Shown one piece after another: positions 1 through 53,501 of a stretch of 53,501 nucleotides of DNA (positions are counted from its first letter, which is position 1; the number at the start of each line of letters is the position of its first letter). A program made the translations under genes and the position numbers. The notes beneath the pieces are model-generated. The model worked only from the letters and a program-made list of their open reading frames with translations, made no database searches and was not told the DNA's origin. Source of the stretch: Chloroflexota bacterium (GTDB lineage: Bacteria; Chloroflexota; Dehalococcoidia; Bin125). The stretch lies in contig JAPPFB010000012.1 of NCBI GenBank assembly GCA_028875225.1, positions 175,244 through 228,744 of the forward strand, given 5' to 3'.

Positions 1-270
1 TGGCGCTGCGAGCGATGATCGAGGTCTGGGCCCCGCATCAAGTGCGGGGCATCGGGATGGGGGATGAGTGGTAGATCGCGGGCGAGTGGCTGAGGTGAGG
101 GGGACAGTGGCGCTGTGGGCGATGATCGAGGTCTGGGCCCCGCATCAAGTGCGGGGCATCGGGATGGGGGTTGAGTGGCAGATCGCGGCGGAACGGCGGA
201 GGTGAGGGGGCCGGTGGCGCTGCGAGCGATGATCGAGGTCTGGGCCCCGCATCAAGTGCGGGGCATCGGA
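1..270. repeat. 107-bp tandem repeat, about 2.5 copies
   Basis: Three near-identical copies begin at 1, 108 and 215, exactly 107 bp apart; the last stops matching near 270. Each contains the perfect inverted repeat CCCCGCA-tcaag-TGCGGGG (31-49 in the first copy). The same palindrome with loop tcgag recurs at 48922-48940, so the core belongs to a dispersed family that has been amplified here as a tandem array. Short ORFs in this stretch follow the repeat and are not credible genes. The array starts at the window edge and may extend further. Confidence 0.9.
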
Positions 271-396
271 AAAGGAGGGAGTGCGGGGCAGCGGAGAGGG
301 CTAGGAGGGGGTATTGGAGTGGAACGGACGTGGAGCGATCGGAGAGGCCTGAACAGGCTCTAGACTTGGCGCACGCCAGAAGGGGCGGAGGGTGAC

Positions 397-1527
397 ATGA
401 CTTCGATCAACCAGGGCAAGCTGCAGGAGCTTTTCGACTATGTCGAGGGGATAGTCGAGGCGGAGAAGGTGCCGGCGGCGCAGATTGCGATTGGGCATGA
501 GGGTGAACTGGCGGGGATGCGGACGTTTGGGGTTGCTCACCAGGGGTCGTCGGTTGGGCCGGCCGGGGACGACACGTTGTTCTGCATGTTCTCGTCGACC
601 AAGGCGATCGTCGGGATCGGGGTCTGGAAGCTGCTGGACGAGGGTCTGCTGGACCTGGACGAGCGGGTGGTGGACATCATTCCCGGTTGGTGCGCCGAGG
701 GCAACGGCGAGGCGTCGTACGCCGACGTGACTGTGCGCAACGTGATGCTGCATACGGGCGGATTTCCCCATGCGCCGATGAATCCGCGTCTGTGGGAGGA
801 CCGCGAGTCTCGCTTGCGGCGGATGATGGGCTGGCGTCTGAACTGGACCCCGGACACGCAGTGGGAGTACCACGCGACCTCGGCGCACTGGGTGCTGGCC
901 GAGATCATCGAGCAGAAGACGGGCGAGGAGTTCCGCGACTGGCTGCGGACCAATCTGCTCGATCCGATGGGCCTGGACAATCTCTTTGTCGGTCTGCCCA
1001 ACGAGGAGCACGGGCGGGCGGCGTCGATCGTGTACACCGAGGAACCGCTGCCGGTCGACGGCGGCGAGGTATTCCCGCAAACGATTCTGCATTTCAACCT
1101 CGCGTCGCAGCGCCGGGCCGGATGTCCGGGAGGCGGCGCGTTCGCCAACGCGGCGGATGTGGCGATGTTCTACCAGCAGGTGATTGATCCGGCGGACGAC
1201 GGTCCGTTGAGCAGGAGCGCGGTCGAGCTGGGCACGACGGTGATGACGAATCCCGATCGGCACACCGATCCGCTGAGCGGGATCCACGTGAACCGTGCGC
1301 TCACAGTGGTCCTGGCGGGTGATGACGGCTTGACCGAGGAACGCGGCTTCGGAACGGGCGCGTCGCCGAGCGCGTTCGGACACGCCGGCGCGGGCGGTCA
1401 GATCGCCTGGGGCGACCCTGAGACTGGCCTCTCAGTCGGCTTCCTGACCAACGGCTTCCAGCAGGACGACAACATCCGCGAGCGGACGGCGACAATCGGG
1501 ACAATGGCGGCGGCCTGCGTCGAGTAG
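397..1527 (+). CDS. Serine beta-lactamase-like hydrolase (class C / EstB-type esterase family)
   Basis: Protein of 376 aa in the penicillin-binding-protein-like serine hydrolase family (Pfam Beta-lactamase). The nucleophile motif SxxK is seen as S66-S-T-K69, and a Tyr in WEYHATSAHW (Y158) sits where the YxN/YxS general base is expected. The fold probably covers the whole chain. No signal peptide is evident, which favours a cytoplasmic esterase/amidase over a secreted beta-lactamase. Substrate cannot be read from sequence. It is a lone plus-strand gene after the tandem repeat array and converges on the gene at 1747-2700. The ATG is the first in frame after the repeats. Confidence 0.85.
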   Translation: MTSINQGKLQELFDYVEGIVEAEKVPAAQIAIGHEGELAGMRTFGVAHQGSSVGPAGDDTLFCMFSSTKAIVGIGVWKLLDEGLLDLDERVVDIIPGWCAEGNGEASYADVTVRNVMLHTGGFPHAPMNPRLWEDRESRLRRMMGWRLNWTPDTQWEYHATSAHWVLAEIIEQKTGEEFRDWLRTNLLDPMGLDNLFVGLPNEEHGRAASIVYTEEPLPVDGGEVFPQTILHFNLASQRRAGCPGGGAFANAADVAMFYQQVIDPADDGPLSRSAVELGTTVMTNPDRHTDPLSGIHVNRALTVVLAGDDGLTEERGFGTGASPSAFGHAGAGGQIAWGDPETGLSVGFLTNGFQQDDNIRERTATIGTMAAACVE

Positions 1528-1588
1528 TCGACGACATCGGGATTGCATAGTCGCCAGAAAGAAGCTTGCGGATACATCAGTTGGAGTC

Positions 1589-1653
1589 GGCCCCGCGCAG
1601 GCGGGGCCAGAGGGTCGCCCAACCGGTTGTGCTGCCCCCGCCTGCGCGGGGGC
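1589..1653. repeat. Inverted pair of GC-rich palindromes
   Basis: Two palindromes, GGCCCCGC-gcag-GCGGGGCC (1589-1608) and GCCCCCGC-ctgc-GCGGGGGC (1634-1653), lie in opposite orientation between two convergent genes (stops at 1527 and 1747). They resemble the paired REP-type elements elsewhere in the window and could also stop transcription from both sides. No T-tract follows either stem. Confidence 0.75.
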
Positions 1654-1746
1654 GACTTCGTTGCTGGGCTACGCACAGATCCCGAGTCGGAAGCGAGGAA
1701 TAGCGTCCTGCGCCGGATTGTCACGTCGTGGCGGTGTGATCGAGGG

Positions 1747-2700
1747 TTACTCGGATTCGGTGCCGGGCAGGAGCGGGCCATCGGAGATGGCGGGGAAGGC
1801 TCGGGTGATGGCGAGGGCGGCGTCGGTGTCGAAGAAGGTCAACCGCTGGATTGTGGTCCATTCGTCGGAGGCCCATCGTTCGCGCAGTTGATCGCCTTCG
1901 GGAAGTCGGTCGCAGACGACGCCGATCAGGTGATCGAGTAGCCGGTCGAGCCAGCGGAACATGCCGAGCATCGAGGCGTCGATGGCCTCGGCGGCGGCGA
2001 TGGTTTGCCTGGCGGAGGCCTTGAGCGCCTCCAGCTTCTGTTCCGCCTCTGCGCGTTCGAAGTTGGGATGGTTGGTGATGATGTAGATGTTGGGATCGTT
2101 GGCCAGGGGCAGGGCGGAGAAGTCGGAGTGCTCTCCGACCTTGGAGGCGGCCAGCGTCTCGGCCCATTCGGGCAGGATGCCGCCGGGGGCGACGATCTCG
2201 GCCAACTCAGGGTCGAGATCGGCGAGCGGAGCGGCCGACAGTCGGCGCAGGCTGCCTCGAGCATTGAACAGAGGCCGGCCGTCGGCTGCGTAGCAACACG
2301 GAATCACCGTTGCGACGTGGTCGAGTAGCTCGGCAATGTAGCGGGCGACGAGATCGACGCGTAGGGGCGTGCGTTCGACCAGGTCTCGCGTGAGTTCCTC
2401 CTCGATCGCGCCGACCGTGCGATTCTTGAGGTCTTCAAGCGGAACCTGCATCTCCTGGAGCGCAGCGATCAGCTTGGGGCCGAGCTGTCGCAGTCGCACC
2501 GCCGCGTCGGTAAGCGCATCGTCCGCCTCGATGTAGGCGAGCAGCTCGGACGGCCAGAGGCCGATGCCGAAGCGGATGTCCGGGTCGGGCATGCGGGAGA
2601 CATCGCGGTCGCGTCCGGCCGCGACGAACGTTCCGCGAGCGGGCATGAAGATGCCATGCCGCTGCGGAGCAGTGGAGGCGTCGGTCTCAGTAGCCGGCAT
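1747..2700 (-). CDS. Conserved-looking protein of unknown function
   Basis: Protein of 317 aa that I do not recognise. It appears soluble, mostly helical and acidic, with no signal peptide or membrane segment; the C-terminal third contains a long helical stretch rich in Ala, Glu and Lys. The ATG at 2700 lies within the last codons of the upstream dehydrogenase (stop at 2687), a 14-bp overlap that suggests translational coupling and a shared role. Later in-frame Met codons (MPARGTF, MPDPDIRF) are possible alternative starts. The coupling hints at an accessory to hydroxyacid metabolism, but no function can be assigned. Confidence 0.7.
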   Translation of the reverse strand: MPATETDASTAPQRHGIFMPARGTFVAAGRDRDVSRMPDPDIRFGIGLWPSELLAYIEADDALTDAAVRLRQLGPKLIAALQEMQVPLEDLKNRTVGAIEEELTRDLVERTPLRVDLVARYIAELLDHVATVIPCCYAADGRPLFNARGSLRRLSAAPLADLDPELAEIVAPGGILPEWAETLAASKVGEHSDFSALPLANDPNIYIITNHPNFERAEAEQKLEALKASARQTIAAAEAIDASMLGMFRWLDRLLDHLIGVVCDRLPEGDQLRERWASDEWTTIQRLTFFDTDAALAITRAFPAISDGPLLPGTESE

Positions 2701-3709
2701 GTCGATCCACGATGTCGCGGAGCGGCTCGTTGTTGATGAAGCGGCGCAGGTTATCGGCGAAGCGGTAGGCGGCCTTGCCGAAGTAGTTCGGTTGCAGCCC
2801 GCTGTTGTGCGGCGTGATGAAGAGGCTGGGGACGCTCCAGAGTGGATGTCCGTCGGGCAACGGCTCGGGAGCGGTGACGTCGGTGTAGGAGGCGCGCAAG
2901 CGACCGCTGTTCAGGGCTTCGACCTGCGCATCCCAGTCGACCACCTCGCCGCGGGCGATGTTGATCAGAGCCGCGCCCGGTTTCATCGCGGCCAGTTCGC
3001 GCTCTCCGATCAGGTGATGCGTGTCCTCCGTCAGCGGCACGGCGAGGACGACGTAGTCGGACTCGCTGAGCACGTCGTTGAGACGCTCGGGCGGCCAGAC
3101 GTAGGCGACGGAATCTGGGGCGTCGGCCGGCGGCGTGCCGTCGCCGGAGGCTCGGCGGCGAATTCCGACGACGCGCGCGCCGAAGGCGTCGCAGAAGCGG
3201 GCGATCTCGGAGCCGATCGCTCCGTAGCCGATGATCCCGACAGTGGCCCCTTCGAGGGTCTCGGGGTCGGAGCGAGCCCAGGTGCCCTGCCGATGGGCCT
3301 CGATCAAGCGGATCATGCGCTTGGCGTCCATCAGCATGAAGGCGAGCACCCACTCGCCGATCACACGGGCCGCCAGACCGGGCATCTTGGTGATGACGAC
3401 GTCTTCGCCGATGGGGCGATCGAGGATCTGATTCGCTCCAGCCGAGGCCAGGCAGATCCACTCAAGCGCCGAGGCCTCGGCGGCCACGTCGCCACTGAAG
3501 AAGGTGAACCAGATTCGGTCGCGCTGCTGGATTTCGGTGGTTTCCTCGATGGCCGCTCGGACGTCGACCTGGGGATGGTCGGGCTCGCGGATGTAGCGGA
3601 CCAGGTTCGTGGAGACGTTATGGACTTCGATGCGCGGGTCGACGGCGCGGATGACATCGAGCGCCGGTTCGGGGACCGGCAGGAAGTTGGCGATGTGAAT
3701 CTTGTCCAT
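2687..3709 (-). CDS. D-2-hydroxyacid dehydrogenase (NAD-dependent)
   Basis: Protein of 340 aa in the D-isomer-specific 2-hydroxyacid dehydrogenase family (phosphoglycerate/glyoxylate reductase-like). The Rossmann motif GYGAIG is at 161-166. The catalytic Arg is R253 in NIARGE, the Glu is about E282 in TAPEPLP, and the His is H301 in ITPHNSG. It interconverts a 2-oxoacid and a D-2-hydroxyacid in the cytoplasm; the substrate is not identifiable. The downstream unknown gene overlaps it by 14 bp. It diverges from tsaE with only 37 bp between starts, so promoters must be compact. Confidence 0.88.
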   Translation of the reverse strand: MDKIHIANFLPVPEPALDVIRAVDPRIEVHNVSTNLVRYIREPDHPQVDVRAAIEETTEIQQRDRIWFTFFSGDVAAEASALEWICLASAGANQILDRPIGEDVVITKMPGLAARVIGEWVLAFMLMDAKRMIRLIEAHRQGTWARSDPETLEGATVGIIGYGAIGSEIARFCDAFGARVVGIRRRASGDGTPPADAPDSVAYVWPPERLNDVLSESDYVVLAVPLTEDTHHLIGERELAAMKPGAALINIARGEVVDWDAQVEALNSGRLRASYTDVTAPEPLPDGHPLWSVPSLFITPHNSGLQPNYFGKAAYRFADNLRRFINNEPLRDIVDRHAGY

Positions 3710-3746
3710 GGCTCCAGAATACGTCGTCTACCGGTAAGCTGGCCCC

Positions 3747-4268
3747 ATGCCGGATACACCACAGGCACTGCGACTGACCTGCGATGACGCGGAAGCGACC
3801 CGCGCGGTCGGCGCGGCTGTGGGACGCCATGCTTCGGCCGGGACGGTCGTGCTGTTGCAGGGCGACCTCGGAGCGGGCAAGACGGTGTTCGCGCAGGGGG
3901 TCGGACGTGGCCTGGAGGCGCCGACGACGGTGAACTCGCCCACGTTCGTCCTGATGAACGAACATCTTGGTGGTCGGTTGCCGATGCGGCACGCCGATCT
4001 GTACCGGCTCGACGATCTCGATCTGATCGCCGAACTGGGCCTCGACCAGGCGGCGCTGGGCGGCGTTCTGCTCGTGGAATGGCCTGAGCGCGGCCATGGG
4101 GCGCTGCCCGAGGACCATCTTCACGTGCAGATTGTGCCGCTTGAAGAAGACGTTTCGGAAGATGCGCTCGATGCGTCGCCGAGAGGGCTCACGCTGACCG
4201 CATCGGGCGAGCAGGCGGAGTCGGTTTTGCAGCGCCTGAGCGAACAGTTCGCCGCGGTTCCGACCTGA
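3747..4268 (+). CDS. tsaE: tRNA threonylcarbamoyladenosine biosynthesis ATPase TsaE
   Basis: Protein of 173 aa. Walker A GDLGAGKT is at 39-46, followed by the family signatures NSPTFVL and HADLYRL. TsaE is the ATPase that works with TsaB and TsaD to form t6A37 on ANN-decoding tRNAs. The last base of its stop codon is the first base of the tsaB ATG, so the two are translationally coupled. The C-terminus runs about 20 residues beyond the usual ~150 aa. tsaD is not in the window. Confidence 0.95.
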   Translation: MPDTPQALRLTCDDAEATRAVGAAVGRHASAGTVVLLQGDLGAGKTVFAQGVGRGLEAPTTVNSPTFVLMNEHLGGRLPMRHADLYRLDDLDLIAELGLDQAALGGVLLVEWPERGHGALPEDHLHVQIVPLEEDVSEDALDASPRGLTLTASGEQAESVLQRLSEQFAAVPT

Positions 4269-4975
4269 TGGAACTGTCGATTGACACCGTTGGAGAACAG
4301 TCGGGCGTCGCCGTGAGCGAGCGCGGCCGGGTGTTGACCGAGATCAGCTGGCATTCGGGCCGTCGGCATACGCCGTCGCTGACGCCGATGATCGATTTCG
4401 CCTGCCGGCAGACCGGGAACACGGAGAACGTCAAACAGGAGCTGGAAGCCGTGTTCGTCGATGTCGGGCCCGGCGCGTACGGCGGGATTCGCTCGGGGAT
4501 GGCGGCGGCAGAAGGGCTGGCGGTGGCGCTCGATCTGCAATGCGTCGGCGTCGGGCGGCTGGAGATTGAGGCGTATCAGCACGCTTCGAGCGGTCTGGCG
4601 GCGGCGATCCATCGGGCGTCGAGGAACACGTGGGCGTGGCAGATCTTCTGGGGGCCGCTGGATCGCTGGCGCGAGCTGGAGCCGGCGAAGACCGGCGGCG
4701 ATTTCGAGCTGCAACGAGCGCTGGTCGACGCCAGGCGATTCGCCGGCCGACCAGGAGTGATCTGTGGCGAGCCGGAGCGTCTGGACGAGGAGACCGCGTC
4801 GGCGCTCGGCGACGAGGGCTGGCTCCTCTCGCCGCCGTCGTTGAACGCGCGGCGGTCCGGCGTGCTGGCGGAACTCGGCTGGCGCCGGCTGCAGAGCGGT
4901 CAGGGCCTGCCGCCGGCGGCGCTTGAACCGCTGTATCTGCGCGAACCGGCGATCGGTCCGCAGCCTCAGCAATAG
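4268..4975 (+). CDS. tsaB: tRNA threonylcarbamoyladenosine biosynthesis protein TsaB
   Basis: Protein of 235 aa with the ASKHA-fold N-terminus MELSIDT and the TsaB signature GPGAYGGIR at 67-75, matching the family pattern GPGSFTGLR. TsaB is the non-catalytic scaffold partner of TsaD in t6A synthesis. It overlaps tsaE by one base and precedes ndk by 39 bp, so the three probably form one transcript. The C-terminal half is less conserved, as is usual in TsaB. Confidence 0.92.
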   Translation: MELSIDTVGEQSGVAVSERGRVLTEISWHSGRRHTPSLTPMIDFACRQTGNTENVKQELEAVFVDVGPGAYGGIRSGMAAAEGLAVALDLQCVGVGRLEIEAYQHASSGLAAAIHRASRNTWAWQIFWGPLDRWRELEPAKTGGDFELQRALVDARRFAGRPGVICGEPERLDEETASALGDEGWLLSPPSLNARRSGVLAELGWRRLQSGQGLPPAALEPLYLREPAIGPQPQQ

Positions 4976-5014
4976 CAATCCAATCAACGGAACAGTCATT
5001 CTCTGGAGCAGCAA

Positions 5015-5470
5015 ATGTCCACCGAACGCACACTCGTCCTGGTCAAGCCTGACGGCGTCCAGCGCGGGCTGATTGGTCAGGTCTTGTCGCGACTCGAACG
5101 CCGCGGGCTGAAGCTGATCGGGCTCAAGTTGATGCAGATGGATGAGGCGCTCGCCAACCAGCACTACGCCGAGCACGTTGAGAAGCCGTTCTTTCCCGGT
5201 CTGCGCGACTTCATCACATCGGGACCGTTGGTCGCGGCGGCCTTTGAGGGGGCCAATGCTGTGCAGCTGGTGCGCAACACGATGGGAGCGACGAACCCGC
5301 TCGACGCGACGCCGGGCAGCATTCGCGCCGACTTCGGGGTCGACCTGGGCCGCAATGTGATTCATGGTTCCGACTCGCCTGAGTCGGGCGAGCGAGAACT
5401 GGCGCTGTTCTTCGAATCGTCGGAGCTGGTTAGCTGGGATCGCGATGTCGAGGGATGGATTTACGAGTAG
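5015..5470 (+). CDS. ndk: Nucleoside diphosphate kinase
   Basis: Protein of 151 aa, full length for the family. The phosphohistidine is H117 in NVIHGSDS, and the N-terminal TLVLVKPDGVQRG and NPLDATPGSIR motifs are intact. It transfers the gamma phosphate from ATP to NDPs. The start is supported by GGAG eight bases upstream of the ATG. It sits third in the tsaE-tsaB-ndk series and converges on rsfS. Confidence 0.97.
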   Translation: MSTERTLVLVKPDGVQRGLIGQVLSRLERRGLKLIGLKLMQMDEALANQHYAEHVEKPFFPGLRDFITSGPLVAAAFEGANAVQLVRNTMGATNPLDATPGSIRADFGVDLGRNVIHGSDSPESGERELALFFESSELVSWDRDVEGWIYE

Positions 5471-5497
5471 TTTGGAGAGGGAGCCGGACCCGCGGCG

Positions 5498-5893
5498 CTA
5501 CTCGACGCGCAGGAGCGTGTCGGCCTGCGACCAGAGTCCGTCGAGGTCGTAGTAGTCGCGGGTAACGCGGTCGAAGATATGCACCACCACCGAGCCGTAG
5601 TCGCAGAGCAGCCAGCCGCCCTCAGGGCCGCCTTCGCGGCGCGGGAAGTCGGCGTCGGGGACATGCCGCAGCGCGTCTTCGAGCGCACCGAACTGCCGCC
5701 TCGACATGGCCGAGGCGATGACGAAGTAGTCGGCGAGGTCGGTGTGCGGCTCGACGTCGAGCAGGACGATCGCCTCAGCCTGGCGGTCGTCGAGCTGCTC
5801 AACGATCGCGCGGGCAAGCCGCTCGGAATCTTGCTTGGTGGTACGTCTGGGTCTCCGCGCGGTGGGGTTGAGTTCCGTCGCAGGAGTAGTCAC
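5498..5893 (-). CDS. rsfS: Ribosomal silencing factor RsfS
   Basis: Protein of 131 aa from a GTG start. It has the RsfS/Iojap core: IVLLDVEPHTDLADYFVIAS, then DYGSVVVHIFD and YYDLDGLW near the C-terminus. RsfS binds L14 of the 50S subunit and blocks subunit joining during starvation. A longer frame extends to 6022 but would run into the divergent mnmA start at 5925; the GTG at 5893 leaves a 31-bp divergent gap and gives the usual protein length, so I prefer it. Confidence 0.9.
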   Translation of the reverse strand: MTTPATELNPTARRPRRTTKQDSERLARAIVEQLDDRQAEAIVLLDVEPHTDLADYFVIASAMSRRQFGALEDALRHVPDADFPRREGGPEGGWLLCDYGSVVVHIFDRVTRDYYDLDGLWSQADTLLRVE

Positions 5894-5924
5894 GTGGTCA
5901 ATGGTAGCGCCACCAGGAGCGAGC

Positions 5925-6977
5925 ATGCCTGAGCGGGTTGTCGTCGGCATGAGCGGTGGAGTCGATTCGTCGGTCGCCGCGGCGCTACTGGTCGAACAGG
6001 GCTTCGATGTGATTGGGATCACGATGCGTCTGTGGACCGAAGCGCGACCCGAGGACTACACCGGCCGCAGCCAGTGCTGCGCGATCGAGGACATCGGCGA
6101 CGCGCGACGCGTCGCCCAGCGCCTGGGGATTCCCCACTACACGCTCAATCTGGAGCGGCCGTTCCGGAAGTTCGTTGTCGACCAGTTCATCGACGAGTAC
6201 GCGAATGGCCGGACGCCGAATCCCTGCCTCAATTGCAACACCTTCATCAAGTTCGACGCCTTCCTGGAACGAGCGAAGGCGCTCGGCGCCGACTGGATCG
6301 CGACCGGTCACTACGCGAGGACTGCGTCTGACGCTGACGGGAGTGTTCAGCTACTGCGGGGAGTCGATCGGGAGAAGGATCAGTCCTACTTCCTCTACAC
6401 GTTGTCACCGCAGGCGCTGGCGATGACCAGGTTTCCGGTTGGCGGGCTGCAAAAGGCGGAGGTTCGAGCCGTCGCCGAGCGCCACAACCTCGCCGTTGCC
6501 GACAAGCCAGAAAGCGCCGACATCTGCTTCGTCCCCGGCGGCGACTACCGCGCCGTGGTTGGGACAAAGGTCGCCGACCGGCCGGGCCTGATGCTCGACA
6601 CGGAGGGCCGCGAGGTTGGACGGCACCAGGGCGTTCAGCATTTCACCATCGGTCAGCGCAAGGGTCTGCAGATTGGCGGCGGAGGCGAGCGCCGGTTTGT
6701 GACGGGCATCGACGCCGCGACGAACGTCGTCACCATTGGCAGCGCCGACGACTTGTTGGTTGAACGGATCGAGCTGTCGGATGTGCGCTGGTTGGCCGAG
6801 CCGGTTGACCGGTTCGAGGTGCAGCTGCGCTATCGATCAACGCCGCTGGCATCCACACTGAGCGGCAATGTCCTGGTGCTTGACGAACCGGCCAGAGGCG
6901 TCGCGCCGGGACAGGCGGCCGTCTTCTACGACGGCGATCGAGTGGTGGGAGGCGGCACGGTGGAGTCGACGGGGTAG
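5925..6977 (+). CDS. mnmA: tRNA-specific 2-thiouridylase MnmA
   Basis: Protein of 350 aa. The PP-loop SGGVDSS is at 10-16, catalytic Cys101 is in NPCLNCN, and the partner Cys201 is in DICFVPG; the central RKGL and C-terminal PGQ motifs are intact. It adds sulfur to U34 of Lys/Glu/Gln tRNAs using ATP and a persulfide relay. The reading frame stays open upstream to 5742, but the ATG at 5925 has AGGAG five bases before it and begins the conserved core. Confidence 0.96.
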   Translation: MPERVVVGMSGGVDSSVAAALLVEQGFDVIGITMRLWTEARPEDYTGRSQCCAIEDIGDARRVAQRLGIPHYTLNLERPFRKFVVDQFIDEYANGRTPNPCLNCNTFIKFDAFLERAKALGADWIATGHYARTASDADGSVQLLRGVDREKDQSYFLYTLSPQALAMTRFPVGGLQKAEVRAVAERHNLAVADKPESADICFVPGGDYRAVVGTKVADRPGLMLDTEGREVGRHQGVQHFTIGQRKGLQIGGGGERRFVTGIDAATNVVTIGSADDLLVERIELSDVRWLAEPVDRFEVQLRYRSTPLASTLSGNVLVLDEPARGVAPGQAAVFYDGDRVVGGGTVESTG

Positions 6978-6991
6978 GTTACGCTCACCTC

Positions 6992-7321
6992 ATGCCGCTG
7001 AGCACGATCACCGACATCCGCGACATCGTCATCATCGTCGCCGGTTTGCTCAGCGTGATTGCCCTGTTCGTCATGATCCTGGCCACGATCGTCGTCGGGT
7101 TCCTCTCCTTCCGCCTGCTCCGGGCGGCCCGCAAGACGTTCCAGGAAGGCGTCCCGCCGCTGCTCGAGAGCGCGCAGGAGACGGTCAAGTCAGTCAAGGG
7201 GACCGCCGAATACCTTGGCGATTCCGCCGCCGAGCCGGTGATCCGCGCCTACGCCACCGCCTCGAGGATCCAGAGGATGTTCGACGTCCTCAGCGGCAAC
7301 TTCCGTCAGAAAGGCAGCTGA
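6992..7321 (+). CDS. Small membrane-anchored protein (DUF948-like)
   Basis: Protein of 109 aa. A single long hydrophobic segment (about residues 12-43) is followed by a polar helical tail with a possible amphipathic stretch (ESAQETVKSVKGTAEYL). This layout resembles DUF948/YtxH-type envelope or stress proteins, but the match is only architectural. It starts 15 bp after mnmA and ends one base before the next gene, so the two small membrane genes are very likely co-transcribed. Confidence 0.7.
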   Translation: MPLSTITDIRDIVIIVAGLLSVIALFVMILATIVVGFLSFRLLRAARKTFQEGVPPLLESAQETVKSVKGTAEYLGDSAAEPVIRAYATASRIQRMFDVLSGNFRQKGS

Positions 7322-7322
7322 G

Positions 7323-7532
7323 ATGGGCTTCTGGAGAGGCCTGCGCTGGGGCCTGTTTCTCGGAGTGATTGCCGCGCTTGTCGGACGGGTGATGAGCGGC
7401 GACGACAACAAAGAAAACTGGGAGCAGGCCAAGGTCGCGGGAGACATCGCCGCCGCCCAGGCCGAAGCCGAGCAGCGCGAAAAGTTCGAGCGGTCTCGTC
7501 GGGGCGAGGGGGCCGCCAAGCCACGCGACTAA
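7323..7532 (+). CDS. Small YtxH-like membrane protein
   Basis: Protein of 69 aa. An N-terminal hydrophobic helix (GLRWGLFLGVIAALVGRVM) is followed by a charged Ala/Glu/Lys/Arg-rich tail likely to form a coiled coil. This is the layout of YtxH-type gas-vesicle/stress proteins, though with no diagnostic motif. It is coupled to the preceding membrane gene (one base apart) and its stop overlaps the tail of the opposite-strand tcmP by 4 bp. Confidence 0.65.
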   Translation: MGFWRGLRWGLFLGVIAALVGRVMSGDDNKENWEQAKVAGDIAAAQAEAEQREKFERSRRGEGAAKPRD

Positions 7533-8389
7533 TCGAAGCGCATCCGACTCTGAATCCCGCTAGCCGCGTCGAACACACCTCTGGCGATTCGTGCTGCGAG
7601 ATCCGCCGCAGCGGGATTGGAAGCACCGAAGACCATAGTGAACAAGGAGCCGTCACTGGCACTCCCAAGAGTCCGTTCTGGGTCGACCACTTCTGAAAAC
7701 ACTCCTTTCATCCGGTCGACATATGCCTCAATGATCTCTCTGTCTCCACCTTCCCGGACTACAGTGTCTCCGCCGGTCGAGTAGAGACCCTTCCAGGAGT
7801 CGCCGCCAAAGAAACGGCTCAATGCCATTTGATGTTCAGGCCTAGGCCAATCGTCGCGCTTCAGATTTCGCCTTAGGGACATGAGCGGAAACAACATGAG
7901 CAAGTCTGCTCTCTTGATGGCCGCAACAGCTTCGACAGTCTCCCACTCGACTTGCATCGCGTAAGGATCGACGAATATGAACGCTCGGTCCATTCTTCCT
8001 TGAGGCCCTTTGAGCCACGAGCAAAATCTTCGAAGCTCGACGTTGGCGTCTCCACGCAGAACAGTTGATCGGTGGCTGTCTCTACGTTCTTCAATCAATG
8101 CAAGAAGTCGGTCACAATTCTGCTGGTCAGACTCGATGAACAGCAGGCGATCAAACGGCCGATTGTCTACTTCTAGCGCTTGCAGCGCGGAACCTGGAAC
8201 AATCTCAGCGCTCCCAGGAAGATTTACTTCTCCTCTACCGGCGAAAGCATCAACGTAGTGGAGGGTAAAGAGATTGTCCCTGTTCGGCTGATAGAGCAAC
8301 GCACTCGTGTAGGCGTCGGCATAACGATTGTGCGCGTCCAGCTTCTCGACGGTAGCTCCGCTTCCATAGGACTTGCCTTCATACTCCAT
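7529..8389 (-). CDS. tcmP: Three-Cys-motif partner protein TcmP
   Basis: Protein of about 286 aa of the three-Cys-motif partner family, which is known for occurring beside Gp37/Gp68 (DUF5131) genes. Motifs YVDAFAGRGE, LLFIESDQQN and FVDPYAMQVEW resemble motifs I, II and IV of Rossmann-fold methyltransferases; that functional reading is inference. The ATG at 8389 is preceded by AGGGAG at good spacing and overlaps the partner stop by 11 bp, so the pair is translationally coupled. A longer frame to 8428 lacks such support. Base composition is visibly less GC-rich than the neighbours, consistent with transfer. Confidence 0.85.
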   Translation of the reverse strand: MEYEGKSYGSGATVEKLDAHNRYADAYTSALLYQPNRDNLFTLHYVDAFAGRGEVNLPGSAEIVPGSALQALEVDNRPFDRLLFIESDQQNCDRLLALIEERRDSHRSTVLRGDANVELRRFCSWLKGPQGRMDRAFIFVDPYAMQVEWETVEAVAAIKRADLLMLFPLMSLRRNLKRDDWPRPEHQMALSRFFGGDSWKGLYSTGGDTVVREGGDREIIEAYVDRMKGVFSEVVDPERTLGSASDGSLFTMVFGASNPAAADLAARIARGVFDAASGIQSRMRFD

Positions 8390-9119
8390 CGTCGACTCCC
8401 TGGGGAATCGCATTGAAGTAGTGGCCATCGAGGCAACGACCAGCCTGTTTCTTTCCTACTCGGCGTCCCGCATTGTCATAGGCACCCCACTGCTTGAAGA
8501 AGAACGGCACGTTGGCGTTTGCACACTGATCGCGGACACCGCGCACCCAATCAGGATCCATCGCCCGAGCGCCTGGCCCGCTCTCCCCCCCGGCGATCAC
8601 CCAGTGAATCTCATGGAGGTCTAGATCCAGTGGACCGAGCAGAGGCTCGCAAGACAGGAACCTCACTATTGCAGGGACCTCGCGCAGATCATCAGCCCGA
8701 CACGTGAACCGCTGATTCTCAACCGACACGCCCATCCACACGTTCGACGGCCAGGGCAACGAGGGGGCAAGCTCGGCGAGTCGCTCCGATCGCTTTGTCA
8801 GGACCTGAAACCGGTGATGGGATGCTGACTCCATCACTTCAAACACTTGCTGGATGTAGTCCTCCGGCACGTCCGGGTGGAACAGATCACTCATTGAGTT
8901 GACGAAGATCGTCCGTGGCTTCCTCCAGCGCAGCGGTTGATCCAGACGGTCGGGCCGGAGCTGGAGGTCGAATCCATTCTCATATGGATGACCAGGGACG
9001 CCGCGAAAGCGCTCGGCGAACGTCAGGGCGTAGCAGTGAGCGCAGCCCGGACTGATCTGGGTGCAGCCGGTGACAGGATTCCAGGTTGCTTCCGTCCATT
9101 CGATCGAAGAGCGCTGCAT
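8379..9119 (-). CDS. Phage Gp37/Gp68 family protein (DUF5131), three-Cys-motif protein
   Basis: Protein of 246 aa starting MQRSSIEWTEATWNPVTGC. Cysteines C19, C26 and C29 form the C-x6-C-x2-C motif that names the family and recalls a radical-SAM iron-sulfur cluster site. Further family blocks are FVNSMSDLFH, VLTKRSERL and the central SCEPLLGP. The ATG at 9119 has a very strong ribosome-binding site (AAAGGAGGT) and begins the conserved core; the upstream frame to 9311 is not needed. It is first in a two-gene operon with tcmP. Role unproven; phage and defence association is known for the family. Confidence 0.88.
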   Translation of the reverse strand: MQRSSIEWTEATWNPVTGCTQISPGCAHCYALTFAERFRGVPGHPYENGFDLQLRPDRLDQPLRWRKPRTIFVNSMSDLFHPDVPEDYIQQVFEVMESASHHRFQVLTKRSERLAELAPSLPWPSNVWMGVSVENQRFTCRADDLREVPAIVRFLSCEPLLGPLDLDLHEIHWVIAGGESGPGARAMDPDWVRGVRDQCANANVPFFFKQWGAYDNAGRRVGKKQAGRCLDGHYFNAIPQGVDDGV

Positions 9120-9205
9120 CGACCACCTCCTTTTGCACTTTATCCACAGCCTCCATAATAGAACACATATGCTTATCCTGTCCACGCTTGCCGTCGGCTG
9201 CGAGG

Positions 9206-9226
9206 TTCCCGCGGCAAGCGCGGGAA
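9206..9226. repeat. REP-type palindrome
   Basis: TTCCCGCG-gcaag-CGCGGGAA, followed by tgacgg, in the gap between the DUF5131 gene and the dehalogenase. It belongs to the same family as the paired elements at 13415-13540 and 19172-19267, here as a single unit. Confidence 0.75.
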
Positions 9227-9289
9227 TGACGGGATTGGGTGGTCGTAGTCTTCCATTGAATCTGGATCCTGGAAGAGGTAGCGGCAGCA

Positions 9290-10192
9290 ATGATCCCCGC
9301 AGACGAGACATTCGAGGGCACGTTTCCGTTTGAGCCTCACTTTTCGGAGGCTCCGGGGTTTCGGATGCATTATGTGGATGAAGGGGAGGGGGAGCCGCTG
9401 GTTCTGTTGCATGGGGAGCCGACGTGGGGGTACTTGTATCGGAAGTTCATTCCGGCACTGTCCGAAAGTCACCGGGTGATCGTTCCCGACCACATGGGAT
9501 TCGGCAAGAGCGAGACGCCGCAGGACCGGGTCTACACGATGAAGACCCATGTCGAGAATCTGACGGCGCTGATCGACGAGCTTGATCTGCAGGACATCAC
9601 GTTCGTCGTGCAGGACTGGGGCGGGATGATCTCTTCGGCTTACGCCGTGCGGCACCTGGATCGGGTCAAGCGGTTCTGCGTGTTGAACACCAACATCGGC
9701 GGAGTCGGTCCGCGCGCCGCGAACCGTCCGCCGTCGCGATGGTTCCAATGGATCGGCAAGCACTATGAAGCGGGCACGCTCGACGAAGCGCTGGGGCACT
9801 TGGGCAGCAACGTGCTCAGCGTGATCAAGATCATCGGCTTCGAGAACATGAGCGTGGTCGACGACACCTGGATCCGCGCTTACTCCGCGCCGTTCCCCGA
9901 CCAGGCGTCGTGCATTGGCGCGATCAACTTCCCGCTCGACATCTACCTGCGTCGCACCCGGGACTACGTCATGGAGACCAATCACCTCATTCCTGAGTTG
10001 TCGTCCAAGTCCGCCATGATGGTCGAAGGCATGAGAGATCAGGCCGGCGTACCCGACTTTGCGATTGGCGTGTTCCGCGACATGTATCCCGACGCGCCGA
10101 TCACGTTGCTGCCAAACGCCGGACACTACTGCCAGGAAGACGCCCCTGAGATCATCGTTCCGTTAATCCAACAGTTCCTCAAGCTGACCTGA
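9290..10192 (+). CDS. Haloalkane dehalogenase-like alpha/beta hydrolase (copy 1)
   Basis: Protein of 300 aa. HGEPTWGYLYR at 41-51 gives the oxyanion/halide side, the nucleophile is D109 in VVQDWGG, and the general base is H279 in NAGHYCQED. An Asp nucleophile followed by Trp is the haloalkane dehalogenase/DhmA-type pattern rather than the Ser of esterases, so hydrolytic C-halogen (or related) cleavage is likely; the real substrate is unknown. No signal peptide is seen. A paralogue of the same length follows after 11 bp, so the two form an operon. Confidence 0.85.
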   Translation: MIPADETFEGTFPFEPHFSEAPGFRMHYVDEGEGEPLVLLHGEPTWGYLYRKFIPALSESHRVIVPDHMGFGKSETPQDRVYTMKTHVENLTALIDELDLQDITFVVQDWGGMISSAYAVRHLDRVKRFCVLNTNIGGVGPRAANRPPSRWFQWIGKHYEAGTLDEALGHLGSNVLSVIKIIGFENMSVVDDTWIRAYSAPFPDQASCIGAINFPLDIYLRRTRDYVMETNHLIPELSSKSAMMVEGMRDQAGVPDFAIGVFRDMYPDAPITLLPNAGHYCQEDAPEIIVPLIQQFLKLT

Positions 10193-10203
10193 AAGGACCA
10201 ATC

Positions 10204-11106
10204 ATGATCCCAGCGGACGAGACCTTCGACGGCACGTTCCCGTTCGAGCCTCACTTCTCTGACGCCCCCGGCTTCCGCATGCACTACGTCGACGAGGGCG
10301 AGGGAGAGCCGGTGATTCTGCTCCATGGCGAGCCGACCTGGGGCTACCTGTACCGCAACTTCATTCCGGGACTGTCGGAAACGAATCGCGTGATCGTGCC
10401 CGACCACATGGGGTTCGGCAAGAGCGAGACCCCGCAGGATCGGGAGTACACGCTCCGCACTCACGTCGGCAATCTGGCGGCGTTGATCGAGGAGCTCGAT
10501 TTGCGCGACATCACCCTCGTGATGCAGGACTGGGGCGGTCCGATGGGATCGCAGTACGCCGTGCGCCACCTCGATCGGGTGAAGCGCATGTGTGTGCTCA
10601 ACACGGTCATTCCCGGCTCGAGGCGCGAACCTCCGAACGCGCCTGTGACGCCCTGGTTCCAGTGGATCGGCAAGCACCACGAGGCGGGCACGCTGCACGA
10701 GACGCTTGGTCACCTGGGCAGCAATGTGCTCAGCGTGATGAAGATCATCGGGTTTGAGAATTCCGAGGCAGTCGACGACGCCTGGATCCGGGCCTACTCG
10801 GCGCCATTCCCCGACAAGGAGTCATGCATCGGCGCGATCGAGTTCCCGCTCGACGCGTATCTCGGACGCATTCGGGAGTTCGTTTTCGAGGAGATTGCCA
10901 ACGTACCTGAGTTGACCTCATTGCCGGCGATGATGGTCGAAGGAATGCAGGACCACGCGATTGATCCTGAGCGGGCCATCGGCGGATTCCAGGCGCTGTA
11001 TCCGGATGCGCCGGTGACAATCCTGCCCGACGCGGGGCATTTCTGTCAGGAGGATGCGCCGGAGATCATTGTGCCGCTGATCAGTCAGTTTCTTCGGTTG
11101 ACGTAG
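10204..11106 (+). CDS. Haloalkane dehalogenase-like alpha/beta hydrolase (copy 2)
   Basis: Protein of 300 aa, collinear with the gene before it and nearly identical over the first 80 residues. HGEPTW, nucleophile D109 in VMQDWGG and H279 in DAGHFCQED are all kept. The main divergence is around residues 140-160 and 235-260, the cap-domain region that shapes the substrate pocket, suggesting that the duplicates differ in specificity. The start ATG follows a GAAAGGA ribosome-binding site. Confidence 0.85.
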   Translation: MIPADETFDGTFPFEPHFSDAPGFRMHYVDEGEGEPVILLHGEPTWGYLYRNFIPGLSETNRVIVPDHMGFGKSETPQDREYTLRTHVGNLAALIEELDLRDITLVMQDWGGPMGSQYAVRHLDRVKRMCVLNTVIPGSRREPPNAPVTPWFQWIGKHHEAGTLHETLGHLGSNVLSVMKIIGFENSEAVDDAWIRAYSAPFPDKESCIGAIEFPLDAYLGRIREFVFEEIANVPELTSLPAMMVEGMQDHAIDPERAIGGFQALYPDAPVTILPDAGHFCQEDAPEIIVPLISQFLRLT

Positions 11107-11156
11107 ATCAACGTCAGGCTGACGGGACGCACCGCCGTCGCCAGTCACCTTCCGTC

Positions 11157-11176
11157 ATTCCCGCGCAGGCGGGAAT
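11157..11176. repeat. REP-type palindrome (left unit)
   Basis: ATTCCCGC-gcag-GCGGGAAT. Paired in inverted orientation with the unit at 11381-11400. Confidence 0.75.
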
Positions 11177-11221
11177 CTATACAGCAGCGCGTCTACCAAC
11201 TCCTCGGATCACTCAAATGCG

Positions 11222-11273
11222 CTGCATATGAGAAGCGCAGGACATGTTCACGTTGCTTCACGCTCATATGCAG
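11222..11273. repeat. Perfect 11-bp inverted repeat with 30-nt spacer
   Basis: CTGCATATGAG at 11222-11232 and its exact reverse complement CTCATATGCAG at 11263-11273. It lies between the two REP units, downstream of the dehalogenases. The AT-rich centre stands out against the GC-rich background. It could be a regulatory or mobile-element remnant; no function is evident. Confidence 0.6.
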
Positions 11274-11380
11274 ATGTCCGGAGGTTGCGACCCTCGGAGA
11301 GGCAGGAGAATCGCCCTCGTATCAGCAGTGTCCGAGACCGAATCATCGGTCGGCCTGCTGGCAGACTTGGTTCAGGATGG

Positions 11381-11400
11381 ATTCCCGCCTGCGCGGGAAT
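11381..11400. repeat. REP-type palindrome (right unit)
   Basis: ATTCCCGC-ctgc-GCGGGAAT, followed by gacgg. It is the inverted partner of 11157-11176. Confidence 0.75.
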
Positions 11401-11468
11401 GACGGAACAGGGAGTGGAGATGACGGTTCGATTGGACCTAGGAATGACGACCGGCAGTCGGTCTGTGC

Positions 11469-11558
11469 TGGCGGAGAGGGTGGGATTCGAACCCACGAGG
11501 GCCTTGCAGCCCTACACGCTTTCCAGGCGTGCCTGATCGTCCACTCCAGCACCTCTCC
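11469..11558 (-). tRNA. tRNA-Ser (GGA anticodon)
   Basis: On the minus strand the gene begins GGAGAGGTGC. The anticodon loop CTGGAAA (anticodon GGA), a long class-II variable arm, the T-arm GTGGGTTCGAATCCCAC, acceptor CCTCTCC, discriminator G and an encoded CCA (11469-11471) are all visible. Length is 90 nt including CCA. GGA reads UCC/UCU serine codons. Confidence 0.95.
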
Positions 11559-11582
11559 GGAGGGGATGGCCGATTTGCAAAC

Positions 11583-11674
11583 TGGCGGAGAGGGTGGGAT
11601 TCGAACCCACGAGGCACGTCGCCGCACCTACCGATTTTCGAGATCGGCTCCTTCGGCCACTCGGACACCTCTCC
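11583..11674 (-). tRNA. tRNA-Ser (CGA anticodon)
   Basis: The minus-strand gene begins GGAGAGGTGTCCGAGTGGCC. The anticodon loop CTCGAAA (anticodon CGA) is followed by a long variable arm, the same T-arm and acceptor as its neighbour, discriminator G and an encoded CCA (11583-11585). Length is 92 nt. It reads UCG serine codons. It lies 24 bp upstream of tRNA-Ser(GGA) on the same strand, so the pair is probably one transcript. Confidence 0.95.
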
Positions 11675-11704
11675 ATGATCGAGTATACGCAGCAACACTC
11701 CGTT

Positions 11705-11723
11705 CTCCCCCTCGCAGGGGGAG
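11705..11723. repeat. CTCCCCCT palindrome
   Basis: CTCCCCCT-cgc-AGGGGGAG. It shares its core with the palindromes at 30149-30169 and with the 39-bp tandem units at 49887-50080, suggesting a second dispersed palindrome family. The remaining ~110 bp before the ligase gene hold no visible gene. Confidence 0.7.
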
Positions 11724-11838
11724 ATGCCGCAGGCAGAGGGGGTCCCTCTGCGTCCCTGTACTCGTTCACCAATAAGCTGCGCTACACGATGCCCAATCGA
11801 CGCGCCTGTCCAACGCCATCCATCCGTCGGGAGATCCC

Positions 11839-13374
11839 GTGACCCAGCAAAACTCTGACGCCAGAACCATTTCCGAGCTGCTCGCTCCGTTGGACGGCAA
11901 CGCTTCCGCGCTCGGCTCTCCGGGCCGGCCCGATCTGACCTTCGACGGTCTGCGCGACCAGATCGCACAGACCGGTGAGCAGCTCAACAGTTTCGGCCTC
12001 GGACGTGAGGATGGCATCGCGATCGTGCTGCCCAACGGCGCGGAGATGGCGGCCGCCTTCCTCGGCGTGGCCAACGCTGCGACGGCGGCGCCGCTTAATC
12101 CGGGCTACCGCGCCGACGAGTTTGAGTTCTACCTTCAGGACCTTGAGGCGAAGGCCGTTGTCGTGCAGGACGGCGTCGACTCCCCGGTCCGCGAGGTCGC
12201 GCAGCGCCTGAGCATCCCGCTGGTCGAGCTTCATCCGCAGTCCGACGGTCCCGCCGGAGTCTTCAGTCTCACGGCCGCGATCAGTGGGGCTCCCGAGAAT
12301 CCTGGCGCAGCCGGACCGGATGACGTCGGCCTGGTGTTGCACACTTCAGGGACGACGTCGCGGCCCAAGATTGTGCCGCTGCGTCAACGCAACCTGACCG
12401 CGACCGCGCACAACATCCGCAACACGCTCAATCTCAGCCCGGAGGACCGCTGTCTCAACATCATGCCCCTGTTTCACATACACGGCGTGATGGCCGGCAT
12501 CCTGGCCAGCGTCGGAGCGGGCGGCTGCACCTGGTGCTCGCCCGGCTTCAACGCGATGCAGGTCTTCGGCTGGCTGCGCGAGGCGATGCCAACCTGGTAC
12601 ACGGCCGTGCCGACGATGCATCAACTGATCCTGACGCGAGCCTTACGCAACGCCGAGGTGTTGGACGAGACGCGTTTGCGCCTGATCCGGTCTTCCTCGT
12701 CCTCGCTGCCGCCGACCGTGATGGCGGAGTTGGAGGAGACGTTCGAGGCTCCGGTGATCGAGTCCTACGGCATGACCGAGGCGGCGCACCAGATGAGTTC
12801 CAATCCGCTGCCGCCGCTGGAGCGCAAGCCGGGCAGCGTGGGGCTGCCTGCTGGTCCCGAGATCGCGATCATGGACGAGGACGGCGCGCTGCTCGCCATG
12901 GGCCAGCGCGGTGAGGTCGTGATTCGCGGCGACAACGTCACCGACGGCTATCGCAACAACCTCGAAGCCAACGCCACCGCCTACACCCGAGGCTGGTTCC
13001 GCACCGGCGACCAGGGCGTGCTCGACGACGACGGCTATCTGACAATCACGGGCCGGCTCAAAGAGATCATCAATCGCGGCGGCGAGAAGATCTCACCGCG
13101 CGAGGTCGACGAGGCTCTGCTCCAGCATCCCGCCGTGGCCCAGGCAGTGACCTTCGCCATGCCGCACGATCGCCTGGGCGAGGAAGTCGCCGCCGCCGTC
13201 GTCCTGCGCGACGGCGAGGAGTCCGACGAGCGTGCGATCCGACGATTCGTCGGCGAGCGGGTGGCAGACTTCAAGACACCGCGACGGGTGGTGATCCTCG
13301 ACGAGATTCCCAAGGGCGCCACAGGCAAGATTCAGCGGATCGGGTTGGCTGAGAAGCTGGGGTTGGCAGACTAG
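11839..13374 (+). CDS. AMP-forming acyl-CoA synthetase (FadD/oxalate-CoA-ligase-like)
   Basis: Protein of 511 aa in the ANL adenylating superfamily. The P-loop-like motif TSGTTSRPK is at 169-177, ESYGMTE follows in the middle, then GWFRTGDQG, the hinge region GRLKEIINRGGEKISP and the C-terminal catalytic Lys in KGATGKIQR. It activates a carboxylic acid as acyl-AMP, then forms acyl-CoA. The short N-terminus and overall pattern resemble the oxalyl-CoA synthetase/FadD-like branch, but the substrate is uncertain. GTG start, with GGGAG just upstream. Adjacent carboxylase and oxidoreductase genes suggest acid catabolism. Confidence 0.87.
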   Translation: MTQQNSDARTISELLAPLDGNASALGSPGRPDLTFDGLRDQIAQTGEQLNSFGLGREDGIAIVLPNGAEMAAAFLGVANAATAAPLNPGYRADEFEFYLQDLEAKAVVVQDGVDSPVREVAQRLSIPLVELHPQSDGPAGVFSLTAAISGAPENPGAAGPDDVGLVLHTSGTTSRPKIVPLRQRNLTATAHNIRNTLNLSPEDRCLNIMPLFHIHGVMAGILASVGAGGCTWCSPGFNAMQVFGWLREAMPTWYTAVPTMHQLILTRALRNAEVLDETRLRLIRSSSSSLPPTVMAELEETFEAPVIESYGMTEAAHQMSSNPLPPLERKPGSVGLPAGPEIAIMDEDGALLAMGQRGEVVIRGDNVTDGYRNNLEANATAYTRGWFRTGDQGVLDDDGYLTITGRLKEIINRGGEKISPREVDEALLQHPAVAQAVTFAMPHDRLGEEVAAAVVLRDGEESDERAIRRFVGERVADFKTPRRVVILDEIPKGATGKIQRIGLAEKLGLAD

Positions 13375-13414
13375 ACATCCCGCGACTCACCCACTGCCTT
13401 TGCCATCCCCAGTT

Positions 13415-13540
13415 CGTCATTCCCGCGCTTGTCGCGGGAATCTCGATCCATCGGGCACGGAGACGGCAGCGAAGATGCTCCCGGCGCAGGAGCTATGTGC
13501 GAACCGCTGCGAGATACCCGCGGCAAGCACGGGTATGACG
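13415..13540. repeat. REPIN-like inverted pair of palindromes
   Basis: The left unit (13415-13445) runs from CGTCATTCCCGCG through cttgt to CGCGGGAATCTCG. The right unit (13510-13540) is its inverted, slightly degenerate copy, CGAGATACCCGCG-gcaag-CACGGGTATGACG. About 64 bp separate them. The pair sits between convergent genes. The layout matches REP doublets (REPINs) mobilised by RAYT transposases; none is in the window. Confidence 0.8.
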
Positions 13541-13577
13541 GCAGTCTGTTTGCGGCGGAGCTTTACACCCGCGGGCG

Positions 13578-15179
13578 CTACGGCCGGATGATCCGCTTCG
13601 GGCGCTGGGCTAGCCGCTTGAGCATGGGCTGGGCGGCATCGATGAAGCGGAAGGCGATTCGGCGGGTGTCGCGGGGGTCGATCAGATCGATCACGTCGAA
13701 GTTATGCGCCGCCTTCAAGGGGCTCCTCAGCTTGAGCAGTCGATTCTCGATCATCTCGCGATGCGCCTCGGGATTCTCGGCCGCCTCGATCTCTCGTCGG
13801 TAGGCCGCCGCCACACCGCCCTCGATCGGGATGCCGCCCCACTCGCCGGCGGGCCAGCCGAAGCGCATGTTGACGCCGACCGGCTCGCCCATGCTGTTCG
13901 GCGCGTCGGCGGCGACGCCGTAGCTCTTGCGGATGTTGAACTCGACCTTGGGCACGTCGGCCTCGTACGCGGCGATCAGCGCGCGCGTCCCCCGGCGCAT
14001 GGTCTGGTTGAGCTCGGCCTGTGAACCGAGCATGAAGCCGGGCATGTCGAGGAAGATCAGCATCGGCAGGTTGAAGCCGTCGCAGAGATCGACGAAGTGG
14101 GTGAACTTGTCGGCCGCGTCGCCGTTCATTGCGCCGGCCATGACGTACGGGTCGCTGGCCACGACGCCGCAGGCGTAACCGCCGACTCGGGCGAAGCCGG
14201 TGATGATCGCGCCGCCCCAGTGCGGGCGCATCTCGAAGAACTCGCCGTGGTCGACGACCAGTTTGACCAGCTTGCGCGGGTTGTAGCCGCGCTTGCGGTT
14301 CTCGGGAATGATCCGCAGTAACTCTTCGACCCGCCGATTCGGGTCGTCGAAGTTGTGCGTGCGTTCGGTGACGTCGTTGGTCGTGTCGGGCAGGTAGGAG
14401 AGGAACTTCTTGATCTGGTCGAAGGCGTCCTCTTCATCTTCGGCCTCGTTGTCGACCTGGCCACTCTGGTACACGTGGACCTTCGAGCCGCCGAGTTCCT
14501 CCTTGTTGAAGGTCTCGCCAATCGCGCGTCGGACCACCGGTGGTCCCGATGGGAAGATCTGCGACTGGCCCTTGATCATCACGGTGAAGTGGGAGAGCAA
14601 TGCAAATGCTGCGGGAGCGCCGGCAACCGATCCCATGATCCCCGAGGCGACCGGCACCTTGTTGAGCAGGTTGATGTGCCGCCACCAGGTCTGACCGCCG
14701 GGCAGCGCCATGCGGCCCTCTTCCTCGTCCCGCTTTGCGCTGTGTCCGACACCCTCGATCAGCTGGACGTAGGGCAGCCCGTATTGCGCCGCCAGCGGCG
14801 TGGCGAACTGCGAGGCGCCCTTCGACACGTTGTGCGGCGAGCCGCCGGAGATCGTGAAGTCGTCGCCGCCGATGACGATGTTGCGACCGTCGATCTGGCC
14901 CATACCCATGACGAACGCGCCGGGCGTGAAGTCGCGCAGGTTGCCCTCGCCGTCGTACTCATACGCGCCGACCAGCGGTCCAGCCTCGAAGAACGAGTCA
15001 GCATCGAGGAACTTGTCGATCCGCTCTCGGATCGTGTAGCGGCCGCCGCGGTGCTGTCGGGCCACGCCGTACTCGCCGCCCATCTCTTTGGCGAGTTCCT
15101 TGATGTAGTTGATTTCCTCGATCGCGCCCTGCCAGTCCTGCCCGGGCTTCCACGATTCGCGAGTCTGGTCTACCGGCAT
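13578..15179 (-). CDS. Acyl-CoA carboxylase carboxyltransferase (beta) subunit
   Basis: Protein of 533 aa with the two crotonase-like halves of propionyl-/methylmalonyl-CoA carboxylase beta chains. The N-half has GGDDFTISGGS and GVGHSAKRDEEEG; the C-half has VASDPYVMAGAMNGDAADK and LPMLIFLDMPGFMLG. It transfers carboxyl from biotin to an acyl-CoA. There is no biotin domain in this chain, so it needs a separate BC/BCCP partner, which is not adjacent. The ATG at 15179 is chosen because GGAGAGG precedes it at proper spacing; a GTG at 15194 is possible. Confidence 0.9.
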   Translation of the reverse strand: MPVDQTRESWKPGQDWQGAIEEINYIKELAKEMGGEYGVARQHRGGRYTIRERIDKFLDADSFFEAGPLVGAYEYDGEGNLRDFTPGAFVMGMGQIDGRNIVIGGDDFTISGGSPHNVSKGASQFATPLAAQYGLPYVQLIEGVGHSAKRDEEEGRMALPGGQTWWRHINLLNKVPVASGIMGSVAGAPAAFALLSHFTVMIKGQSQIFPSGPPVVRRAIGETFNKEELGGSKVHVYQSGQVDNEAEDEEDAFDQIKKFLSYLPDTTNDVTERTHNFDDPNRRVEELLRIIPENRKRGYNPRKLVKLVVDHGEFFEMRPHWGGAIITGFARVGGYACGVVASDPYVMAGAMNGDAADKFTHFVDLCDGFNLPMLIFLDMPGFMLGSQAELNQTMRRGTRALIAAYEADVPKVEFNIRKSYGVAADAPNSMGEPVGVNMRFGWPAGEWGGIPIEGGVAAAYRREIEAAENPEAHREMIENRLLKLRSPLKAAHNFDVIDLIDPRDTRRIAFRFIDAAQPMLKRLAQRPKRIIRP

Positions 15180-15256
15180 GGTCTGCCTCTCCACTGGACA
15201 AGGTTCGCTGGCAGTTTATCGCCAGAGCAGGTCCGATCTCGTCTGCCGCGCCCCAG

Positions 15257-16186
15257 TCAGAACTGGCCGATCACTTCATCGGCGAACGCACTCAGCGCGT
15301 CCCAGTCCCACGGAGGACGGAGCGTGATGTTGACCCGATCGACGCCCGCCTCGGCGTACGGCCCAAGGATGTCGAGCGCTTCCGAAGGCGTGCCCATGAT
15401 CGCACCGCGCTGTCGAAACGCGTCGCCCGCCGGACCGAACACTTCCTCGAAGTGCGCCTGCGCTCTTGGGCGAGCCGCTTCGTCTGCCGCCAGGTGGAAG
15501 GAGAGATTGACGTCGCGCTGGATCTCGGATGGATCTCGATCAACTCGTTCGCACCACTCGTTGAGGACGCTCGAGAGTCGCTGCCAGTCTTCCACCGTGA
15601 GATACGGCGCGTTCCAGCCGTCGGCGTAACGGGCCACCAGCTGCAGCGTCCGTCGCTCGCCGACGCCGCCGATCCAGATTGGCACGCGCGGCTGCAGCGG
15701 CTTCGGCTCGCAGAGCGCGTCGGCGAGCTGGAAGTATTCGCCGGCATAGTTGGCCTCGGGCTCTTCCCAGAGCGCGCGAAGCACATGGATGCCCTCCTCC
15801 AGGCGATCCAGCCGCTTGCCGATCCGGTCGAACGGGATCCCGTAGGCCGAGTATTCCTGCACGTTCCAGCCGGCTCCCAGACCGACATCCAGGCGACCGG
15901 CCGCGAGATGGTCAATCGTCGCCAGCGCGTTGGCGAGCACGGCGGGATGCCGATAGTCCATCGCGAGCACGCAAGTCCCAACCCGAACATGCTCGGTATC
16001 GACCGCCAGGGCGGCCAAACTCGCGAGGCACTCCAGGTATGGACCGCGCTTCTCCGTCATCGGCGATTCGTAGAAGTGGTCCGAGACGTCAACCCAGGTG
16101 AACCCGGCCGTGTCCGCCCATCGCCAGAGCTGGCGGCACTCCTCGATCGTCGTGTTTTGCTGCACCAGGTGGATGCCGAACTCCAT
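15257..16186 (-). CDS. LLM-class F420-dependent oxidoreductase
   Basis: Protein of 309 aa, luciferase-like TIM barrel, beginning MEFGIHLVQQNT. Typical features are a GTCVLAMDYRHPAVLANALATID block, GRLDVGLGAGW and VPIWIGGVGERRTLQLVARYAD. These enzymes use F420 or FMN to oxidise or reduce small organics; the specific reaction is not predictable. The ATG at 16186 starts the conserved first beta strand; the earlier in-frame start at 16213 adds a non-conserved leader. It is divergent from the PH-domain gene, with ~85 bp between starts. Confidence 0.87.
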   Translation of the reverse strand: MEFGIHLVQQNTTIEECRQLWRWADTAGFTWVDVSDHFYESPMTEKRGPYLECLASLAALAVDTEHVRVGTCVLAMDYRHPAVLANALATIDHLAAGRLDVGLGAGWNVQEYSAYGIPFDRIGKRLDRLEEGIHVLRALWEEPEANYAGEYFQLADALCEPKPLQPRVPIWIGGVGERRTLQLVARYADGWNAPYLTVEDWQRLSSVLNEWCERVDRDPSEIQRDVNLSFHLAADEAARPRAQAHFEEVFGPAGDAFRQRGAIMGTPSEALDILGPYAEAGVDRVNITLRPPWDWDALSAFADEVIGQF

Positions 16187-16271
16187 GTTGCTCAGTCCTC
16201 TCGTGGTCTGCATGAACTGGCATTCACCTATGGTTGCAGCGAGCGCGAGGCCTCACTATCGGAGAGACAAC

Positions 16272-16799
16272 ATGAAGTCGTCGCGAGACGAAGTATTGCT
16301 GGAAGCGAAGTTCGATCGGAGGGTGATGGGCTACGGACGACTCGCGGTCAGCCTGCTGCTGTTCATCACGCTGGCGGGCATCCCGTTGATCCCCTTCTGG
16401 CTGATCTGGAGCGTGTCGTATCTGCCCAGGGCCTACGAACGCTTCAGCGCCCGCCTGACCCCGACCTCGCTGGAATTGACCCGAGGCGTTTATTTCCGCA
16501 GCGACAGCACGATTCCACTGGATCGCATTACCGATGTTCGGCTGCACGACGACCCGCTCATGCGATTCAGCGGGATCCTGGGACTGAAGGTTGAGACGGC
16601 CGGACAATCGGGGACGACCGGGTCGGAAGGCAATTTGATCGGCGTCGTCGATGCTCCCGCCTTCCGCGACGCCGTCCTGCGTCAACGCGAGATTCTCCAG
16701 GAAGGCGGTAGTTCCGCGCCGACGGCGCCCGCCGCCAATGAGAGCGATCTGCTCGTCGAAATCCGCGATCTGCTCAAGAGCATCGACTCAAAGACCTAA
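16272..16799 (+). CDS. PH-domain membrane protein (bacterial PH2/YdbS-like)
   Basis: Protein of 175 aa. One or two hydrophobic segments at about residues 23-51 are followed by a bacterial-PH-like domain, with the YSVR-like pattern RFSARLTPTSLELTRGVYF and STIPLDRITDVRLHDDPLMR. The C-terminal ~40 residues are a polar linker and helix. Such proteins are common in the envelope, but their role is unknown. The reading frame is open upstream, but the ATG at 16272 has GGAGAGA before it and starts a sensible protein. It precedes the sulfatase by 16 bp and may be co-transcribed. Confidence 0.75.
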   Translation: MKSSRDEVLLEAKFDRRVMGYGRLAVSLLLFITLAGIPLIPFWLIWSVSYLPRAYERFSARLTPTSLELTRGVYFRSDSTIPLDRITDVRLHDDPLMRFSGILGLKVETAGQSGTTGSEGNLIGVVDAPAFRDAVLRQREILQEGGSSAPTAPAANESDLLVEIRDLLKSIDSKT

Positions 16800-16815
16800 G
16801 TGACAGGTAGCTGCC

Positions 16816-19134
16816 ATGTCCGACCAGTTTGAGGACTTCCACGGCAAGGTCGGATTGACGGTCGAGGATTCGGAGCCATGGTGGCCGCTGCTGCCAGAGC
16901 ATGAGCACGGACCGCGGCCGAACGTGTTGCTCATCCTCTTCGACGACATGGGTTTCGCACATCTCAACTGCTACGGCTCCACGATTGACACGCCAAACAT
17001 CAACCGGCTGGCGTCGGAGGGTTTGCGCTACTCCAACTTCCACGTGACCCCATTGTGTTCTCCGACCCGTGCGTCGCTGCTTACCGGACGCAATCATCAC
17101 GCGGTCGGCATGCGCACGATCGCCAACTTCCACGACACCGGCTTCACCAACATGCGCGCCACGGTCTCTCGTCACTCAGCCACGCTGGCCGAGATGCTCC
17201 AGGCGCGTGGCTACGCCACCTACATGGTCGGCAAGTGGCACCTCAATCCAGCCGAGGAAAACGGCCCGGCGGGCCCCTACGTCAACTGGCCGCTACAGCG
17301 GGGGTTCGACCGCTACTACGGGTTCCTCAACGGCGCCACCGACCAGTTCTATCCGGAACTCACCCGCGACAACCACCACATCCTGCCGCCCAGGACTCCG
17401 GACGAGGGCTATCACGTCACCCAAGACCTCGTCGATCAGGGAATCGCATTCCTCCGAGACAAACAGTCGCACCGCCCCGAGCAGCCCTTCTTCATGTTCT
17501 TCGCCCTCGGCGCCGTGCACGAACCGCACCAGTCGCCGACCGAACATGTCGAGAAGTACCGGGGCCGCTTCGACGCCGGCTGGGACGAAGTGCGCCAGGA
17601 GTGGTACGAGCGCCAGCTCGCCAGCGGGATCATCTCGCCCGACACCGAGCTCGCGCCTCGCAATCCGGGGGTGAAGCCGTGGAACGACCTCTCGGACAAC
17701 GGCAAACGATTCGCTGCTCGGCTGTTTGAAGCGTTCGCCGGTTTCCTCGACCACACTGACACTCAGCTGGGCCGGCTGCTTCAGCACCTGGAGGATTCGG
17801 GCCAACTCGACAACACCATCGTCGTGCTGACCTCGGACAACGGCGCCTCGGGTATGGGCGGCCCGATGGGCATGCTCAGCATCGTCGCCGGCGGCAACGG
17901 CATCTCGACCAACGAGGGACAGCTGCTCCAGCGTGGACCGGGCCAGCCGCCGTCGACCGAGGAGGCGGAGCGACTGGAGGCCTGGCAGGCCCGACTCGAC
18001 GACATCGGCGGGCCGCGCAGCTGGACCGACGTGCCCTGGGGTTGGGCCCAGGTCGCCAACACGCCGCTGCGCTGGTACAAAAGCGACACCTACGGCGGAG
18101 GCGTGCGCGTGCCGTTAATCGTGCGTTGGCCCGAGCGGGTGCCGCAGGGACAGATTCGCGACCAGTTCCACTACGTCACCGACATCGTGCCGACGGTCCT
18201 GGACGTGCTCGACGAGTCTGCCCCGGAGAGCTACAAGGGAATCGCCCAGATGCCGGTCCACGGCAAGAGCATGGCCTACTCCTTCGAGGATCCTGACGCC
18301 GCCTCGAACAAGGGCGTGCAGTACTTCGAGATGTGGGGGCACCGCGCCATCTGGATGGACGGCTGGAAGGCGGTCACCCGACATTTCCGCGGCACGCCCT
18401 ACGACGAGGATGAATGGGAACTCTTCAACCTCGTCGAAGACTTCTCCGAGACCAACAATCTGGCCGACGAGGAACCGGAGCGCTTGCAGAGGATGATCCA
18501 CCGCTGGTGGATCGAAGCCGGCCGCTATAACGTCCTGCCGCTGGACGACCGCACCCTGGCTGGCGGGCCGAGCCAGCGCCCGGGCAATCCGCACGACGGC
18601 CTGCACTATCGCTACTACCCGCCGACCGCCCACCTGCACGGCCGCGTCTCGCCCATGCTCCAGCTCGGCGACTGGACGATCACGGCCGAGGTCGAACGAG
18701 ACACCACCGACCAGGAGGGCGTGCTGTTCGCGCACGGCAGCATGGCCGGCGGCGTCTCGTTGTACGTGCAGGACAACCGTCTTTGCCTGGACTTCAACTC
18801 GAGGGAGAACGTCACCGTGGGCCAAAGCGATTCAGAGCTTCCGTCTGGCGCGACAACTCTGTCCGCAACGCTTGCCTCCAGCGCCGACAAATCCGGCGTC
18901 GTAACGCTCTCCATAGACGGTGAAGAATCGGGAACGATCGCGATCCCCGACACCAGCGGAATCGCCGTGCGCGGCGGCGCGGACATCGGCGCCGACCACT
19001 ACTCGCCTACGACCAACAGCTACGAGGCGCCGTTCGAGTTTGCGGGGACCATCCACGTCCTCGACGTCCGGGTGACGCCCCGGGACACGTCACCGCGACC
19101 GCAGACTCCGCGCGAGGCAAGTGAGTCGGGCTAG
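16816..19134 (+). CDS. Arylsulfatase-family sulfatase (copy 1)
   Basis: Protein of 772 aa. The formylglycine motif is C81-S-P-T-R85, the metal-binding block is LFDDMGFAH at 41-49, and the activating stretch ASLLTGRNHHAVGM follows. A second metal block, TSDNGASG, lies mid-protein. The last ~150 residues form a beta-rich LamG/concanavalin-like domain, as in the long PF00884 sulfatases. No signal peptide is visible, so a cytoplasmic location or non-classical export must be assumed. It needs a formylglycine-generating enzyme, not seen here. A 774-aa paralogue follows at 19374 after a REPIN-like insert. Confidence 0.9.
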   Translation: MSDQFEDFHGKVGLTVEDSEPWWPLLPEHEHGPRPNVLLILFDDMGFAHLNCYGSTIDTPNINRLASEGLRYSNFHVTPLCSPTRASLLTGRNHHAVGMRTIANFHDTGFTNMRATVSRHSATLAEMLQARGYATYMVGKWHLNPAEENGPAGPYVNWPLQRGFDRYYGFLNGATDQFYPELTRDNHHILPPRTPDEGYHVTQDLVDQGIAFLRDKQSHRPEQPFFMFFALGAVHEPHQSPTEHVEKYRGRFDAGWDEVRQEWYERQLASGIISPDTELAPRNPGVKPWNDLSDNGKRFAARLFEAFAGFLDHTDTQLGRLLQHLEDSGQLDNTIVVLTSDNGASGMGGPMGMLSIVAGGNGISTNEGQLLQRGPGQPPSTEEAERLEAWQARLDDIGGPRSWTDVPWGWAQVANTPLRWYKSDTYGGGVRVPLIVRWPERVPQGQIRDQFHYVTDIVPTVLDVLDESAPESYKGIAQMPVHGKSMAYSFEDPDAASNKGVQYFEMWGHRAIWMDGWKAVTRHFRGTPYDEDEWELFNLVEDFSETNNLADEEPERLQRMIHRWWIEAGRYNVLPLDDRTLAGGPSQRPGNPHDGLHYRYYPPTAHLHGRVSPMLQLGDWTITAEVERDTTDQEGVLFAHGSMAGGVSLYVQDNRLCLDFNSRENVTVGQSDSELPSGATTLSATLASSADKSGVVTLSIDGEESGTIAIPDTSGIAVRGGADIGADHYSPTTNSYEAPFEFAGTIHVLDVRVTPRDTSPRPQTPREASESG

Positions 19135-19171
19135 GACCTGTTTACGTGAGCCGAACAGATACAAGAAAATC

Positions 19172-19267
19172 CGTCATTGCCGCGCTTGTCGCGGGTATCT
19201 CGCCGCCTCCAGCACGGACCTCAGTACACATCATGGCGAGATTGCCGCAGCAAGCGCGGCAATGACG
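19172..19267. repeat. REPIN-like inverted pair of palindromes
   Basis: The left unit (19172-19202) is CGTCATTGCCGCG-cttgt-CGCGGGTATCTCG; the right unit (19237-19267) is its inverted counterpart, CGAGATTGCCGCA-gcaag-CGCGGCAATGACG. It is the same family as 13415-13540, with a closer spacing of 34 bp. It separates the two sulfatase paralogues. Confidence 0.82.
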
Positions 19268-19373
19268 GTGTTCGGAGGCTGACGTCGGCCTGTGTGAACA
19301 GGCCCCAGGCTGCAGGCGACTCCCGATCCCGTATCTTGCCTCTCGATTTGAGAGTGATGGATCGGTGTGCGCG

Positions 19374-21689
19374 ATGTCGGATCAGTTCGAAGAGTTCCAC
19401 GGCCAGGTCGGAGTCACGTTCGAGGAGTCGGAGCCCTGGTGGCCGCTGCTGCCCGAGCATGAGCACGGTCCCCGGCCCAATGTGCTGATCATCCTGTTCG
19501 ACGACATGGGCTTCGCCCATCTCGGCTGCTACGGCTCGACCATCGATACCCCCAACATCGACAAACTGGCCGACGAAGGCCTTCGCTACTCCAACTTCCA
19601 CGTGACGCCGCTCTGCTCGCCGACCCGGGCATCCCTCTTGACCGGCCGCAATCACCACGCCGTGGGCATGCGCACGATCAGCTTTCACGACACCGGGTTC
19701 ACCAACATGCGCTCAGCGGTCTCGAAGCACTCGGCGACGTTGGCGGAGATGCTGCGTCCGCGCGGCTATGCGACCTACATGGTGGGCAAGTGGCACCTCA
19801 GCCCGGCCGAGGAGAACGGCGCCGCCGGTCCCTACGATCACTGGCCCTTGCAGCGCGGCTTCGACCGCTACTACGGATTCCTCGCCGGCGCGACCGATCA
19901 GTTCTATCCCGAACTGACCGAGGACAACCGTCACATCACCCCGCCCAAACGTCCCGAGGACGGTTACCACATCACCGAGGATCTGGTTGACCACGCGATC
20001 CAGTTCATCCGCGACAAACAATCGCACCGGCCTGAGCAGCCGTTCTTCACGTACCTGGCCCTGGGGGCCGTACACGAGCCGCACCAATCCCCGCGCGAAT
20101 ACGTCGAGAAGTACCGCGGCCGCTACGACGCCGGCTGGGACGAGATCCGCCAGGAATGGTACGAACGTCAACTCGCCAGCGGCATCATCCCCCCTGACAC
20201 GAAGCTGGCCGACCGCAACCCGGGCGTTGAGCGTTGGGACGACCTCTCCGACGACGCACGCCGCTTCGCCGCCCGGCTCTTCGAAGCGTTCGGGGCATTT
20301 CTCGACCACACCGACGCGCAGCTCGGCCGCCTCTTCCAATACCTGGAAGACTCGGGACAGCTCGACAACACCATCGTCATGCTCACATCCGACAACGGCG
20401 CTTCCGGCATGGGCGGGCCGATGGGCATGTTCAGCCTCGCCCAGGGCGGTCACGGCATCTCCTCGAACGAGGGTGGACTGTTGAACATTCCCATGGGTGA
20501 CCAGGGATCCATGCACGACGAACGCTTGGCCGCCCTGCAATCCAGGCTCAATGACGTCGGCACGGCCCGGAGCTGGACCGACGTGCCTTGGGGCTGGGCC
20601 CAGGTCGCCAACACGCCGCTGCGCTGGTACAAGAGCGACGCCTATGGCGGCGGCATCCGCGTGCCCCTGATCGTCCGCTGGCCGGAACGCGTCCCGCAGG
20701 GACAGATCCGCAATCAGTTCCATCACGTGACCGACCTGGTCCCGACCGTGCTCGACGTGCTGGGCGAGGAAGCTCCGAAGGAACATCACGGGCTCGCGCA
20801 GATGCCGGTCCACGGCAAGAGCCTGGCCTACACGTTTGAGGATCCCGGCGCTCCATCGAACAAGGGCGTCCAATACTTCGAGATGTGGGGCCACCGAGCG
20901 ATCTGGATGGACGGCTGGAAGGCCGTCACTCGGCACTTTCGCGGCACCCCCTTCGAGGAAGACCAGTGGGAGTTGTTCAACCTCGAGGAAGACTTCTCCG
21001 AGCTCCATGACCTGTCCGGAGAGGAGCCCGAACGCCTCCAACGCATGATTGACCGCTGGTGGATCGAAGCGGGCCGCTACAACGTGCTCCCGCTCGACGA
21101 CCGGCTGCCCACGCTGGGACTCCCGAGTCCCAAACCCGGCGGACCGCACGAGGGGCTGCACTACCGCTTCTACCCACCCGTCTCCCACCTGCACGGCCGA
21201 GTGGCGCCGGTCATCCACGTCGGCGACTGGCAAATCACGGCCGAGATTGAGCGCCGCAACACCGGACAAGAGGGAGTCCTCTACGCCTCGGGCAGCATGG
21301 CCGGCGGCATCTCGCTCTACGTCCAGGACAATCGCCTCTGCCTCGACTACAACTCGCGCGAGAACCACACGCTCGGCCAGTCAGAGTCAGATCTGCCAGT
21401 CGGCAACGCGACGCTGTCCGCCAAGATGACCTCGAACGACGGCAAGGGAGGCCTCGTGACCTTCAAGGTCAACGGCCGACCCGCGGGACAGGTGGAGATT
21501 GCCGACATCACAGGAATCGGAGTCCGAGGCGGCGCCGACGTTGGAGCAGACAACTACTCCCCCGTCTCAGACAGCTACACAGCCCCGTTCGAGTTCACCG
21601 GAACGATCCACGCGGTCGATGTGAAGATCGAGCCCAAGGTCCCGTTGCCGAGGGCAATGACGCTTGAGGAGGCGTCGGAGGCGGGCTAG
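19374..21689 (+). CDS. Arylsulfatase-family sulfatase (copy 2)
   Basis: Protein of 771 aa from ATG 19374, collinear with the preceding sulfatase and strongly similar throughout, including C81-S-P-T-R85, LFDDMGFAH and the C-terminal beta-rich domain. The two differ most in the insert after the TSDNGASGMGGPMGM block and near the C-terminus, where substrate contacts may change. A GTG nine bases earlier (19365) is in frame, but the ATG aligns exactly with copy 1. No signal peptide. It converges on the small gene at 21686, overlapping by 4 bp. Confidence 0.9.
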   Translation: MSDQFEEFHGQVGVTFEESEPWWPLLPEHEHGPRPNVLIILFDDMGFAHLGCYGSTIDTPNIDKLADEGLRYSNFHVTPLCSPTRASLLTGRNHHAVGMRTISFHDTGFTNMRSAVSKHSATLAEMLRPRGYATYMVGKWHLSPAEENGAAGPYDHWPLQRGFDRYYGFLAGATDQFYPELTEDNRHITPPKRPEDGYHITEDLVDHAIQFIRDKQSHRPEQPFFTYLALGAVHEPHQSPREYVEKYRGRYDAGWDEIRQEWYERQLASGIIPPDTKLADRNPGVERWDDLSDDARRFAARLFEAFGAFLDHTDAQLGRLFQYLEDSGQLDNTIVMLTSDNGASGMGGPMGMFSLAQGGHGISSNEGGLLNIPMGDQGSMHDERLAALQSRLNDVGTARSWTDVPWGWAQVANTPLRWYKSDAYGGGIRVPLIVRWPERVPQGQIRNQFHHVTDLVPTVLDVLGEEAPKEHHGLAQMPVHGKSLAYTFEDPGAPSNKGVQYFEMWGHRAIWMDGWKAVTRHFRGTPFEEDQWELFNLEEDFSELHDLSGEEPERLQRMIDRWWIEAGRYNVLPLDDRLPTLGLPSPKPGGPHEGLHYRFYPPVSHLHGRVAPVIHVGDWQITAEIERRNTGQEGVLYASGSMAGGISLYVQDNRLCLDYNSRENHTLGQSESDLPVGNATLSAKMTSNDGKGGLVTFKVNGRPAGQVEIADITGIGVRGGADVGADNYSPVSDSYTAPFEFTGTIHAVDVKIEPKVPLPRAMTLEEASEAG

Positions 21690-21952
21690 TCAGCCTGAGT
21701 GATGGGAATCTCGAACCTGCTCAAGATTCGCTCTGCCGCCTGCTGCGCCATCTCGATTTCAGAGTAGAAATACCGAGGGTGTGTGCGGCGTAGAGTCTCC
21801 TCGGAGTCGGTGATGAACAGCACTAACTCGTCTTCGGGCGGCTTGCCGATGGTCCCGCTGGTCAGTTCGGCGTAGGCCTCATCTCGTTCGTCGAAGCGAC
21901 GAACGGTGGCGAGATCTTCGTCATTTTTGTAGTAGAGCAGGAAATAGGGCAT
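21686..21952 (-). CDS. Small protein of unknown function, partner of the RelA/SpoT-domain gene
   Basis: Protein of 88 aa starting MPYFLLYYKNDEDLATVRRFDERDEAYAEL (first part shown only as MPYFLLYYKNDED). Acidic and soluble, with a likely beta-alpha pattern and a C-terminal helix. The ATG at 21952 lies two bases after the stop of the RelA/SpoT-domain gene (ATGTGAACATG), so the two are coupled; an upstream in-frame start at 21982 would overlap that gene. I do not recognise the family. Position and size would suit an antitoxin or accessory, which is inference only. Confidence 0.65.
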   Translation of the reverse strand: MPYFLLYYKNDEDLATVRRFDERDEAYAELTSGTIGKPPEDELVLFITDSEETLRRTHPRYFYSEIEMAQQAAERILSRFEIPITQAD

Positions 21953-21954
21953 GT

Positions 21955-22701
21955 TCACATTCGTCCTCGCCCAGCGTACCAATCGCAGATGCCGGTGAAC
22001 TGCTCGATCTCGGAGCGCAGCGCTCTTTGTTCTTCCATGAGCGCCTGGTCCGTCAGTTCTGGCTCGTGGGGCCAGAGCTCCCCGCGCTCTCGTCGACTGT
22101 CGAGTTCGGCCTGGCGTAGGTCCAACACACGTCCTGCTGTTGACAGACCCATGAGAACTTCCTGCTCTTCCGGCGGGCCGCCGCCGTACTTCACGGCGTG
22201 GTCGACGACGGCGGCTCGACGTTCGGAGAGTCCTGCCCAGACGTGCTGAATCTCGGTCCTGAGTTGTAGCTCGGTGGCTCGTCCCGATTCGTCGGCGATC
22301 GTCAGGTGGACCGCGCGGTAGCCGTTGCGATCACGAATACGGTAGTCGCGAACCCGCTTGATCGGCGCTGTCGCCAACTGCAACACGAGCGCGTTCACGT
22401 CGTTCTCGCGCTGAACAACCGCGCGGCATCCGGCAATGTCGTCGATCGACGAGAGACGAGGATGGCCGCGCCTCAGTTTGGCAACAATCGAATAGAGCTG
22501 CTTAATCCGCGATGTCTTCTCGTTCAGCGATACGCGGGCCTTCTCGGATGCGGCCTCAACGCATTCGAGCGTGATTCGCAGCGGCTCTTCGAACGTTGCG
22601 CTCCACTCGATGTAAGCAGCAACGTCTGCGGGATCCGGAGTTTCCGAATCCCGTAGACGCTTTCCGAGGCGATCGATTCCGGCCTTGCTGAACTCGCTCA
22701 C
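21955..22701 (-). CDS. RelA/SpoT synthetase-domain protein
   Basis: Protein of 248 aa with one RelA/SpoT nucleotidyltransferase domain. Visible signature residues are R65, K67 and K75 (SRIKQLYSIVAKLRR), D88 and R93 (DDIAGCRAVV), Y128 and H132 (NGYRAVHL), and E144 and Q146 (ELQLRT). The usual PKPNGY block has become RDRNGY, so a Lys that normally contacts substrate is Arg. There is no HD hydrolase or TGS/ACT domain, so it is not a housekeeping Rel. It could be a small alarmone synthetase, a toxSAS-type toxin or a tRNA/ATP-modifying relative. The small downstream gene is coupled to it. Confidence 0.85.
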   Translation of the reverse strand: MSEFSKAGIDRLGKRLRDSETPDPADVAAYIEWSATFEEPLRITLECVEAASEKARVSLNEKTSRIKQLYSIVAKLRRGHPRLSSIDDIAGCRAVVQRENDVNALVLQLATAPIKRVRDYRIRDRNGYRAVHLTIADESGRATELQLRTEIQHVWAGLSERRAAVVDHAVKYGGGPPEEQEVLMGLSTAGRVLDLRQAELDSRRERGELWPHEPELTDQALMEEQRALRSEIEQFTGICDWYAGRGRM

Positions 22702-22731
22702 ACCTCCACGGTAGCGCGAGAACGGAAGGCG

Positions 22732-24462
22732 TCAGCCCCGACCGTGCCTGAGAAGCTTGCCCGGGGTTGCCCCCGTCTCCTGGCCGTCTTGCATCGTGAC
22801 CTCGCCGTTGACGAGGATCCACTTGTAGCCGTGCGGCTTCTGGACTCTGCGCCATTCGCCTCCGGGGAAGTCGAAGACGATCTCGCCCTGGAACTCCGGA
22901 TCGAGCTTCAGCTCATCGAGGTTGTAGACGACCACGTCGGCCGGCGCGCCCTCGACCAGCGATCCGCGGTTGGTGAAGCCGCCCGCGCGGGCCGGCAGGT
23001 ACGACAGCCGGTAGTGCGCCTCCTCGAGCGTCACCTTGCCGGTGTCGCGCACCATCCACATGAGGAAGTCGGTCGGGTACGAACCGGCCGTCAGGAACTT
23101 CGTGTGCGCGCCGCCATCCGAGACGCCCGGAATCGTGTACGGCGACTCCATGATCTCGGCCATGTGGTCCTCGTTGGCGTTCGTGACCTCGGTCAGGAAC
23201 TCGGCCTTGAGGTCGGTGGCGAGCGCCAGGTCGAGCATCGCGTCGATCGGATGCTTGCCCATTTTCTCGCCGACCTGGGCCAGCGTCAGTCCGACATACT
23301 CCTCCAGCTCCGGCTTTGCCTCGAGATGCTGGATCATCACCTTCTCGATCGAACCGCCGATCGCCTGGGTCTGGCCCAGCTTCTCGATCGCGTCGTCCAT
23401 CTCGGCCTTGAGCCGCTGACGAACGTCGGGGTCGGCGAACTTCTGCATCTTCTCTTCGATCGTCCCGGTCGTGGCGTAGTTCCAGGCCGGCGATGAGTCG
23501 TAGAGGTTCCAGTCTTCCAGCGTGTAGGCAAAGGCCGAGCGGATCGTGAAGGCCTGACCGAAGATGCGCTCGCCACGGTCGTTGCACTCGTGCAACCACT
23601 TGAGTGACTTCGTGTGAGCGTCAGGGCGCTGCATGCTCGGCGCGATCACGTTGTGCAGGATCGGCCGGCCCGAAACCTCGGCCAGCTTCGCCTCGAACGC
23701 GAGGTCCGACTTGATGTCGCCGGTCGCCTGGGTGATCTGGATGAAGCCTTCGTCGCGGTCACGCAGGACTTCGGCCAGCGCCAGACACTCGTTGTCCGAC
23801 ATGATGTCGGTCACCATCGGTGTGCCGTCGTAGTCGGCCTGAACCGAATTCTCGCCCAGCCGCTGGGTCGACCAACCGCAGGCGCCGGCGTCCATCGCCT
23901 CGTGCAACAGCCGCTGCATCTCGGCGATCTCATCGTCGGTCGCGCGACGGCTCTTGGCCGCCTCCAGCCCCATCACCCAGATCATCAGCGGGGCGATTGG
24001 CATGTAGGAGAGGCAGTTCACGCCTTTGGGGATCCGGTCGAGCGTGTCCAGCCATTCGGGGAAGGAGATCCAGTCCCAGATCATGCCCTCCTTCATCGAG
24101 TCGAACGGGATCGCCTCGGTGCGCGACATCGTCAGCATGGAACGGTCACGTTCTTCCGGGCGCACCGGCGCAAAGCCGAAGCCGCAGTTGCCCAGCACCA
24201 CCGAGGTGACACCGTGCCAGCCGGAGATCGTGCAATACGGATCCCACTGGATTTGCGCGTCGTAGTGCGTGTGCAGGTCGACGAATCCGGGCGCGACGAT
24301 CATGCCATCGGCTTCGAGGAGTTGGTCCGCGTCGGCGGGATCCATCTTGCCGCCAATCTGGGCGACGACCCCATCTTTGATCCCGACGTCGGCGACAAAT
24401 CGCGGGACACGGGTCCCGTCCACGACCGTGCCGCCGCGAATCAGTACGTCAAACTTCGCCAT
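22732..24462 (-). CDS. N-acyl-D-amino-acid deacylase family amidohydrolase (copy 1)
   Basis: Protein of 576 aa. The metal-binding H64-T-H66 lies in VDLHTHYDAQIQWDP, a DGGAHTKFL block follows toward the end, and the N-terminal RGGTVVDGT strand is typical of D-aminoacylases/dihydroorotase-like enzymes. It likely releases D-amino acids or cleaves related amides in the cytoplasm; substrate unknown. The ATG at 24462 (MAKFDVLIRGG) matches the neighbouring paralogue exactly, while the frame upstream to 24558 is not conserved. Two palindromes separate it from copy 2. Confidence 0.88.
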   Translation of the reverse strand: MAKFDVLIRGGTVVDGTRVPRFVADVGIKDGVVAQIGGKMDPADADQLLEADGMIVAPGFVDLHTHYDAQIQWDPYCTISGWHGVTSVVLGNCGFGFAPVRPEERDRSMLTMSRTEAIPFDSMKEGMIWDWISFPEWLDTLDRIPKGVNCLSYMPIAPLMIWVMGLEAAKSRRATDDEIAEMQRLLHEAMDAGACGWSTQRLGENSVQADYDGTPMVTDIMSDNECLALAEVLRDRDEGFIQITQATGDIKSDLAFEAKLAEVSGRPILHNVIAPSMQRPDAHTKSLKWLHECNDRGERIFGQAFTIRSAFAYTLEDWNLYDSSPAWNYATTGTIEEKMQKFADPDVRQRLKAEMDDAIEKLGQTQAIGGSIEKVMIQHLEAKPELEEYVGLTLAQVGEKMGKHPIDAMLDLALATDLKAEFLTEVTNANEDHMAEIMESPYTIPGVSDGGAHTKFLTAGSYPTDFLMWMVRDTGKVTLEEAHYRLSYLPARAGGFTNRGSLVEGAPADVVVYNLDELKLDPEFQGEIVFDFPGGEWRRVQKPHGYKWILVNGEVTMQDGQETGATPGKLLRHGRG

Positions 24463-24504
24463 CTCAGTCTCCTTGTGCTGGACGTTCCTCTGTTGCCAGT
24501 TTCC

Positions 24505-24601
24505 AGCCCCCGCCTCACGCGGGGGCTTGTTCCCTGTCTGTGATGAGCGCTCGACCAATTGCGGCGTTGCGCCCAGGCGGGTCCCCGCTTGAAACGGGGA
24601 C
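24505..24601. repeat. Two palindromes between the deacylase paralogues
   Basis: AGCCCCCGC-ctcac-GCGGGGGCT at 24505-24527 and GTCCCCG-cttgaaa-CGGGGAC at 24581-24601. Both could fold as hairpins in the mRNA joining the two deacylase genes, and they resemble the GC-rich palindromes elsewhere in the window. Confidence 0.65.
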
Positions 24602-24612
24602 TGAAATCTCTC

Positions 24613-26343
24613 CTAACCGCGACCGTGTCGCAGCAGCTTGCCCGGCGTACTGCCGGTTGATTCTCCGTCTTCGAAGGTGACTTCGCCGTTGACCAGGATC
24701 CAGCGGTAGCCGTCCGGTCGCTGCACGCGGCGCCACTCGCCTCCGGGGAAGTCGTAGACGATTTCGCCCGTCCACTCGGGGGTGATGTTGAGCGCATCGA
24801 GGTCGTAGACGACGACATCGGCCGGCGCGCCTTCGACCAGCGTGCCGCGGTCGCGGAAGCCGGCCGCTCGGGCGGGCAGGTAGCTGAGCCGGTAGTGCGC
24901 TTCCTCCAGCGTGAGCTGGCCGGTGTCGCGAACCAGCCACATGAGGAAGTCGGTCGGATACGAACCCGCTGTCAGGAACTTGGTGTGCGCCCCACCGTCG
25001 GAGACTCCGGGGATGCAGTACGGCGATGTGATCATCTCCGCCGTCCACTCGTCGTTCTGCTCGCGCATCGGCGTCAGGAACTCCGCCTGCAAGTCGGTCT
25101 CCAGCGCGAGGTCGAGCATCGCGTGGACCGGGTGGTAGCCGCGGATCTCCGCGACCTGGCCCACGGTCATCCCGACGAACTCTTCCAACTCGTCCTGGTG
25201 GGCCAGATCCTGGATCAGCAGCTCTTCGATCGGTCCTCCCAGCGCCTGGGTCTGGCCGAGCTTCTTTACTGCTTCGTCGATCTCGTCGATGATTCGCTCC
25301 CGCACCTCGGGATCGGCCATCTTGGCCTTGCGTTCATCGCGCGTGCCGGTCGTCGCGTAATTCCATGCCGGCGACGAGTCGTAGAGGTTCCAGTCCTCCA
25401 ACGTGAACGTGAACGCCGCGCGGATCGTCGCCGCCTGGCCAAAGATGCGTTCGCCGCGCGCGTTGCACTCCTCCAGCCACTCCATCCGGTTCCGATGCAG
25501 GTCCGGGTTCTTCGGGTTGACCGCGATCAGGTTGTGCAGGATCGGCCGTTTCGCCGCCGCCGCCAACTCCGACTGGAACTCCAGGTCCTTGTCCAGGTCG
25601 CCGGTGAACTGGGTGATCTGGATAAACCCCTCGTCCCGTTCGGCCAGCACTTCGGCAAGCGCGAGACACTCGTTGTCCGACATGATGTCGGTCACCATCG
25701 GCGTGCCGTCGTAGTCGGCCTGCACCGAGTTCTCGCCCAATCGCTGCGTCGACCAGCCGCAGGCGCCAGCATCCATCGCCTCGTTGAGCAGACGCTTCAT
25801 CTCGGCGATTTCGTCATCGTTTGCGCGTCGCGACTTCGCCGCCTCGAGACCCATCACCCAGGTCATCAGCGGCGCAAGCGGCATGTAGGAGAGGCAGTTG
25901 ACGCCCTTGGGGATCCGGTCGAGCGTGTCGAGGAACTCGGGGAACGTGACCCAGTCCCAGATCATGCCCTCCTTCATCGAGTCAAACGGAATCGCCTCCG
26001 TCCGCGACATGGTCAGCATCGCCCGGTCGCGCTCCTCAACTCTGACTGGCGCAAAACCGAAGCCACAGTTTCCCAACACCACCGACGTCACCCCATGCCA
26101 GCCTGAGATCGTGCAGTACGGATCCCACTGGATCTGAGCGTCGTAGTGCGTGTGCAGGTCGACGAATCCCGGCGCCACGATTAGCCCATCGGCGTCGAGC
26201 ACCTGGTCGGCGTCAATGGCGTCCATCTTGCCGCCAATCTGCGCGACCACCCCGTCCTTGATCCCAACGTCGGCGACAAATCGGGGGACACTCGTCCCAT
26301 CGACAACCGTCCCGCCCCGAATCAGAACGTCAAACTTCGCCAT
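24613..26343 (-). CDS. N-acyl-D-amino-acid deacylase family amidohydrolase (copy 2)
   Basis: Protein of 576 aa, exactly the length of its downstream paralogue and collinear with it, with near-identity in the first 220 residues including VDLHTHYDAQIQWDP and the zinc-ligand His residues. Divergence concentrates around residues 290-460, likely the specificity region. The start MAKFDV at 26343 is chosen by alignment with copy 1; an ATG 12 bases earlier (26355) is possible. Confidence 0.88.
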   Translation of the reverse strand: MAKFDVLIRGGTVVDGTSVPRFVADVGIKDGVVAQIGGKMDAIDADQVLDADGLIVAPGFVDLHTHYDAQIQWDPYCTISGWHGVTSVVLGNCGFGFAPVRVEERDRAMLTMSRTEAIPFDSMKEGMIWDWVTFPEFLDTLDRIPKGVNCLSYMPLAPLMTWVMGLEAAKSRRANDDEIAEMKRLLNEAMDAGACGWSTQRLGENSVQADYDGTPMVTDIMSDNECLALAEVLAERDEGFIQITQFTGDLDKDLEFQSELAAAAKRPILHNLIAVNPKNPDLHRNRMEWLEECNARGERIFGQAATIRAAFTFTLEDWNLYDSSPAWNYATTGTRDERKAKMADPEVRERIIDEIDEAVKKLGQTQALGGPIEELLIQDLAHQDELEEFVGMTVGQVAEIRGYHPVHAMLDLALETDLQAEFLTPMREQNDEWTAEMITSPYCIPGVSDGGAHTKFLTAGSYPTDFLMWLVRDTGQLTLEEAHYRLSYLPARAAGFRDRGTLVEGAPADVVVYDLDALNITPEWTGEIVYDFPGGEWRRVQRPDGYRWILVNGEVTFEDGESTGSTPGKLLRHGRG

Positions 26344-26475
26344 CAGAGTCTCCAAGCAATCCAGCCATCACGCAAACGCGCAACCCGCAGTTGCTCGGAG
26401 GATAAGGAAATGGGATCGACGGTGTTGTCAACCTCACAATGACATTCCCGCGCGACCTCTCGGGAACTCTGCCGC

Positions 26476-27573
26476 CTACGAACGCTCCGAGGATCCAGAA
26501 TCGGGAATCCCTTCGTTCTCGAGGCCCTGTTCAGTCTCACCCTGCGTCTCGCTGTATCTCTGACTGATCTGCTCCAGTTGAGAAGTGACATCGTCAACGA
26601 CGGCATCAAACATCATCCCGGTCTTGAGATAGATCGGCAGCCACCAGTAGCTGCCCCTGCGTACCTTGAACAGAGAGGTGTCATCGACCTTGGAGCGCAT
26701 GTCTTCCTCATGAACACTAATCCACAACGGCGAGTGGCCATGTTCCCCCCAGCGGTAGTGGTTAACGCCAAACCAACTGGCGTTCCCAGCGTTCGCAAAG
26801 CGGAACCAGCGACCGTACCCATATGCCTGGGCTCTCGCCTGGAATCCAGTGACACTCAGCCACTCGTCCTTGTGCCCTCTTTCGACAGCGTTGTTGACAA
26901 TGCGATTGAAGTGGCGAATCCGACGGGCAGGCTGCTCGTCCAAGTCCTCCGGCGACAAGGGCCGGAAAGCATCGTCATCCTGAATTTGGGCCAGGCCCTT
27001 CAGCTGGAGAATGTCTGACCGCACCCCTGGATCCGACACTCGGTCGTCCAGAAAATTCAGCAGGTGGCCCCAGCTAGTGACCATGAAGCAATGTTGCGAT
27101 CCCTCGACCATGCCGCTTCGAAGGGACTCGTGATGATTTCCAGGACCGACATCCACCCCACGCCCAACCAATCTCAGCTGATCCAAGCCTTCTCGCCAAA
27201 GTGATTCGATTCGGCTTTCCGGGCACACGATCATCAAGACTCCCGGCGCGGCCGCCTCAAGGTGCCGAATGTATCCGCTGACTTGCCCGGAAAGAAGTGT
27301 GGCCCAGAACTTCGACTCCACGATGAGCTGCACGGATCCGACGGATCCGTAGCCGACCATGTCCGGTATGGACCCATCGTCATACTTCACCTGCGTCTGA
27401 AATCGAACTATCGGACTCAGCGAGAGTCTTTCGGCTCCCAACAGCACGTTCAATGCGGCTCGACACTCAGTCGACTTAGTAAGCAGATATGCCAATGCTT
27501 CAGTTGAAGTGTCTTCATGGCGACCGGTCAGGGTCGGCACCAGGTACGCCAACAAGGTGTCATTATCGCTCAC
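26476..27573 (-). CDS. PD-(D/E)XK nuclease superfamily protein
   Basis: Protein of 365 aa. A nuclease-like core is visible in the first 90 residues: E25 in TSTEALAYLL, D71 in GSIPDMVGY, and E86-x-K88 in LIVESKFW, fitting E...PD...ExK. The remainder (about 200-320) is rich in Trp and aromatic residues and resembles no domain I know. It may cut DNA as part of defence or repair. GTG start with AAGGAG at good spacing. It lies 14 bp after the 126-aa gene, forming an operon. GC is lower than the neighbours, suggesting transfer. Confidence 0.75.
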   Translation of the reverse strand: MSDNDTLLAYLVPTLTGRHEDTSTEALAYLLTKSTECRAALNVLLGAERLSLSPIVRFQTQVKYDDGSIPDMVGYGSVGSVQLIVESKFWATLLSGQVSGYIRHLEAAAPGVLMIVCPESRIESLWREGLDQLRLVGRGVDVGPGNHHESLRSGMVEGSQHCFMVTSWGHLLNFLDDRVSDPGVRSDILQLKGLAQIQDDDAFRPLSPEDLDEQPARRIRHFNRIVNNAVERGHKDEWLSVTGFQARAQAYGYGRWFRFANAGNASWFGVNHYRWGEHGHSPLWISVHEEDMRSKVDDTSLFKVRRGSYWWLPIYLKTGMMFDAVVDDVTSQLEQISQRYSETQGETEQGLENEGIPDSGSSERS

Positions 27574-27587
27574 TCCTCGGCTCCTTC

Positions 27588-27968
27588 CTACAGCACACGT
27601 TTGCGCGCCGGCTCCGACGGATAGTCCTCCCGACGGCCGGTGTCGCCAACCTGGATCACGAAGTCTCGACGATCCCGGTAGAGGCGGGCTCGATTGATCA
27701 CGTAGCCGTCGCCTTCTCGGTCGGGATCGACCTTGTCGTAGTGAGTCATTAGCCAGTACTTGTGGTCTCCGATGAACAGGTAGACCGTGTTCATGCGGAA
27801 GAACCGACAGTGGACGCCTTCCCCATTGCGGAAGCGCTCGCAGATGGCTCGCAGCAGATTGCGCTGGTCGTTCTTGCCGCTCATCACGTATTCGTGCGGC
27901 CAGGTCTCGCGATAGGTCACCGCCTCCCGCCAGGGAGCATTCGCAATCAGGTCAGTCAGTTCCGGCAT
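27588..27968 (-). CDS. Small protein of unknown function upstream of the PD-(D/E)XK nuclease
   Basis: Protein of 126 aa starting MPELTDLIANAPWRE. It is aromatic-rich, with blocks TYRETWPHEYV, CERFRNGEGVHCRFF and KYWLMTHYDKVD, and appears to be a compact alpha/beta domain. I do not recognise a named family. The ATG at 27968 is preferred over the adjacent ATG at 27971 because GGAGG is five bases upstream of it. Operonic with the nuclease. Confidence 0.7.
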   Translation of the reverse strand: MPELTDLIANAPWREAVTYRETWPHEYVMSGKNDQRNLLRAICERFRNGEGVHCRFFRMNTVYLFIGDHKYWLMTHYDKVDPDREGDGYVINRARLYRDRRDFVIQVGDTGRREDYPSEPARKRVL

Positions 27969-28239
27969 CATCCCCTCCACGTCATCGCCGCGATTATCGC
28001 AGAGCCGAGACCGCATCCGACTCCGTCGTCGACCGAGTGTCACGCGTGGAACGTTCGGCCGCGCAGCGTCTCTTCTGACACGTATGTGCGGGTAAGATCG
28101 CTGTCAATCGAAGCCGCGCATCAACCTCAAGAGTTCGCCATGAACGCCGATTCACTCAACGCCAACCGCCAGACATCACCCGATTCGGCGAGAATGACCG
28201 GGAACCACACTCCAAAAGTCGAGACGGATCTGGATGGAA

Positions 28240-28262
28240 CTGGACAAATCTGGACAAATCTG
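28240..28262. repeat. Tandem decamer CTGGACAAAT upstream of the nuclease operon
   Basis: CTGGACAAAT occurs twice in direct tandem (28240-28259), followed by a partial third CTG. The same decamer pair occurs in reverse orientation at 52191-52214, upstream of another nuclease-like gene. A period of ten would put the repeats on one face of the helix, as expected for protein binding, but this is inference. The rest of 27972-28350 shows no convincing gene. Confidence 0.6.
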
Positions 28263-28358
28263 AACACCTGCGAGGCCAATTCTCAGCCCACAGCACGGAT
28301 TCCGCACAGTGCGTCCGATTTTTCCTCGCGCCGCAGCCAGGTTCGGGCGGCGGCCTTA

Positions 28359-28528
28359 TACTGCAGAGCATGAAGCAGTGTGTGCTTGGAGGAGCTGAAC
28401 CGCGGGCTGTTGCCCGCGGAGTGCTCGTGGCCTGATCGGCGGCCGCCTCCCACATCGTGTTGGTGAGCAACAGCGGCCACGTCAACGCACCCGTTCAATC
28501 CCCGCTCTGACCACTGGAGTTTCCCGTT
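28359..28528 (+). promoter_or_regulatory. Possible leuA leader region
   Basis: A TATACT -10-like hexamer near 28359 precedes about 160 nt of leader with no clear -35. The leader holds a perfect hairpin CCGCGGGC-tgtt-GCCCGCGG (28400-28419) and a second stem CGTGGCC...GGCCACG (about 28426-28480). A 21-codon ORF starting ATGAAGCAGTGT spans the first hairpin. The string GAACCGCGGGC recalls the ACCGCG box of T-box leaders, but no specifier stem can be identified. A regulatory leader is plausible, not demonstrated. Confidence 0.35.
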
Positions 28529-30082
28529 ATGGCTGACCGAGTCCGAATCTTTGATACCACCCTGCGCGACGGCGAACAGGCCGCCGGCGTCTCCTTCTCC
28601 GCCGAGGAGAAGCTGCAGATCGCCAAGCTGCTCGAGCGCATGGGCGTCGACTGCATCGAGGCTGGCTTCGCCGCCGCCTCGCCGGCCGACTTCGATGCCG
28701 TCAATCGCATCGCCCGCGAGGTGCGCGGCACACAGATCGCCACGCTCTGCCGCGCCGTGCCCAACGACGTCGACCAGGGCTGGGAGGCAATTCGCGACGC
28801 CGAGAATCCCCGCATCCACGTCTTCCTCTCCTCATCCGACATCCACATCGCGCACCAGCTGCGCAAGGACCGCGAGTCGGTCTTGCAGCAGGCGCGGGAG
28901 ATGGTCGCCCGCGCCAAGCAGTACACCAGCGACGTCGAGTTCTCGCCGATGGACGCAACCCGCTCGGATGTCGACTTCGTCCGCCGCATGCTGCGCGAGG
29001 TGATCGAGGCCGGCGCGACCACGATCAACATTCCCGACACCGTCGGCTACGCCATTCCCGACGAGTTTGCCCGCTTCATCACCGGCATCCTCGAGGATGT
29101 ACCCGGCGCCGACAACGTCGTCGTCTCGGTGCACTGCCACAACGACCTCGGCTTGTCGACTGCCAACTCGCTGGCCGCCGTCGGCGCCGGCGCCCGACAG
29201 GTCGAATGCACGATCAATGGTCTCGGCGAGCGCGCCGGCAACACCTCGCTCGAAGAGACGGTGATGGCGATTCGCACCCGCGCCGACCACCTCGGCGTCG
29301 AGATCGGCGTCGACCCGCAGTACCTGGTCCCGGCCTCGCGCATGGTCCAGGACTTCGCCGGCATGCATGTGCAGCCGAACAAGGCGATCGTCGGGCTCAA
29401 TGCGTTCCGCCACCAGTCCGGGATTCACCAGGACGGCGTGGTCAAGATGCGCGAGACCTACGAGATCATGGACCCCAAGGAAGTCGGCTGGGTCGAGGGC
29501 TCGCAGTTCGTACTCTCCAAGCTCTCCGGACGGGCGGGGTTCCGCTCGCGGCTGGAAGACCTGGGATATGACCTGGACGCCGACGAGTTGAAGGCCGCCT
29601 TCGATCGCTTCCAACAGCTCGCTGACCGCAAGACGGTGGTCGACGATCGCGACCTCGAGGCGATCGTGATGGACCGACTCGGTCAGCCGACTGAAGGCTG
29701 GCAGCTCGTCTCGATCGACATCTCCGCCGGCACGACAGCAACGCCGTCGGCGACGGTCACGCTGCGATCGCCGGACGACGAAGAGTGCTCCGGCGCCAAG
29801 ACCGGTACCGGTCCGGTCGATGCGATCTACCAGACGATCCGCGAACTGACCGGCGTCGAAGACGAGCTGGAGGAGTACAGCGTGACGAGCATCACCGAGG
29901 GCCTCGACGCCCAGGGCGACGTCACGATTCGCATCCTCATCGATGGCGCGACGCATACCGGTCGCGCCACAGACCAGGACATCCTGGTCGCTTCGGCTCG
30001 GGCTTACATCAACGCGATCAACCGTCACGTCAGCGGGCAGACAGGCGCCACCGCCGCCGCGACGCAAGAGCGGACGCCGTAA
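28529..30082 (+). CDS. leuA: 2-isopropylmalate synthase
   Basis: Protein of 517 aa. The DRE-TIM catalytic motif DTTLRDGEQ is at 9-17, the metal ligands are in SVHCHNDLG, and the second signature [10 protein letters not shown] follows. The C-terminal ~130 residues form the LeuA dimerisation/leucine-feedback domain. It condenses acetyl-CoA with 2-oxoisovalerate as the first step of leucine synthesis. It is 112 bp ahead of leuC with two hairpins between. leuB and leuD are 15 kb away on the other strand. Confidence 0.95.
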
Positions 30083-30102
30083 CAAGGGCGTTATAGCGGG
30101 AA

Positions 30103-30169
30103 GGGGGCCTTGCCGACGTTTCGGCCAGGCCCCCTTCAGCCTTCGGCAGCTTCCCCCTCAGGGGGAAGC
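30103..30169. repeat. Two strong hairpins between leuA and leuC
   Basis: A 14-bp imperfect stem runs GGGGGCCTTGCCGA-cgtt-TCGGCCAGGCCCCC (30103-30134) and is followed only by two T residues. A second palindrome, GCTTCCCCCT-c-AGGGGGAAGC, covers 30149-30169. They could attenuate or process the leuA-leuC mRNA, or simply be members of the palindrome families seen elsewhere. Confidence 0.75.
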
Positions 30170-30194
30170 GGGATCATTGGAAGAGGAGACTCCC

Positions 30195-31595
30195 ATGGCC
30201 GGACGTACTGTTGCTCAGAAGATCTGGGACGAGCACCTGATCCGCAGCGCGGAGGGCCAGCCCGACCTGCTCTACATCGACCTGCACCTCGTGCACGAAG
30301 TGACCTCGCCGCAGGCATTCGAAGGGCTGCGTCTGACCGGCCGCAAGGTGCGTCGCCCCGATCTGACCCTCGCGACCCAGGACCACAACGTCCCGACCGA
30401 CACGCGGATCGAGCCGTACGCCGACCCACTCTCGCAGCAGCAGGTCGAGTCGTTGCGCGCCAACTGCGAGGAGTTCGGCGTCCCGCTCTACGACACGCTC
30501 GACCCGCGTCAGGGGATCGTCCACATCATTGGCCCGGAGCAGGGCCTGACCCAGCCCGGCCTGACGATCGTCTGCGGCGACAGCCATACCTCGACCCACG
30601 GAGCGCTCGGCGCGTTGGCCTTCGGCATCGGCACCTCCGAGGTCGAGCACGTCCTTGCCACCCAGACCTTGCCACAGGCGCCGCTCAAGCAGATGTCGGT
30701 TGAAGTCACGGGCGAACTGCCCGAGGGCTGCTCGGCCAAGGATGTGATCCTCACAATCCTCAACACGATCGGCACTGGCGGCGGAGTGGGACACGTGATT
30801 GAGTACCGCGGCGACGTGATTCGCAATCTCTCCATGGACGGCCGGATGACGGTCTGCAACATGACGATCGAGGGCGGCGCCCGCGCCGGCCTGGTCGCAC
30901 CGGACGAGACCACGATCAGTTACGTGCAGGGTCGGCCGCACGCGCCGACGGGCGACGCCTGGGATGAGGCTGTTGAGCGCTGGGGCGAACTCGTCACCGA
31001 TGATGACGCCGTCTTCGACAAGGAAGTCGTGATCGACGGCGCAGATATTGCCCCATTCGTCACCTGGGGCACCAATCCGGCGCAGAGCGCGCCGGTCACG
31101 GGATCGATTCCCGACCCGGCCAGCCTCGCGACTGCATCGGCGCAGGAGTCGGCGGAACGAGCGCTGGCGTACCAGGGCCTGACCGCCGGCACGCCGATCT
31201 CGGACATCGCCATCGACCGCGTCTTCATCGGTTCTTGCACGAACGGCCGGATTGAAGATCTGCGCGTGGCCGCCGCCGCGATCAGTGGCGGACATGTCGC
31301 AGAAGGCGTCAATGCGATGGTCGTGCCGGGTTCGGGACTGGTGAAGGTCCAGGCCGAAGAAGAAGGTCTCGCGGATATCTTCCGAGACGCCGGTTTCGAA
31401 TGGCGCGACGCGGGCTGCTCGATGTGTCTCGGCATGAACCCCGACATCCTCAGCCCCCAGGAACGCTGCGCCTCGACCAGCAATCGCAACTTCGAGGGTC
31501 GTCAGGGCCCCGGTGGCCGAACGCACCTGGTCAGCCCAGCCATGGCCGCCGCCGCCGCGGTCGCTGGCCACTTCGTGGACGTGCGAAGCCTGTAG
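30195..31595 (+). CDS. leuC: 3-isopropylmalate dehydratase large subunit
   Basis: Protein of 466 aa. The [4Fe-4S] ligands are C348 (GSCTNGR), C408 and C411 (CSMCLGMN). [28 protein letters not shown] is the aconitase-family substrate block. It isomerises 2- to 3-isopropylmalate with LeuD. The ATG at 30195 has AGAGGAGA upstream; the reading frame extends back into leuA but is not needed. It ends just before a convergent esterase. Confidence 0.95.
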
Positions 31596-31604
31596 CGGCG
31601 GACC

Positions 31605-33143
31605 CTAACGCCAGAGGGCGAGTTCTTCGTCTCGTTCCTCGGTGACGGTTCGCACGTCTGGGCCGAAGACCATCGTGTAGGGCCGATTGGCTCGGTACTG
31701 CGGCCAGCCCGGGAGAGCGTTGGTCGTCGGATTTCCGGTTCTGGCGAAGTTGATCCAGGCGTCCATCATGAAGCCGCTGAGCTGGTCGGTCTGCGGATCG
31801 TCGCCGACGAAGTCGCGCATCAAGTCGTTTGTTCCCCAGATCAGGGGCACATCGAGTGCGTGCGGCGACTCCAGTCTGCCCTCGAACATGGGCGATCGCT
31901 GTTCAACCAGATACGAGTATGTGCCTCCGTCGGAGCCATCCCGCGCATCGAGCAATCGACGGGTGGAGCCTCGGTACTGCCGATCAGTCATGACCGCGTT
32001 GTAGATCGCCAGCGGATCGGTCGTCTCGCCGCGCTGGATGCGCAGCGTTCGGTAGGTCTCGTAGCATTCTCCGGCGCGTGCGCTGCCTCCGACTAAGGGG
32101 GCCAACAGTTCCAGCGCACGCTCTTCGTTCAGGTCGTTCAGTCCCGACATCGCCGAGAGCAATGTGAACTCATTGCGCATCGTCCCGGCGAGCAGGTCGA
32201 CATTTCCGCCGCGGCCCTCCCGCACGACGTCGATCGGAACGGCGTCGAGAAAGTCGTCCTCGATCACGGCATTGAACAAACCATGCAGACCGGCGGCGGG
32301 ATTGATCGCCGGATCGGATACCGTCAGCGCGGCCTGGGCGTTCAGGATCTCTTCGACCGACAAAGAACGCAAATCGTCAGCCGACGGGCGGCGATCGAGA
32401 CCCAGCTCTCGGTAGTAGAAGGGCAGCATCTCGGCGACCGACTCGCGCGTATGGAGACGGTCGGCCGCGCCGCTCTGGATGATCGCGTGATGGAAGAGAC
32501 CGTCCGCCAGGGGCGAGGCGAGCAGAATTCCGACGGCGATCCCGCCCGCCGACTCGCCGAAGATCGTGACATTGGAGGAGTCTCCGCCGAACCCGCCGAT
32601 TTCTTCCTGCACCCAGCGGAGCGCGGCGAGCATGTCGTGAAAGCCGAAGTTGCCCTCGGTTTCTTTCCCGTGGGCGAGCACCGGGTCGGGCAGGAAGCCG
32701 AGCGCGCCCAGGCGGTAGTTGATTGTGACAATCACCACATCACCGCGAAATGCGAGCGGCGCGCCATCGTAGGCCGGAGATGATCCGGAACCGCTGCTCA
32801 GTCCGCCGCCGTGGATCCAGACCATGACCGGTCGGCGTCCGTCATCGAGGCCCGGCGTCCAGACGTTGAGGTAGAGGCAGTCCTCCGAGGTCCGCTCCTG
32901 GCTGTGGCCCATGATGCCTGCGAACGGCCCGGCCGCCGGTCGAGGCGGCTGGATCGATATCGGGCCGAACTCTATGGCATCACGGGCGTCGTCCCACGGC
33001 TCGAGCGGCTGAGGCCGACGCCAGCGAAGCTCTCCGACCGGCGGCCGTGCGTACGGCACGCCGCGGAAGACGTGGATGCCGCCTTCGATCTGCCCGCGGA
33101 GCGCCCCCCGTTGCATCTCGACAGTCGTAGGACTTGAGGACAT
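31605..33143 (-). CDS. Type-B carboxylesterase (copy 1)
   Basis: Protein of 512 aa, alpha/beta-hydrolase fold. The nucleophile S198 is in TIFGESAGG, the oxyanion hole in WIHGGGLSSG, and the family start FRGVPYARPPVGELRW is present. The catalytic His is probably in SPHALDVPLIWG. It hydrolyses carboxylic esters; no signal peptide, so cytoplasmic. It follows its paralogue by 9 bp in one operon. Confidence 0.9.
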   Translation of the reverse strand: MSSSPTTVEMQRGALRGQIEGGIHVFRGVPYARPPVGELRWRRPQPLEPWDDARDAIEFGPISIQPPRPAAGPFAGIMGHSQERTSEDCLYLNVWTPGLDDGRRPVMVWIHGGGLSSGSGSSPAYDGAPLAFRGDVVIVTINYRLGALGFLPDPVLAHGKETEGNFGFHDMLAALRWVQEEIGGFGGDSSNVTIFGESAGGIAVGILLASPLADGLFHHAIIQSGAADRLHTRESVAEMLPFYYRELGLDRRPSADDLRSLSVEEILNAQAALTVSDPAINPAAGLHGLFNAVIEDDFLDAVPIDVVREGRGGNVDLLAGTMRNEFTLLSAMSGLNDLNEERALELLAPLVGGSARAGECYETYRTLRIQRGETTDPLAIYNAVMTDRQYRGSTRRLLDARDGSDGGTYSYLVEQRSPMFEGRLESPHALDVPLIWGTNDLMRDFVGDDPQTDQLSGFMMDAWINFARTGNPTTNALPGWPQYRANRPYTMVFGPDVRTVTEERDEELALWR

Positions 33144-33152
33144 GACGGGCTC

Positions 33153-34691
33153 CTATTCGAGCAGATCCGTACTCCAGATCTCTCGCTCAACCTCTCGATC
33201 TTCCCGGACGGTCTTGACGTCTGGTCCGAGAACCATCGTGTAGCGCTGATCGGCGCGGTACTGAGGCCAGCCTGGGAGCGCGTTCGTGGTCGGATTGCCG
33301 CTCCGGGCAAAGCTGATCCAGGCGTCCATGGCAAAGCCTGAGAGCTGATCGGTCTGCGGTTCATCGCCAATGAAGGGTCGCATCTGATCGCCGGTGCCCC
33401 AGACGAACGGAATGTCGATCGCGTGCGGCGCGCGCAGCCGACCGTCCATCGCCGGCGACTGCTGGTTGAACATGTAGGCATACGTCTTGCCGGAACCGTC
33501 GAGCCCGCTGTGCGCGTCCAGCAGACGGTCGGAGGGGATGCGGAAGACGTAGTCGGTCATCACCGAGTCGTAGACGGTCAGCGGGTCCGAACCGTCGCCG
33601 CGAGAGGCACGCGCGTCTCGGTAGTGATCGTAGAGGCGGTTCGCGACGTCGGCGTCGCCGGCCGTCACCGCCAGCGCGCCTCGGGCGCTGGCTTCATCCA
33701 TCTCGTTGACGCCCTGAAGCGCCGCCAGCAGCGTCCATTCGTCTTCGATCGTGCCGCAGAGCAGGTCGACGTCCTTGCTTCGTCCATTGCGGACCGCTTC
33801 AATGGGCAGGGTCTCGAGAAAGCCGCCCTCGACGACCGGCGAGAAGGCCATCAGGAAACGGCCGGTCAGCGCACTGGTCTCTGGGTCGGCCATCAACGCG
33901 TTTTGCGCGTCCAGCATGTCCTGTGCGGGGATGCTCCGGAGCGCGCCGGCGTCTTCGGGGCTCACTTCGAGCACCGCGCAGTAACGGCGGCAGACTTCTT
34001 CAGCGACGTCGGTCGGCAGCGAGTGATGTCCGGCGCCCGACTGCGGGATCGCCCGATGAAACAGTCCCTTCGCTTCGGCGGCGCCCATCAGCACGCCGAC
34101 GCTCATGCCGCCGGCGGATTCGCCGAAGATCGTGACGTTGTTGGGGTCGCCGCCAAACTCGCTGATGTGGTCTCGCACCCATTGCAGCGCCGCGACCTGG
34201 TCGCGCATGCCATAGTTGCCGGTCTGCGGATCGTCGCCGTCGGTCAGGGCCTGGTTGTAGAGATATCCGAGCGCACCGAGCCGGTAGTTGATCGTCACGA
34301 CGACCACGTCGCCGCGTCGGGCCAGATGCTGTCCGTCGTAGATCGGCGTCGCGCCCGAACCGCCGGAGAATCCGCCGCCGTGGATCCAGAACATGACCGG
34401 ACGGTGGGCGTCGTCCAGACCGGGCGTCCAGATGTTGAGGCTGAGGCAATCCTCGTCGACCGGCATCTCCCAGGCGCCGAGCAGCTCAAGCCCCTGGATG
34501 AAAGTCTGCATCGAACCGGGGCCCGGCTCGTTCGCCTCGCGGACACCGTCCCAGGGCTCGGGCGGTCGAGGCGCGCGGAAACGCAGCTCGCCGACCGGTG
34601 GTGCGGCAAACGGGATGCCGCGGAAGACGTGCAGGTCGTCTTTGGTCTGTCCCTGCAGTTGGCCGTATCTCGTGTTGACGATGGGAGGCAT
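33153..34691 (-). CDS. Type-B carboxylesterase (copy 2)
   Basis: Protein of 512 aa, the same length as the downstream esterase. S192 in TIFGESAGG, WIHGGGFSG and FRGIPFAAPPVGELRF are intact, and the His lies in RAPHAIDIPFVWG. The C-terminal ~110 residues are almost the same as in copy 1, while the region 60-80 and the middle differ. It is first in the two-gene esterase operon, diverging from the monooxygenase gene by ~90 bp. Confidence 0.9.
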   Translation of the reverse strand: MPPIVNTRYGQLQGQTKDDLHVFRGIPFAAPPVGELRFRAPRPPEPWDGVREANEPGPGSMQTFIQGLELLGAWEMPVDEDCLSLNIWTPGLDDAHRPVMFWIHGGGFSGGSGATPIYDGQHLARRGDVVVVTINYRLGALGYLYNQALTDGDDPQTGNYGMRDQVAALQWVRDHISEFGGDPNNVTIFGESAGGMSVGVLMGAAEAKGLFHRAIPQSGAGHHSLPTDVAEEVCRRYCAVLEVSPEDAGALRSIPAQDMLDAQNALMADPETSALTGRFLMAFSPVVEGGFLETLPIEAVRNGRSKDVDLLCGTIEDEWTLLAALQGVNEMDEASARGALAVTAGDADVANRLYDHYRDARASRGDGSDPLTVYDSVMTDYVFRIPSDRLLDAHSGLDGSGKTYAYMFNQQSPAMDGRLRAPHAIDIPFVWGTGDQMRPFIGDEPQTDQLSGFAMDAWISFARSGNPTTNALPGWPQYRADQRYTMVLGPDVKTVREDREVEREIWSTDLLE

Positions 34692-34781
34692 GAGTTCGTC
34701 CTTTCAGGACGTTTCCTGATCGTTCGGTGATTGGCGATAGCCTGCGCTGGCAGACTGGCAGTCATGATAAGGCGGCTCGCG

Positions 34782-35813
34782 ATGACAATCGGACAGATTG
34801 GGCTCGGTCTCGATTTCTCGTTGGGAATGTCGTTCGAGGATCAGCAGACGCTGGCGCGCGAGGCTGCGGAGCTGGGGTACGAGTCGCTCTGGACTCCGGA
34901 GGGCGCCGGGCTTGACTCGTTCCACCTCTGCGCTCTACGCAACCAGGCCAGCAGGCTGGCAACGGGAATCGGCGTCTGCCCGGTCGCCTACCGCTCGCCG
35001 GTCGCATTCGCGATGTCGGCCGGGACGGTGTCCGCCATGAGCGGCGGCAAGTTTTCGTTGGGGATCGGCTCAGGCGGTATCTACCGCGCCGACGCGCGCC
35101 GCCAACTGGGGTTGCCGCGTCGTTCGACGCTGGGCGTGATGCGCGAGTACACGGCTGCCGTGAAGGGGTTGCTGGCCGGCGAGTCCGTCTCCATCCAGGG
35201 CGAATCGGTGCAGTACGACGGCGTCCAACTCGGATTCCGTCCGCCGCCGACGCCGGTGCTGGTTGGCGCCCTGGGTCCGCAGATGATCCAGCTCGGCGCG
35301 GAAGCCGGCGACGGCGCCGTACTCAATTGGTGCGATCCGGAACGTGTCAGCTGGAGCCGCGACCGGCTCAACGAAGGCGCCGCCAGAGCTGGCAAGCGAC
35401 CCGAGGATGTCCAACTGGTCGAGTACATCCGCATCTGCGTTGATGACGACATTGAGACCGCGCGGATGTCATACGCGAAGTCGATGCTCGGCTACGCGCT
35501 GGGCCAGGAAGTGCCGTCGGAGCGGCTGCGCAAGTTCGCCTATCGAGCCCACTTCGAGCGGATGGGATTCACCGAAGAACTGGCCTCGCTCGATGACATG
35601 CGCCGTAGCGGGGCTTCGGCCGACGAGGTCGCGGCAACGGCGTCGGAGGAGTTACTCACGAGAGTGGGCTACTACGGCAACGCCTCTGGCGCGAAGGCCG
35701 CGTTCGAGGCGCTGGCCGATGGGCTGGACACGGCGATCGTTCGGGTGGTGGCGGCGAAGCCGGGCCTGGACTCGGTTAGAGCGGTGATGCGCGCTTGCGC
35801 GCCGAATGGCTAG
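34782..35813 (+). CDS. LLM-class flavin-dependent oxidoreductase
   Basis: Protein of 343 aa from ATG 34782 (MTIGQIGLGLDFS). It is a luciferase-like TIM barrel with AREAAELGYESLWTPE, GGKFSLGIGSGG and the substrate/flavin-side TPVLVGALGPQMIQLGAEAGDG. It acts on an unknown small molecule with reduced FMN or F420. Earlier in-frame starts (34731, 34764) lack better ribosome-binding sites. It is tail-to-tail with the aminotransferase, overlapping by 4 bp. Confidence 0.85.
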   Translation: MTIGQIGLGLDFSLGMSFEDQQTLAREAAELGYESLWTPEGAGLDSFHLCALRNQASRLATGIGVCPVAYRSPVAFAMSAGTVSAMSGGKFSLGIGSGGIYRADARRQLGLPRRSTLGVMREYTAAVKGLLAGESVSIQGESVQYDGVQLGFRPPPTPVLVGALGPQMIQLGAEAGDGAVLNWCDPERVSWSRDRLNEGAARAGKRPEDVQLVEYIRICVDDDIETARMSYAKSMLGYALGQEVPSERLRKFAYRAHFERMGFTEELASLDDMRRSGASADEVAATASEELLTRVGYYGNASGAKAAFEALADGLDTAIVRVVAAKPGLDSVRAVMRACAPNG

Positions 35814-37105
35814 CAGGACGCCTCTTCGAGGGCATTCGACAGGATGTCCAATGCCCGATCGATCTGGTCCTCGGTGGTGCTCGCCGGCGGGACAAAGCGG
35901 AGCACCGACCCGTCCCGACGGACGCTGAAGATGAGACCGTCCTGCAGGCAACGCTCGGTGATTGCCTTGCCTTCGGTCGTCGCTGGTTCCCTGGTCTGGC
36001 GATCCCGAACGAGTTCGATTCCTTGAAGGAGACCGCGGCCTCGGATGTCGCCGATGATCTCGAACCGCTCCGCCAGCTCATGGAGCTTCGACTTCAGGTA
36101 GCCGCCCAGATACCGCGCGTGAGCCGCGAGATCCTGCTCTTCGAGCACATCGAGCGTTGCGGTACCGGCCGCGCAGGCGAGCGGGTCGTTTGAGTGTGAG
36201 TGCGTGACGATGAACTCGTCGGCCACGACTTGCTCCTCGATCTCGGTTGAGGTGGTTACTGAGGAGATGCAGATCCCACCGCCAAAATGCTTGGCCAGCG
36301 TGATGATGTCGGGGATAACCTGCTCTTGCTCAAAGGCGAACGTATCGCCGGTCTTGCCCAGACCGGTCTGCTCCTCGTCCAGAATCAGCAGCATGCCGCG
36401 TTCCTCGCAGCGTCGTTTGAGCTCTGGCAGCCAACCGAGCGGCGGTTCGATCACCCCGCCGGCCGAGAAGATTGGTTCAGTCAGCACAGCGGCCGGCCGA
36501 GAGGTGGTCTGCGCATCGATCAGCTCGAACGAGGCGTCGAGGCAGGCCAGTTCGCAGTTTTCGGGCTCCAGGCCAATTGGACAGCGGTAGCAATAGGGCG
36601 CGAGCATCGCCATCATGCCGGGCTGCGGAGGACCATAGCCTCGATGCCAGCCGGCGAATGTCAGCGACCGCGTGGTGTCCGACATGCCGTGAAACGAAGT
36701 ATGCGGACTGATGATCTCGAAGCCGCCGGTGTACTTGCGTGCGATATTGATCGCGGCCTCGTTGGCGTCGGCCCCGGATTGCAGGAACATGCTCTTCTGC
36801 AGTGGATCCGGAAGCAGGTTGCCGAGCCGTTCAGCGAGCTCGATCTCTTTGTCGTTGTAGTAGCTGCTGTGCGCGTGAATGAGCCTGTCGCAGGCATCGG
36901 CAACCGCGTCGACGATGGCGGGGTGGTTGTGACCCAACCAGGCGCACATCTGTCCGGAGTTGAAATCGAGGTACGTCTTGCCCTTGATGTCCTCGACTGC
37001 CGATCCCGAGCCGCGCACGAAGATGGGTCCGGAACCGGACTTGTCCATCCGTCCACCGAACGAGAATTGACGAGCGGATTCGAGGAGTTCGGCTTCAGAC
37101 TTCAT
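35810..37105 (-). CDS. Class-III PLP aminotransferase (dialkylglycine-decarboxylase-like)
   Basis: Protein of 431 aa. The PLP lysine is K272 in LAKHFGGG, the ring-nitrogen Asp is D243 in ILDEEQTGLGKTG, and QSGADANEAAIN at 109-120 is the phosphate-binding region. The DEEQTGLGKTG form, rather than DEVQTG, is seen in 2,2-dialkylglycine decarboxylase relatives. Substrate unknown. The ATG at 37105 is chosen; a TTG at 37138 would overlap the upstream gene. It is last in the transporter/dioxygenase series. Confidence 0.85.
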   Translation of the reverse strand: MKSEAELLESARQFSFGGRMDKSGSGPIFVRGSGSAVEDIKGKTYLDFNSGQMCAWLGHNHPAIVDAVADACDRLIHAHSSYYNDKEIELAERLGNLLPDPLQKSMFLQSGADANEAAINIARKYTGGFEIISPHTSFHGMSDTTRSLTFAGWHRGYGPPQPGMMAMLAPYCYRCPIGLEPENCELACLDASFELIDAQTTSRPAAVLTEPIFSAGGVIEPPLGWLPELKRRCEERGMLLILDEEQTGLGKTGDTFAFEQEQVIPDIITLAKHFGGGICISSVTTSTEIEEQVVADEFIVTHSHSNDPLACAAGTATLDVLEEQDLAAHARYLGGYLKSKLHELAERFEIIGDIRGRGLLQGIELVRDRQTREPATTEGKAITERCLQDGLIFSVRRDGSVLRFVPPASTTEDQIDRALDILSNALEEASC

Positions 37106-37128
37106 GGCCCCGTCAGATTGGAGCGGGA

Positions 37129-38100
37129 CTAGGCGCAAGCCTCGTCGTCGAGGTCCCAGCGGTTGTATTCGGGGTCAGGCTGGTCGGCGAGCGCGGCTCG
37201 TGCGTCGAGCCACATCTGCCGCCACATCGCTGCGTCATGAAGCACCGCGTCTGGATCACGCCGGCTGCGCGCGACGAATCCCGGGAAGGCTTCACGACCG
37301 GTCGGCTGGCCGGGCGGGTGGTAACGGAGATCGAAGCTCCAACGGATGCGGTCGCTGAGGTTGGGCAGCGCGGCATGGATCGTCTTGCGATGCAGGAACA
37401 GGCAACCGCCGGCCGGCAGCGGCACGGCGCGCGCGGTGTCTTCGCCTGGCAGGATCGTGGATGGAATGTTCAGTCCCTGCACGCCGCCGCAGTGGGTCAG
37501 CACCTCGCCTCGGTGCGAGCCCGGGATGACCTGTAGACAGCCGTTTTCGACGTCGGTGTCCATCAGCGGGAACCAGACCGTGAGCATGTCGGTGTCGTCG
37601 GCCGAGGCGTTGACCACGCCCGAGTCCTGGTGCCAGGGAGTGGCGCCGTAGATCACGTTGCCGTCGGCGTCGCGCGGGGCGATCGACTCTGGCACCTTGA
37701 CCCGCACGTGCTGGACCGGATTGGAATAGATTTCGGGGCCGATAAAGCACTCGACGGTATCCAGCAAACTCGGATTGGTTAGCGCGTCGAAGACCGCCGG
37801 CCCCGCCCAGAATGGCGTGTCAGACGTGATGCCCTTCTGGGGCAGCGAAAAGTCGAAGTACTGCGCATGCACCTTCTGAGACTCGACATAGACCTTCGAA
37901 ACTCGCTCGCCGAATGACAGGCCGGCATACGTGTCGGGGATCACACCCTGAGCGTGGAGGTCAGTGGCCAGCACATCGAGCACCTCGGCATACTCGTCCA
38001 TCACAGGGTTGATCACCTCGACAGGGTCGAAGACCTCGTCGACGGCGAGAAATCCGAAAGTCTCAAAATGGTCGAGCTGTTCGGCGGTCAGGGTCGGCAT
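37129..38100 (-). CDS. Phytanoyl-CoA dioxygenase (PhyH) family protein
   Basis: Protein of 323 aa in the Fe(II)/2-oxoglutarate dioxygenase superfamily. HxD is in PWHQDSGVVN, the distal His in LFLHRKTIHAALPN, and the 2-oxoglutarate-binding Arg probably in RIRWSFDLRY. LQVIPGSHRGEV is a PhyH signature. It hydroxylates an unknown substrate, perhaps one imported by the adjacent ABC system. It lies between the binding protein and the aminotransferase. Confidence 0.88.
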   Translation of the reverse strand: MPTLTAEQLDHFETFGFLAVDEVFDPVEVINPVMDEYAEVLDVLATDLHAQGVIPDTYAGLSFGERVSKVYVESQKVHAQYFDFSLPQKGITSDTPFWAGPAVFDALTNPSLLDTVECFIGPEIYSNPVQHVRVKVPESIAPRDADGNVIYGATPWHQDSGVVNASADDTDMLTVWFPLMDTDVENGCLQVIPGSHRGEVLTHCGGVQGLNIPSTILPGEDTARAVPLPAGGCLFLHRKTIHAALPNLSDRIRWSFDLRYHPPGQPTGREAFPGFVARSRRDPDAVLHDAAMWRQMWLDARAALADQPDPEYNRWDLDDEACA

Positions 38101-38217
38101 GGGCGCTCTCGCGGCGTTCGCTGGTGTTCGGATGTGTTCGAAGCTTAACGGCTCCGAGCGGGGTGGCGGACTGATTGTCCGGCCCCGCTCGGAGAGGAAC
38201 CTACCCCTGAGGACGGT

Positions 38218-40164
38218 CTAGACGCTCTTGAGCTTCTGGATCGCGGAGAGCGTGCCCTCTCCGCGAAGCTCGGCCGAGCCGACCGGCCAGTTGACGTTGG
38301 CGGCCGTCATCGCCGCCGCCGACACCTCAGTCAGGAACAGCCATGAGTAGTTGTCGTAGAACGTGATGTAGAGCTCCGCCAGCAACCGCGCTCGCTCGCC
38401 TGGGTCAAGAGCCTGGTTCTGAGCCTGGTACAGCTCTTCAATCTCGGTCTCCGGGTACACGCTGACGGCGTAGAAGCCGCTCTCGGTGACGCCGGAACCG
38501 ATCACCGTCTCTGGCTCGGCAATGGTGTTGGTGAAGAACCAGAACATGCCCGGCAGTTCGAACGTGCGGACCGTGCGGAAGTACTCCGAACTGAGGTACT
38601 CCTTGATCGTCGTGCGAATGCCGACCGCTTCCAGGTACTCCTGAACCGGCAGTGCCATGATCGGCACGATCGGCTGGAAGTCGGTCACGATATGCAGATC
38701 GACATCGAGCCCGTCCGGATAGCCGGCCTCTTCGAGCAGCGCCTTGGCCCTCTCCGGGTCGTAGCCGTGATAGCGCGACTCCAGCTCTTCCCCGGGGTAG
38801 CCAATCGTGCCGCGGTAGGGACCGAAGGCCGGACCCTCAGTGCCGGTTAGCAAGCCGTCAATGATTTCCTGCCGGTTGATGGCGAGATTGGCGGCCTCGC
38901 GGACGCGAATGTCGAGGAACGGGTTGGGCACGCCATCGACCTCGGCCACGGAATCATGCGTGTTGAACATGATGTAGTGGGTCGGCTGACTGGACGGCTG
39001 GAAGAGCACCTTGTAGTTCGGGTCGTCGCGGAACGGCTCGACGACATCGGTCGGCAGGTTGTAGATGGCGTCGATCTCACCCGCTTCGATGCCGGCGATC
39101 TGAGCCAGCGGCTCGGGCCGAATCTGGACTTCGAAGTCCTTGTACCAGGGCAGTCGCGGGTTGGTGAGGCCGTCGCGGGGCTTGTGGTAATCCTCGTTAC
39201 GGGTCCAGTTGGCTCCGACGTCCGGGTCGGAATCGATAAAGCGGAACGGTCCCGTGCCCATCGCGAAGACGGCGTCAACGTATGCGTCTCCGTGTTCCTC
39301 CACGAAATTCTTGGACACGTGGCGGACCGCACCTGACATGATCGAACCGGCCAGTGACGCGTTCGGCGCCGGCGTTTCGACGGCCATGGTCAGGTCGTCG
39401 ATCACGCTGTAGCTGGCAAAGTTGTCGGTACCGAAGGCCTGGCGCGCCGACGCCCACTCGTTCGGGTGGTCGCTGGTTTCGCCGCCCTGATGGTACTCGG
39501 CAGCCGAGGAGACGCGCTCGAAGTTGAACGCCAGGTCGTGCGCCGTGTACGGCGAGCCGTCGTGGAACATGACGCCCGGCGTGACGTGGAAAATCACGTT
39601 GGTCGAATCGACGATTTCCGGCAGCTGCACCAGGTTGGGCTCCAGGGCCGCGGTCTCGGGATGATTCGACATTCCGGCGTCGAACGTGCAGGCGCCGTTG
39701 ACGTAGTTGGTCTGCGAACCGGAGCGCTGCGGATCGAGTCCGGCGGTGTAGCGGCCGATGGCGACGCGCACATGGGCGTCCAGGTCGACCTCAGGCTCGG
39801 CGGCTTCGACGTCCTGCTCGGCTTCTTCACGCTCAATCGCCTCGACCGTGCCCTGCTCGGCCTGCTGTTCCTGCTGCTCTACCTGCTGGGCCTGCTGCTC
39901 AGCCTGCTGCTCGGCCTGTTCCTGCTGCATGGCCTGCTGCTGCTGTTGCTGCTGCTGGGGCTGTTCAGCTGCCGGTTGGGGCTGTTCCTGCTGCTGTTCC
40001 GGTTGCGCCTGGACGACGGCCTGCTGGTCGTCGTCATCGTCGTCGCCGCAGCCGACCAGCGCCAGACCCGTCGCGCCGACTCCGGCTCGGGCCGAGGCTC
40101 GCAACAGGGTCCGTCGCGACAGCCGCCGATGCGACATGCGCTTCCAATAGTTTCGTGTGGACAT
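38218..40164 (-). CDS. ABC transporter substrate-binding lipoprotein (family 5, peptide/nickel type)
   Basis: Protein of 648 aa. A twin-arginine signal, RRLSRRTLL, leads to lipobox LVGC with C39 as the lipidated residue. After a run of six Asp comes a Gln-rich tether (47-104; 32 of 58 residues are Gln), then the SBP_bac_5 fold from about residue 130. It delivers a peptide-like or opine-like ligand to the permeases upstream. The Gln-rich linker is unusual. No ATPase genes of the system are in the window. Confidence 0.9.
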   Translation of the reverse strand: MSTRNYWKRMSHRRLSRRTLLRASARAGVGATGLALVGCGDDDDDDQQAVVQAQPEQQQEQPQPAAEQPQQQQQQQQAMQQEQAEQQAEQQAQQVEQQEQQAEQGTVEAIEREEAEQDVEAAEPEVDLDAHVRVAIGRYTAGLDPQRSGSQTNYVNGACTFDAGMSNHPETAALEPNLVQLPEIVDSTNVIFHVTPGVMFHDGSPYTAHDLAFNFERVSSAAEYHQGGETSDHPNEWASARQAFGTDNFASYSVIDDLTMAVETPAPNASLAGSIMSGAVRHVSKNFVEEHGDAYVDAVFAMGTGPFRFIDSDPDVGANWTRNEDYHKPRDGLTNPRLPWYKDFEVQIRPEPLAQIAGIEAGEIDAIYNLPTDVVEPFRDDPNYKVLFQPSSQPTHYIMFNTHDSVAEVDGVPNPFLDIRVREAANLAINRQEIIDGLLTGTEGPAFGPYRGTIGYPGEELESRYHGYDPERAKALLEEAGYPDGLDVDLHIVTDFQPIVPIMALPVQEYLEAVGIRTTIKEYLSSEYFRTVRTFELPGMFWFFTNTIAEPETVIGSGVTESGFYAVSVYPETEIEELYQAQNQALDPGERARLLAELYITFYDNYSWLFLTEVSAAAMTAANVNWPVGSAELRGEGTLSAIQKLKSV

Positions 40165-40299
40165 CCATCATCTCCTCGCTCGGCAGGCACGCCCCGCCGC
40201 GGATTGCTGCGTATGTTAGACAATTTCGCGCGCACGTATCAATCGGCGCGATGACGACGCTGTTACGTCAACTGGGACGGGACGGGATCGAGTGAGTGA

Positions 40300-41046
40300 T
40301 CAATCGACGCCGAATCCTCGACGGGACATCTCGGCAGTCACCCGCTGGTGAATGGTTCTGGCGTCGGCGAGAACCTGCTCGGCATAGCTCTGACTCGGCT
40401 CCTTGATCGTCAGATAGCGCGGGTAGGCTGCCCACGTGCTCAGCTCTTTCGGGTCTTCGATGATCCCGTCGATGTCCCAGGCGATGGGCACTAGCGGCAG
40501 CAGTTGCTCCAGGTTGTGCGTAAACGGGTACGGGATCCTGTCCACCATCAAGGCGGACTTGATGGATTTCTCGACCGCCTGTTGCGCGTGGTAACAGGCG
40601 ACCTGCAGTTCAGGAGGAGTGAGATTGAGTACTGCTTCAGCCGCTCGGATGTCTCCTCTGGCACGATGCATGAGCTGCGCGAACTGTTCTATCACCGGGT
40701 CTCCTCTGTCACGGACGTGCAACGTCCGTCCGTGCACGATGGCTTCGCGCTCGACAGTGCCGATCACCGTCGCCTGTCTCACGATGTCCGCCGCGGTACT
40801 GATGATGATGTCCCTGGACAGGCCAGTGCAATCGAGTTCGGCGTTGATCGCTCGACCCAGTTCCCGGCGGTCTTCCGCAACGTCCAGGACCACCAACAGA
40901 TCGACATCGCTGTGCTCGTCATGATCGCCGCGGGCACGTGAACCGAAGAGGATAATCTGCCGCGGATTCCAGCCGTCGACGATGATTCGGACCATTTCCT
41001 CAATGGTCTCGTCCACCTTGAATCCAGGTTCCAGCTCAGTCGTCAT
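40300..41046 (-). CDS. MNT-HEPN fusion protein
   Basis: Protein of 248 aa. The minimal nucleotidyltransferase domain (about 1-110) has G35-SRARG and D47-V-D49. The HEPN-like helical domain (about 120-240) is marked by ACYHAQQAVEKSIKSAL. MNT and HEPN are usually separate antitoxin and toxin genes (as in HepT/MntA); a single chain is a known variant. No clear R-x4-6-H RNase motif is visible. ATG at 41046. It sits 29 bp after a permease and 135 bp before the binding-protein gene. Confidence 0.85.
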   Translation of the reverse strand: MTTELEPGFKVDETIEEMVRIIVDGWNPRQIILFGSRARGDHDEHSDVDLLVVLDVAEDRRELGRAINAELDCTGLSRDIIISTAADIVRQATVIGTVEREAIVHGRTLHVRDRGDPVIEQFAQLMHRARGDIRAAEAVLNLTPPELQVACYHAQQAVEKSIKSALMVDRIPYPFTHNLEQLLPLVPIAWDIDGIIEDPKELSTWAAYPRYLTIKEPSQSYAEQVLADARTIHQRVTAEMSRRGFGVD

Positions 41047-41075
41047 GACGTTGATATTAGCCAGCGTGAGAGCGC

Positions 41076-41972
41076 TCAGCCGAGATTTCGCAGCCGAGGA
41101 TCGAGCAGGTCGCGTAACCAATCGCCGACCAGATTGCCGCTCAGCGCCACCAACATCAGGGCCAGGCCGGGCATCCACATCACCCACCAGGCATGCGTCA
41201 GATAGTTCCGCGCTTCGGTGATCATCCGGCCCCAGGTGGCCTGCTCGACCGGCGCGCCGACGCCGAGGAAGCTGAGCGACGCTTCAGCCACGATCACGAT
41301 CGGGATCTCGAGCGTCATGATCACCACGATCGTGTTGAACACGTTGGGCAGCAGCTGTTTGCGCATGATCCACCAGTTGCTGCCTCCGGCAGCCAGGGAC
41401 GCGACGACGAACTCGCGCTCCTTGAGCGAGAGCACTTCCGCCCGGATTAATCGGGCATAGACGGTCCAGGTCCAGATCAACAGGATGATGATCACATTTC
41501 TCAGCGACGCTCCGAGCACCGAGCCCAACAACACGGCAAAGAGAATGGCGGGCAACGCCAATTGGACGTCGACGTAGCGCATCAACAGTTGGCCGACGAT
41601 CCCACCCCGCCAGCCAGCAAACATGCCAACCGCTGTGCCAAACAACGCCGCTCCGGGCACCACAATGGCCACGACGATCAACGACACGCGAGCCCCGTGC
41701 ACGATTCGCGTCCAGATATCACGTCCGACGTGATCGGTGCCGAGCGGAAACTCGCTCGTTCCGCCGGAGAACACCGGCGCTTCAAGACGCGAGAGCAGAT
41801 GGGTCTGGCCCGGATCGCCTGGAGCGATGACATCGGCGAAGATGCCGAAGATCAGGAACGCGATCATGATCAACATCGGCGGTAACACCAGCAGATACCG
41901 TCGAGTGATGTAAGAGCGCACCTGGCTCCGTCTGGCCTCGACCTCGATGGCGGCTTCAGCGTGCGCGGCCAT
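41076..41972 (-). CDS. ABC transporter permease, DppC type
   Basis: Protein of 298 aa. An N-terminal membrane segment (about 29-50) is followed by the OppC-type loop with FPLGTDHVGRDIWTRIVHG, then about five more hydrophobic segments and an EAA-like loop (ASLAAGGSNWWIMRKQLLPN). With the DppB-type gene it forms the membrane channel of a peptide/opine-type importer. The start overlaps the dppB-like stop by one base. Confidence 0.92.
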   Translation of the reverse strand: MAAHAEAAIEVEARRSQVRSYITRRYLLVLPPMLIMIAFLIFGIFADVIAPGDPGQTHLLSRLEAPVFSGGTSEFPLGTDHVGRDIWTRIVHGARVSLIVVAIVVPGAALFGTAVGMFAGWRGGIVGQLLMRYVDVQLALPAILFAVLLGSVLGASLRNVIIILLIWTWTVYARLIRAEVLSLKEREFVVASLAAGGSNWWIMRKQLLPNVFNTIVVIMTLEIPIVIVAEASLSFLGVGAPVEQATWGRMITEARNYLTHAWWVMWMPGLALMLVALSGNLVGDWLRDLLDPRLRNLG

Positions 41973-42901
41973 CAGAGCGCTGCCATTCGGATGCGTGGAT
42001 CGATCACGCGATACGTCATATCAACGATCAGGTTGCCCAGTGTGATCGAGGCTGCGATCACGACCAATCCCGCTTGCACCGTCGGATAGTCGGACTGCAG
42101 GATCGATTCGATCATGAGTCGTCCGATGCCGGGCCAGGAGAAGACCACTTCGATGATCACTGAACCGGCGATCAGTCGACCGAGTTCGATGCCGAGGATG
42201 GTCATCACGGGGATCAACGCGTGGCGCAGACCGTGTCGGAGGATCACGGTGCGCTCATTCAGGCCCTTGGCTCGAGCCGTTCGAATGAAGTCCGTGTTCA
42301 TCACATCGATCATTCCCGAGCGGGTCAGGCGCATGAAGCCGGCGGCAGAGAGCAGCCCGAGCGCGAACGCGGGTAGGACCAGGGACCGGAATCCTTCGGA
42401 CCCTGCGGTGGGGAACCAGGACACCTTGGTGGCGAGAAAGAAAATCAGCATCAGGCCCAGCCAGAAGCTGGGTGTGGCCTGCCCGAAGACCGCGATCAGG
42501 CGCGCCAGCCAATCCATCGGCGAACCGCGCCGCAACGCGGCGAACACCCCCAGCGGTAAGCCCAGACCAAGCGCCACTACCAATCCGGCCGCGGTCAGTT
42601 TGACCGTACCCAGCACCTTGTCGGCCACGATGTCGATCGCCGGTCCGGTGCGGTGATAGGAGAATCCCAGATCGCCTTGAACAGCGTCGCCGAGGAACTT
42701 CCCGTATTGCACGATCATTGGATCGTTCAGGCCGAGTTTCTCCCTGATGCGCTCGTAGTCCTCATTGGTCGCGTCCCAGGGCATCAACGAGGTCTCCGGA
42801 TTGCCGATCAAGCGCGAGACGACGAAGACGATGCTGACGACCACCCAGATCACGACGATCGTCTGGAGCACCCGAATCAGGAACAGGTTGGCAAACTGCA
42901 T
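41972..42901 (-). CDS. ABC transporter permease, DppB type
   Basis: Protein of 309 aa. The first hydrophobic segment is followed by a periplasmic loop with GDLGFSYHRTGP, then five further segments and the EAA loop TARAKGLNERTVILRHGLRHALIP. It is first in the transporter cluster. The ATG at 42901 is supported by GGAG seven bases upstream; a GTG at 42913 is also in frame. The gap to the carboxylase gene is ~80 bp. Confidence 0.92.
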   Translation of the reverse strand: MQFANLFLIRVLQTIVVIWVVVSIVFVVSRLIGNPETSLMPWDATNEDYERIREKLGLNDPMIVQYGKFLGDAVQGDLGFSYHRTGPAIDIVADKVLGTVKLTAAGLVVALGLGLPLGVFAALRRGSPMDWLARLIAVFGQATPSFWLGLMLIFFLATKVSWFPTAGSEGFRSLVLPAFALGLLSAAGFMRLTRSGMIDVMNTDFIRTARAKGLNERTVILRHGLRHALIPVMTILGIELGRLIAGSVIIEVVFSWPGIGRLMIESILQSDYPTVQAGLVVIAASITLGNLIVDMTYRVIDPRIRMAAL

Positions 42902-42979
42902 CGCGTACTCCACGGCGCACGGTCATGCGAGCGCCGTTGTAGGCGGCATTCTAGCCAGAAGCTGTCGCTGTTTGCAGCC

Positions 42980-45900
42980 CTACCAGCTGTCGATGTACGG
43001 TCTGCGGCCTTCGCGGATCGGTTCGGAGTTGGGCACGGCGTCGAGCAGGCGCAGGATCCACTGGCGCGTCTCGGCCGGATCAATCACGTCGTCCGACTCG
43101 AGCACGGTGGCGGCGTTGATTGCATTGCCGCGTTCATAGGCGTCGGCGACCATTTCCTCGTAGACACGCGAGCGCTCTTCGAGGTCCTCGATCTTCTCAA
43201 GCTGCGACCTGGCGCCGAGCTTGACCCCAGCCTCGAGATTCATCCCGCCGTACTCGGATGTCGGCCAGCCGACGTTGAACAGGCCGGCCTCGGTGCTGCC
43301 GGCCAACATTGCGAGCCCGCCGAGCCCGTAGCACTTGCGCAGCGTGATCGTCATCTTCGGCGTGGTCAGGTTGGCCAGCGAGACGAAGACGCGGTGACAG
43401 TGTCTGACGAGCGCCGTCTTCTCGACCTCTGGGCCGACCATCATGCCGGGAGTATCGACCAGCGTCAGCACGGGGATGTTCCAGCAGTCGCAGATCTGGG
43501 CGAAACGAGCCAGCTTGTCCGAGCCGTCGCTGTCGACCGCACCGCCGAGATGCATGTTGTTGTTGGCGATCACACCGACCGATCGGCCTTCAATCCGGAT
43601 CAGCGCCGTCACGACGCCGATGCCGAATTCGGGTCGCAGCTCGAGCACGGAGTCATGGTCGGCCAACAGGTCAATCACCTTCCGCACGTCGTAGGTGCGC
43701 AACCGGTTTTCTGGGATCACATGTCGCAGTTGGCGTTGATCGGGCGCGCTCCACTCCGTCAGCCGGCCCTGGAAGTAGGAAAGATACTTCCTCACCGCGG
43801 CCATCGCTGCTTCTTCGTCCTTGACGAAAATGTCGACGACGCCGTTCGGCACCTGCTGAGACATCGGCCCCAGTTCCTCGGGCAGGAAGAGCCCAAGTCC
43901 GCCGCCTTCGATCACGGCGGGTCCGCCCATGGCGATGTTGGAGCCCTCGGTGGCGACGATGATGTCGCACATACCCAACATCGAGGCGTTCCCGGCGAAG
44001 CAGCGTCCGGCGGTGATCGAGACCATCGGCACGCGGCCCGAGAGTTCGGCCAGGCGCTCGAAGGTGCGCACGTTGCGGGCCGCCACGCGCGTGTAGGCCG
44101 CATCGGTGTCGCCCGAACGCCCGCCAGCGCCTTCGGCGATGAAGACGAGCGGCGTCAGCAGCCGGTGCGCGGTCTCGACCATGCGATCGGTTTTCTCATG
44201 GCCGCGCAATCCCTGAGTGCCGGCCCAGACGGTCTCGTCGTAGGAGATGATCGCGGTCGAGGCCGTGGAGTTGTCGAACAGATCGGCGTTGACCGTGCCG
44301 ACCCCGCAGATCAAGCCGTCGGCGGGCGAGACGCGGCGCAACTCCTCCCACGATCGCACGCGCCGTTGTGCAGCCACGCCGAGCGGCATGTATTCGGTCC
44401 AGGTGCCGCCCTCGACGAGCTGAGCGATGTTCTCGCGAGCCGTGCGCTTGCCCTTGGCGTGCCGCCTGGCGACCGGCCCCTCGCGGTTGTGGTCGAGCAG
44501 GGCCTGGTGCAGGTCGATGTTGTGCTGCAGGTCGGGTCGGATGTAGTCGAGGTCAATCTCGCCGGCGCCGTCATCCAGAGCGGGACCGACATCGGCCGGC
44601 TCGATGAACACCAGGGGATGGCCTTCCCAGATGATGTCGCCGATCGAAACGGTGATTTCCTGAACGATGCCGCCAATATCGGCCTGGAGCACGTGCTCCA
44701 TCTTCATCGCGTTCATGATGATCACGTCCTGGCCTGCGACGACGGAGTCGCCTTCGCCGACGAGGATCTCGATGATCGTGCCCTGGATCGGAGCGCGCAG
44801 CGGTTCCGTGCCCGGTGGACCGATGATCTCGGGCGCGGGGAAGCCGGCGCGATCTTCTTCAAGGCCGCGGTTGACATCGAGCGAGGCTGCGCCGGCGCCC
44901 TGACGGAAAAAGTCAAGTGCGGCGAGTGGATCGGTGACCTGGTTCTCCACCTGGGCTCCGGCCCAGGCCGACTGACCGCCGGAAGATGCGCCGTTGTCCG
45001 AGCTGACCGCCAACTCGCCGATTCGTTCGTCGATCCAGCGGGTGTGGACCTGGCCGGCGACGAACTCGGGATGACCGAGGATGTTGCGCAAGAAGCCGAT
45101 GTTCGAGTCGGGCCCTTCGAGCTGAAACTCATCCAGCGCGCGTTGCGCCCGGCGCACGGCGTCCTTGAATTCGCTGCTGGGATGCCGGGTCACGACCTTG
45201 GCGATCAACGAATCGAAATTGGGATTGGCCGCATATCCGGCATATCCGTACGTGTCGACACGAACGCCGGGTCCCGCCGGCGGACGGAAGGTACGCAACG
45301 CGCCGGCGGCCGGACGGACATCTCCGTCGTCACGCATCCGCTCGAGATTGACTCGTGATTGAATCGCGAATCCGCGGAGCGGCGGTGGGGATTCCAGGCC
45401 GAGGTCAGCCAGCGTGGCGCCTTCGGCGATCCGCAGCTGGCACTCGACCAGGTCAAGCCCGGCCACCTCCTCGGTCACGGTGTGTTCAACCTGGAGACGG
45501 GCGTTGGCCTCGATGAAGGCAAAGTCATCACCCGTGTCAGCGTCAACCAGAAACTCGAATGTGCCGAGATTGGAATATCCGCCGGCCGAAGCCAACTCGA
45601 CCGCCGCGCCGGCGATTCGCTCGCGAAGACTGTCGCTGAGCGTTGGCGAGGGTGCGATCTCGATCAGCTTCTGATAGCGACGCTGAATTGTGCATTCACG
45701 CTCTCCGACATGCGTGACGTGACCGTGCTGGTCACCGACGATCTGCACCTCGATGTGTCGCGCGCGTGGAATGAATCGCTCGACGAACAATGCGCCGTTG
45801 CCGAACGCCGCCTGAGCCTCGCGCGTACAGCGCTCGAACGCATCCTCAATCTCGGAGGCTTCATTGATCGCCCGCATCCCGCGTCCGCCGCCGCCACCGA

Positions 45901-46378
45901 TTGCCTTGATCACCATCGGCCGGCCGTCGAGCTGTTCAAAGAACGCGCGCGCGCCATCGAGGTCGACCGCGTGGTCCGTACCTGTCAGGACGGGGACGCT
46001 GCGCGCCCCCGCCAGTGTGCGCGCGCGGGCCTTGTCCCCGAACAGCGCCAGCGCAGCCGGCGAGGGTCCAACGAAGGTGACGCCTGCCTCTTCGCAGGCG
46101 CGGGCGAAGTCGGCGTTCTCGGCGAGGAAGCCGTAGCCGGGGTGAATCGCGTCGCAGTCATGCTCCAATGCGCGTTCGACGATCTGCGTTATGTCGAGAT
46201 ACGCCGCCGGTCCGATTCCCTCCAGCTCAATAGCTGTCTCGGCGTGCTGGATGTGGTCGGATGTCCCGTCGTCGGAAGAGTGAATCGCCGCCGTGGAGAT
46301 TCCCAGCTCGGTGGCGGTGCGCAGAATGCGGACGGCGATCTCCCCACGGTTGGCGACAAGAAGGCGTTGAATGGGCAT
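42980..46378 (-). CDS. Single-chain biotin-dependent acyl-CoA carboxylase (BC-BCCP-CT)
   Basis: Protein of 1132 aa carrying all functions. Biotin carboxylase spans about 1-450 (LLVANRGEIAVRIL, IGGGGGRGM, FIEANARLQVEHTVTE), the biotin domain has K559 in MNAMKMEH, and the carboxyltransferase from about 620 has AGRCFAGNASMLG and LVDTPGMMVGPEVE. This resembles the single-chain long-chain acyl-CoA carboxylases known from mycobacteria. It carboxylates an acyl-CoA; substrate unknown. It is downstream of leuB by ~57 bp and may be co-transcribed with the leu genes. Confidence 0.93.
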   Translation of the reverse strand: MPIQRLLVANRGEIAVRILRTATELGISTAAIHSSDDGTSDHIQHAETAIELEGIGPAAYLDITQIVERALEHDCDAIHPGYGFLAENADFARACEEAGVTFVGPSPAALALFGDKARARTLAGARSVPVLTGTDHAVDLDGARAFFEQLDGRPMVIKAIGGGGGRGMRAINEASEIEDAFERCTREAQAAFGNGALFVERFIPRARHIEVQIVGDQHGHVTHVGERECTIQRRYQKLIEIAPSPTLSDSLRERIAGAAVELASAGGYSNLGTFEFLVDADTGDDFAFIEANARLQVEHTVTEEVAGLDLVECQLRIAEGATLADLGLESPPPLRGFAIQSRVNLERMRDDGDVRPAAGALRTFRPPAGPGVRVDTYGYAGYAANPNFDSLIAKVVTRHPSSEFKDAVRRAQRALDEFQLEGPDSNIGFLRNILGHPEFVAGQVHTRWIDERIGELAVSSDNGASSGGQSAWAGAQVENQVTDPLAALDFFRQGAGAASLDVNRGLEEDRAGFPAPEIIGPPGTEPLRAPIQGTIIEILVGEGDSVVAGQDVIIMNAMKMEHVLQADIGGIVQEITVSIGDIIWEGHPLVFIEPADVGPALDDGAGEIDLDYIRPDLQHNIDLHQALLDHNREGPVARRHAKGKRTARENIAQLVEGGTWTEYMPLGVAAQRRVRSWEELRRVSPADGLICGVGTVNADLFDNSTASTAIISYDETVWAGTQGLRGHEKTDRMVETAHRLLTPLVFIAEGAGGRSGDTDAAYTRVAARNVRTFERLAELSGRVPMVSITAGRCFAGNASMLGMCDIIVATEGSNIAMGGPAVIEGGGLGLFLPEELGPMSQQVPNGVVDIFVKDEEAAMAAVRKYLSYFQGRLTEWSAPDQRQLRHVIPENRLRTYDVRKVIDLLADHDSVLELRPEFGIGVVTALIRIEGRSVGVIANNNMHLGGAVDSDGSDKLARFAQICDCWNIPVLTLVDTPGMMVGPEVEKTALVRHCHRVFVSLANLTTPKMTITLRKCYGLGGLAMLAGSTEAGLFNVGWPTSEYGGMNLEAGVKLGARSQLEKIEDLEERSRVYEEMVADAYERGNAINAATVLESDDVIDPAETRQWILRLLDAVPNSEPIREGRRPYIDSW

Positions 46379-46434
46379 GGTCGAACTCGATGGTCTGTGA
46401 TCTGTGTGCTGCTCAGGTGGGACGGACGATGGAT

Positions 46435-47529
46435 TCAGCCGGCTGCCACCGCATCGGAAATCAGGCTACCGAGCGCTTCGGTGCTGAGCGGCTCGTCGCT
46501 GTCCCCGGCGAGGTCGGCGGAGCGATGGCCTGCCGCCAACGTGCTGGTTACGGCCAACTCGATCGCCGTCGCTTCGGCTTCGAGCCCCAGCGAGTAGCGC
46601 AGCATCAGCGCCGCGCTCAGGATCATCGCCATCGGGTTGGCGATGCCCTGTCCGGCGATGTCCGGCGCGGTGCCGTGAATCGGCTCGTAGAGCCCCAGCG
46701 TCGAGCCGTCCTCCGAAGCGCCCAGGGAGGCGGAGGGCAGCATGCCCATTGAACCGGCGAGCATAGATGCTTCATCCGTGAGGATGTCGCCAAACATGTT
46801 CTCGGTCACGATCACGTCGAAGTAGGCCGGATGGCGAATCAGGTCCATCGCGCAGGCGTCGACGAGCCGGTGTTCAAGGGTCACGTCCGGATAGTCCTTT
46901 GCCACCTCGTCGGCAATCTCGCGCCACATGCGGGATGTGTCGAGAATGTTGGCCTTGTCGACGGACGTCAGTAGCCCACGGCGGCCTCGGGCGGTCTCAA
47001 ACCCGAGACGAACGATCCGCTCGACTTCCTCCTCGGAGTAGGCGAGGGTGTCGACGGCCTTGCGCTGGCCATCTTCTTCCCAGCGGCGCTGCGGCTCGCC
47101 GAAGTAAATGCCGCCGGTCAGTTCGCGCAGCACGACCATATCGACGGCTTCTACGGTTTCCCGCTTCAGCGGGGTGGCGTCGGCGAGGATCGGCAGCATC
47201 TTGACCGGGCGGATGTTGGCGAACAGCCCGAGTCCCTTGCGCAGGCCAAGGATTGCCTGTTCGGGCCGGACCAAGGCCTTCGGATCGTCCCACTTCGGCC
47301 CGCCGACGGCGCCGAAGAGTACGGCGTCCTGGGCCTGGCACATCGCCAGCGTTTCGTCGCGCAGAGCGACTCCGTACGCATCGATCGACGCGCCTCCGAC
47401 CAGGTCTTCGTTGTACTCAAAGGAGTGATCGAAGCGGCCGCCCACGGCGTCGAGCACACGGACTGCCTGCCCGATGACTTCGCCGCCGATGCCGTCGCCG
47501 GGCAAGAGTGCAATCCTGAAATGGGCCAT
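46435..47529 (-). CDS. leuB: 3-isopropylmalate dehydrogenase
   Basis: Protein of 364 aa, full length. LLPGDGIGGEV starts the chain, followed by VDKANILDTSRMWR and the signature NMFGDILTDEASMLAGSMGMLPSAS (conserved Asp residues for Mg and isopropylmalate). It oxidises and decarboxylates 3-isopropylmalate with NAD. It starts 12 bp after the end of the second TGA-extended small ORF. Confidence 0.96.
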   Translation of the reverse strand: MAHFRIALLPGDGIGGEVIGQAVRVLDAVGGRFDHSFEYNEDLVGGASIDAYGVALRDETLAMCQAQDAVLFGAVGGPKWDDPKALVRPEQAILGLRKGLGLFANIRPVKMLPILADATPLKRETVEAVDMVVLRELTGGIYFGEPQRRWEEDGQRKAVDTLAYSEEEVERIVRLGFETARGRRGLLTSVDKANILDTSRMWREIADEVAKDYPDVTLEHRLVDACAMDLIRHPAYFDVIVTENMFGDILTDEASMLAGSMGMLPSASLGASEDGSTLGLYEPIHGTAPDIAGQGIANPMAMILSAALMLRYSLGLEAEATAIELAVTSTLAAGHRSADLAGDSDEPLSTEALGSLISDAVAAG

Positions 47530-47541
47530 ACGTGTTGGTTC

Positions 47542-47748
47542 CTAGTCGTCGGTTGGGCGCTCACCCGGAGCGCGTTCGGGGGAGACTCAACAGCCCGGCG
47601 CTCCGTAGTCGCCGCAGCAGGTCTGTCGCTCCGTCAGCCTATTCCACCAAATGGCAAGTACACCGGTGACCAGGCCCAGGCCTTCACGACCGTCGGCGCG
47701 AAGATTGCCAATCGCGTCCCGGAACGAGGGTGTCGGGGGCTTACACAT
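47542..47748 (-). CDS. Candidate small selenoprotein, copy B (CCGDYGAPGC-TGA)
   Basis: ORF of 53 codons to TGA (47587-47589), ending TCCGDYGAPGC, then 14 more in-frame codons (VSPERAPGERPTDD) to TAG at 47542. AGAGGG lies five bases before the ATG. The stretch after TGA matches the paralogue at 47853-48107 at VSxERA..ER, and a 17-nt hairpin sits at the same distance. The codon after TGA is GTC and the tail has no ATG, GTG or TTG, so it can be translated only by reading TGA as an amino acid. If TGA is a stop, the product is the 53-aa peptide (47587-47748). Function unknown; a thiol/selenol metal or redox centre is conceivable. Confidence 0.6.
47557..47573 (-). promoter_or_regulatory. SECIS-like hairpin after TGA, copy B
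   Basis: In the mRNA, GCGCTC-cgggt-GAGCGC begins 14 nt after the TGA. It has a 6-bp stem and a 5-nt loop with G at the second position. UGA-to-loop distance is 19 nt, within the range known for bacterial SECIS elements. Stem and distance are the same as in copy A, while the loop sequence differs. Confidence 0.5.
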
Positions 47749-47852
47749 CAGATCCCTCTCAGTCGCTGCTACTCAACCGCGGAAGTCTGAGATCTCTGAG
47801 CCTTCATCGCAGCCTATCTTCAGCGCTCACGGCAGTAGCGCCGACCACTGAG

Positions 47853-48107
47853 TTAGTGATGGTCATGTCCGTGGCCATGATCGTGGCTGTGGTGATGGTC
47901 ATGGTCTTCAGACTCCATGCGCTCGGCCCGAGCGCGCTCTCCGGACACTCAACAGCCCGGGTCACCGTAGTTGCCGCAGCAGTTGTCGACGTTCCGCAAC
48001 TTGATCAGGTTGTTCTTGATCAAGCCGTAGATCGCATGACGCCTGCCGATCGACCGGCGCAGGTTGGTGATAGTGTCACCGATGGTCGGCCGTGGATGTT
48101 CAGGCAT
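47853..48107 (-). CDS. Candidate small selenoprotein, copy A, with His-rich tail (CCGNYGDPGC-TGA)
   Basis: ORF of 52 codons to TGA (47949-47951), ending NCCGNYGDPGC, then 31 more in-frame codons to TAA at 47853: VSGERARAER, then a tail with 11 His in 21 residues (MESEDHDHHHSHDHGHGHDH plus H). The N-terminal part (RRHAIYGLIKNNLIKLRNVD) is basic and helical and only weakly similar to copy B, yet the residues flanking the TGA match. With TGA as selenocysteine the product is 84 aa. Alternatives: two peptides, the second starting at GTG 47948 or ATG 47918 by reinitiation. The His-rich tail suggests metal binding. Confidence 0.6.
47919..47935 (-). promoter_or_regulatory. SECIS-like hairpin after TGA, copy A
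   Basis: In the mRNA, GCGCTC-gggcc-GAGCGC begins 14 nt after the TGA, with the loop starting GG. It can also close one extra G-C pair. It has the same stem, length (17 nt) and position as the copy B hairpin. Confidence 0.5.
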
Positions 48108-48285
48108 GCGGCGCTACTGTCCAGTGGGTCTGGTTCTTGATTGGAAACAGGATAGGGAGGATGGGGCGAAGTCAGCGCCAGACTTTCCTCAGGACGACTA
48201 TCAGTTTCTCAGCGACGCCTTCGTCGCCGAGCGAATCAAGACGTTCTGGGGCTCAGCTTCGGAAATGCCTGGACCACGGGCTGAA

Positions 48286-48876
48286 CTAGACCGTTACCGG
48301 CTTGGTCGCGGGACGGTTGGATTCGTAATCCGAGATCAGGTCGTCGTGCTCAAGAGTCAGCGAGATGTCGTCGAGGCCGTTGAGCAGGCAGTGCTTGACG
48401 AACGGAGCGATATCGAATGATCGCACCCAGCCGCCCGGCGCGCTGACGGTCTGCTCCTCGAGACTGACCGTGATCGGTGTGTTCGACTCCGACTCGACCA
48501 TGCGCATCAGTTCTTCAACGTCGGGCTGTGGCAGCTGGATCGTGAGCAGGCCCATCTTGGCCGAGTTGTTGCGGAAAATGTCGGCGAAACCTGGCGCGAT
48601 GACCGCCCTGACGCCCATGCCCTGGATCGCCCAGACCGCGTGCTCGCGCGACGAGCCGCAGCCAAAGTTTGGTCCGGCAAGCAGCACGCTGGCGCCCTGG
48701 TATAGAGGTTGGTTCGTGACGAAGTCCGGATCCTTGGCCCAGGCCTCGAAGGCGAACGGTCCGTAGCCTGTGCGCTCGATCCGCTTGAGGTACTTCGCCG
48801 GAATGATCTGGTCGGTGTCGACATCGGCGCGGTCAAGCGGCAACCCGGTGCCGCTAAAGGTCGTGACGGGATCCAT
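48286..48876 (-). CDS. leuD: 3-isopropylmalate dehydratase small subunit
   Basis: Protein of 196 aa with the aconitase swivel domain. DVDTDQIIPAKYLKR near the N-terminus and LLAGPNFGCGSSREHAVWA are diagnostic. It pairs with LeuC to isomerise isopropylmalate. It is first of leuD-small A-small B-leuB on the minus strand, while leuC is near 30 kb on the plus strand. Downstream, 48108-48285 holds no gene I can support. Confidence 0.95.
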   Translation of the reverse strand: MDPVTTFSGTGLPLDRADVDTDQIIPAKYLKRIERTGYGPFAFEAWAKDPDFVTNQPLYQGASVLLAGPNFGCGSSREHAVWAIQGMGVRAVIAPGFADIFRNNSAKMGLLTIQLPQPDVEELMRMVESESNTPITVSLEEQTVSAPGGWVRSFDIAPFVKHCLLNGLDDISLTLEHDDLISDYESNRPATKPVTV

Positions 48877-48892
48877 TGTGTGCTCCTATCAG

Positions 48893-48967
48893 TGGGGGAA
48901 GCCCCCCTCTGCCTTCGGCATCCCCGCATCGAGTGCGGGGCAGGCTCTCCCCGCTGCGCGGGGGGAG
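48893..48967. repeat. Cluster of three GC-rich palindromes upstream of leuD
   Basis: A GGGGG..CCCCC hairpin at the left, then CCCCGCA-tcgag-TGCGGGG (48922-48940, the same core as the 107-bp array at the window start), then CTCCCCGC-tgc-GCGGGGGGAG. They lie between the dehalogenase stop (48975) and leuD. Confidence 0.75.
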
Positions 48968-48974
48968 AAACAGG

Positions 48975-49862
48975 TTAAGCGAAGAAGTCTTTGAGCCCGG
49001 CTTCGGTTTCGTCGGGGAGTTCTTCGGGGAGGAAGTGACCGCAGGGGAGGCCGACTCCGGTGACATTGGTGGCCCAGCGGTGCCAGGTGGCCATGAAACG
49101 GCCACGGCGACTGGGTTGGCGACCGGCGCCCCAGATGACGAAGAGGGGACAGGTGATCTTCTTGCCCTCTGAGCGATCGGCGCGGTCGAGGCTGAGATCG
49201 AAGCGCGCGCCGGAACGGTAGTCCTCACACCAGCTGCGGACCGTCTCCTGGTCGTTGGCTGCGGCGAGGTATTCGGCCATTGCGTCCTCGGTAAAGACGG
49301 TCTGGCCATCTTTGCCGGCCCAGGAACCCAGCATCCGCTTGAGAAAGAAGTCGGGCGCGCCGTTGATCAGCGTCTCGGGCAACGGGGCGGGTTGGGCGAG
49401 GAAGTACCAATGGAATCCGCCCAGACCGCCGGCGATGCCCATCTGCTCGAACTGTTCGGCCGTGGGGATGATGTCGAGCAGCGAGAGCCGCTCGACTCGG
49501 TCGGGATGATCCAGCGCGAGCCGATAGGACACACGGCCACCGCGGTCGTGTCCGGCGAGCGCGAAGCTGTTGAAGCCGAGGTCGGCCATCAGGTCGACCA
49601 TGTAGCCGGCCATGGCCCGCTTCGAATAGGCCTCGCCGCCGCCGTCTCCGGGCGGCGAATCGCTGGCGCCGTAGCCCAACAAATCGGCGACCACGACGGT
49701 GTGTTGCTCGGCCAGTCCGGGCGCAATTTTGTGCCACATCGCGCCGGTCTGCGGATAGCCATGGAGCAGCAACAGCGGCGAGCCGGAACCGCCGACGCGG
49801 GCGAAGATTGGGCCCGTCTTGTGCTCGCGGAAGCCAGGGAAGAGAGTCTCGGTGTTGGGCAT
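48975..49862 (-). CDS. Haloacetate (fluoroacetate) dehalogenase homologue
   Basis: Protein of 295 aa, alpha/beta hydrolase. Nucleophile D106 with R107 and R110 (GHDRGGRV), D130, H151-W152 (FHWYFLAQPAP), Y215 and H276 (CGHFLPEE) are all at a constant -4 offset from the characterised fluoroacetate dehalogenase RPA1163 (D110, R111, R114, D134, H155, W156, Y219, H280). The carboxylate-binding Arg pair and the halide-binding triad are therefore complete. Likely reaction: haloacetate plus water to glycolate plus halide. ATG at 49862; an earlier in-frame start at 49892 adds a non-conserved leader. Confidence 0.88.
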   Translation of the reverse strand: MPNTETLFPGFREHKTGPIFARVGGSGSPLLLLHGYPQTGAMWHKIAPGLAEQHTVVVADLLGYGASDSPPGDGGGEAYSKRAMAGYMVDLMADLGFNSFALAGHDRGGRVSYRLALDHPDRVERLSLLDIIPTAEQFEQMGIAGGLGGFHWYFLAQPAPLPETLINGAPDFFLKRMLGSWAGKDGQTVFTEDAMAEYLAAANDQETVRSWCEDYRSGARFDLSLDRADRSEGKKITCPLFVIWGAGRQPSRRGRFMATWHRWATNVTGVGLPCGHFLPEELPDETEAGLKDFFA

Positions 49863-49886
49863 CGGCGGGCCCCCTCCGTCACTTCG

Positions 49887-50080
49887 TGACACCTCCCCCA
49901 GAGGGGGAGGTCGTGAGTTGTCTCATGACACCTCCCTCAGAGGGGGAGGTCTTGAGTTGTTTCATGACATCTCCCCCAGAGGGGGGAGTCTTGAGTTGTT
50001 TCATGACATCTCCGCCAGAGAGGGAGGTCTTAAGTTGTTTCGTGACGCGTCCCCCAGAAGGAGCGGTCTCGATTCGATAG
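49887..50080. repeat. 39-bp tandem repeat of palindromic units, five copies
   Basis: The tgac anchor recurs at 49887, 49926, 49965, 50004 and 50043, a period of exactly 39 bp. Each unit holds a palindrome such as CCTCCCCC-aga-GGGGGAGG followed by a cttgagttgttt-like spacer; the last copies are degenerate. It lies between two minus-strand genes. Because 39 is a multiple of three, long meaningless ORFs run through it. Confidence 0.9.
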
Positions 50081-50083
50081 CCG

Positions 50084-50833
50084 CTACAACGCGACGGTGC
50101 CGCTGATGGCCGGCTGCATGGGGTCGCAGATGTAGCGAATCTTCGGCAAGGTGATATTGGCCGTGGTGTAGCTGGCGACGATCGGGTAGACGGGACGCAG
50201 ATCGGGCGCGTCCCAGAAGTTGCTGTCGAAGGCGTCGATCTGCGCGCTGCCGCGGTCGGCGCGGCTGACCTCGAATTCCGGGTCAACCTGGACGAGCCAG
50301 GGCCTGGTTTCGCCTTCGCGTTCGACCGTGGCGACGTGCATGCCGGCCGTGTAGAGCAGGTCGCCATTGCCGATCGGTACCGGATCGACGAGCTGCGCCG
50401 AGAGCACGGTCACGTTGCCATCGTTGACTTCGATCGACTGGCGGTCGTAGCGCTCGCGCAGGACCGGTTCGCCGATCGTGATCGGGAAACCCCAGCGCTC
50501 TTCCAGAGCTGTGGCCGCTTCGCCTTCGGTGCAGACGGCGCGGGTCGGCAGACCGCGCGGTCGGACCGCCGCGCGGCAACCGACCCGAACGATCGCCACC
50601 GTGAAGGCGCCCAGCGGGCCGTCGTCGGCCCGCAGACCGATCACATGCATCGTGGGCGGAATCGTCGGATGCAGGGCCGGCGGCAACAACTCGGCCATGA
50701 CCGAATCGTCAATCTCGTAGATCACCTGGAGCACCTTGACGTCGGGCAAGGTCAGCGCTTCGGTGTCGAGGCTCGACATCGTCGGCGCGTATCGGGTCAG
50801 CAGAGCAGGGTCGGCATTGCCATTGATTGGCAT
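50084..50833 (-). CDS. Acetoacetate-decarboxylase-fold protein
   Basis: Protein of 249 aa resembling the ADC family: AELLPPALHPTIPP near residue 50, the ERWGFPITIGEP block, and a C-terminal YPIVASYTTANITLPKIRYI. In true acetoacetate decarboxylase the Schiff-base Lys follows a GFPKK-type motif; here the position reads GFPITI, so decarboxylation by that mechanism is unlikely. ADC-like proteins without Lys are thought to act as hydratases or aldolase-like enzymes. It lies 51 bp downstream of the monooxygenase gene and may share its transcript. Confidence 0.75.
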   Translation of the reverse strand: MPINGNADPALLTRYAPTMSSLDTEALTLPDVKVLQVIYEIDDSVMAELLPPALHPTIPPTMHVIGLRADDGPLGAFTVAIVRVGCRAAVRPRGLPTRAVCTEGEAATALEERWGFPITIGEPVLRERYDRQSIEVNDGNVTVLSAQLVDPVPIGNGDLLYTAGMHVATVEREGETRPWLVQVDPEFEVSRADRGSAQIDAFDSNFWDAPDLRPVYPIVASYTTANITLPKIRYICDPMQPAISGTVAL

Positions 50834-50884
50834 CTGCGGCCTTTCGTTGTCGGAATCGGCAGCCGAGACCAGTCGCGAACGCGG

Positions 50885-52024
50885 TCAGTCGCCGGCGGCG
50901 ACGGTCGCGGCGAGTTCGCGCGGTTCGGAGGTTGTGGCCGGCTTATCGTCGGCGAAGTGCGGCATCACCTCTTCACCGAACAGGCGCAGGCTGTCGAGCA
51001 CTTCCTCCTGCGGGATCGTCTCCAGGGCGTTGAGCAGGAAGTTGATCTGATCGACGCCGCAGGATTCCCACTTCTTGATTTCTTCGACCAACCGGTCGGG
51101 ATTGCCGATGCAGACGCCTTCGGGGGCGGAGACGCCCTCGCCCGGGTTCTGCGCCGCCTGTTGACGGGTCGCGGCGAGCAGGCCGGGGTTCGGGTAGCTG
51201 CGGGTCGGGTGTACTTCGCGGACGGGCAGGAGCTGCGCCGCGAGGTAGCCGAAGGAACCGGTCAGGCGGCTGCCGGTCTTGATCCCGGTCTCGTTGTCGG
51301 GGTGGCAGTAGAGGAAGTTGACCGTGGCGACGCGCTCGTTGACGAACAGGCCGGCGGGCTCGCAGTCGCGGATGCGGCTGCGGTAGCGATTGACCTTCTC
51401 CTCCTGTTCGGCGAAGCCGCCGAAGGTGAGGCCGAGCGAACCCATGCCGCGTTCGGCGGCGTCGATCTCGGTGCCGGGCGAGGAGACGGCGACCCACATC
51501 GGCGGGTGCGGCTTCTGGTACGGCTTGGGCAGCACGGCGCGGGTCGGCATGCGGAAGGCGCGGCCCTCGTAGCCGTAGCGCTCGTTGGTCCACATCTGCG
51601 GGATCGTGCGCGTGTACTCGTCCCAGGTTTCCTTGGTCTCGTCCGGATTGGCGTCCATGCCGCCCAGCTCGGTCCAGGTGGCCGAGCGGCCGGTGCCGAA
51701 CTCAAGCCGTCCGTCTGAGAGGATGTCGAGCACGGCGGCGCGTTCGGCGGCGCGGATCGGGTGGTTGAACTGCGGCACGCAGACGACGATCCCGTGACCG
51801 ACGCGGATCTGCTTGGTCTGCATCGCACAGGCGGTCAGGAACAGCTCGGGCGCGGAACAGTGCGAGTACTCCTCGAGGAAGTGATGCTCGACCGCCCAGA
51901 CCGAGTGGAAGCCGACTTCGTCGGCCACCCGGACCTGCTCCAGGCAGCGGTGGTAGACCTCGTGCTCAATGTCGTTCTCCCAGGGTCGGGGTACGGAGAT
52001 TTCGTAGAAGATGCCGAATTTCAT
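50885..52024 (-). CDS. LLM-class flavin-dependent monooxygenase
   Basis: Protein of 379 aa starting MKFGIFYEISVPRPW. Luciferase-like features: VGFHSVWAVEHHFLEEYSHCSAPELFL, GHGIVVCVPQFNHPIRAAERAAVLDILSDGRLEFGTGR, and KPHPPMWVAVSSPGT. It is a typical long LLM-type protein with a C-terminal helical part. The ATG at 52024 is chosen over 52039 because it begins strand 1. The substrate may be linked to the adjacent ADC-fold protein. Confidence 0.87.
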   Translation of the reverse strand: MKFGIFYEISVPRPWENDIEHEVYHRCLEQVRVADEVGFHSVWAVEHHFLEEYSHCSAPELFLTACAMQTKQIRVGHGIVVCVPQFNHPIRAAERAAVLDILSDGRLEFGTGRSATWTELGGMDANPDETKETWDEYTRTIPQMWTNERYGYEGRAFRMPTRAVLPKPYQKPHPPMWVAVSSPGTEIDAAERGMGSLGLTFGGFAEQEEKVNRYRSRIRDCEPAGLFVNERVATVNFLYCHPDNETGIKTGSRLTGSFGYLAAQLLPVREVHPTRSYPNPGLLAATRQQAAQNPGEGVSAPEGVCIGNPDRLVEEIKKWESCGVDQINFLLNALETIPQEEVLDSLRLFGEEVMPHFADDKPATTSEPRELAATVAAGD

Positions 52025-52190
52025 GGCGTTCGTCCTCACTGGCGCTGGCTCAAGAGCGATGGTAGCGGACGGCGTCGATGAGCCGGATGTTTCCTCTGCG
52101 ACCGCGAAATCGGCATGGAAGCGGGGAAATTCTGGCTAGATCCGAAGGAAATGGCGGTGTTGCCACGGAATTCGTGGTAATTGTGTCCGA

Positions 52191-52214
52191 ATCTGTCCAG
52201 ATTTGTCCAGATTT
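52191..52214. repeat. Tandem decamer (reverse orientation) upstream of the HsdR-N-like gene
   Basis: The plus strand reads ATCTGTCCAG-ATTTGTCCAG-ATTT, the reverse complement of the decamer pair at 28240-28262. It lies about 220 bp upstream of the nuclease-like gene at 52430. The rest of 52025-52429 has lower GC than the flanking genes and no gene I can support. Confidence 0.6.
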
Positions 52215-52429
52215 CGCTAGATGGGGCTCGATTTGGTGCGTGTCGATCCGGGTATGAGCGGGTGATTCTGGGGATGTCCGAATGATGCGCGCGGTCATTG
52301 TTGGTTCCTTCGAACGTGCGGTTCGCTATCGAGCGCAGCCGATCGTATACGAACGCACATTCTGTGTTGCATGCGTCGAGCGTCAGAGTGTCAGGGGAGA
52401 CAGACCGGGTTGAGCGTTATTCTTGCCCA

Positions 52430-53374
52430 ATGGTTCTTGAGGATCTGCACGAACTGGTTGAAACGCTACAGCGCCGGATAGCGGAGCATCGGCCTGCATT
52501 GCAACAGAGCGAGGCGCTGACTCGCTCGGCGCTGATTGACCCATTGCTGCGGGGTCTCGGGTGGGATACAGGGGATCCCAACCAAGTCGTCCCTGAGTAC
52601 CGTTCGGCCGCCGGTTCTGCTGACTACGCCCTGTTTGGCACGTCGAACAAGCCGCAGATCATCATTGAAGCGAAAAGGCTCGGCGCCCAGTTGGACTTCA
52701 AGGTTCGTCAGCAGGTCACGGGCTATTGCCAGGAAGAGGGCATTCCCTACGCGGCCATCACCGATGGCCGATATTGGGAACTGTACGACGTGTTCAAGCC
52801 GGCCGCGATGAAGGACTCAATTGTCACCATGCTCGACCTTGGGGATGCACCTCCGGAGACTTCCCTCAAGGCACTTGCTCTGTGGCGGCCAAACGTGGGC
52901 GAAGGGAACACCAGTATCGGTGCGACTCCATTACTTGAGACACCACAAGTTCCGCCTCCCATCTCGCAGCCGGCCAATGTGGCTGATCAGCCCTTTGGCG
53001 ATGGATGGCTACCCATCGCTGACTATGCTCCACCTATCCGAAGCAATATCAAGCCGAGTGCAGTTCGCTTTCCTGGGGGCAGCGCAGTTGCAGTCAAACA
53101 CTGGTCAGAAGTCGTACGTGCAATCGTCGCGCGCTTGCAAGATCAGGGTCGCTTGACGGAGAACCACCTACCGATTGTCTCAACCCAGCCAACTCGCTAC
53201 GTGCTTTCGTCCGAACCTAGGCATCCCAGCGGCAAGCCGATCCGAAAGCACGTCAGAATTGGCGCCATGTACTTCGACCGGGAGTGGAATGGAGATCAGC
53301 ACGTCCTGAATGCAAGACTCATCATTCGTACCGCCGGCTTGGATCCGGCGGATTTCGCGGTGAGGTTGCAGTAG
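52430..53374 (+). CDS. HsdR-N-like PD-(D/E)XK nuclease-domain protein
   Basis: Protein of 314 aa from ATG 52430. The N-terminal type-I restriction HsdR_N-like domain shows D65 in GSADYALFG and E80-x-K82 in IIIEAKRLG, followed by QVTGYCQEEGIPYAAITDGRYWELY, a pattern typical of this family. There is no helicase. The C-terminal half carries a proline-rich linker and an unrecognised domain. It may be a defence protein or an orphan. GC is lower than the neighbours. The reading frame extends back to 52298, but the conserved part starts here. Confidence 0.8.
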   Translation: MVLEDLHELVETLQRRIAEHRPALQQSEALTRSALIDPLLRGLGWDTGDPNQVVPEYRSAAGSADYALFGTSNKPQIIIEAKRLGAQLDFKVRQQVTGYCQEEGIPYAAITDGRYWELYDVFKPAAMKDSIVTMLDLGDAPPETSLKALALWRPNVGEGNTSIGATPLLETPQVPPPISQPANVADQPFGDGWLPIADYAPPIRSNIKPSAVRFPGGSAVAVKHWSEVVRAIVARLQDQGRLTENHLPIVSTQPTRYVLSSEPRHPSGKPIRKHVRIGAMYFDREWNGDQHVLNARLIIRTAGLDPADFAVRLQ

Positions 53375-53501
53375 GCACTGTCTGAGCTATGGCTCAGCAG
53401 AGGGGGCGTGGTTATAACCGGCACGAGGGGGTGAAAAAGGGGGGGGGGGGGGTGTTGGGGGGGGTTTTAGGGGGGGTGGGGTGGGAGTGAGGGCGGGGGT
53501 T
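53375..53501. other. Non-coding tail ending in G-homopolymer runs
   Basis: After the last stop codon, the sequence from about 53433 consists of G runs broken by T and A. This looks like low-quality contig-end sequence, not biology. Confidence 0.8.

Follow-up and report, generated by a model that had tools for sequence, protein, structure and literature searches.

Two tandem genes interrupted by TGA lie between leuD and leuB

Two short ORFs on the minus strand, copies A and B, lie between leuD and leuB in the window (the whole stretch of 53,501 nucleotides of Chloroflexota DNA that was analysed; Table 1). Automatic ORF calling stops both genes at a TGA, past which each frame continues. Copy B encodes MPEHPRPTIGDTITNLRRSIGRRHAIYGLIKNNLIKLRNVDNCCGNYGDPGC-TGA-VSGERARAERMESEDHDHHHSHDHGHGHDHH, with CCGNYGDPGC-U-VSGERARAERMESEDHDHHHSHDHGHGHDHH as the context of the putative selenocysteine (Sec), and its frame runs on to a His-rich end (...EDHDHHHSHDHGHGHDHH); copy A encodes MCKPPTPSFRDAIGNLRADGREGLGLVTGVLAIWWNRLTERQTCCGDYGAPGC-TGA-VSPERAPGERPTDD, with the context CCGDYGAPGC-U-VSPERAPGERPTDD. 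The pattern that a first-pass annotation had read here, CCG[N/D]YG[D/A]PGC-TGA-VS[G/P]ERA[R/P][A/G]ER, is matched exactly by both ORFs, and the codon pattern CC-G-[N/H].. is found once in the window, where 0 occurrences are expected. Orthologues of copy B were found at L023, L069 and L071.

Each TGA is followed, from nucleotide 14 onwards, by the 17-nt hairpin that had been described, with an identical 6-bp stem (GCGCTC-(5 nt)-GAGCGC). The accompanying claim that G fills both first loop positions holds for copy B (GGGCC) and fails for copy A (CGGGT), in which only position 2 is G; the copy A loop still satisfies the SECIS rule despite the C at its first position. Copy B had also been said to lack a start codon after the TGA, which is wrong: it has GTG at 47948, directly after the TGA, and ATG at 47918, whereas no start codon follows in copy A. 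The selenoprotein conclusion reached below is unaffected by either correction.

Table 1 Features of the leuD–leuB region of the window
Feature	Position	Strand	Details or basis
Predicted selenoprotein gene, copy B	47853..48107	-	84 residues, Sec = residue 53, stop TAA
Start and stop codons, copy B	ATG at 48107, TGA 47951-47949, TAA 47855-47853	-	ORF reading
Putative Sec-encoding TGA, copy B	47949..47951	-	TGA/Cys tally among homologues
Predicted bSECIS hairpin, copy B	47919..47935	-	GCGCTC-GGGCC-GAGCGC, loop start nt 20 after TGA
Predicted selenoprotein gene, copy A	47542..47748	-	68 residues, Sec = residue 54, stop TAG
Start and stop codons, copy A	ATG at 47748, TGA 47589-47587, TAG 47544-47542	-	ORF reading
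Putative Sec-encoding TGA, copy A	47587..47589	-	TGA/Cys tally among homologues
Predicted bSECIS hairpin, copy A	47557..47573	-	GCGCTC-CGGGT-GAGCGC
leuD, isopropylmalate isomerase small subunit	48286..48876	-	Upstream of copy B; adjacency conserved elsewhere
leuB, isopropylmalate dehydrogenase	46435..47529	-	Starts 12 bp past copy A; Pfam Iso_dh E 4.7e-133

Only TGA and cysteine codons follow the motif in homologues

The family proved much larger than the two copies in the window. A protein search across the phylum (301 genomes) yielded the first relatives, which mostly align across a TGA. A contig scan with the codon pattern CCG[NHD]xGxPGC, in which the following codon was unconstrained, returned at least 118 stretches; with the loci from phylum searches, these give a homologue set of at least 144 members that conform to CCGxxG[EDQA]PGC, a few of which are the same species reached twice. 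Among the 144 matches listed, the codon after the motif is TGA in 137 (Sec forms, 95%), TGT in 4 and TGC in 3, and TAA, TAG or any other codon follows CCGxxGxPGC in none. The invariance of C, C, G, G, P, G and C in the 144 members is by construction, since the pattern fixes these residues; profile matches that escape the pattern, CCDHPGEPGCU and CCGHPREPGCU, retain CC and PGC-U.

Members occur in at least six phyla (Chloroflexota, Actinomycetota, Desulfobacterota, Nitrospirota, Armatimonadota and Gemmatimonadota, as read from record titles), those of Actinomycetota falling in Coriobacteriia, Acidimicrobiia and Thermoleophilia. Upstream of the motif the consensus is approximately P-S-x-x-x-F-F-x-N-L-x-x-P-M-P-L-x-x-K-L-x-L-L-x-R-N-N-W-I-K-I. 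Homologues that end at PGC with unrelated sequence beyond had been named as grounds for refuting a Sec reading; instead, TGA or Cys stands at the site, and extensions past it are conserved within subfamilies (for example, U-MTKDEARAAGLI). Of the 301 Chloroflexota genomes, 40 contained the family in a profile search at E <= 1e-8: the TGA form in 37 (4 of them judged by stop count alone) and the Cys form in 3. At E <= 1e-6, among genomes around L096 (Acidimicrobiia), 37 of 246 carried it, as did 25 of the 247 around L060 (from a desulfobacterial MAG), and almost every match contained a TGA; these two group names, like that of Chloroflexota for the window, rest on record titles of related loci.

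These counts bear on a simple alternative, in which the TGA acts as an ordinary stop, giving a short Cys protein with PGC at its C terminus, and a recent duplication accounts for the similarity downstream. Automatic ORF calling does end the genes there, and copies A and B are tandem paralogues. An ordinary stop should, however, appear as TAA or TAG in some homologues, and none does so among the matches listed, against 137 with TGA from several phyla. It also leaves unexplained that Cys substitutes for TGA mainly in genomes without selA, that the downstream codons are under purifying selection and that the hairpin fits the bSECIS model. Judged by the codon tally, this alternative is refuted in practice, and we give it next to no credence.

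Several loci carry more than one copy: tandem pairs were seen in L090, L054 (367-932) and L068 (4652-5236), and L071:1190-2733 holds three tandem copies, the third of the type CCGRYGDPGCU-TGPPDAQDERP. At L137:5050-5205 the TGA is followed at once by TAG, and Sec would be the final residue if decoded. Two candidates were set aside: a member on a viral contig, which was a single chance match to the pattern without family context, and fusion to a partner domain, because the long frames seen upstream resemble the ORFs that arise by chance in GC-rich DNA.

The TGA form goes with selenocysteine machinery

The sel genes, whose absence would have refuted the first-pass annotation, are all present in the genome that carries the window. 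Both selA (520 bits) and selB (324 bits, a full-length 622-aa gene) score above cut-off, a tRNA-Sec has the anticodon TCA, and selD (L011:1501-2442, G000:C23) has a TGA in frame at its catalytic position (ARCGG-U-GSKFGPEGL). UxxK is the motif listed for Sec-containing SelD (PMC13188914), and SelD is probably itself a selenoprotein here. Because selA, selB, tRNA-Sec and a selD with an in-frame TGA are found together, the genome very probably makes selenoproteins. Elsewhere in the window (11469-11674), tandem tRNA-Ser genes (GGA, CGA) both match the tRNA-Sec model weakly, as expected for long-arm tRNAs.

Among the family genomes examined, selA accompanies the TGA form in 73 of 77. It was found in 37/37 TGA-form Chloroflexota, compared with 244/301 of all Chloroflexota searched (hypergeometric p = 2e-4), and in 36/40 TGA-form genomes of other phyla; Cys-form genomes have it in only 2 of 7 cases (TGA versus Cys form, Fisher p = 8e-5). 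Neither p-value is corrected for relatedness of the genomes. Four TGA-form assemblies lack selA; selB is present in two of these, and neither gene was detected in the other two (G301 and G315), which probably reflects incomplete assembly. Cys occupies the UGA position in 7 of the 144 homologues among the matches listed, and selA is missing from the genomes of five of them. One Cys-form member, L034:1522-1668 (G162), whose genome still has both selA and selB, retains a SECIS-like hairpin, apparently marking a recent Sec-to-Cys change.

Hairpins and codon constraint downstream of the TGA

The bSECIS model has a stem of 4–16 bp, a loop of 3–9 nt, a spacing of 16–37 nt and MFE <= -7.5, and requires G in the first two loop positions (PMC13188914). 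Both copies fit it, with a 6-bp stem and a 5-nt loop located at nt 20, and MFE values of -13.8 and -9.9 over 40 nt. Against shuffled sequences the window's own two sites are unremarkable (z of -0.25 and +0.48) because the window DNA is GC-rich, and an Rfam scan of the region gave no match. The family carries the stronger signal. Counting stems of at least 5 bp with the loop starting at nt 18–25, 83% of 127 distinct TGA members among the matches listed have the hairpin, compared with 15% (sd 3%) after shuffling, and 99% of the 105 hairpin-bearing members have G within the first two loop nucleotides. Mean folding z for the same 127 was -0.86 relative to dinucleotide shuffles (p = 2e-14). Column-wise covariation is weak because the hairpin position shifts by a few nucleotides, and hairpins were scored per sequence instead. 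Among the matches listed, 20 of 27 members that end within 4 codons of the TGA keep the hairpin, all or part of it lying past the final stop, and amino-acid coding is therefore not its cause; of the 7 Cys forms, only L034 has one.

Because the copies sit inside an amino-acid operon, the hairpin might instead be a regulatory element such as an attenuator, or the tail might arise from readthrough independent of SelB. Both ideas run against the hairpin, which keeps its position relative to the TGA and has G-first loops whatever the phylum or operon context, and against the association of the TGA form with selA; we regard them as extremely improbable.

Over the 11 codons after the TGA, pN/pS among window-clade orthologues (L022, L023, L069, L071 and L090) was 0.25 for copy A and 0.39 for copy B, and 0.68–3.96 in other frames. 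The changes are few and the hairpin itself constrains both kinds of site. The ratios are not near 1, the value that would have counted against continued coding, and on this sequence evidence purifying selection acts on the codons that follow the TGA.

Together, the sel genes, the TGA and Cys homologues and the low pN/pS support the proposal of the first-pass annotation that UGA encodes Sec in an uncatalogued family of small selenoproteins, to which we assign a probability of roughly 0.93. Comparative evidence gives strong support to the assignment of UGA to Sec; protein-level evidence of Sec is absent. Copies A and B would then be tandem genes of this family. The hairpin 14 nt downstream would recruit SelB with Sec-tRNA, UGA would be decoded as selenocysteine, and translation would go on for 14 more residues in copy A and 31 in copy B. 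In the predicted product, a short, basic helical stretch leads into CC-G-[HN]-x-G-[EDQA]-P-G-C-U.

Relation to known selenoproteins

The family is absent from the catalogues searched. Scanning 73 members against NCBIfam 20.0 and Pfam gave no meaningful match, known selenoprotein models included, and a PDB profile search found no relative; weak Pfam matches to ZrgA, Shisa_N and CCG were dismissed as coincidences of the His-rich stretch or the Cys motif. CCGxxGxPGCU does not occur among the motifs of a 119-family prokaryotic selenoprotein catalogue (May 2026), and no relevant paper quoting the motif was found in the literature searched, which does not exclude unpublished or non-open work.

What is new is the family; the decoding mechanism is standard. 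As in FdhF and SelD-type SECIS selenoproteins, there is an in-frame UGA, a hairpin 16–37 nt downstream whose small apical loop has G within its first two positions, and selABCD in the genome. Unlike the catalogued SECIS selenoproteins, to which it has no sequence relation, the family consists of Sec forms in 95% of members among the matches listed. Adjacent Cys-Sec is shared with KCU-star/DUF466 (NF033934), SaoC (NF040734), MbdU (NF045648) and other CU-motif selenoproteins, but no member matches their models at E <= 0.1. The hypothetical deep-Sep selenoproteins DG, DW and DF and the CC/Se motif family NF041239 are likewise predicted and without known function, but their catalogued motifs are different (GUxG, GxU, none and CxxU, respectively) and there is no profile match. 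The near lack of Cys homologues is unusual. According to the deep-Sep authors, who name one earlier case without Cys homologues (GrdA), their homology filter may discard such selenoproteins, which would explain why this family is missing from catalogues.

If the reading is right, a widespread family is added to the about 119 catalogued in prokaryotes, in phyla (Chloroflexota, Actinomycetota, Desulfobacterota and Nitrospirota) where the use of selenium is partly unexplored. It would also supply a reason for these lineages to retain the Sec machinery, correct many truncated gene calls and make a compact CC...CU protein available for redox chemistry.

Gene neighbourhood and possible functions

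From its sequence the product is inferred to be a helical protein of 50–100 residues with a Cys-Cys...Cys-Sec redox or metal site; an AlphaFold model is of low confidence (pLDDT 62) and contains helices only. The gene neighbourhood is variable, and function is therefore poorly constrained.

Flavoproteins are one recurrent neighbour. Clustering identified a pyridine-nucleotide disulfide oxidoreductase at 8 loci (Chloroflexota, Coriobacteriia and other Actinomycetota), in each case adjacent to the selenoprotein gene; most members, including those of the window, have none nearby. By active-site pattern, 6 adjacent ORFs and 0 non-adjacent ORFs are CxxxxC flavin disulfide reductases (p = 3e-4). Examples adjoin the selenoprotein gene at L027:1702-3150, L056:1738-3360, L080:1735-3141 and L115:6647-7999. 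The four flavoproteins scanned fall below every NCBIfam equivalog cut-off, the best models being DLD, GR, MerA and FAD-oxidoreductase, and may form a subfamily without assignment. Members beside flavoproteins can end PGCUR (L080 and L115, for example) or PGCUM.

The role that we favour, tentatively, is that of a thiol/selenol electron shuttle; electron transfer is inferred and has not been shown. The CU pair would form a reversible selenenylsulfide with the upstream CC as partner dithiol, and in several lineages the neighbouring glutathione-reductase-like flavoprotein could reduce the CU protein. High-Mr thioredoxin reductase of the mammalian type carries a C-terminal GCUG tail, and the shuttle would resemble such a tail detached. 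The likeness lies in Cys-Sec at or near the C terminus (as in L080 and L115) and in a gene beside a GR/DLD-like flavoprotein with GGTCxxxGC, whereas here the CU protein stands alone with a CC pair of its own, has no interaction shown and has a flavoprotein neighbour only in some lineages. A bolder version, which we consider unlikely as a whole, takes this as a major, almost Sec-obligate family (~10–15% of sampled genomes in three phyla) that catalogues missed because it is tiny, has its site at the gene end and has few Cys homologues, and that provides a stand-alone Cys-Sec tail acting in trans as a shuttle for GR-like flavoproteins.

Metal binding is the main rival to the shuttle, possible though on the unlikely side: the same selenoprotein would use CC...CU mainly as a soft-metal or chalcogen site (Hg, Cu, Zn or selenide). 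Four thiol/selenol ligands lie within eleven residues, MerA-like flavoproteins adjoin some copies, and 29 of 132 members among the matches listed, window copy B included, have tails with at least 3 His, which suggest metal binding in some members (about a fifth). Most members, however, lack His-rich tails, and the survey of neighbours revealed no recurrent metal transporter or regulator next to family genes.

The leu genes raise a third, improbable role for the selenoprotein, in which it would serve one particular pathway, for instance by protecting the Fe-S enzyme isopropylmalate isomerase or helping to assemble it. Upstream of the family gene, leuD is found in 9–10 loci; in the window clade it immediately precedes the gene, and it overlaps the gene by -1 or -4 bp in L082, L129, L138 and L141, and leuB follows just downstream in six loci (L022, L069, L090, L134, L138 and L067). 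In other lineages the place of the leu genes is taken by his genes, photolyase, pyruvate kinase, TspO or flavoproteins, so the leu link is lineage-specific. A photolyase gene is near the selenoprotein gene at L120, L143, L161 and L166 (Nitrospirota, Dehalococcoidia and Syntrophobacterales), and genes for TspO, heliorhodopsin and DUF523/DUF1722 occur nearby once or twice; these neighbours hint at a light or oxidative-stress setting.
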